In this document: piece by piece, positions 1-34,659 of the stretch
Layout: each line of letters opens with the position of its first letter
Numbering within the stretch: the stretch's first letter is position 1
Assembly (NCBI GenBank): GCA_016870615.1
Contig: VGAZ01000008.1
Location: 1 to 34,659, forward strand
DNA from: Actinomycetota bacterium
GTDB lineage: Bacteria; Actinomycetota; Humimicrobiia; Humimicrobiales; Humimicrobiaceae
Length of the DNA: 34,659 nucleotides
Direction of reading: 5' to 3'
Translations under genes and position numbers: made by a program
The notes under the pieces: generated by a model
Database searches by the model: none
What the model saw: only the letters and a program-made list of their open reading frames with translations
What the model was told of the DNA's origin: nothing

Positions 1-468
1 GTCTTCATATTTATAATTGGTCCTGTAGTTTACAAATTCCAGGAAAGAAACTGTCCAAACTTCAAATAATCTTTTTCGCCCAGCCAGTGATTCATGTATT
101 TTTTCTTTTAGTTCAATGCTTCCTGACCCGGAAATGATAAATTTATAAGGAAGCATCATGTCATAAATACCTTTAAGAAATAACCCTGCATTTTCTTTTC
201 TCTGTATCTCATCAATAAATACAAACCCTCCCCTGCTGCCAAGTTCAAGCCTTATTTTATTTACCAGGCTTTGCTGGGATTTAAAAAATTCCCTGTCTGA
301 TTCGATATCCAGATTCAGGAAAACACTTTTTTCACCTTTTTTTAAAAGGTGGTCCTGGAGCAGAAACATAAGAGTTGTTTTCCCTGCCTGCCTGGGGCCC
401 GTAATCAGGGTGAATTCTTTTTTTAGCAAATGCTCTTTTAAATCATTAAGTATTATTCTTTTAATCAT
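1..468 (-). CDS. AAA ATPase, DUF4143-type (AAA_14), 3' end truncated by the window edge
   Basis: Reverse-strand open frame from ATG at 468: MIKRIILNDLKEHLLKKEFTLITGPRQAGKTTLMFLLQDHL...FVFIDEIQRKENAGLFLKGIYD...FIISGSGSIELKEKIHESLAGR. Walker A GPRQAGKT, Walker B FVFIDE and an SGS sensor-like motif are typical of the family. The frame is open to base 1. Confidence 0.85.
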   Translation of the reverse strand, partial: MIKRIILNDLKEHLLKKEFTLITGPRQAGKTTLMFLLQDHLLKKGEKSVFLNLDIESDREFFKSQQSLVNKIRLELGSRGGFVFIDEIQRKENAGLFLKGIYDMMLPYKFIISGSGSIELKEKIHESLAGRKRLFEVWTVSFLEFVNYRTNYKYED

Positions 469-574
469 GATTATATTTTAACCCGATATTTTATAAAGTC
501 AAGTTGTAATATTATTGGAATAAATATAGGTAATTTTTATTGTAAATTATGCCTTTATGAGGAATATTTTCAAC

Positions 575-681
575 ATGCCTATTCAATCTTTTACAGATAA
601 AATACAGAAGATTTTTTTATTTCTGGAAATATCAGAAAACCTACTACACCGGGAGAAATACTCCAGGAAGAATTTTTAACA
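575..681 (+). pseudogene. Collapsed higB-higA toxin-antitoxin remnant (N-termini of both genes fused or overlapping)
   Basis: ORF 575-679 starts MPIQSFTDKIQKIF, like the HigB/RelE-family N-terminus (M-I-x-S-F-x-D-K-x-x-x-K-I-F). In another frame at 634-681, RKPTTPGEILQEEFLT matches the HigA N-terminus (P-x-x-P-G-E-I-L-x-E-E-F-L). No full-length frame for either gene. Confidence 0.55.
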
Positions 682-944
682 AGAATTAAATATCAGTCAA
701 AACCCACGCTTGCAGTGCCAAAATACAGTACATACATTTGAATCATATATAACCAATTAGTCTCGAATGAACTATCAAACTTTTAGACTCTGTTGCAAAT
801 AATTCTTCCAGAACTATCGAATCCCCAAACCCACAGACTCATGCTTTAGGTCATCAATTTTCAAGAAACATTAAAAAGCCTGTTGATCAGGTCAATCTCT
901 TCGAGCACGTTTTTCGTCCCGGCTTGATTTTTTTTTTCAGTATT

Positions 945-1013
945 ATTGCAAATTGGTCAAATGGATTATATCAATAGTGTCAAATGAAATATTGCAAATC
1001 TGTCAAACTAACG
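945..1013 (+). repeat. Three direct repeats with a 23-bp period (attgcaaattggtcaaa / atatcaatagtgtcaaa / attgcaaatctgtcaaa)
   Basis: The gtcaaa core occurs at 956-961, 979-984 and 1002-1007, exactly 23 bp apart. The outer two copies share 15 of 17 bases (945-961 vs 991-1007). Confidence 0.8.
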
Positions 1014-1020
1014 CTATAAT
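992..1020 (+). promoter_or_regulatory. Sigma70-type promoter of the DUF4143 ATPase gene
   Basis: TTGCAA (992-997), 17-nt spacer, TATAAT (1015-1020), upstream of the start at 1054. The -35 hexamer lies inside the third iteron. Confidence 0.6.
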
Positions 1021-1053
1021 ATAAGAAAAACATTATATCGCGGGGAATATGAT

Positions 1054-2334
1054 ATGGATTATTTGAAAAGAATAGCAGATGAACAATTACGGCTGAAAAT
1101 GGAAGCTTTTGGTGCTGCTTTGATTATTGGCCCTAAAGGTTGCGGTAAGACAACGACGGCTAAACAGCAAGCAAAAAGCTATATTGAGTTTCAAGATGAA
1201 GACGAACGGGAAAACTATCTGCTTATTGCAAACACACATCCATCAGATTTGTTGAAAGGTTTGAAGCCGCGCCTGTTTGACGAATGGCAGGATGCTCCTA
1301 AAATATGGGGAGCAATTAGAAAGGATTTGGATGATTCCGGCGAAGTGGGCCAGTATATATTAACCGGTTCAAGTTCTGCAGCAGTGGATACTCCTCATAC
1401 CGGCACACTCAGAATATCCCGAATGAAAATGTATCCGATGAGTCTTTATGAAAGCAAAGAGTCTAATGGGGAAGTATCGCTTCTGGAATTGTTCGATCAC
1501 CAGGATTCATTTGAGACATGCAAATCGAATATGTCTTTTGATGATATAAAGTTTACAATATGTCGGGGTGGCTGGCCGGCTAGTCTTAGAGGAAAAGCGG
1601 ATAAAGCTAAATTAGCGATAGCAAAAGATTTGTTAAGCCAGACATGTTCAGTGGATATATCGAAAATTGATAATGTGAAAAGAAATGCAACTTGGGCAAA
1701 AACGATTTTGAAGTCTTATGCCAGAAACTTGTGTACGCTTGCAGATGCGAAAACAATCCTAGCAGATGTTACGGCAACGTGTGATATGTCAAAACAAACA
1801 TATTATGACTATATTAATGGATTTGAAAAGCTGCTGATTATTGATGACATTGAGGCATGGTGTCCGGCGATACGTTCCAAGACATCAATCAGGTCATCAA
1901 AGAAAAGAAATGTTGTTGATCCATCTATTGCTTCAGCAGCACTTGGGATTTCTCCCGAATATTTTTCGAGCGATTATAAAACATTAGGATTCTTGTTTGA
2001 AAGTCTGTGTATTCGAGATCTTAAGATTTATTCAGCTTCCGCCGGAGGAAGTGTTTCATATTATCATGACCGACTGGGACTGGAAGCGGATGCCGTCCTT
2101 CATCTGGAAGATGGCAGATATGCATTGATTGAGTTTAAATTAGGACAATCTGAAATTGATGATGGGGCAAGACATCTTTGCGAGATTGAAAGACTGGTTG
2201 CAGAACATAATAAAACGGTGAAACAAGTGCCGATAAGGATGCCGGATTTAAAACTAATAATTACAGGAACACAGTATGGATATCGCAGAGAGGATGGAGT
2301 AGTTGTCATTCCTATTGGTTGCTTGAAAGACTAA
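1054..2334 (+). CDS. AAA ATPase with DUF4143-type C-terminal domain
   Basis: ORF of 426 aa. Walker A IIGPKGCGKTTT, LFDEWQ Walker B-like motif, YILTGSSS, and a C-terminal DxVLHLEDGRYALIEFKLG nuclease-like motif typical of DUF4143 proteins. Confidence 0.88.
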   Translation: MDYLKRIADEQLRLKMEAFGAALIIGPKGCGKTTTAKQQAKSYIEFQDEDERENYLLIANTHPSDLLKGLKPRLFDEWQDAPKIWGAIRKDLDDSGEVGQYILTGSSSAAVDTPHTGTLRISRMKMYPMSLYESKESNGEVSLLELFDHQDSFETCKSNMSFDDIKFTICRGGWPASLRGKADKAKLAIAKDLLSQTCSVDISKIDNVKRNATWAKTILKSYARNLCTLADAKTILADVTATCDMSKQTYYDYINGFEKLLIIDDIEAWCPAIRSKTSIRSSKKRNVVDPSIASAALGISPEYFSSDYKTLGFLFESLCIRDLKIYSASAGGSVSYYHDRLGLEADAVLHLEDGRYALIEFKLGQSEIDDGARHLCEIERLVAEHNKTVKQVPIRMPDLKLIITGTQYGYRREDGVVVIPIGCLKD

Positions 2335-2769
2335 TTAGGTGCGTTGATATCTTTCCGCATACAACAGCCAATCTTGGATATGTTCCCCAGTACGACCCTT
2401 GATTAAAAAAGGGCTTGGATCAATGAACTTGACAGCTATAAACTCATCTCAAAGCATTGTGAAACTGGGAAAGCTCTATGTTAAACTCCTCTACTCCCGA
2501 CTTGACCAAATTAGTAACCACAAAAGATTACTTTAATCGCCATTTTGATAGTGTGAGAAATACCAGTTTGCTACTTCTCTTATCATCTTCTGGTAAGAAG
2601 TCTTCTGGAAGGATTAACTTCCTTTTCTAAAAATCTATGTAATCTGTATTTATATAATCATTTTAAGCAAAGTGGTTAATCTTTTATCTGTTTTAATTAA
2701 GACAATATCAAATGCAAATAGTATAATATCCCGGTAATATATTTATCCCGATATACAGGAGAATAGACT

Positions 2770-3531
2770 ATGAAAAAACAAGTCAGTATCATGCCATGCC
2801 TGGATATGCTAAACGGCAGGGTCGTAAAAGGGGTTCATTTTGTTGACATTAAAGATGCGGGAGACCCGGTTGAATGCGCTAAAGCTTACTGCAGGGCAGG
2901 AGCTGATGAGCTTGCGCTGCTGGATATAACGGCTACAGTTGAAAACCGGCCGACAATGCTTGAAGTTGTTAAAAAAGTGGCCGAAGCCACAACGGTTCCA
3001 TTTACAGTGGGCGGGGGTATTTCAGATATTGCATCAGCAGCATCAGTTCTTGGTGCCGGAGCCAGTAAGATATCTACAAGCAGCGCCGCTTTTAGAAAGC
3101 CTGGAATCATTAAAGACATGGTAAATGAATTTGGTCCCGAAAGAGTAACTATTGCAATTGATGTTGATGTCAATAAAGCAATGCCGTCAGGATATGAAGT
3201 TTATATTGACGGCGGGCGCACAGCCACAGGCACTGATGCTATTGAATGGGCAAAAAAGGTCGACAGTTATGGCGTGTCTGTCATTTTGCCGACAAGCAAG
3301 GCTGGAGACGGTGCCCGCAGCGGCTATGATATTGGAGTAATTACGGCTATGGCAAATGCCTGCACAGCTGACATTGTAGCCTCAGGAGGTGCCGGGAAAT
3401 TGGAGCATTTCCTGGAAGCCATTGAGGCAGGAGCAACAGTTCTACTGGCGGCATCAGTGTTTCATTTTCACATAATTGATATAGGGCAATTAAAAAGCTA
3501 CCTTAAAAGTAATGGTATAAACATCAAATAA
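2770..3531 (+). CDS. Divergent HisF-like (imidazole glycerol phosphate synthase cyclase subunit) TIM-barrel protein
   Basis: MPCLDMLNGRVVKGVHFVDIKDAGDPVECAKAYCRAGADELALLDITATVE..., VGGGI, IAIDVD, IVASGGAGKLEHF and AASVFHF follow the HisF pattern along the full length. Confidence 0.85.
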   Translation: MKKQVSIMPCLDMLNGRVVKGVHFVDIKDAGDPVECAKAYCRAGADELALLDITATVENRPTMLEVVKKVAEATTVPFTVGGGISDIASAASVLGAGASKISTSSAAFRKPGIIKDMVNEFGPERVTIAIDVDVNKAMPSGYEVYIDGGRTATGTDAIEWAKKVDSYGVSVILPTSKAGDGARSGYDIGVITAMANACTADIVASGGAGKLEHFLEAIEAGATVLLAASVFHFHIIDIGQLKSYLKSNGINIK

Positions 3532-3582
3532 AAATACCTGGCCTGTTTTTCTTCAATAAATTTAAATTTATTTTTGCGGTTT

Positions 3583-3849
3583 TTATTTTATCTTTAAAGA
3601 TTTATTAAATACTTTTTTTTGCTCTTTAATGATTTCAGTTAATGACCTCAATGCTTTATTTACAGAGTCATGGTCGGGAAAGTACTCTGCAACATCTGGG
3701 TCAATAACCACAATGTTTGTACCTTCATCATATTTTTTTGCATATTTTCCCTTGATACCCTGACTGAAGTCATATTCTTCAAGCATGTCGGGATCTTCTT
3801 GAATTCTCTTCATATTGTTTCTTCTCATTTTTTGTTGCTTTTCTTGCAC
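3583..3849 (-). CDS. BrnA-like antitoxin of a type II TA pair (likely internal start near 3813)
   Basis: MKRIQEDPDMLEEYDFSQGIKGKYAKKYDEGTNIVVIDPDVAEYFPDHDSVNKALRSLTEII resembles antitoxins encoded downstream of BrnT. It overlaps the 3' end of the toxin gene. Confidence 0.75.
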   Translation of the reverse strand: MQEKQQKMRRNNMKRIQEDPDMLEEYDFSQGIKGKYAKKYDEGTNIVVIDPDVAEYFPDHDSVNKALRSLTEIIKEQKKVFNKSLKIK

Positions 3850-4075
3850 TTATTATTCTTATTTTATCATCTTTTTCTGTATGAACAACAACCAGCAGTT
3901 GGTTTTTACAGGAATTTCCAATCAAAATGAATCTGTCTTCTTCATCTGAATGAAGGGGATCAAAAATTGTTAAAGATAAAGTGTCTTTGAAAGATGTACT
4001 TGCCTCATCAAACGACACAGCGTGAATTTTAATATTCTTTTTTGCCTTACCTGGATCCCATTCAAATGAAAGCAT
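3779..4075 (-). CDS. BrnT family toxin
   Basis: FEWDPGKAKKNIKIHAVSFDEASTSFKD...DPLHSDEEDRFILIGNS...LLVVVHTEKDDKIRIISARKATKNEKKQYEE is the BrnT signature. Confidence 0.92.
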   Translation of the reverse strand: MLSFEWDPGKAKKNIKIHAVSFDEASTSFKDTLSLTIFDPLHSDEEDRFILIGNSCKNQLLVVVHTEKDDKIRIISARKATKNEKKQYEENSRRSRHA

Positions 4076-4150
4076 ATTATTTATTTTTACTAATAAAACT
4101 GTAAGTAAATATTTGGACTAATTTATACCGGGTTTAAAACTTTTTAAAAG

Positions 4151-6760
4151 TTAATTCTTTATAACTATATTAACAAGTTTATCGGGAACTGTTATTTTTT
4201 TAATTATTTCTTTGCCCTGGATAAACTGATTTATTCTCTCTGATGAAAGCGCTGCCTCTTCGAGTTCCTTGGCTGGTGAGCCGGCCTGCATTTGGGCCTT
4301 GTCCCTGACTTTACCATTAACCTGGAACACTACTGTTACAAGGTCGGCTTTTGCTATTTCCCCGTCATATCCCGGCCAGCCAGCCCTGTGTATGCTGGCA
4401 TTAAACCCAAAATGTGAGTAAAGCTCTTCTGTTATAAATGGCGCTATAGGAGAAAGAAGCATAATTGCTTTTAGGGATACCTCGTATAAAAGCTCTGTGT
4501 TTTTACTGCTGCCTTTTGCTTCATCATTATATTTGTACATCAAGTTTACAAGTTCCATTATTGAGCTGATTGCAGTGTTGAAATTAAACCTTTCCAGTAT
4601 ATCATTTGTAGCCTTTTTTATGGTCTGGTGGAGTTTGCGGTAAAGCTCTTTTTCTGTGCCTGAAAGTTTTTTCGACTTAAAATCATTTTTAAGTTTTTCC
4701 TGTATTTTTTCAAAAACAGCAGGCAATCCTTCATCAGCACCCCCCAAGCTTTCTGCATTCAGCAGGCCTGAAGACTCTATAGTGTCGATATTGTCAGATA
4801 TTATTTTCCAGAATCTTTTTAAAAACCTGTTTGAGCCCTCCGCCCCTGTATCGCTCCAGTCTACCATTGAATCTGCAGGGCCTATAAAAAGAATATAAAG
4901 CCTTAAAGTGTCGGCCCCGAATTTATTGTATATTTCTGAAGGATTTACAATATTACCCTTTGACTTTGACATTTTCTGTCCGCCAAGAGTGACAACTCCA
5001 TGAGGATAATACTTTGAAAATGGCTCAACAAAATCTACAAGCTTTGCATCATATAGCACCTTTGTAAAAAAGCGCGCATATATAAGGTGCATTGTAGCAT
5101 GCTCTATGCCTCCTATATACTGGTCCACAGGCATCCAGCACTTTACCTTGTCCAGGTCAAATGCGGCACTGTCGCAATCTGGACTGCAGTAGCGCAAAAA
5201 ATACCAGGAAGAGCATACAAAAGTATCCATGGTATCAGTTTCACGTTTTGCAGGACCGCCGCAGGTCGGGCATTCCGTATTTACAAAATCATCGCTGTAC
5301 GCAAGAGGCGAAAGGCCTGTTGGTTTAAAGTCAACATTATAGGGCAGAAGCACGGGAAGCTTTTCTTCAGATACAGCAACTGTTCCGCATTTTTGGCAGT
5401 AAACAACAGGTATTGGCGCCCCCCAGTATCTTTGCCTTGAAATAAGCCAGTCCTTGAGCTTAAAATTAATATCAGGGCTGCCTATTTTATTGGCCTCAAG
5501 ATATGAAATAATTTCTTTTTTGCCTTTTTCTGAAGGAAGCGCGCTAAACTGCCCTGAATTTATCATTATCCCTTCGCCGGTGTAAGCATTCTCAAGTTTT
5601 CCATGACACTTGCCGTCAGGGGATATAACTTCCCTGATTTTAATACCATATTTTTTTGCAAACTCAAAATCACGGCTGTCGTGGGCAGGCACTGCCATTA
5701 CTGCGCCTGTACCGTATTCAATAAGAACATAATTGGCGATCCAGACAGGCACCTTTTCGCCATTTAAAGGGTTAATTACATATCTTCCAGTAAAACAGCC
5801 GATTTTTTCAATTTCTGCTGAACCTCTTTCTATGTCGGTCTGCTTTGAAATTATGCCCCTTATTTCTTCGATATTCTTTTTATATTCAGGGTCTGTAACG
5901 ATTTCATCTATTAAAGGATGCTCTGCGGCAAGAATGAAAAAAGTAACGCCGAAAAGTGTGTCGGGCCTTGTTGTAAAAACAGGTATCTCTTTTTTAGCCT
6001 CTTTCTCTGTACCGGCAAGTTTAAAGACAACCCTTGCGCCTTCACTTCTGCCTATCCAGTTTTTCTGTATGGTTAGAACTCTTTCAGGCCAGCCTTTTTC
6101 TATAATGGACATATCATCAATGAGCCTCTGGGCATAATCCGTTATTTTAAAGAACCACTGGGAGAGGACTCTTTTCCTGACCTGGCTGTCGCATCTTTCG
6201 CACTGGCCCCCTATGACCTGTTCATTTGCCAGCACTGTCTGGCAGGAATCACACCAGTTAACAGGGGCTTCCTTTTTCTCAGCCAGGCCCATTCTGTAAA
6301 ACAGCAAAAACAGCCATTGGGTCCACCTGTAGTAATCAGGCTCTGATGTTATAATCTCGTTTTCAAAATCATAGGTTATTGCCATCCTCTGCAGCGCCTG
6401 TCGCATCTTTTCAATATTTGCCATTGTGCTTTCTTTGGGGTGGATGCCGCTTTTAATTGCAGCATTTTCTGCAGGAAGCCCGAAAGCATCATAACCAATT
6501 GGGTGCAGTACATTGTATCCCATTCTTGAATAAACCCTTGCAATAACATCCCCAATTGTATAGTTGCGGGCATGGCCCATGTGGGGCTCTCCTGAAGGGT
6601 AGGGAAACATTTCAAGAGCGTAATATTTCTTAGTTTTTCTGGAATCTTTTAGAGAATATATTCTATCGTTTTTCCAGGCATCAAGCCATTTCTGCTCAAT
6701 TTCCTGGGGATTATAATTCCTGCTGCCTGTCAATTTACCTTTCCTGCCAGCCGGACTCAT
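4151..6760 (-). CDS. leuS: Leucyl-tRNA synthetase
   Basis: 869 aa; HMGHARNYTIGD (HIGH), KMSKSKGN (KMSKS), CP1 editing region TTRPDTLFG. Confidence 0.98.
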   Translation of the reverse strand: MSPAGRKGKLTGSRNYNPQEIEQKWLDAWKNDRIYSLKDSRKTKKYYALEMFPYPSGEPHMGHARNYTIGDVIARVYSRMGYNVLHPIGYDAFGLPAENAAIKSGIHPKESTMANIEKMRQALQRMAITYDFENEIITSEPDYYRWTQWLFLLFYRMGLAEKKEAPVNWCDSCQTVLANEQVIGGQCERCDSQVRKRVLSQWFFKITDYAQRLIDDMSIIEKGWPERVLTIQKNWIGRSEGARVVFKLAGTEKEAKKEIPVFTTRPDTLFGVTFFILAAEHPLIDEIVTDPEYKKNIEEIRGIISKQTDIERGSAEIEKIGCFTGRYVINPLNGEKVPVWIANYVLIEYGTGAVMAVPAHDSRDFEFAKKYGIKIREVISPDGKCHGKLENAYTGEGIMINSGQFSALPSEKGKKEIISYLEANKIGSPDINFKLKDWLISRQRYWGAPIPVVYCQKCGTVAVSEEKLPVLLPYNVDFKPTGLSPLAYSDDFVNTECPTCGGPAKRETDTMDTFVCSSWYFLRYCSPDCDSAAFDLDKVKCWMPVDQYIGGIEHATMHLIYARFFTKVLYDAKLVDFVEPFSKYYPHGVVTLGGQKMSKSKGNIVNPSEIYNKFGADTLRLYILFIGPADSMVDWSDTGAEGSNRFLKRFWKIISDNIDTIESSGLLNAESLGGADEGLPAVFEKIQEKLKNDFKSKKLSGTEKELYRKLHQTIKKATNDILERFNFNTAISSIMELVNLMYKYNDEAKGSSKNTELLYEVSLKAIMLLSPIAPFITEELYSHFGFNASIHRAGWPGYDGEIAKADLVTVVFQVNGKVRDKAQMQAGSPAKELEEAALSSERINQFIQGKEIIKKITVPDKLVNIVIKN

Positions 6761-6827
6761 TATTCAAATCCTGGTTGCCGGCTAATTCATGTTTATAATA
6801 GTAGAATGTATTTATAAAAAATATAAA

Positions 6828-7292
6828 TTACACAGAATCTTCCTGATTTGGGTGTTTGCCTGCAGAAGCTTTACCTGGCTTTTTATCAATGGCTTTTTCC
6901 TCTTTTTTGGCAGCCCTTGGAAGCAATACCTTTGCATCCCTCCAAAGCCTTTCAAGGTCATAGTACTGCATGTACTCATCGGTAAAAATATGCACTACAA
7001 ATTCATCATAATCCATGAGAATCCAGTTGCCTTCATTTTTACCATTAATGTTTAAAGCATAAAGCCCATATTTTTTAAGGCTCTGCCCTATCTCTTCTGC
7101 AATACTTGAAGCAAGCCTTGTATTTGATACAGATATAAGTATAAAATAATCAGTGATTACAAGCCTTGGGCCGACTTCTATTATTTTAATGTAGCCGGCT
7201 TTTTTATCTTCAGCAATCTTTGCCACAAATTTTACGGTTTCGGCAAGATTTTTAAATCCCTTTTTTAACTGTGAAGTTTTGCCTGTTATCAC
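6828..7292 (-). CDS. rsfS: Ribosomal silencing factor RsfS
   Basis: ITDYFILISVSNTRLASSIAEEIGQSLKKYG...GNWILMDYDEFVVHIFTDEYMQYYDLERLW is the RsfS signature. The C-terminal tail is Lys-rich. Confidence 0.95.
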   Translation of the reverse strand: MITGKTSQLKKGFKNLAETVKFVAKIAEDKKAGYIKIIEVGPRLVITDYFILISVSNTRLASSIAEEIGQSLKKYGLYALNINGKNEGNWILMDYDEFVVHIFTDEYMQYYDLERLWRDAKVLLPRAAKKEEKAIDKKPGKASAGKHPNQEDSV

Positions 7293-7336
7293 TGATGTTT
7301 CTTCAGTCTTTTTTCCCTGTTTTTTTGTTTTACCTT

Positions 7337-9280
7337 CTATTTTGTATAATCACTCCCAACTATGACTGTAATATCAACATTGTCCGGATTATCTGTGGAT
7401 TTTGAAATTTCCCCCACATCAAGAACATCCCGTATCCTGTCTGCAATATCTTCAATGCCGGATTTGTCTTTATGAATTATAATTTTTGTTGTGCTGTAAT
7501 TTTGATTATCAGCATTCTTTACTTCTTTTACCTCTATTACCTTGCCGCCGCTATTTAGCTTATCCTCCAGTATCTTTTTTACAGTCAAGGCAAGGCCCGT
7601 TGTACCCTCGCCATTTAATATGCTTAAAACATAGGTTTGAGGCTGGGCAGCAGATTCCTCTGTTGTCTCCGTACTGCCGGTTTCAACAGTTTGGCCTCCT
7701 GCTATATTTTCAATATTGGCTTTTACAGCATTATAATCAAAGTCTTTGCCCACAATAACGACAATATCACTTGCCTGGTCAGCATTTATGTCCGATGCTG
7801 AAGCCATAAGGACTTCTGTTAGATGGCTTGACGCCCTGGTGTTTGCATCATTCTCAGATTTTATAATTATCATTGTCCTGCTGAAATTATAGTTTTCGGC
7901 ATCACCTGGTGCCTGCATTTCATACCTTGGCTTCCCGTCAGAGAACTTAAGCCCCTTAAGCAATTCCGATACCTGCCCTGCAATACCCTTTGTGCCGACT
8001 CCGTTTAAAACAGTAACGCTTACGGTTTGCCCTGTTTCATATACAGGTTCTTCTTCTATAACTGCACCTTCAAGGCCAAAAATACTACTGACTTTTGATA
8101 TATCCGGAACTATTACAATATTTCCCGCTTCATCAAGGGGAACAACCCTTCCGTCAAGGGTGTATATCTTATTTTTTTCACTTTTTAACTGTGAAATTGT
8201 TGCTATAATCTCTGCAAGTTCTTCAAGGCTCAAGTCAGTTTCAATATAATCTTTTATCTTAGATAAATTGCCTGCAAGATCGCCTTCCCTGCTGCCTGCT
8301 ATTTTTTTCATTATGCTGTCTGTAAGTATTTTCTGGAAACCTGTGGCGCTGGGTGAAACATCCGGGTTTTCGCCGCTGTAATAGCTTAAAAAATTATAGG
8401 CAGTTTCACCATTTATTATATTTTCCCCTTCTTTAAGCAATGTCTTTGAACCATCCGGGTTTGTAATCTCTATCTCGCTGCTAAGCTCAAGCTTTATGCT
8501 CTCAAGTTTATTCACAATGCTTATAACATCCATAAGAAGGTACTTTTCCGCGTTTACGCCAAGATTGTTTTTTACCGCCAGCTTCATAAGATCCATCCCG
8601 CCAAATCCTGCAGCTTTTTTTATAGTATCCTGGCCGAAACCTGGTATTTCAAATAAAGCATTTACAGGCATACACAGGGAAACAAGCCTGGAGTCAGAGA
8701 CAGTGTATTTGGATAATATAAGGGATTTTATCTGAGGCTCAACCAGGTTGCTGTCAGCTCCTGCTATTATAATGCTTAAATCCCTTCCAAGCTTAATGGA
8801 AGAAGGTATTTCTATAGAAGTTTCAGCCTGGCTTGTCTGGCTGCCAGAAGTGTCTGGAAAATATTTATTCTTAATATATCTGTAGCCAAAAACAATACCT
8901 GTAGACAAAAGGACCAGAAGAACCATTACCGTAATTGATGTAAATATAAATCTTCTTTTTCTTCTTTTTTCCCTTATTTTTGTGCTTCTTGCTCCATCAT
9001 CATCCCATTCATCTCCGTATTCATTACTGAATTCAAAATCCCTGTCAGTGAAAAAATCATTTTCAGCCTGATTTCTGCTTTCTTCTTCAGGAATGGAGCT
9101 CTGTTCTTCAGGAAATCTTTTTGCGTGCCTGCCTGTATTAATTATTTCACCATTATCTTCATCTTCATAATCATTACTTTTATTTTCGTCAAAAGAATAC
9201 TTTTTAAAAATATCCTCTTCATAATTTTCTTCATTATTATGCTTTGACCTGTCATCAGGTGACATTTTTATAACCTCCAC
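7337..9280 (-). CDS. Membrane-anchored LCP (LytR-CpsA-Psr)-like protein with degenerate LCP core and two LytR_C domains
   Basis: Acidic cytoplasmic N-terminus, one TM (FIFTSITVMVLLVLLSTGIVFGYRYI), LCP-like middle (VSLCMPVNALFEIPGFGQDTIKKAAGFGGMDLMKLAVKNNLGVNAEKYLLMDV), and two C-terminal repeats VSVTVLNGVGTKGIAGQV...VVIVGKDFD and YVLSILNGEGTTGLALTV...VTVIVGSDY. Confidence 0.8.
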   Translation of the reverse strand: MEVIKMSPDDRSKHNNEENYEEDIFKKYSFDENKSNDYEDEDNGEIINTGRHAKRFPEEQSSIPEEESRNQAENDFFTDRDFEFSNEYGDEWDDDGARSTKIREKRRKRRFIFTSITVMVLLVLLSTGIVFGYRYIKNKYFPDTSGSQTSQAETSIEIPSSIKLGRDLSIIIAGADSNLVEPQIKSLILSKYTVSDSRLVSLCMPVNALFEIPGFGQDTIKKAAGFGGMDLMKLAVKNNLGVNAEKYLLMDVISIVNKLESIKLELSSEIEITNPDGSKTLLKEGENIINGETAYNFLSYYSGENPDVSPSATGFQKILTDSIMKKIAGSREGDLAGNLSKIKDYIETDLSLEELAEIIATISQLKSEKNKIYTLDGRVVPLDEAGNIVIVPDISKVSSIFGLEGAVIEEEPVYETGQTVSVTVLNGVGTKGIAGQVSELLKGLKFSDGKPRYEMQAPGDAENYNFSRTMIIIKSENDANTRASSHLTEVLMASASDINADQASDIVVIVGKDFDYNAVKANIENIAGGQTVETGSTETTEESAAQPQTYVLSILNGEGTTGLALTVKKILEDKLNSGGKVIEVKEVKNADNQNYSTTKIIIHKDKSGIEDIADRIRDVLDVGEISKSTDNPDNVDITVIVGSDYTK

Positions 9281-9923
9281 AGATATAATTCCAAATCCTG
9301 CTGGTGTCCGGGTGTAATGTGCAGTTTTTGCTAATTACATATATTATATTACTTTTATAAACTTCCAGTAAACATAAATCGGGATTGTTTATTGATAATT
9401 GTCTTAAATATTCAATATTTTTATAATTTCTCCCTGCTTCAAGCTTATCTGAAATATATAGAATACGATCCAGTCCGCTCATATCACAGGAACCGGTAGT
9501 ATGCCTGCTTATTGCATTATATATTTCTTTGTCATTTATTCCAAAATCTCTTTTTATAAGATATGGGGCAGCATAAGCATGAAGACACGGATAACAGGTC
9601 TTTTCGAAATCTGTCAGCCCTTTTACATTGCGGGATACTATATCCTGCAAATCCTGCCTTTCCAGTATTTTCCCGTAATCATGCAGAAGCGCTGAAATGC
9701 ATGCTTTATTTACCAAATCTTCATTTATATCCGCGTCCGGATAATGCTTAAGCGCAAGCATTACTGCAAAATCCATAGTCTTTATTGAATGCCTGTAAAG
9801 GCTTTCCGGCATTTTCTGTTTAATTACTGTTTTAATATCTTTAAGTTCTTTAAGCTGCCTGCTGTTTAAAAGTTTTTTTATTTTATTTGTATAAACCATG
9901 TTTGAGCAAATAATTGGATACAC
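9255..9923 (-). CDS. yqeK: YqeK-like HD-domain phosphohydrolase
   Basis: SLYRHSIKTMDFAVMLALKHYPDADI...KACISALLHDYGKIL...HTTGSCDMSGLDRILYISDKLEAGRNY; adjacent to nadD and rsfS as is common. Confidence 0.92.
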   Translation of the reverse strand: MYPIICSNMVYTNKIKKLLNSRQLKELKDIKTVIKQKMPESLYRHSIKTMDFAVMLALKHYPDADINEDLVNKACISALLHDYGKILERQDLQDIVSRNVKGLTDFEKTCYPCLHAYAAPYLIKRDFGINDKEIYNAISRHTTGSCDMSGLDRILYISDKLEAGRNYKNIEYLRQLSINNPDLCLLEVYKSNIIYVISKNCTLHPDTSRIWNYICGGYKNVT

Positions 9924-10572
9924 TCTCAGGCAAAAGGTATTTTATGGACCTATTGCTTTTAATCCTGTTTCTTATATCAGTAGATGAAATTGCAAGCGCA
10001 GGTATTTCCATCAGGTAAATCTGTGCCTTGAAACTGTTTGTACTGAAACTGTCGAGCTTGCTTTTTAATTCCTCTATTTTTTTTATGTCATATCCAGGCC
10101 TGGTTGCAGCAATAAAACTGCAGTACTGCATAATCTCACGGGGTTCTTTCCATGATAATATTTCAAGTATCGCATCAGCGCCTGTTATAAAATAAAGGCC
10201 GGCTCTATCACTGAATATATTCTTAAGCTCTTTTAATGTATCTATTGTATAGGATGTTTTTTCCCTGTCTATTTCAATCCTTGATACAAAAAAATCAGGG
10301 TTTGAAGCAGTTGCAATTACTGTCATTAGATACCTGTCCTCGGGCCCGGCCAGAATGCCTGATGTTTTATGGGGAGGATTGCCTGTTGGGATAAATATAA
10401 CCTTATCAAGGCAAAACTGTTTCAATGCTTCTTCTGCAGTTACAAGATGGCCGAAATGTATGGGATTGAAAGTTCCGCCCATAATACCAACTTTGATATG
10501 CTTTTTTGCGCACAGCTTTATAATTTTTTCTTCAGGAAACATAAGATTACTTCCTGACCTGTCCATTGCCAA
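9883..10572 (-). CDS. nadD: Nicotinate-nucleotide adenylyltransferase
   Basis: KVGIMGGTFNPIHFGHLVTAEEALKQF (GGTFNPxHxGH) and ISSTDIRNRI. The true start is probably MFPEEK, about 10542. Confidence 0.95.
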   Translation of the reverse strand: MAMDRSGSNLMFPEEKIIKLCAKKHIKVGIMGGTFNPIHFGHLVTAEEALKQFCLDKVIFIPTGNPPHKTSGILAGPEDRYLMTVIATASNPDFFVSRIEIDREKTSYTIDTLKELKNIFSDRAGLYFITGADAILEILSWKEPREIMQYCSFIAATRPGYDIKKIEELKSKLDSFSTNSFKAQIYLMEIPALAISSTDIRNRIKSNRSIKYLLPESVSNYLLKHGLYK

Positions 10573-11803
10573 AAACTATAAATTTATTTGTTGTTAACTG
10601 TTCAAGGCTCATGGGCCCCCTCCAGTGAAGCTTCTGGGTGCTGATGCCTATTTCAGCCCCAAGGCCGAATTCCCCTCCGTCGGTAAATCTTGTGGAGGCA
10701 TTGACAAAGACTGTTGAGCTGTCACAGCTTTGTGTAAAGTATAGAGAGTTTTTATAGTCTGAAGTTATTATTGACTCAGTATGATGGGAACTGTACTTAT
10801 TTATATGCTCAACCGCCTCTTGGATATTTTTTACGATTTTTACAGCTATTACAAGATCAAGGTATTCCTCATACCAGTCATCATTTTTCGCAGCAACCGC
10901 TTCCGGGTATATTTGCCTGGCAATGGCGCAGCCCTTTATCACAACATTGTGCTTTTTAAGGCTGACAAGCACTTCCGGAAGTATTTTTTCTGCAATGTCC
11001 TTGTGCACAAGCAGTTTTTCAACAGCATTGCATACGCTTGGCCTCTGTGTCTTTGAGTTAATGACTATGTCTTTAATATTTTGGGTATCAATTCCGTCAA
11101 GCTTATTATCAATATAAATGTGGCAGTTTCCAATTCCTGTCTCTATAACCGGGACTTTTGAATTGAGTACAACACTGTTTATAAGCTGGCTTCCGCCCCT
11201 CGGTATAAGGACATCCACATAATCCCTTAACTGCATGAGCGCATCCGCATCTTCCCTTTCTGCGGTTGGAATTATCTGTATAATGTCAGGGGGCAATCCA
11301 CTGTCTTTGACAGCCTGCCTCATTATATCTGCCAGTACCTTATTGGTGCAAAGCGCATGCGAGCTGCCCCGCAGTATTACAGAGCTGCCGGCTTTTAGAC
11401 AAAGAACTGCAGCATCAACTGTAACATTTGGGCGTGCTTCATAAATAATCCCTATAACGCCAAGTGGAGATCTTATGTTTTTAAGCATAAGGCCATTGGG
11501 AAGATTGTAGCCAAATATTACACTGCCTACAGGATCTTTCATCTCCTTTACCTGGTCTATGCTTGAAGAGATTTTTTTAATCCTGCCCTCATCAAGAAGC
11601 AGCCTGTCAAGAAGGGTTCCTGATATGCCTGACTCCCTGCTTCTTTTAATATCATCCTTGTTTGCAGATATTATTTTATCTGTAAACCTGATAAGATTTT
11701 GGCCTATTGCCGCAAGGGCAGCATCTTTAACCATTGTGCCTGCGGATGCTATAAAAGGTGCGGCTGCTTTTGCATTTTTTGCTATTTTTAATACTGTATC
11801 CAT
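10547..11803 (-). CDS. proA: Gamma-glutamyl phosphate reductase
   Basis: IYEARPNVTVDAAVLCLKAGSSVILRGSSHA, VLIPRGGSQLINSV, GLGAEIGISTQKLHWRGPMSLEQLTTNKF. Confidence 0.97.
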   Translation of the reverse strand: MDTVLKIAKNAKAAAPFIASAGTMVKDAALAAIGQNLIRFTDKIISANKDDIKRSRESGISGTLLDRLLLDEGRIKKISSSIDQVKEMKDPVGSVIFGYNLPNGLMLKNIRSPLGVIGIIYEARPNVTVDAAVLCLKAGSSVILRGSSHALCTNKVLADIMRQAVKDSGLPPDIIQIIPTAEREDADALMQLRDYVDVLIPRGGSQLINSVVLNSKVPVIETGIGNCHIYIDNKLDGIDTQNIKDIVINSKTQRPSVCNAVEKLLVHKDIAEKILPEVLVSLKKHNVVIKGCAIARQIYPEAVAAKNDDWYEEYLDLVIAVKIVKNIQEAVEHINKYSSHHTESIITSDYKNSLYFTQSCDSSTVFVNASTRFTDGGEFGLGAEIGISTQKLHWRGPMSLEQLTTNKFIVFGNGQVRK

Positions 11804-11843
11804 TTTTGCTCCGCATAAATTTTAATATTACCGGTATAATTTA

Positions 11844-13049
11844 TCATTCATAATTATTTTCATCAAATACTACAAGGCTGTCACGGTGTATTATTTCAAA
11901 ACATAAGCTGCTGCCATGTTGCTCCAGTATTTTGTTTTCTTTTTTTCCCATGACTTTTACGACATCCCTGTCTGAAAAATTACTGATGCCTTTTGCAATA
12001 AGCATTCCGTCAGTTGAATAAACATTTAAGGTGTCTCCCTTGTTAAAACTTCCCTGAACTTCAACAACCCCCACAGGGAGTATGCTTTTTCCTCCGCTTA
12101 TAACAGCATTGACTGCCCCGCTGTCAATAATTATGCTGCCTTTTGAGACAATGCCAAAAGCAATCCACCTTTTAAGGCTTTTTACCTTCCTGCCGGGAGC
12201 AGGCGCAAAGAAAGTGCCGATTTTCTCGAAATTAATTATTTTTGAAATAACATCCTCTGTTGAGCTGTCTGCAATTACAGATGGTATCTGCAGAAATGAG
12301 CATATCTTTGCAGCCTTTATCTTCGAAAGCATGCCGCCAAGGCTGTACTCTGAGCCTTTCCCTCCGGCAAGCTGTTCAATAGCAGGCGTTATTTTTTCAA
12401 CAAAGGATATGAGCCTTGCCCCATCAGGAGATTTTAAATCAGCAGGATTTCTGTCGTAAAGCCCACCTGTGTCTGTAAGCATAATAAGCAAGTCAGCCTG
12501 GGTGAGGCTGCTTACAAGGGCTGCAAGCCGGTCATTGTCGCCAAATTTAATCTCTTCAACAGCAACACTGTCATTTTCATTTATAACAGGTATCACTTTT
12601 AATTTAAGAAGGTTTTCAATAGTATTTTTTATATTAAGATATTGAATACGCCTCGTCATGTCCTCACGCGTCAGCAGTATCTGGCCGATTTTTTTGCCCA
12701 GGCTGCAAAAAAGACTGCTGTATTTACCCATTAGCTCCACCTGGCCAACTGCTGCTGCAGCCTGCAGTTTTGAAATATCTTTTGGTCTTGAAGAAATCCC
12801 TAAAAACTGCAGCCCTGCTGCAATGGCGCCGCTGGTAACAATTATTATCTCAACGCCAGTATCTGCGGACTTTGCAACTTCAGCTGCAAATTTGCCCATT
12901 TTTTTAATATCCGGATTACCATTGCCGGAGGTGAGGCTGCTTGTGCCGATTTTTACAACAGCCCTTTTTATTTTTTTAAGATATTTTTTTCTTTCCAATT
13001 TAAATTCTATATTTTTCAGCCTGTTGTTATTCTTCAAGTTCAAATACAA
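11844..13049 (-). CDS. proB: Glutamate 5-kinase with C-terminal PUA domain (start uncertain)
   Basis: KIKRAVVKIGTSSLTSG, VIPVINENDSVAVEEIKFGDNDRLAALVSSLTQADLLIMLTDTGGLYDRNP, then a PUA-like C-terminus. Confidence 0.96.
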   Translation of the reverse strand: MYLNLKNNNRLKNIEFKLERKKYLKKIKRAVVKIGTSSLTSGNGNPDIKKMGKFAAEVAKSADTGVEIIIVTSGAIAAGLQFLGISSRPKDISKLQAAAAVGQVELMGKYSSLFCSLGKKIGQILLTREDMTRRIQYLNIKNTIENLLKLKVIPVINENDSVAVEEIKFGDNDRLAALVSSLTQADLLIMLTDTGGLYDRNPADLKSPDGARLISFVEKITPAIEQLAGGKGSEYSLGGMLSKIKAAKICSFLQIPSVIADSSTEDVISKIINFEKIGTFFAPAPGRKVKSLKRWIAFGIVSKGSIIIDSGAVNAVISGGKSILPVGVVEVQGSFNKGDTLNVYSTDGMLIAKGISNFSDRDVVKVMGKKENKILEQHGSSLCFEIIHRDSLVVFDENNYE

Positions 13050-14343
13050 GATCGCCGATAATTACAGTGCTTCCCTCATTTATTCCCATTTTTTTAAGTC
13101 TATCACCAATCCTTAACTTTTTTAATTTATATTTTAAATAATTAAGGGCCTCCTCGTTCTGCAGGTCCATCATGGATATCATTCTTTCCAGCTTTTTATT
13201 CTTTACTGTATACTCCTGGCCGTCTCTTATTATGCTGAAACTATCATTTTCAAGCCCGCTCCTGCCGCTGTTTTGAAGTGTATAAAGCTTAAAACCCTCC
13301 CGGAGTTTTTCTTTTGCTTTTTTATCTTGCGCTTCTTTTTCTGCAGCTTTTTTTATTTTTTTATAAAGTGAGGAAATAAAACCATTTATACCTTCACCAG
13401 TTGCAGCAGAAACTGCCATTACCGGCTTTTTTGTTTTTAAGGTAAACTTTTTTATAATAGCCTTAAGTTCTTCTTTTGAGTAAACAAGGTCTGATTTGTT
13501 AAGAAGCACAAGGTAATCCCGTTTATACAATACATTGCTGTAAAGCTTCAATTCATTTCTCAAAGTCTGAAAAGTTTCTTCAAGGGTTTGTGTTGTTGAA
13601 TCTAAAAGAACTGAAAGATCAAGAACTATTACAATGATTTTTGAGCGCAAAACATGGCGCAGGAACCTGTCGCCAAGGCCGGTGCCTTTGTGCGCGCCTT
13701 CTATTATACCCGGAATATCGGCGACAACAAATGTATCGTCCTCAAATTCAACAACTCCAAGATTTGGAACAAGAGTTGTAAACGGATAGGAGGCAATTTT
13801 CGGTCTGGCAGCAGAAATCCTGGATATTAATGTGGATTTTCCGGCATTGGGAAATCCGACAAGCGCAGCATCTGCAAGAAGCCTCAGCTCAAGTGTTATC
13901 CACTTCTCTTCAACTTTCTCGCCAAATTCTGCAAAACCCGGAAACCTGCGCTGCTGGGAAACAAAGCTTGCATTGCCTTTGCCGCCAATTCCGCCTGTAG
14001 CAGCAAGATACTGCTTTGCTTCAAAATCAAGGTCAGCAACTATAATGCCATTATCTTTTATTACTGTGCCTACAGGAACTTTAATTATACAGTCTGCCCC
14101 GTTTCTGCCGCTGCGGTTATTTGGCATGCCGGAATGGCCTTTTTCTGCCTTATGATGCACTTTTTTCTTGAATGCCAGCAGTGTTGCAATGCTTGTTGAT
14201 GCTTCTATTATTACATTTCCACCTTTTCCCCCGCTGCCTCCGCTGGCTATTTTTTTATAGCTTCCTTTTAAAAAGAAAAAGCTTACAGCGCCGTTTCCGC
14301 CGTCTCCGCCCTTTACATTTATTTTTGCCTCATCAAGAAACAT
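13027..14343 (-). CDS. obgE: Obg family GTPase
   Basis: MFLDEAKINVKGGDGGNGAVSFFFLKG (Obg fold), GFPNAGKSTLISRIS (G1), ADIPGIIEGAHKGTGLGDRFLRHV; Obg C-terminal domain present. Confidence 0.97.
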   Translation of the reverse strand: MFLDEAKINVKGGDGGNGAVSFFFLKGSYKKIASGGSGGKGGNVIIEASTSIATLLAFKKKVHHKAEKGHSGMPNNRSGRNGADCIIKVPVGTVIKDNGIIVADLDFEAKQYLAATGGIGGKGNASFVSQQRRFPGFAEFGEKVEEKWITLELRLLADAALVGFPNAGKSTLISRISAARPKIASYPFTTLVPNLGVVEFEDDTFVVADIPGIIEGAHKGTGLGDRFLRHVLRSKIIVIVLDLSVLLDSTTQTLEETFQTLRNELKLYSNVLYKRDYLVLLNKSDLVYSKEELKAIIKKFTLKTKKPVMAVSAATGEGINGFISSLYKKIKKAAEKEAQDKKAKEKLREGFKLYTLQNSGRSGLENDSFSIIRDGQEYTVKNKKLERMISMMDLQNEEALNYLKYKLKKLRIGDRLKKMGINEGSTVIIGDLVFELEE

Positions 14344-14573
14344 TTTTTTTAGGATGGTTTTAAGGATGATGAAGGTTTCAGTGGTTTAAGAGCAATTTTA
14401 TGCTTTTCCAAGCATGCTAATTTATGATTAAATACCATGCAAACCAATAATCAACACAGCCTGGCATGTAAATTATCCGGCAATTTAACAGTATAGATGC
14501 TTAAGCCAGCTTTAATAATATATTTGCAGCCAGCGATAGGAGAAAAACCTTACTTATTATCCGTTGAAGCTTT

Positions 14574-14828
14574 TTACCGGGAAATAACATTGACAAGCTT
14601 GCCCCTGGTGCTATTTGAAACAAATTCCACAATACCGTCTGCTTTTGCAAAAAGAGTATGGTCCCTGCCAAGTCCAACATTTTGGCCCGGCCTGTATTTT
14701 GTTCCTCTCTGCCTTATAATTATATTGCCTGCAGTCACTTCCTGCCCGCCATATATTTTCACACCCAGATACTGGGGATTGCTGTCCCTGCCGTTACGCG
14801 AACTTCCGACACCCTTTTTACTTGACAT
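14574..14828 (-). CDS. rpmA: 50S ribosomal protein L27
   Basis: [65 protein letters not shown]. Confidence 0.97.
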
Positions 14829-14937
14829 TGTTTAAACCTCCGATACAGCAATAAAGCTGCAATTAAAATCATTTATATATAATTAATACCCAAATTCAGT
14901 ATACTTATTTATTAGAGCAGCCCTTAATTAAAGATAT

Positions 14938-15252
14938 TTATTTTACAGTAATCTTGTCTGCATGAATAAGGGTAAGCAGCGGCCTGCTGCCGACTTTTCT
15001 TCTGTATCTTTTTTTGGCTTTCTGTTTAAAAGCAATAACTTTATCTCCCTTGAAATGCTTCTTTATTGTAGCCTCAACAGCAACTCCAGTAATGAGCGGC
15101 TTTCCAACCTGCACCTTGCTGCCGTCACTGAAAAGATTTACTTCTGAAAGTGTAACTTTTTGGCCTTCTTTACCTTCAATTTTTTCAATTACTATATTTT
15201 TATCTTCTTCTATTTTATACTGTTTTCCGCCACTTGTAATTACCGCGTAAAT
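14938..15252 (-). CDS. rplU: 50S ribosomal protein L21, apparent ATT start codon (absent from the ATG-based ORF track)
   Basis: Manual translation from 15252: (I/M)YAVITSGGKQYKIEEDKNIVIEKIEGKEGQKVTLSEVNLFSDGSKVQVGKPLITGVAVEATIKKHFKGDKVIAFKQKAKKRYRRKVGSRPLLTLIHADKITVK, stop TAA. SD AAGGAGG at 15265-15259, 6 nt before the ATT. Confidence 0.93.
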   Translation of the reverse strand: MYAVITSGGKQYKIEEDKNIVIEKIEGKEGQKVTLSEVNLFSDGSKVQVGKPLITGVAVEATIKKHFKGDKVIAFKQKAKKRYRRKVGSRPLLTLIHADKITVK

Positions 15253-15378
15253 TTCGGGCCTCCTTGATAAATTTAAACTAAAAAATGGTTAATGCTAAAA
15301 CTCTAACCAGAGAATTATATCTTAAAAATTGCAAATCCGTAATTTATCACAATATAAATTAAAATGCAATATTTTTTA

Positions 15379-17067
15379 TCATTCCCTTATTTCTGCAACA
15401 GCGCTTGTTTTTGCAATTGAGACAATCTCAACCCTTATCCTTGTGCCGATAAATTTTCTTCCGTTTATAATCTGTATCACATTGCCTTCAATTCTTGAAA
15501 GTGCATCATTTTTATTATGCGCATACGCCTCTTCCACATATATATCCAGCATATCGCCAGCTTTAAACGGTTTTGATACTTCTGTTATATCTGCAACGCT
15601 GCCTTCCGCATCCAGTATGAATGTATCCAGGCCAATGCTTTCATCACCTTTTATTGCTATATATTTTTTTGTCTGAACTTCTAGATTCTTAAGATTTTTG
15701 CCGTTTTTGCCTATTATAAGCGATGCAATTGCAGGATTGACCTTTATAAGAAAAGCTTTTGAGCTGCTTTCCTTTGCAAGCTTTCGTATTTTACGCTCAT
15801 GCTCAAGCCTTATTGTTTCCTCGGATTTTATAAATCCGTTGCCGCTGCAGCAGGGGCAGATTTTACACATGGTTCCCAGTATTCCGTCTGAGACATTTTT
15901 CCTTGTCATTTCAAGTAGGCCCAGCTTTGAAAATGCAAGCACTTCAGTTTTTGTCTTATCTTTGTCAAGAAGCTGCCGAAATCTTGAAAATACCCTCTGC
16001 CTGTCTTCTTCACTGCTCATATCTATGAAATCTATTACTATTATGCCTCCAATATCCCTGAGCCTTAACTGGCTTGTTATAACTTCTGCAGCTTCAAGAT
16101 TGGTTTTAAGTATTGTCTGGGACGAACTTTTCCCGCTTGTAAACTTGCCGGTATTTACATCAATAGAGGTCAGCGCCTCGCCATGGTCAATTACTATAAA
16201 TCCGCCTGATTTGAGCCATACTTTTCTTTCAAGAGCGCTGTCTATTACAGTGTTTACATTGAATTCTTCAAAAAGCTCATTATCGCCGTGATGCAGTATT
16301 ATATTATTATAATTGACTCCTATGCTTTTTAGGTATCTTGCTATTTCTTTTTTCGTATTTTTCTTATCAACATATATTGTATCAAAATCTTCCGAGAAAA
16401 TATCCCTCATCAGCCTTATAACTATGGAATACTCCTGGTGTATGAGCATTGGTTGCCTTAAAACAGCGGATTTTTTTCTTATATAGCTCCATGCTTTAAG
16501 AAGCTGCTTTAATTCCTTTTTTAATTTTGCCTTTGAAACATCTTTTGCTGCAGTTCTTGCAATAAGCCCGCAATCCCTGGGCTTTATTTCTTCAATTGCA
16601 TTTTTTAAATCTTCCCGGCTTTTTACTTCAATTTTTCTTGAAACACCCACTCCTTCATTAAAAGGCGCAAGCACAAGATATCTTCCGGGAAGTGATATAA
16701 AAGTTGTAAGCCTTGCCCCTTTGCCTTTCATAGGGTCTTTTGTCACCTGGACAAGGATAGTCTGGTCAGGTTTTAGGATATGCTGTATTTTTCTTGTTAT
16801 TTCTTTTTTTTCCTCAAGTTCTATATCGTATGTTACTTCATTTATATACAGGAAAGCATTCTTTTCCTCTCCTATATCCACAAAAGCGGCATCAAGGCTT
16901 GAAAGTACATTTTCTATCCTCCCAAGATAAATATTGCCGACAAGCGACTTATTCTTTTTCCTGTCAAAGTAGAGCTGTATAACCTGTTTTGATTCCAGGA
17001 TAGCAACCCGTGTTTCATTCTTGTCAGAACTGACAAGCATTTCTGTTCCCAATGTAATACCTCGCAA
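15379..17067 (-). CDS. rng: Ribonuclease E/G family protein with C-terminal KH-like and TRAM-like regions
   Basis: NIYLGRIENVLSSLDAAFVDIGEEKNAFLY (S1), SGGFIVIDHGEALTSIDVNTGKF, IGGIIVIDFIDM, LGLLEMTRKN, zinc link CKICPCCSGNG; C-terminal IASLIIGKNGKNLKNLE and TRAM-like DMLDIYVEEAYAHNKNDALSRIEGNVIQI. Confidence 0.93.
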   Translation of the reverse strand: MRGITLGTEMLVSSDKNETRVAILESKQVIQLYFDRKKNKSLVGNIYLGRIENVLSSLDAAFVDIGEEKNAFLYINEVTYDIELEEKKEITRKIQHILKPDQTILVQVTKDPMKGKGARLTTFISLPGRYLVLAPFNEGVGVSRKIEVKSREDLKNAIEEIKPRDCGLIARTAAKDVSKAKLKKELKQLLKAWSYIRKKSAVLRQPMLIHQEYSIVIRLMRDIFSEDFDTIYVDKKNTKKEIARYLKSIGVNYNNIILHHGDNELFEEFNVNTVIDSALERKVWLKSGGFIVIDHGEALTSIDVNTGKFTSGKSSSQTILKTNLEAAEVITSQLRLRDIGGIIVIDFIDMSSEEDRQRVFSRFRQLLDKDKTKTEVLAFSKLGLLEMTRKNVSDGILGTMCKICPCCSGNGFIKSEETIRLEHERKIRKLAKESSSKAFLIKVNPAIASLIIGKNGKNLKNLEVQTKKYIAIKGDESIGLDTFILDAEGSVADITEVSKPFKAGDMLDIYVEEAYAHNKNDALSRIEGNVIQIINGRKFIGTRIRVEIVSIAKTSAVAEIRE

Positions 17068-17111
17068 TACATAAAAATTTATTTAAACTTAATTTAATAT
17101 TCTTTTAATAT

Positions 17112-17765
17112 CTAAACTACTTCTTCAAACGGGTCCGCCAGCCTTGCGCCCTTTATTATAAAGACAGCTGTTTTGGAGCTGTCTTTTATATGCAGGCCAT
17201 TGGATTGCCCAAACTGCTTCAATGCTTTATTAAAATCATTGAATTTAAAAATCCTGTTTGAATTATTATTGAAAATTTTAGCATAACCGTAAATTTTAAG
17301 CAGGAAAATCTTTTTTTGCTGCGCCTGTGTAAAAAAACTGTATATGGATGAAGAATCATATGCATCAATAAAACTTTTTATTTTATCCAGGCTCATATTA
17401 TCTGCCGCTTCAATTATAAACTCATATAAAACAACATCTATTACAGACATCAGGCTTTTTAATTTATTGCAGGTGCATGCAGCATCCAGCACAATTATAT
17501 TTTCAGGAAGGCATGAGTTTATTACCTTCATAAAATACCCTGTATCCAGGCACACATCAACTTCCACATCAGCATACTCTGCAAGGCTTTGCACCCCAAG
17601 CGGAATCGGGTTGCTTAAAGTAATCCTGGGTTTTGGATTAAAGCCCCTGCTAAGCGCCGCTTTTATACCGGCCCTTGCAATACTTCTTGATAAAATCCTT
17701 AACATATCAAGATGCGAGAGATATTTGGCTTCATTTTTTTTACAGTATTTAAATCTTATTATCAT
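17112..17765 (-). CDS. TIGR03936/DUF2344 family radical SAM-linked protein
   Basis: MIIRFKYCKKNEAKYLSHLDMLRILSRSIARAGIKAALSRGFNPKPRITLSNPIPLGVQSLAEYADVEV; overlaps the TIGR03960-like gene. Confidence 0.92.
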   Translation of the reverse strand: MIIRFKYCKKNEAKYLSHLDMLRILSRSIARAGIKAALSRGFNPKPRITLSNPIPLGVQSLAEYADVEVDVCLDTGYFMKVINSCLPENIIVLDAACTCNKLKSLMSVIDVVLYEFIIEAADNMSLDKIKSFIDAYDSSSIYSFFTQAQQKKIFLLKIYGYAKIFNNNSNRIFKFNDFNKALKQFGQSNGLHIKDSSKTAVFIIKGARLADPFEEVV

Positions 17766-19632
17766 TTAATCTTATGCCTGCAGCAGCTTTATTAAATTCT
17801 TTTATAAAATAGTCTTTCTTAATGCCAATGTCAATTACGTCCCACGGAAGCACTTCATCTAAACCATACTGCCTTGTAGTGTAAAAGCCGGGATCTGCCC
17901 CGGCGATTGAAAAACTTTGAACCCACAGCCCATAATCAAAATAATCTGTCCAGTTGTCAAATCTAGCGCCTTTTTTCCATGCCGCCTCAATTACATCAGG
18001 CAGCCTTGAATCCCCCCTTGAAAAAGCGCATTCAATGCTGCTTTTTTCAGGGCTGTTCCAGTGAAGCCTTACAAACCTGCTGCTAATGCTTTGCTGCAAA
18101 GCTCTTATTTTTTCTTCAAGTTTAAATATATTTTCCTGCGCGCACCACTGAAAAGGAGTGAATGGTTTGGGGCAAAAGGCATTTATGCTGACACTTATCT
18201 GCAATCTTGAAAAACTTCTCTTATCAAGGCATTGCTTTGCTATATATATTATTTCATTTGTCGTTTCTGCAATGGCTTTAATGTCATCGTCTGTTTCAAA
18301 TGGAAGCCCTAACATAAAGTAGAGTTTTACTTTCGTCCAGCCTTTTAAAAAAGCAGCCCTGATGCTTTCCCTCAATTCATCAGCGCTTATATCTTTTTTT
18401 ATTATATCCCTCAGGCGCTGGCTGCCGGCTTCAGGGGCAAAAGTAAGCCCGGTTTTTCTTCCGCTCTGTATTATTTCCGCTATCTCAAGACTGAAGCTGT
18501 CAAGCCTAAGCGATGGAAGCGATACTGATATCTTTTCAAAAAGACCTGATTCAGTTACCTTCTCAATTAATTTCTTGAGTTCCTTATAGTCCGATGAGGA
18601 AAGTGATGTAAATGATATTTCATCATAACCTGTCTTAAGCAGGCCCTCAATACTTTTTTCTATTAGATTTTTTACTTTTTTCTGCCTCAGTGGCCTGTAT
18701 GTAAAGCCTGCCTGGCAAAACCTGCATCCCCTGCCGCACCCTCTCATAATTTCGATATTTAATCTGTCATGGACTGTTTGTATATTTGGAACAACAGGAT
18801 CTGAAAGAGTATCAAAGCTGTCAATGTCTTTTAAAACAGCTTTTCTTATTTTCTTGACACCTGTAATGCCACTGGAGCCGCCAGTATGAATTATTTTTTT
18901 TATTGTATTGTCACTGTTGTAAACAAGACTGTAAAAGGATGGAACAAAAACCCCCTCTATTGAGCTTAAACCAAACAGCATTTCTTTTTTCACTTGCTGC
19001 AGGTTTGCGGGAGATTTAAGATAATTGCTGCTGTTATTTAAATATTTTTCTTTATAATTGCTTATGATTCCAAGAATTTGGCTTATTACATGTTCCCCAT
19101 CGCCAATTACCATAAAATCCATAAAAGCCGATAGCGGCCACGGGTTTACTGCAGATGAGCCGCCGCAGCATACGAGCGGAAACAGGGCCTTTCTTTCTAA
19201 AGATCTTATTGAAAGCCCGGAAAGGTCAATGGCATTTAATATATTGGTATACAGCATCTCATGGGCGGCATTAAAACCTATTAAATCAAAACAGTCAAGA
19301 AATATCCTGTTTTCAAGCGAGAAGAGTTTTGTCTTGCTTTTTCTGAGCCTGTCTTCGAAATCAGGCCATGGGCTAAAAGCCCGCTCGGCATTAAAAAGCG
19401 GGTTGCTGTTTATAATTTTATAAAGTATCTGCAGGCCGAGATTTGACATACCCACTTCATAAACATCAGGAAAAACAAGCGCTGTATTAACTGTTGCAGG
19501 ATTTTTAAGAAGATAATCAGGGTTTTTGCTTTTAATGCCAAATTCATTGCCAATATATCTTCCCGGTTTTTCAATATTTTCAAGCAGGGCGCCAATTTCT
19601 GCCGGATCCAGCATTTTTAGTAGTGATTTCAT
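17749..19632 (-). CDS. TIGR03960 family B12-binding-type radical SAM protein
   Basis: IEIMRGCGRGCRFCQAGFTYRPLR (CxxxCxxC), FAPEAGSQRLRDIIKK, VKLYFMLGLPFETDDDI; operon with the TIGR03936-like gene. Confidence 0.95.
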   Translation of the reverse strand: MKSLLKMLDPAEIGALLENIEKPGRYIGNEFGIKSKNPDYLLKNPATVNTALVFPDVYEVGMSNLGLQILYKIINSNPLFNAERAFSPWPDFEDRLRKSKTKLFSLENRIFLDCFDLIGFNAAHEMLYTNILNAIDLSGLSIRSLERKALFPLVCCGGSSAVNPWPLSAFMDFMVIGDGEHVISQILGIISNYKEKYLNNSSNYLKSPANLQQVKKEMLFGLSSIEGVFVPSFYSLVYNSDNTIKKIIHTGGSSGITGVKKIRKAVLKDIDSFDTLSDPVVPNIQTVHDRLNIEIMRGCGRGCRFCQAGFTYRPLRQKKVKNLIEKSIEGLLKTGYDEISFTSLSSSDYKELKKLIEKVTESGLFEKISVSLPSLRLDSFSLEIAEIIQSGRKTGLTFAPEAGSQRLRDIIKKDISADELRESIRAAFLKGWTKVKLYFMLGLPFETDDDIKAIAETTNEIIYIAKQCLDKRSFSRLQISVSINAFCPKPFTPFQWCAQENIFKLEEKIRALQQSISSRFVRLHWNSPEKSSIECAFSRGDSRLPDVIEAAWKKGARFDNWTDYFDYGLWVQSFSIAGADPGFYTTRQYGLDEVLPWDVIDIGIKKDYFIKEFNKAAAGIRLNDNKI

Positions 19633-19635
19633 GGC

Positions 19636-20931
19636 TTAATCAAATTCATCATATGCTATTTCGTAATCTTTCCTTAATTCCCTTTTTAAATAAACATTTT
19701 CAACAAAAGCAATTCCAATAAATACGGCAACCAGGTTTGACCCCCCATAACTTAAAAACGGGAGAGGTATGCCTATTACAGGCATTATGCCTATAGTCAT
19801 GCCAATGTTTATAACTGACTGGGATAGTATAATGAAACCTATACCGGAAGCTATAAGCGTTCCGAGGCTGTTTCTTGCATTTGCAGCAATGTAGAAACAC
19901 CTACATATTACCAGGGCAATAATAATGACAACAGCGACTGCGCCAAAGAAACCAATTTCCTCGCCAATCACAGAAAAGATAAAATCGGTGTGATGTTCAG
20001 GAACATAATTAAGGTTTGTCTGCCTGCCCAAAAACAGGCCCTTACCCGATATGCCCCCTGAGCCTATTGCAAGCTTTGACTGGAAAAGATTATACCCTAT
20101 GCCCTGTTTTTCTATATCCGGTTTAATAAAAACAAGAATCCTGTCCATCTGGTACTGTTTTATAAGGCCTGTTTGAATTGCAGCAAAAAATCCGCCAACA
20201 GTTACAGCAAGAATGCCAAAAAAATAAAAGAGGTTTGCCCCGGATAAAAAAAGCATTCCAATAAAGGTAAGGAAAAAAATAAGGGCAGTACCGTAATCAG
20301 GTTCAAGCATAACAAGAATAATGCAAAGGGCAGCAACCAGCAGGGAAAGGGCAACTTTCTTAAAACTCACCGTGTTTGTTTTCTCGCGGGGCCATTTTGA
20401 AAGTATGGCTGCATTTACAAAAACCATTAAAACTTTAGCAAATTCTGAAGGCTGTATTGAAGTAAATCCCAGATCAAGCCAGCTTTTTGATCCGTGAACC
20501 TCATAACCAAAAAGAAGGACAACTGTAATTAAGGCTATTATAAGAATCAGTAGGGCCCACCAGAGCTTCGCAACCAACCTGTAATTAATAAATTGTACCA
20601 GGATAAAAACAACAACACCCGCAATCAGGGCATAGCCCTGTTTTTTTAAATAAAACATGGGATCAGTAACATTATTCGGCATACTGTATTTCGTGGCGCT
20701 GTAAATTATAAGAAGGCCAAAAAGCGAAAGAAGAATTACAAGCGCAGGAAGAATAAAGTCAAATCTTGTCCTCTTGTTTCTCCTGTCATCAAGCGACATT
20801 TGCTGCAGGCTGTCCCGGCTGCCAAAAATATTATTTTTATGCCCGTAAGATTTATTTTCAGCGGGCCTGCTGACGCTGCCCGGGCTGTAATAGTTTCCGC
20901 TTTTATAATCTTTTATTTTATAATCGTCCAT
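19636..20931 (-). CDS. rodA: RodA, SEDS family peptidoglycan glycosyltransferase
   Basis: Multiple TM segments; GYEVHGSKSWLDLGFTSIQPSEFAKV, MLEPDYGTALIFF, FIFSVIGEEIGFFG, GIPLPFLSYGGSNL. Confidence 0.96.
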   Translation of the reverse strand: MDDYKIKDYKSGNYYSPGSVSRPAENKSYGHKNNIFGSRDSLQQMSLDDRRNKRTRFDFILPALVILLSLFGLLIIYSATKYSMPNNVTDPMFYLKKQGYALIAGVVVFILVQFINYRLVAKLWWALLILIIALITVVLLFGYEVHGSKSWLDLGFTSIQPSEFAKVLMVFVNAAILSKWPREKTNTVSFKKVALSLLVAALCIILVMLEPDYGTALIFFLTFIGMLFLSGANLFYFFGILAVTVGGFFAAIQTGLIKQYQMDRILVFIKPDIEKQGIGYNLFQSKLAIGSGGISGKGLFLGRQTNLNYVPEHHTDFIFSVIGEEIGFFGAVAVVIIIALVICRCFYIAANARNSLGTLIASGIGFIILSQSVINIGMTIGIMPVIGIPLPFLSYGGSNLVAVFIGIAFVENVYLKRELRKDYEIAYDEFD

Positions 20932-20944
20932 TGTTTAAAAACAT

Positions 20945-20957
20945 GGGGACAGTCCCC
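20945..20957. repeat. Perfect 13-nt palindrome GGGGACAGTCCCC in the mrdA-rodA gap
   Basis: Arms GGGGAC and GTCCCC around a single A, between the mrdA stop (20960-20962) and the rodA start (20931). Confidence 0.75.
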
Positions 20958-20959
20958 TT

Positions 20960-22828
20960 TTATATTCCGTAAAGATAATTAAGTATTTTCCTTGCTACAG
21001 GCGCTGCAGAGCTTGAGCCGCCGCCTGCCTCTTCAAGCATTACAACAATTATATACTCGGGATTTTCAACTGGCGCATAGCACACAAACCATGCCGAATC
21101 CTGTTTACCCCAAACTTCAGCAGTTCCTGTTTTGCCTGCAATTGGAATTTCCTTCAACGGAAACCCTGCAAACCTTCCTGCTGCAGTTCCGCTGTTGACA
21201 ACCTGCACAAGACCTTCTTCAATAACATCAATATAATCTGCCTCAAGATAAAGATCTTCGGGTTCTTTATCGCTTAAGTTAATAATTGTTTCACCGCCAG
21301 GGCTTTTAATTTCCATAGCTACATGCGGGGTGTATTTAAGCCCCCTGTTTATAAGTATTGAATAAGACAATGCCGTCTGCAGGGGGGTAACAAGTATATC
21401 TCCCTGACCTATTGCCATATTGACAGTATCACCTGGAAACCATATTGTTTTTGCTGTTTGGCCTTTAAAATACTCTTTTTTCCAGTCCTTGTCAGGTATA
21501 ACACCGCTGCCTTCTGCAGAAATATCAATGCCGGTTAAAGCTCCATATCCAAATATGCGGCAATATTTCTGCAAAAGCTCATCTTTATTATTATTTTTTA
21601 AAAATAGCTCATAGCTGAGCTGGTAAAAAAATATATCACATGAATTTTTAATGGCCCCGAATATATTCAACGGGCCATGCCCGCTTTTTGCCCAGCATTC
21701 TTTGGGGAAATCATGTCCCATGCCGTACCATGTTCCTGCACATGATATATATCTTGAAGTATTTATAATTTTTTCAGCCAGTCCTGCATATGCCGGAACT
21801 ATTTTGAAAGCAGAGCCCGGCGCATATCCCATTACCGCCCTGTTATTAAGCGGAAACAAATTTTCAGGATCATTTAAATATGCCCAGTCTTTTGAAGATA
21901 TGCCGCCTGTAAAAACAGAAGGGTCATATGTCGGATAGCTTGCCATTGCCAGCACTTCCCCGTTCTGGGCTGACATTAAAACAACTGACCCTGCAGGAAC
22001 CTTGTAATATTCATCTGAGCGGGGAAGCTTTTTTTCCCGTATTTCAAGAATGGATGCTGCCAGTATCTCTTCGATTTCTTTCTGTATATCTATATCTATG
22101 GTAAGATAAAGGTCGTTTCCGCTGCTGTAAAGCACTTCTTCGATAATACTTCTGGGCCTGCCAAGAGGATCTACTTCATATGTAATTTTGCCCTTGTTCC
22201 CCTTCAGCATTTGCTCATATATTTCCTCAACCCCGGTAAGGCCAATTAAATCCCCGCCTTCGTAACCGACACTGTACCTGCTCATATTCAGTCTTTCTTC
22301 GTCTATTTCCCCGGTATATCCCAGTATATGTGCAGCAAGGCTGCCGTATTCATATTCCCTCAAAAACACGTTTATTATTTCAACACCCGGAAACTTGCTG
22401 CTGTTTTCCTTGAAAAAAATCATTGTTTCATAATCAATTCCCTGTTTTAAAATAATACGTTCAAGGTATGAAATATTGCTCTTATTTATTTTTTCTTTTA
22501 TTGTATGCCGGGAGATATTTAGTTTATCGCTTAAAATTTTTATGGTTTCTTCATTGCCGCCAACAATTCTTGGATCCACTGCAAGCGCAGGCACAGGTAT
22601 GCTTCTTACCAGGATTTTGCCGTTTCGGTCATAAATATTTCCCCTTGGAGCGGCAACATTTACGGACCTGAGCATAAGCTCAGAAGCTTCCTGGGCAAAA
22701 ATTTGGCCGCTCATTACCTGCAGAAAATATAGCCTTAATGCAATTACTGCAACAAGTATAATTAAAAAATATATAACAAATCTAAATCTGGTCTTTATAT
22801 TTGAATCCAATTTCCTCACTTCTTTCAA
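20960..22828 (-). CDS. mrdA: Penicillin-binding protein 2
   Basis: N-terminal TM, RGNIYDRNGKILVRS dimerisation domain, YAPGSAFKIVPAYAGL (SxxK), KTGTAEVWG (KTG); adjacent to rodA and mreD. Confidence 0.96.
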   Translation of the reverse strand: MKEVRKLDSNIKTRFRFVIYFLIILVAVIALRLYFLQVMSGQIFAQEASELMLRSVNVAAPRGNIYDRNGKILVRSIPVPALAVDPRIVGGNEETIKILSDKLNISRHTIKEKINKSNISYLERIILKQGIDYETMIFFKENSSKFPGVEIINVFLREYEYGSLAAHILGYTGEIDEERLNMSRYSVGYEGGDLIGLTGVEEIYEQMLKGNKGKITYEVDPLGRPRSIIEEVLYSSGNDLYLTIDIDIQKEIEEILAASILEIREKKLPRSDEYYKVPAGSVVLMSAQNGEVLAMASYPTYDPSVFTGGISSKDWAYLNDPENLFPLNNRAVMGYAPGSAFKIVPAYAGLAEKIINTSRYISCAGTWYGMGHDFPKECWAKSGHGPLNIFGAIKNSCDIFFYQLSYELFLKNNNKDELLQKYCRIFGYGALTGIDISAEGSGVIPDKDWKKEYFKGQTAKTIWFPGDTVNMAIGQGDILVTPLQTALSYSILINRGLKYTPHVAMEIKSPGGETIINLSDKEPEDLYLEADYIDVIEEGLVQVVNSGTAAGRFAGFPLKEIPIAGKTGTAEVWGKQDSAWFVCYAPVENPEYIIVVMLEEAGGGSSSAAPVARKILNYLYGI

Positions 22829-23300
22829 GCCCTGCCTTAAGCAGTGGAAATACTAAAAACATCACAACTATATTACAAACAGGCTTAATTATCATCTCAA
22901 GGCCAAGCGCTGCAGTATGAGAGGTGAAATTAAACAGATAATAAATTCCGCCTGTCAATAAAATATTTGCTTCTGTAAAAAAAAATATTAAAAGTATATA
23001 AGTAATCATTCTTCTTTTAAAACCTGCATCCATTATCATGCCGGTAAAAAATCCGCTAAGGCAATAAAGAAGGGCATTTAACCCTATAACTTGCCCTATC
23101 ATAAGGTCAAGAAGCATGCCAGCAATAAAACCATATACCAGCCCATAAAGTCCGCCTTCAAATACAGCTATGCCTATAACTGTAACAAGCACAAGATCTA
23201 TATTTATATTGAATATTTTAAGCTGTTCAAGGAACGAAAGCTGCAATATTACAGATATAATTAAAAATATAAAATGTGCAAATTTCAAAAGTATCTTCAA
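22782..23300 (-). CDS. mreD: Rod shape-determining protein MreD
   Basis: 172-aa multi-TM protein between mreC and mrdA; INIDLVLVTVIGIAVFEGGLYGLVYGFIAGMLLDLM. Confidence 0.92.
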   Translation of the reverse strand: MKILLKFAHFIFLIISVILQLSFLEQLKIFNINIDLVLVTVIGIAVFEGGLYGLVYGFIAGMLLDLMIGQVIGLNALLYCLSGFFTGMIMDAGFKRRMITYILLIFFFTEANILLTGGIYYLFNFTSHTAALGLEMIIKPVCNIVVMFLVFPLLKAGLERSEEIGFKYKDQI

Positions 23301-23302
23301 TT

Positions 23303-24115
23303 TTATCCTTTTATGATAAGCACATACTCAAGGGTTCTAAAATCAACAAAAGGCTCCACTTCAATCTGCCTGTATAATGTTTGGCCGGTTGGGCCGACTC
23401 TTTTTATTCTTCCTATAAGAATCTCTGCCGGTACAAACTTTCCGTATTCAGAAGTGATAAGTATATCGCCTTTAAAAACCAGTTCACCCGATGCAATATA
23501 ATTAAGATAAATGTTTTTATCAGAACCGCCTTCAACAAGGCCCAGTTTTCTTGAGGACAGAATCCTTGCGCCAACGCTGCTCTGCGGATCTGTTAAAAGC
23601 CTTACATTACTAGTACTGCTGGAGGCAAGTATTACAATGCCCACAAGGCCTTTTTCATTAACAACAGCCATGCCTTCAACCACGCCGCTGCTTTTACCTT
23701 TATTTATTATAATTTCTGACTGCCATCTCGTATTGTAATATCCTATCACTTTGGCCGCCTCGGCCTGATAATCGCTTCTTATGTCCATCCCCGCGAGTTT
23801 TCTCAGGGCATCGTTTTCAATTTTTAAATTTATGTTTTCCGAATAATCTTTCATCATTAATGCATTTTCAAGTTCAAGGGCTTCAAGCTTTTCCTTAAGA
23901 TTTACATAATCCCTGAGATTTATAAAAAACTTTGCCACGGGAGCAAAAGCCTGGAATGTTTTTTCCTGCACAGGCTTAAAATAATCAAGAGTTAAAAGAC
24001 GGAAGTTTGTAAAAATATCAGACTGTCTGAAGCTGACAGTTATAACTGTAATACAGATAACTATCAGTAAAATAAGTATTATTATATTTTTAAGATTTTT
24101 CCTTTCAGGAGCCAT
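23303..24115 (-). CDS. mreC: Rod shape-determining protein MreC
   Basis: N-terminal TM, coiled coil, KVIGYYNTRWQSEIIINKGKSSGVVEGMAVVNEKGLVGIV, LLTDPQSSVGARI. Confidence 0.95.
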   Translation of the reverse strand: MAPERKNLKNIIILILLIVICITVITVSFRQSDIFTNFRLLTLDYFKPVQEKTFQAFAPVAKFFINLRDYVNLKEKLEALELENALMMKDYSENINLKIENDALRKLAGMDIRSDYQAEAAKVIGYYNTRWQSEIIINKGKSSGVVEGMAVVNEKGLVGIVILASSSTSNVRLLTDPQSSVGARILSSRKLGLVEGGSDKNIYLNYIASGELVFKGDILITSEYGKFVPAEILIGRIKRVGPTGQTLYRQIEVEPFVDFRTLEYVLIIKG

Positions 24116-24207
24116 AAGAAAGCCTGATTAATGCCCAAAATAATAATTACATAAAATATATTCAATGCCCGTAAAAGAGAATATAAAAACGGGCTATTAA
24201 TGTTTGC

Positions 24208-25236
24208 CTATTTTGAGTACCTCAGATACTTCTTCAAAGTATTGAAGTCTTCGGCGCATCTGCCTGCGCCCAGGGCTACCGCGCCAAGAGGCTCAGCTGC
24301 AATAAATACCGGGCAATGAGTCTCCCTGCTTATTCTTTCCGTCAGCCCTTTCAGCAGGGCCCCGCCTCCGCTTAAAACAATTCCCCTTTTCATTATATCT
24401 GATGAAAGCTCCGGCGGTGTTGTGTCAAGAACTTCAACAACTGCATTAATTATATCGCTGACGGTTTTTTCAAGAGCGCTCCTCATCTGCTGGCTTGTGA
24501 TTATTATTGTTTTTGGCAGCCCGGTTACAAGATCTCTTCCGTTTACCTCCATTTTCCCCTCATGTTCAAGAGGAAATGCCGAGCCTATCTCCATTTTTAT
24601 CTTTTCTGCAGTGCTTTCACCTATGAGCAGGTTATTTTCCTTTTTAAGATAATAAATTATAGCCTCATCAAGCTCATCTCCGCCAACCCTTAATGACTGG
24701 TAAGCTACTATGCCTCCAAGCGATATAACCGCCACTTCTGATGTGCCGCCGCCAATATCTATTATCATGCTGCCAGTGGGTTCATCAATTGGAAGTCCAG
24801 CGCCAATTGCAGCTGCAAGGGGTTCTTCTATTGTATAAGCAGACCTTGCCCCTGCATGCTCTATTGCTTCAACCACTGCTTTTTTCTCTACAGCAGTTAT
24901 GCCTGAGGGCACGCAAATAACAACCCTTGGCCTTGCAATAGCCATATTTTTGTGGACTTTCTGTATAAAATAGCGCAGCATTCTTTCAGTTGTGTCAAAG
25001 TCTGCAATAACACCGTCTTTTAATGGCCTTATGGCAACGATATTTCCGGGTGTTCTCCCAACCATCCTTTTTGCTTCAGTTCCAACTGCAAGAATCTTTT
25101 TATTATCCTTATCTATTGCAACAATTGAAGGTTCATCCATAACAAGCCCCCTGTTTTTAACATAAACAAGGGTATTTGCAGTCCCAAGGTCTATTCCCAT
25201 GTCCCTGCCGATAACATTCAGAAAGAAATCAAACAT
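24208..25236 (-). CDS. mreB: Rod shape-determining protein MreB
   Basis: [54 protein letters not shown]. Confidence 0.98.
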
Positions 25237-25336
25237 CTGCTTATCTCCTTATTAAAAACTAATTTTCATTTATCTGTGCCAATTATTATGAATTATACTA
25301 AAGCAGGCTAAAAGTTTACAGCAATGACTTTTTGCC

Positions 25337-25975
25337 TTAAAAGCTGCAGAAATCCTTTAGTTTATAACCAAGCATACCGAGAAGATATAAAAACTTACCC
25401 ACAGGCAGCCCGGCTACATTGTAAAAACAGCCATTTATTTTTTTTACCATTATGATCCCGTAACCGGAAATATCATAGGCCCCTGCTTTATCAGTTATGT
25501 TTTCTTTTTCCAGGTAATATTTTATAAAGCTTTTATCAAGTTTATTAAAAGTAACTTCCGTAACCTCATAACCCGATACTGTTTTTAAACTTTTTGAATC
25601 AATAATAGTTATACCGGTAACAGCCTTGTGCGTCCTGCCTGAAAGGTCTGCAAGATATTGTTCAGCCTGCGCATTATCACAGGGTTTGCCAAAATATTTT
25701 CCGCGCATATAAATAATTGTATCAAAACCTGCAACTAATGCCTGGGGCGGGCCCGGGTTATTTGCTGTTTTATTATTGTAAACCCATTGTGCTTTGGCAT
25801 AACTGTTATTTATTGCAGTTGCCAAAGGGCTCTTTAAAACTTTTTCATTAACACCGGACGGCACTACAATATCAAAATCAAGTTTAAGCATCTCAAGAAT
25901 ACTTTTTCTTCTTGGTGAGGATGAAGCAAGGATTATTTTTAATTTTTTTTTCTTATTCTTTTCTTCTTCTTCCAA
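25337..25975 (-). CDS. maf: Maf family nucleotide pyrophosphatase
   Basis: LKIILASSSPRRKSILEML, VAGFDTIIYMRGKYFGKP, YDISGYGIIMVKKINGCFYNVAGLPVGKF. Confidence 0.95.
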   Translation of the reverse strand: MEEEEKNKKKKLKIILASSSPRRKSILEMLKLDFDIVVPSGVNEKVLKSPLATAINNSYAKAQWVYNNKTANNPGPPQALVAGFDTIIYMRGKYFGKPCDNAQAEQYLADLSGRTHKAVTGITIIDSKSLKTVSGYEVTEVTFNKLDKSFIKYYLEKENITDKAGAYDISGYGIIMVKKINGCFYNVAGLPVGKFLYLLGMLGYKLKDFCSF

Positions 25976-26210
25976 TATCTGCTATAAGTACGCCTAAAAG
26001 TATGCCAATGACTGCTGCAAGAGTTATATTGACATGTATTGAAAAACTCACATCAATAAGATAAAGATTTGCACTCAATTGATCGGTTCCCACCTTTAAA
26101 CCTTTATCAAGTATGGGCACTATGTCTTTTAGTACATGTCCCACTATTGCCCCGATAACGCCGCTGATAAGTATTATGAAAAAATTAAGAAGCCCACGCC
26201 TTCTTTTCAT
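25953..26210 (-). CDS. Small two-TM membrane protein, DUF4321-like
   Basis: 85 aa, two hydrophobic segments, located next to maf as DUF4321 proteins often are. Confidence 0.7.
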   Translation of the reverse strand: MKRRRGLLNFFIILISGVIGAIVGHVLKDIVPILDKGLKVGTDQLSANLYLIDVSFSIHVNITLAAVIGILLGVLIADIGRRRKE

Positions 26211-26303
26211 TAAAAGCCTTTCTTTTTTAAACTGTCCTGCCTGAATTAAAATAACTGATTATTTTGCCCCATTCCATCAGTAAAGCTTCAGGCAATTATT
26301 GAA

Positions 26304-26753
26304 CTACTGTTCGGATTTGCAAAACGGGCATACTTTCCACTCAAGGTTTAAAGGTTTTTCGCACTGTACGCATGGTTTTTTTAGTTTTTTCCTGCAAGCC
26401 GGACATATGATAAAATCGTCTTTTGTCTCTTTACCGCATGCAGGGCAGCGCGAAATGGCTGATGCCAGAAGTATTTCCATCCTTTTTATTTCAAGATCTC
26501 TTTCAACGACATCCTCTATATATTCCGGCGGCCTTATTATAAGATAAATTATAAGGCCAAGATAGTTTAAAACAAAGACCATAAGCGCCCAGAACAATGC
26601 GCTTGTATTCCTGAGCCTTGCATCCCTGTAGGTCCAGTAGACAAAAGACAGCCATACTACAATGAGTATGAAAATAATTCCATAAATCATGTATTTCCAT
26701 ACTGGACTCCTGAAAAAGTCCATTATATTTTCAAAATACTTTAAAAAATCCAT
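26304..26753 (-). CDS. Membrane protein with C-terminal double zinc ribbon
   Basis: Two N-terminal TM segments; CPACGKE...CPACRKK...CVQCEK...CPFCKSE cysteine pairs. Confidence 0.8.
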   Translation of the reverse strand: MDFLKYFENIMDFFRSPVWKYMIYGIIFILIVVWLSFVYWTYRDARLRNTSALFWALMVFVLNYLGLIIYLIIRPPEYIEDVVERDLEIKRMEILLASAISRCPACGKETKDDFIICPACRKKLKKPCVQCEKPLNLEWKVCPFCKSEQ

Positions 26754-26775
26754 TAAACCTCCATAAAGTAATATT

Positions 26776-28101
26776 TCAAACTATATTTTCCAGATTTGTT
26801 ATTGATCCCGTAATGCATATAATATCATTTATTCCGGCAGTATTTAAAGCATAATTTAGTGAATTGGAAATACTGTCCATTTTTATAACTTCACCCGGCA
26901 TTTTTTTTGAAACCAGGCTTTTAGAATCCCGCAATTTGTAAAACAGGTTTTCAATTGCGCCGGGATCAAGGCTTCTTGCAACATTGCTTGAAGTCAGTAT
27001 TAAAACATCAGCAATGCCGCATACAGCCTCGAGCATTTTTTTATAATCCTTATCCTTAAGAACCGAAAAAATAATTATCTTTTTATTTGTCTTAAAGTTC
27101 TCATTAATATTTTTGACAAAGTTTTTGATTCCACCGGGATTATGCGAAGTATCGGCAATAACTACCGGTTCTTTTCTAAGCACCTGGAACCGCCCTTTTA
27201 TCCTGGCTTTTTTAAGCGCCGGCTTTAATAATTCACTAGAAACATCTCTTCCCAGACTATGCATATAAAGCTCTGAAAGCGCAACAGCAAGACAAAGGTT
27301 CTGGGGCTGGTAATTGCCTGCAAGCGGCAGGAAAAGGTTTTTATATTCAGAAAATATCCCCTTTATCTGCACTTCCCACCCTTTAAGATAATTCTTTTCT
27401 TGATGCATTATGTAAAAATCAGCGCCGTAAATATACAGCCGGGATTTTGTTGCGCAAACTTCATTTCTTAAAACTTCAAGCACTTTTTCATCATTGCTTA
27501 ATGTGGCAACCTTTGCGCCATGTTTTATCACTTTTGACTTTTCAATTGCAATTTTTTTTATTGTTTTTCCAAGAACAGCAGTGTGTTCAAGGCTCACATT
27601 TGTAAGTCCGGCAATTTTTGAGCAGGCTGCATTAGTTGCATCCCATCTTCCGCCCATTCCTGCTTCAAGCACCATGACATCAAGGTTTTCATCGATAGCA
27701 AGCTTGAAAGCCATTGCTGCAATGATTTCAAATTGTGTCATTGGCCCTTCCGGATCCGTGGCATTTACATCTTCAATTAAAGGGAAAAGATCGCTTAAAA
27801 GTTTTGCAAATCTTACTTTTTTAATCTGGCTCCCGCAGTACCAGAGCCTCTCTGTATATTCAGTTATGTGCGGCGAAATATGGTATCCGCATCTTATGCC
27901 GTGTTCCTGCAGTATTACAGCCGTAATTACAGTAGTTGAAGTTTTGCCGTTAGTGCCGACAATATGTATGAAATCAGTTTTAATTTTTGGATACCCGAGC
28001 ATATCAAGTATTTTTTTTATTCTTGAAAGTCCCGGTTTTATGCCAAAGATAAGGCACTTATCAAGATAGCCTGTAGCCTGTGCATATGTAAAGTTTTTCA
28101 T
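26776..28101 (-). CDS. folC: Folylpolyglutamate synthase / dihydrofolate synthase
   Basis: FIHIVGTNGKTSTTVI P-loop, GYHISPHITEYTERL, VMVLEAGMGGRWDATNA, ADTSHNPGGIKNFV. Confidence 0.95.
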   Translation of the reverse strand: MKNFTYAQATGYLDKCLIFGIKPGLSRIKKILDMLGYPKIKTDFIHIVGTNGKTSTTVITAVILQEHGIRCGYHISPHITEYTERLWYCGSQIKKVRFAKLLSDLFPLIEDVNATDPEGPMTQFEIIAAMAFKLAIDENLDVMVLEAGMGGRWDATNAACSKIAGLTNVSLEHTAVLGKTIKKIAIEKSKVIKHGAKVATLSNDEKVLEVLRNEVCATKSRLYIYGADFYIMHQEKNYLKGWEVQIKGIFSEYKNLFLPLAGNYQPQNLCLAVALSELYMHSLGRDVSSELLKPALKKARIKGRFQVLRKEPVVIADTSHNPGGIKNFVKNINENFKTNKKIIIFSVLKDKDYKKMLEAVCGIADVLILTSSNVARSLDPGAIENLFYKLRDSKSLVSKKMPGEVIKMDSISNSLNYALNTAGINDIICITGSITNLENIV

Positions 28102-30812
28102 GATTTGTTTATATTTTCCATAAATTCAAGCTGCTCCTGGAGAACTTTTACGGCACTTAAAGAACGCGCAAGCTTTTCCTTTTCTTTTTCGATTATTTCT
28201 GCAGGCGCTTTTTCAATAAACTGCGGGTTTGATATCTTGCGTGTAAATTTTTCTATTTCACTGTTTATCTTTAAAATTTCTGCATTTATTCTTTTAATCT
28301 CAATATCTGCATCTATAACGCTGGCCAGGTTAACGTATATGCTAAAGTCACCGCTGACTGCTTTAATATACCCTTTTTTATCAGCAGGGGCGCCTGTCTT
28401 TAAAGGTTCTATTTTTGCAAGTTCCTTAATATAGGCCCCATTTTCTGATATAAGCCCCTCTGCCTCTTTGCTGCCGGCAACAACACATGCTTCCACTTTT
28501 ACAGAAGGATTTACTTTAAGCTCTGACCTTATTTTCCTTATCTTGACTATAATATCAAATAAGCTCTTTATGTTGTTTTCCGCAATATTTAAAGATGTTG
28601 ATGAAATCTTAATATCAGGGGATGGAAATTCTGAGCTCATTATGCTCTGACCCTGGTGCGGAATGGCCTGCCATATTTTTTCGGTAATAAAAGGCATAAA
28701 TGAATGCAGCATACGCAGATATTTTTCAAGAACGTACCACAGAATATATATGGGAATATTTTTGGCGTTTACCGTGCCGGATGTTTTGCCTTTATCGTAA
28801 ATCCTTACCTTTGCGGCCTCAATATACCAGTCGCAATAATCATTCCAGAAAAAATTTACAAGAGTGCGGCAGGCAAAAGAAATATTGTATTTTTCTATAT
28901 ATCTTTGCAGCAATTTTATGGTTTTTGAAAGCCTTGCAAGTATCCATTTATCCCATATATTTAAATCAGGCTCAGCAGGTATATCCTGTTTTAAAATATC
29001 ATCCGAAAAAAGACCTTCTGCTACCTGTATTGCTGAAATTACAAACTTTGAAGCATTCCACACTTTATTTGCAAAATTCCTGCTGCCCTCTATTTTTTCA
29101 TTTCCAAGCAACAGGTTTTTACCCGGAGTGGTAAGAGATGCAAGCGTAAATCTTAAAACATCCGTGCCGCTTTTATCTATTATGGAAAGGGGGTCAATTA
29201 CATTGCCTCTTGATTTGCTCATTTTATGCCCGTAAATATCGTTTACAAGCGGATTTATAAAAACTTCTGAAAATGGGACCTCATTCATGAAATAAAGGCT
29301 CATCATTATCATCCTGGCTACCCAGAAAAAGATAATATCATGGGCGGTAACAAGCACGCTTGTCGGAAAATAATATTTGAGATCTTCAGTTTTTTCGGGC
29401 CAGCCCATTACGGCAAAAGGCCACAGGCATGATGAAAACCACGTATCAAGAACATCGCTGTCCTGGCGCAGATTGGAGCTTCCGCAGCCGCATTTTAATG
29501 GCGTATTTTCGGCAACAATCATCCTGCTGCAGTCATTGCAATACCATACTGGAATTCTATGCCCCCACCATAGCTGCCTTGAAATGCACCAGTCGCGTAT
29601 ATTTTCCATCCAGTTAAAATAAAGTTTTTCCCATTTTTTAGGTACAAATTTTACTTTTCCGTCTTTTACGGCCTCAATAGCAGGAGCTGCAAGTTTTTTC
29701 ATGGAAACAAACCACTGGTTTGAAATCCTTGGCTCAATTGCAATATCGCACCTGGAACATGTCCCGAGTGAGATTGTATGCTCCCTTATTGCAGGCATAA
29801 GCCCCATTTTTTTTAAATCCTTAATTATTTCAGTCCTTGCTTTATACCTGTCAAGGCCGCTGTAGCCCCCCGCATTTTCATTCATAATGCCTTTTTCTGT
29901 CATTACATCTATTTTTTCAAGATTATGGCGTGCCGCTACTTCAAAATCGTTAGGGTCATGTGAAGGTGTTATTTTTAAAGCGCCTGTGCCGAATTTCATA
30001 TCAACATAACTGTCTGCAATTACAGGAATAACCCTGTTTGCAAGCGGCAGAAGGACGCGCCTGCCGATATACTTTTTATAACGCTTATCTTCAGGGTTTA
30101 CTGCAATTGCGGTGTCTCCCAGCATGGTTTCAGGACGCGTTGTTGAAACAGTGATAAATTCATCAGCTGATGGTTTTTGGGCAGCATCATCCATAAGCGG
30201 ATATTTTATATCATAAAGGCTGCCTTTTTTTTCCCTGTGTTCAACCTCTATGTCTGATATGGCGGTAAGGCACCTTGGGCACCAGTTAACCATATATTTC
30301 CCGCGGTATATGAGGCCGTCATTATAAAGTTTTACAAATTCATGGTTTACTGCGTCTACATACCCGTCATCAAGTGTAAACCGCAGCCTTTCCCAGTCGC
30401 ATGAGCATCCAAGAGACTTAAGCTGTGAAATGATCCTGCTGCCGTACTTGTTGCGCCATTCCCAGACTTTTTCAATAAATTTTTCCCTGCCGAGTTCAAA
30501 TCTTGTAATACCGTCTTTATCCAATTCTTTTTCAACAACATTCTGGGTGGCAATTCCCGCATGGTCAGTCCCGGGTATCCAGCATGCGGAATACCCCTTC
30601 ATTCTTGCATATCTTATAAGGATGTCCTGGAGCGTATTGTTTAATGCATGCCCTATATGAAGATACCCTGTAACATTGGGGGGCGGTATTACTATGCTGT
30701 AAGGTTTTTTTTCACCGGAGATTTGTCCATTAAATAAATTATTATCAAGCCAAAAATCATATATGTTTTTCTCGAATTCGCCGGGCAGGTATTTGCCTTG
30801 AAGTTTTTCCAT
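28098..30812 (-). CDS. valS: Valyl-tRNA synthetase
   Basis: PPPNVTGYLHIGHALNNTLQD, GHKMSKSRGNVIDP, editing-domain TTRPETMLGDTA, C-terminal coiled coil. Confidence 0.98.
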   Translation of the reverse strand: MEKLQGKYLPGEFEKNIYDFWLDNNLFNGQISGEKKPYSIVIPPPNVTGYLHIGHALNNTLQDILIRYARMKGYSACWIPGTDHAGIATQNVVEKELDKDGITRFELGREKFIEKVWEWRNKYGSRIISQLKSLGCSCDWERLRFTLDDGYVDAVNHEFVKLYNDGLIYRGKYMVNWCPRCLTAISDIEVEHREKKGSLYDIKYPLMDDAAQKPSADEFITVSTTRPETMLGDTAIAVNPEDKRYKKYIGRRVLLPLANRVIPVIADSYVDMKFGTGALKITPSHDPNDFEVAARHNLEKIDVMTEKGIMNENAGGYSGLDRYKARTEIIKDLKKMGLMPAIREHTISLGTCSRCDIAIEPRISNQWFVSMKKLAAPAIEAVKDGKVKFVPKKWEKLYFNWMENIRDWCISRQLWWGHRIPVWYCNDCSRMIVAENTPLKCGCGSSNLRQDSDVLDTWFSSCLWPFAVMGWPEKTEDLKYYFPTSVLVTAHDIIFFWVARMIMMSLYFMNEVPFSEVFINPLVNDIYGHKMSKSRGNVIDPLSIIDKSGTDVLRFTLASLTTPGKNLLLGNEKIEGSRNFANKVWNASKFVISAIQVAEGLFSDDILKQDIPAEPDLNIWDKWILARLSKTIKLLQRYIEKYNISFACRTLVNFFWNDYCDWYIEAAKVRIYDKGKTSGTVNAKNIPIYILWYVLEKYLRMLHSFMPFITEKIWQAIPHQGQSIMSSEFPSPDIKISSTSLNIAENNIKSLFDIIVKIRKIRSELKVNPSVKVEACVVAGSKEAEGLISENGAYIKELAKIEPLKTGAPADKKGYIKAVSGDFSIYVNLASVIDADIEIKRINAEILKINSEIEKFTRKISNPQFIEKAPAEIIEKEKEKLARSLSAVKVLQEQLEFMENINKS

Positions 30813-30827
30813 TATTTTTGCCCCCGG

Positions 30828-32108
30828 CTATGCAAGTTTTTCCTGGTCCCGGACAATTTCAACATTTTCAGAATCAGTTATAAGAAGGGGGGTTATGCTG
30901 CTCTGCACCACATCTTTTGTTATAACACATTTCTTAACATCCTGGCGCAAAGGTATGTCATACATGACCTCAAGCATTATCTCTTCCATAATTGAGCGAA
31001 GCCCCCTTGCCCCTGTGCCTCTTTTTGTAGCCACATCTGCAAGCGCTGTAAGGGCATCAGGTTTGAAAATAAGCTCTACTCCATCCATGGAAAATATCTT
31101 TTTATACTGTTTCACCAGGGAGTTTTTTGGCTCTGTAAGAATTCTTACCAAATCATTTTCATTGAGGCTGGAAAGAGTACTCATAACAGGAAGCCTGCCG
31201 ACAAATTCCGGAATCATCCCGTATTTTAATAAATCCTCCGGAAGGACCTGTGAAAACAGGTTATCTATTTTTTCGCTTTTTTTCTGTATTTTTTCGGTAA
31301 TAAAACCTATAGTGTTTTTATTCAGCCTTTTCTCGATTATTTTATCAAGCCCCGCAAAAGTTCCTCCGCATATAAAAAGTATATTTGAAGTGTTTATTTG
31401 TATGAAATCCTGGTGAGGATGTTTCCTTCCCCCGTGAGGGGGCACGTTTGCTTCAGTGCCTTCAAGTATTTTAAGCAGCGCCTGCTGCACGCCCTCGCCA
31501 GATACATCCCTTGTTATTGAAGGATTTTCAGACTTCCTGCTTATTTTATCAACCTCATCCAAATAAATTATGCCCGTTTCAGCTTTTTTTATATCAAAAT
31601 CAGCATTCTGTATAAGCTTAAGCAGGATATTTTCCACATCTTCGCCAACATAGCCTGCCTCAGTAAGGGCAGTTGAGTCAGCTATTGCAAAAGGCACATT
31701 AAGTATTTTTGCAAGTGTCTGGGCAAGCAATGTTTTGCCGCACCCTGTGGGACCCACAAGAAGTATATTGCTTTTCTGTATTTCAATATCGTCTTTTGTG
31801 CTGTTATATCCATATTTGACTCTTTTATAATGATTGTATACTGCAACAGAAAGAACTTTTTTTGCCTTGTCCTGGCCTACAACATAATCGTTTAAAATTG
31901 AGAAAATCTCATGAGGTTTTGGCAGGTCCTTAAAATCTACTTCCTTTTCGTCCTTTAATTCTTCATCTATAATCTCATTGCATAAGTCAATGCATTCATC
32001 GCAAATATATACTCCCGGACCTGCAACCAGCTTCCTGACCTGGTTCTGGGATTTATTGCAGAATGAACATTTTAAAAAATCAGTTTTCTTTTTATCGTCC
32101 TGAGGCAA
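30828..32108 (-). CDS. clpX: ATP-dependent Clp protease ATP-binding subunit ClpX
   Basis: CSFCNKS...CDECIDLC zinc finger, [31 protein letters not shown]. Confidence 0.98.
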
Positions 32109-32144
32109 GTTTTTACCCTCCCCTTTCGCAAAAAATATTAAAAA

Positions 32145-32756
32145 TTATTTTTTAATTATTACTTCATCGATAATGCCGTAATTTTTTGCTTCTTCAGCAT
32201 TTAAAATAAAGTCCCTTTCGGTGTCTTTTTCAATTTTTTTAACAGGCTGCCCTGTATGATTGGCTATTATTTCATTGAGTATTTTCCTCATCCTAACCAT
32301 TTCCCTTGTTTGTATCTCAACATCCATCGATGTTCCCTGGACTCCACCTGATGGCTGGTGAAGAAGGACCCTTGAATGCGGCAGAGAGTACCTTTTGCCC
32401 TTTTCGCCTGAAAGCAGCAGTACCGCAGCCGCGCTTGCAGCCTGGCCTATACATATAGATGAAACCGGTGACTTTATAAACTGCATGGTGTCATAAATTG
32501 CAAGGGCTGCTGTTACAACTCCCCCGGGGCTGTTGATGTATAATTGTATGTCTTTATCCGGATCTTCTGCATCAAGGTGAAGCATCTGCGCCATTACGAC
32601 ATTTGCCACATTATCATCTATGTCTGAACCTAAAAATATTATTCTTTCCTGAAGCAGCCGGGAATATATGTCAAAAGACCTTTCTCCCCTGTTTGTCTGC
32701 TCTATTACCATTGGAATCAGGTAATCATTGACTATTTTATTCATTTTTTTCTTCAC
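32145..32756 (-). CDS. clpP: ATP-dependent Clp protease proteolytic subunit ClpP
   Basis: [34 protein letters not shown] (catalytic Ser), [12 protein letters not shown] (catalytic His). Confidence 0.98.
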
Positions 32757-34200
32757 TTTCTGTACTGTTGACTGAACCCGGTACCCACAGCTTCTTTTCT
32801 GATGACTGGTCCTGCTGGCTCTGTGAAGCTTCTGCCGGGGTCCAGAGCTTTCTTTTTACGGACTTATCGCTTTTTGGTTTTTCCTCTTCCTTTATTTTTG
32901 CACTTTTTATAAGCAAATCAAAGAGGTTGCGCCTTCTTATACCATTTTTTAATTCCTGCCTGCCATTTTGGCTATCAAAATATTCTTTAAGCCTTTTTTT
33001 CTCCTCTTCTTTCTGGTATGCTGAAATCACTTTTTCATACTCTTCAAGAACCTGCTCTTCAGGGGGTTCAATATTTGAAGCTTCAGCCTTGTCAAGGGCT
33101 GTAATTAACAGGTACTCTTTTATTTCCCTTATTGCAGACTGGCGAATATTTTCCGCAAATTGCTGTTCTGTAATATTATATGTTTTAAGGTAGTCCTCCC
33201 TTGAAATCTTATGGCTTGAAAGTTCTTTCTCCAAATCCTCATTATAACGGCTTATCCTGTTTTTTATCATTGGCTCGGGTGCTTCAAATTTAGAATTTGC
33301 CACAAGATTATCCATGATTTCAGAAATTATCCTGTCACGCCTTGCCTTTTTTTTCTGGTCAGATATCCTTTCTGCCAGAAAGTCCTTGAATTCATCAACT
33401 GTTTTATATTCGCCAAAATTGCTTATAAAATCCTCATTTAATTCCGGCAGTATTTTCCTTTTTATTTCCTTTAAATCAATTGAAAATTGGGCTTTTTTGC
33501 CTGAAAGGTCACTGTTTGAAATATTTTCCGGAAGAGTTAGGGAAATCTCTTTATGAGCTCCTTTTTTCATGCCAACAAGAGCTTTTTCAAATTCTTCAAA
33601 AAGTGTTTTTGACCCGATTTCAAGCGTATAATCCTGGGCGCTATTGCCTTCAAAGTCATTTCCGTCAATTTTACCCTCAAAATCAACAATTACAAAATCT
33701 CCCTGCTCAGCGGCCCTTTTTTCCTCAACAGGCTCAAGGGTGGCATAATTGCTGCGCAGTTTTTCAATCTGGGATTCAATTTCTTCATCATAAACCGCCT
33801 CTGAAATACCTGTTACTTCTATCCCCTTATACTTCGGGAGTCCGACTTCAGGCTCCACCTCAACTGTTATTTCAAAATTCAATGGCTTGTCTTTGCCTAT
33901 ACTGTTAATCTTGACCTGGGGATAATCAATTGGCTTAATTTTGGATTCATCAACTATGCGGGGGTAAAGTTCTGATATTGATAAAGTTGCTGCCTCATTT
34001 AAAACATAATCCTGGCCAAAATTTATATCTATTATATTATAAGGTATCTTGCCTTTCCTGAATCCCGGAATCTTAGCCTTTTCAGAGATATCCTTATAGG
34101 CTGTATTCATGGATTTCATAAGATGATTATTTGCTATTTCAAGATCAAGCAGCACTTTATTATTATCAACCTTTTTTAAACTTTTTAGCTTGTAACTCAA
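32737..34200 (-). CDS. tig: Trigger factor with C-terminal tail extension
   Basis: N-terminal ribosome-binding domain ([14 protein letters not shown]), PPIase domain ([16 protein letters not shown]), C-terminal helical domain; next to clpP and clpX. Confidence 0.95.
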
Positions 34201-34228
34201 TATTCTTTCACTCCTTTTTTTATTTGCC

Positions 34229-34316
34229 TGGTGCGAGAGAGGGGACTTGAACCCCTACAGGTAGTTAGCCCACTAGATCCTAAGTCTAGCGCGTCTGCCA
34301 ATTCCGCCACTCTCGC
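34229..34316 (-). tRNA. tRNA-Leu (UAG anticodon), CCA encoded
   Basis: Acceptor GCGAGAG/CTCTCGC, anticodon stem-loop CTAGA-CTTAGGA-TCTAG, long variable arm, T-loop GTTCAAGTC, 3' CCA. Confidence 0.93.
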
Positions 34317-34320
34317 TAAA

Positions 34321-34396
34321 TGGTGGGTCGTACAGGCTTCGAACCTGTGACCCCCTGATTAAGAGTCAGGTGCTCTACCAACTGAGCTAACGACCC
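34321..34396 (-). tRNA. tRNA-Lys (CUU anticodon), CCA encoded
   Basis: GGGTCGT...GCTCAGTTGGTAGAGC...CCTGA-CTCTTAA-TCAGG...GTTCGAA...ACGACCCACCA. Confidence 0.95.
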
Positions 34397-34406
34397 ATTT
34401 AAAGAT

Positions 34407-34490
34407 AATCCCAGCTAATATGCTGTCGCATATCAGCATACCTAAATAGGTATCTTTACCTTAAAATTTAACAAAAACCTGGCACGCCTG
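34407..34490 (-). repeat. Copy B of a hairpin-bearing repeat ending in a tRNA-Arg 3' acceptor
   Basis: AATCCCA + hairpin GCTAATATGC-TGTC-GCATATCAGC + ATACCTAAATAGGTA + TAAAATTTAACAAAAACCTGGCACGCCTG. The 29-nt tail (34462-34490) is identical to 34631-34659. Confidence 0.85.
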
Positions 34491-34500
34491 GAGGGATTCG
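34480..34500 (-). pseudogene. Truncated tRNA-Arg-like 3' fragment (T-loop through CCA)
   Basis: Reverse complement CGAATCCCTCCAGGCGTGCCA looks like the 3' T-arm and acceptor end of a tRNA-Arg. No 5' half is present upstream of it on the minus strand. Confidence 0.6.
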
Positions 34501-34574
34501 GTCTTTCGTCAAATCCTGCTGGATTTGCTGCAGAGCCGCGGACTCCTTCGCTTTCGCTTCAGTCCGTCCTTTCG

Positions 34575-34659
34575 AATCCCAGTAAACATGCCACTGGCAT
34601 GTTTACATACCTAAAAAGGTAGCCTCAATGTAAAATTTAACAAAAACCTGGCACGCCTG
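34575..34659 (-). repeat. Copy A of the hairpin-bearing repeat, running to the window edge
   Basis: AATCCCA + hairpin GTAAACATGCC-ACT-GGCATGTTTAC + ATACCTAAAAAGGTA + TAAAATTTAACAAAAACCTGGCACGCCTG, offset 169 bp from copy B. May lead into an intact tRNA-Arg beyond the window. Confidence 0.85.

Follow-up and report, generated by a model that had tools for sequence, protein, structure and literature searches.

A family of small, gene-free elements behind tRNA and tmRNA genes of Humimicrobiaceae with an arm that matches the T-arm of the tRNA in front

The right end of a contig from an Actinomycetota genome carries two copies of a repeat beside a cluster of tRNA genes, which raises the question of what the repeat is and how it came to stand there. 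The window, i.e. the whole stretch of 34,659 nt that was analysed, is the entire contig C8 of a genome of 2.13 Mb in 235 contigs. The original prediction described two units, each composed of AATCCCA, a hairpin, ATACCTAAAWAGGTA and a common segment that closes with a tRNA 3′ end in reverse complement, and both units were found in this layout, at 34407-34507 and 34575-34659. A copy search recovered the exact motif four times in the genome and not once in the reversed control, which is not chance, and the element core occurs approximately 11 times in the host genome. The sequence ATACCTAAAWAGGTA is present in both window units, but it is locus-specific and does not belong to the family. The prediction had also considered an assembly artefact at the contig end or the edge of a longer array. 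The repeat is not an artefact; the contig breaks inside an array, which continues to the right on contig C52 with two more units behind tRNA-Arg(TCG). Besides these two further units, C52 carries tRNA-Arg(tct), tRNA-His and tRNA-Arg(TCG), while the window has the order Lys(ctt)-Leu(tag)-tig and relatives show the unbroken order Arg(tct)-His-Arg(tcg)-Lys(ctt)-Leu(tag). Because the tRNA order is continuous in relatives, C52 and C8 very likely join via the array.

The unit is a non-coding element of approximately 165 bp with no gene inside. Read on the tRNA strand, which is the minus strand in the window, the order starts with the last 21 nt of the tRNA (C56 to CCA). There follow an AT-rich stretch, the lead F, then a hairpin and an arm of 8 nt called antiT. 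Behind these come a core of approximately 75 nt, which is the conserved part of the element, and the next 21-nt copy. No terminal inverted repeats were evident by eye from the start of F to the end of the core. On this strand, the window opens with the start of another tRNA-Arg 3′ end copy (34649-34659), which is cut by the contig end and continues on C52. It is followed by F (34607-34648), the hairpin GTAAACATGCC-AGT-GGCATGTTTAC (34582-34606) and the antiT arm GGGATTCG (34573-34580), the inverse of the tRNA T-arm. The antiT arm forms the 5′ strand of a closing helix, P1, the 3′ strand of which (34493-34500) is the T-arm part of the second tRNA-Arg(TCG) 3′ end copy (C56 to CCA, 21 nt, 34480-34500). 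Together, P1 and the structured core span 88 nt (34493-34580) and score 88.6 bits with the covariance model (CM R1). The last unit then has its F with the locus-specific ATACCTAAATAGGTA (34438-34479) and, in the family-wide hairpin slot, the stem GCTGATATGC/GCATATTAGC (34414-34437, as read on the tRNA strand), the one G·U of which is located on the minus strand, i.e. the tRNA strand. It lacks a core and ends in a leftover antiT (GGGATT on the minus strand, 34407-34412). Directly past the array end lies tRNA-Lys(ctt) (34321-34396), and tRNA-Leu(tag) (34229-34316) is next in the cluster, both also on the minus strand. The original prediction had missed the diagnostic parts of this anatomy, namely the folded core (34501-34572), the antiT arm and the exact 21-nt duplication. 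Elsewhere in the window, a BrnT-type toxin gene (3583-4075; PF04365, 8.5e-28) has beside it, in the antitoxin position, a small ORF without a Pfam match, and an AAA_14/DUF4143 ATPase gene (1054-2334) lies near the left contig end.

A covariance model built from 67 aligned cores matched 24 of the 35 Humimicrobiaceae genomes, which are draft MAGs. It gave no match in five genomes from other families of the same class, and in a sample of 296 genomes of the phylum it matched nothing beyond the family. A search at the DNA level returned relatives from the host genome and most family-level relatives. When named species genomes were scanned for a core 19-mer, nearly all matches were in Candidatus Humimicrobium, Candidatus Hydromicrobium and Actinomycetota MAGs, which is the ground for naming the host family Humimicrobiaceae; those in Arthrobacter, Brachybacterium, Ruania and Lachnospiraceae were attributed to chance, and L115, L121, L132, L133 and L141 contained no core. 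No covariance model of Rfam 15 matched the core up to E 3-5. Carriage by phages or plasmids was rejected, as neither yielded a match and the exact 19-mer was absent from viral contigs, and so were larger cargo-bearing versions, since cores lying 3-5 kb from each other turned out to belong to distinct tRNA loci.

The resulting catalogue of 152 copies or cores, on the same strand as the tRNA, upholds the description of a tRNA-linked repeat family. A same-strand tRNA or tmRNA lies 62-128 nt (mostly 62-79) in front of 113 of the 152 cores, and the remaining 39 comprise units within arrays, copies at contig edges and relics. The hosts comprise 23 tRNA types and tmRNA. Never occupied in the sampled loci were Glu(ttc), His, Lys(ctt), Phe, Val, Gly and Thr, most of which stand within the same clusters as occupied tRNAs; Asp, Trp and Leu-gag had an element at every sampled locus, the sampling being conditioned on presence. 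The same tRNA clusters are occupied patchily, with differences between close relatives, 11 of the 35 family genomes have no element (including G011, G012, G021, G026 and G030), and many copies are truncated relics. Two relics upstream of tig (L261, G019 C133; L218, G031 C218) have a tRNA-Leu 3′ remnant at their end and no tRNA in front; here, the element apparently remained after loss of the tRNA. At another locus (L210, G019 C80, 1255-1747), the element carries a tmRNA 3′ remnant and adjoins a truncated tyrosine recombinase gene on the opposite strand.

The copy behind the core equals the tRNA 3′ end exactly, over all 21 nt, in 81 of 96 loci. Identity is absent before C56, and past CCA it drops to 50% at the first base, 45% at the second and close to chance (31% expected) beyond. 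Clean empty sites are present in sister genomes, at tRNA-Ser(tga) and also at tRNA-Lys. In G001, tRNA-Ser(tga) is followed by CGCTCT and then by tRNA-Arg, whereas in G000 the same CGCTCT stands behind a second copy of the tRNA-Ser(tga) end, with the element between. Because insertion leaves a second C56-CCA copy, the tRNA in front stays intact. These results show that the element inserts and that the duplication is exact, and they agree with the suggestion in the original prediction of a tRNA-associated mobile element.

The antiT arm matches the site at which it is found. At 95 of 104 loci, its inner-7 pairs perfectly with the T-arm of the preceding tRNA, and nine different T-arm sequences occur among the antiT-matched loci. 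At the 59 loci with unusual T-arms, antiT matched its own T-arm in 56 cases and the common T-arm in one. The mismatches totalled 11, as compared to a permuted mean of 112, and none of 10,000 permutations was as good. Because antiT is complementary to the T-arm of the tRNA that was hit, the P1 fold is closed on tRNA sequence. At the tRNA-Trp of G033, antiT fits the proximal and not the distal copy. In G001, the antiT of the Ser(gct) element is still GGGATTTG, as in the Ser(cga) element of that genome, and it pairs via one G·U; here, a retargeting intermediate is visible.

Selection for structure while the sequence changes, as originally claimed for the hairpins, was borne out both there and in the core. 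In the hairpin slot, a stem of at least 9 pairs is present in 100 of 104 loci, as compared to approximately 16% of shuffles, with 71 different stem sequences among the 104 loci. A covariation test with covariance model and alignment revealed strong covariation in the core. Mutual information, with no structure assumed, recovered P1, P2, P4 and a long-range contact, 50-87. In the structure assigned to the core, 97.4% of cells were paired versus 86.6 ± 0.5 after shuffling, and both-sided changes occurred in 15 of 23 pairs. The covariation score was 0.338 versus 0.140 ± 0.007 for shuffled and 0.025-0.057 for slid controls; shuffling leaves relatedness in place, and slid controls do keep it. Single cores folded better than shuffles (z -1.9 to -4.0), and unpaired core positions were invariant. 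These results show that the fold is conserved. There were 110 G·U pairs versus 14 A·C, and 46 versus 14 when the near-constant pair 49-55 is left out; two tandem G·A were conserved, one being swapped for A-U pairs in three sequences. The excess of G·U over A·C and the G·A tandems thus point to an element that would act as a single strand of tRNA sense, whether RNA or DNA. At A1 columns 54-58, some cores (L096, L094 and L085, for example) have the CTGCAG motif swapped as a block for an ACGTGAG-like sequence, as if two versions of the P3 loop existed.

Comparison of elements between loci bears on how they move among tRNAs. Core similarity tracks genome and genus and not tRNA type, while F tracks tRNA type within the genus. 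Since F follows tRNA type and the core does not, much of the pattern is old, with cores swapped between loci and not always jumps of whole elements. Fifty-seven within-genus pairs of elements have a similar F on different tRNAs, of which 38 differ in the T-arm and all 57 in the acceptor strand. Among the pairs listed, the tRNA acceptors keep 7/7 pairs (tmRNA not being scored), and only a few of their antiT arms fail to fit the new T-arm. Taken over all loci, the proximal acceptor forms 7/7 pairs with its own 5′ strand in 97 of 98 cases. Duplication of the target's own 3′ end, rather than an end carried by the element, is favoured on these sequence comparisons, because each listed tRNA keeps its own acceptor and because self-carried tRNA ends should make chimeric tRNAs common. 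An odd, type-II-like tRNA called Ala(cgc) was observed at L048 (G000 C57, 891-979). There, the proximal acceptor looks foreign and fits worse, and the copy behind the element looks original, a configuration that would fit an element carrying its own tRNA end.

No enzyme family was found to track the element; Y1_Tnp, RVT_1 and Cas1 are each missing from several carriers, some of which are 94-98% complete. Membership of a REP-like family, which had been offered as one reading, was not supported: Y1_Tnp (PF01797) is absent from the host genome (G000), G014, G027 and other carriers, and REP/RAYT (Y1_Tnp) as the motor was rejected for want of association. A casposon or Cas1 is not required, PF01867 being present in 8 of 35 genomes (over cut-off in 6 of 35) and absent from G000, G010 and G022. 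The integron integrase model TIGR02249 was over cut-off in none of the 35 genomes. RVT_1 was detected in 12 of 24 carriers versus 0 of 11 element-free genomes, with several near-complete carriers lacking it; this bias (approximately 0.003, one-sided, by hand and ignoring kinship) is suggestive. A group II intron RT is nevertheless disfavoured as the motor, as the RTs belong to ordinary group II introns and near-complete carriers without any exist. At L197 (G006 C126, 1022-2895), a group II intron with an RT (one internal stop) lies inside the antiT arm of a tRNA-Pro(cgg) element, just after the hairpin. This intron is a secondary insertion; related introns in L198 and L199 lie behind terminator-like hairpins. 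Tyrosine recombinases, which stay candidates for the enzyme, are present in 35 of 35 genomes, and element-free genomes have the same two basic recombinases as carriers.

With moderate confidence, we propose that the repeats form a family of small mobile elements, encoding no protein and inserting at tRNA and tmRNA 3′ ends, with antiT as the target guide, duplication of the 3′ end and an enzyme acting in trans. The anatomy is seen directly at the loci, and from it we infer the guide role and the enzyme. The element would act as a single strand, most likely RNA from tRNA read-through. Pairing of antiT with the target T-arm would guide it and bring the core to end precisely at C56 on its 3′ side; the 21-nt duplication would then arise from one cut at C56 and another behind CCA, or from target-primed copying of the stretch between them. 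Since the core end adjoins C56 in P1, cutting or priming at C56 and a cut after CCA would give the observed product. Changes in antiT would let the element reach other tRNAs, and the enzyme would be supplied in trans. It is possible, though unlikely, that the element is a bacterial SINE-like retroelement that retargets by base pairing across the tRNA set, using an RT supplied in trans. A structured RNA would be cut from the tRNA transcript, and its antiT would base-pair with T-arm DNA at a different tRNA gene. There, the opposite strand, nicked across from C56, would prime copying of the core 3′ end, and a second cut after CCA would yield the 21-nt duplication.

An integron-like cassette system, in which a Xer-like host tyrosine recombinase puts circular cassettes into the tRNA T-loop, P1 and the core form an attC-like site and the 21-nt repeat is an identity block carried by the element, is in our judgement unlikely. 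Integrases are typically recognised by direct repeats of a tRNA 3′ end, the elements form tandem arrays, tyrosine recombinases are universal in the family, and both the antiT of the G033 tRNA-Trp element and the acceptors of L048 would fit such a system. The group II intron beside the hairpin of one element is also in its favour, as attC sites are a known target of group IIC introns (PMC7923331). However, no integron integrase exceeded the cut-off in the 35 genomes, the two basic recombinases are shared with element-free genomes, and moves between tRNAs would make chimeric tRNAs, whereas nearly all proximal acceptors match their own 5′ strand.

A structured RNA in the tRNA 3′ trailer that benefits the host, through processing, decay or regulation, and is spread by ordinary duplication or conversion without mobility of its own appears improbable. 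It would account for a fold strongly conserved on the tRNA strand, for an antiT with two possible pairing partners, the upstream T-arm and, as a decoy, the distal copy, and for the occupancy of Asp, Trp and Leu-gag at every locus in a sampling conditioned on presence; it sits poorly with the 11 element-free family genomes, the differing occupancy of the same clusters in close relatives and the many truncated relics. Replication template switching with no dedicated enzyme, which would copy cores by microhomology and keep the hairpin and the antiT/T-arm repeat perfect by quasi-palindrome correction instead of selection, seems improbable as well. Although it explains why no enzyme correlates with the element, why cores are homogenised within genomes whatever the tRNA, and why near-perfect hairpins have many sequences, such correction would erase G·U pairs and the conserved G·A tandems, yet both persist. 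The invariance of unpaired core positions also speaks against it, and the exact C56-to-CCA limits at 23 tRNA types and tmRNA are left unexplained.

Under the proposed guided insertion, a protein-less element on 23 kinds of tRNA and on tmRNA, which leaves the tRNAs intact and carries a matched arm, would be a natural case of base-pair-guided, retargetable insertion. Even if the mechanism is recombination, the family adds a new structured nucleic acid, for which over 150 natural variants and ready target-match data exist. It also accounts for tRNA-linked assembly breaks in these genomes.

The element shares features with several known systems. In IS608, hairpins are combined with a short arm that, like a guide, recognises the target by base pairing. 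The element resembles IS200/IS605 and REP in its hairpins and short guide-like, target-pairing arm; in contrast, IS200/IS605 elements leave no target duplication, whereas 21 nt are duplicated here, and Y1_Tnp is missing from the host genome. Bacterial MITEs and structured repeats such as bcr1, Correia and REPIN are short, non-coding, repeated and partly palindromic, and so is the element, but it has an exact tRNA 3′ target, an arm rewritten for each target and no terminal inverted repeats evident by eye. Casposons likewise target tRNA 3′ ends and duplicate the target (casposon literature); unlike the small element, which again shows no terminal inverted repeats by eye, they are large and encode Cas1 and PolB. 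With elements that integrate into tRNAs by Xer or phage integrases, it shares the direct repeat of the tRNA 3′ end and a crossover region at the T-loop, but it has no integrase, is only 165 bp long, carries an inverted antiT arm, occupies 23 tRNA types and tmRNA, and leaves native acceptors. Integron attC cassettes and CALINs are similar in their tandem cassettes and in a site that folds as a single strand and has complementary outer arms peculiar to each copy, which correspond to P1. Unlike them, the element has neither an integron integrase nor genes, its target is the T-loop, its arms track the tRNA, and 21 nt of target are duplicated; moreover, its outer arms consist of T-arm sequence, for instance CGAATCCC/GGGATTCG, and not of the attC core sites GTTRRRY/RYYYAAC. 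Target-primed retrotransposition of SINEs and LINEs and group II introns share a structured RNA and base-paired target choice and, for SINEs, short target duplications, of which the present one is 21 nt long, exact in 81 of 96 loci and accompanied by an empty site; RT, which belongs to ordinary group II introns, is found in 12 of 24 carriers, however, and the element has no intron domains. To our knowledge, non-autonomous retroelements of the SINE kind have not been established in bacteria. As the element was not placed in any of the groups tested for membership, and searches of open PMC text found no description of it, it seems to represent a bacterial mobile element of a new kind; if any non-autonomous insertion with target duplication were counted as one known kind, the milder description would be a further form of that kind.
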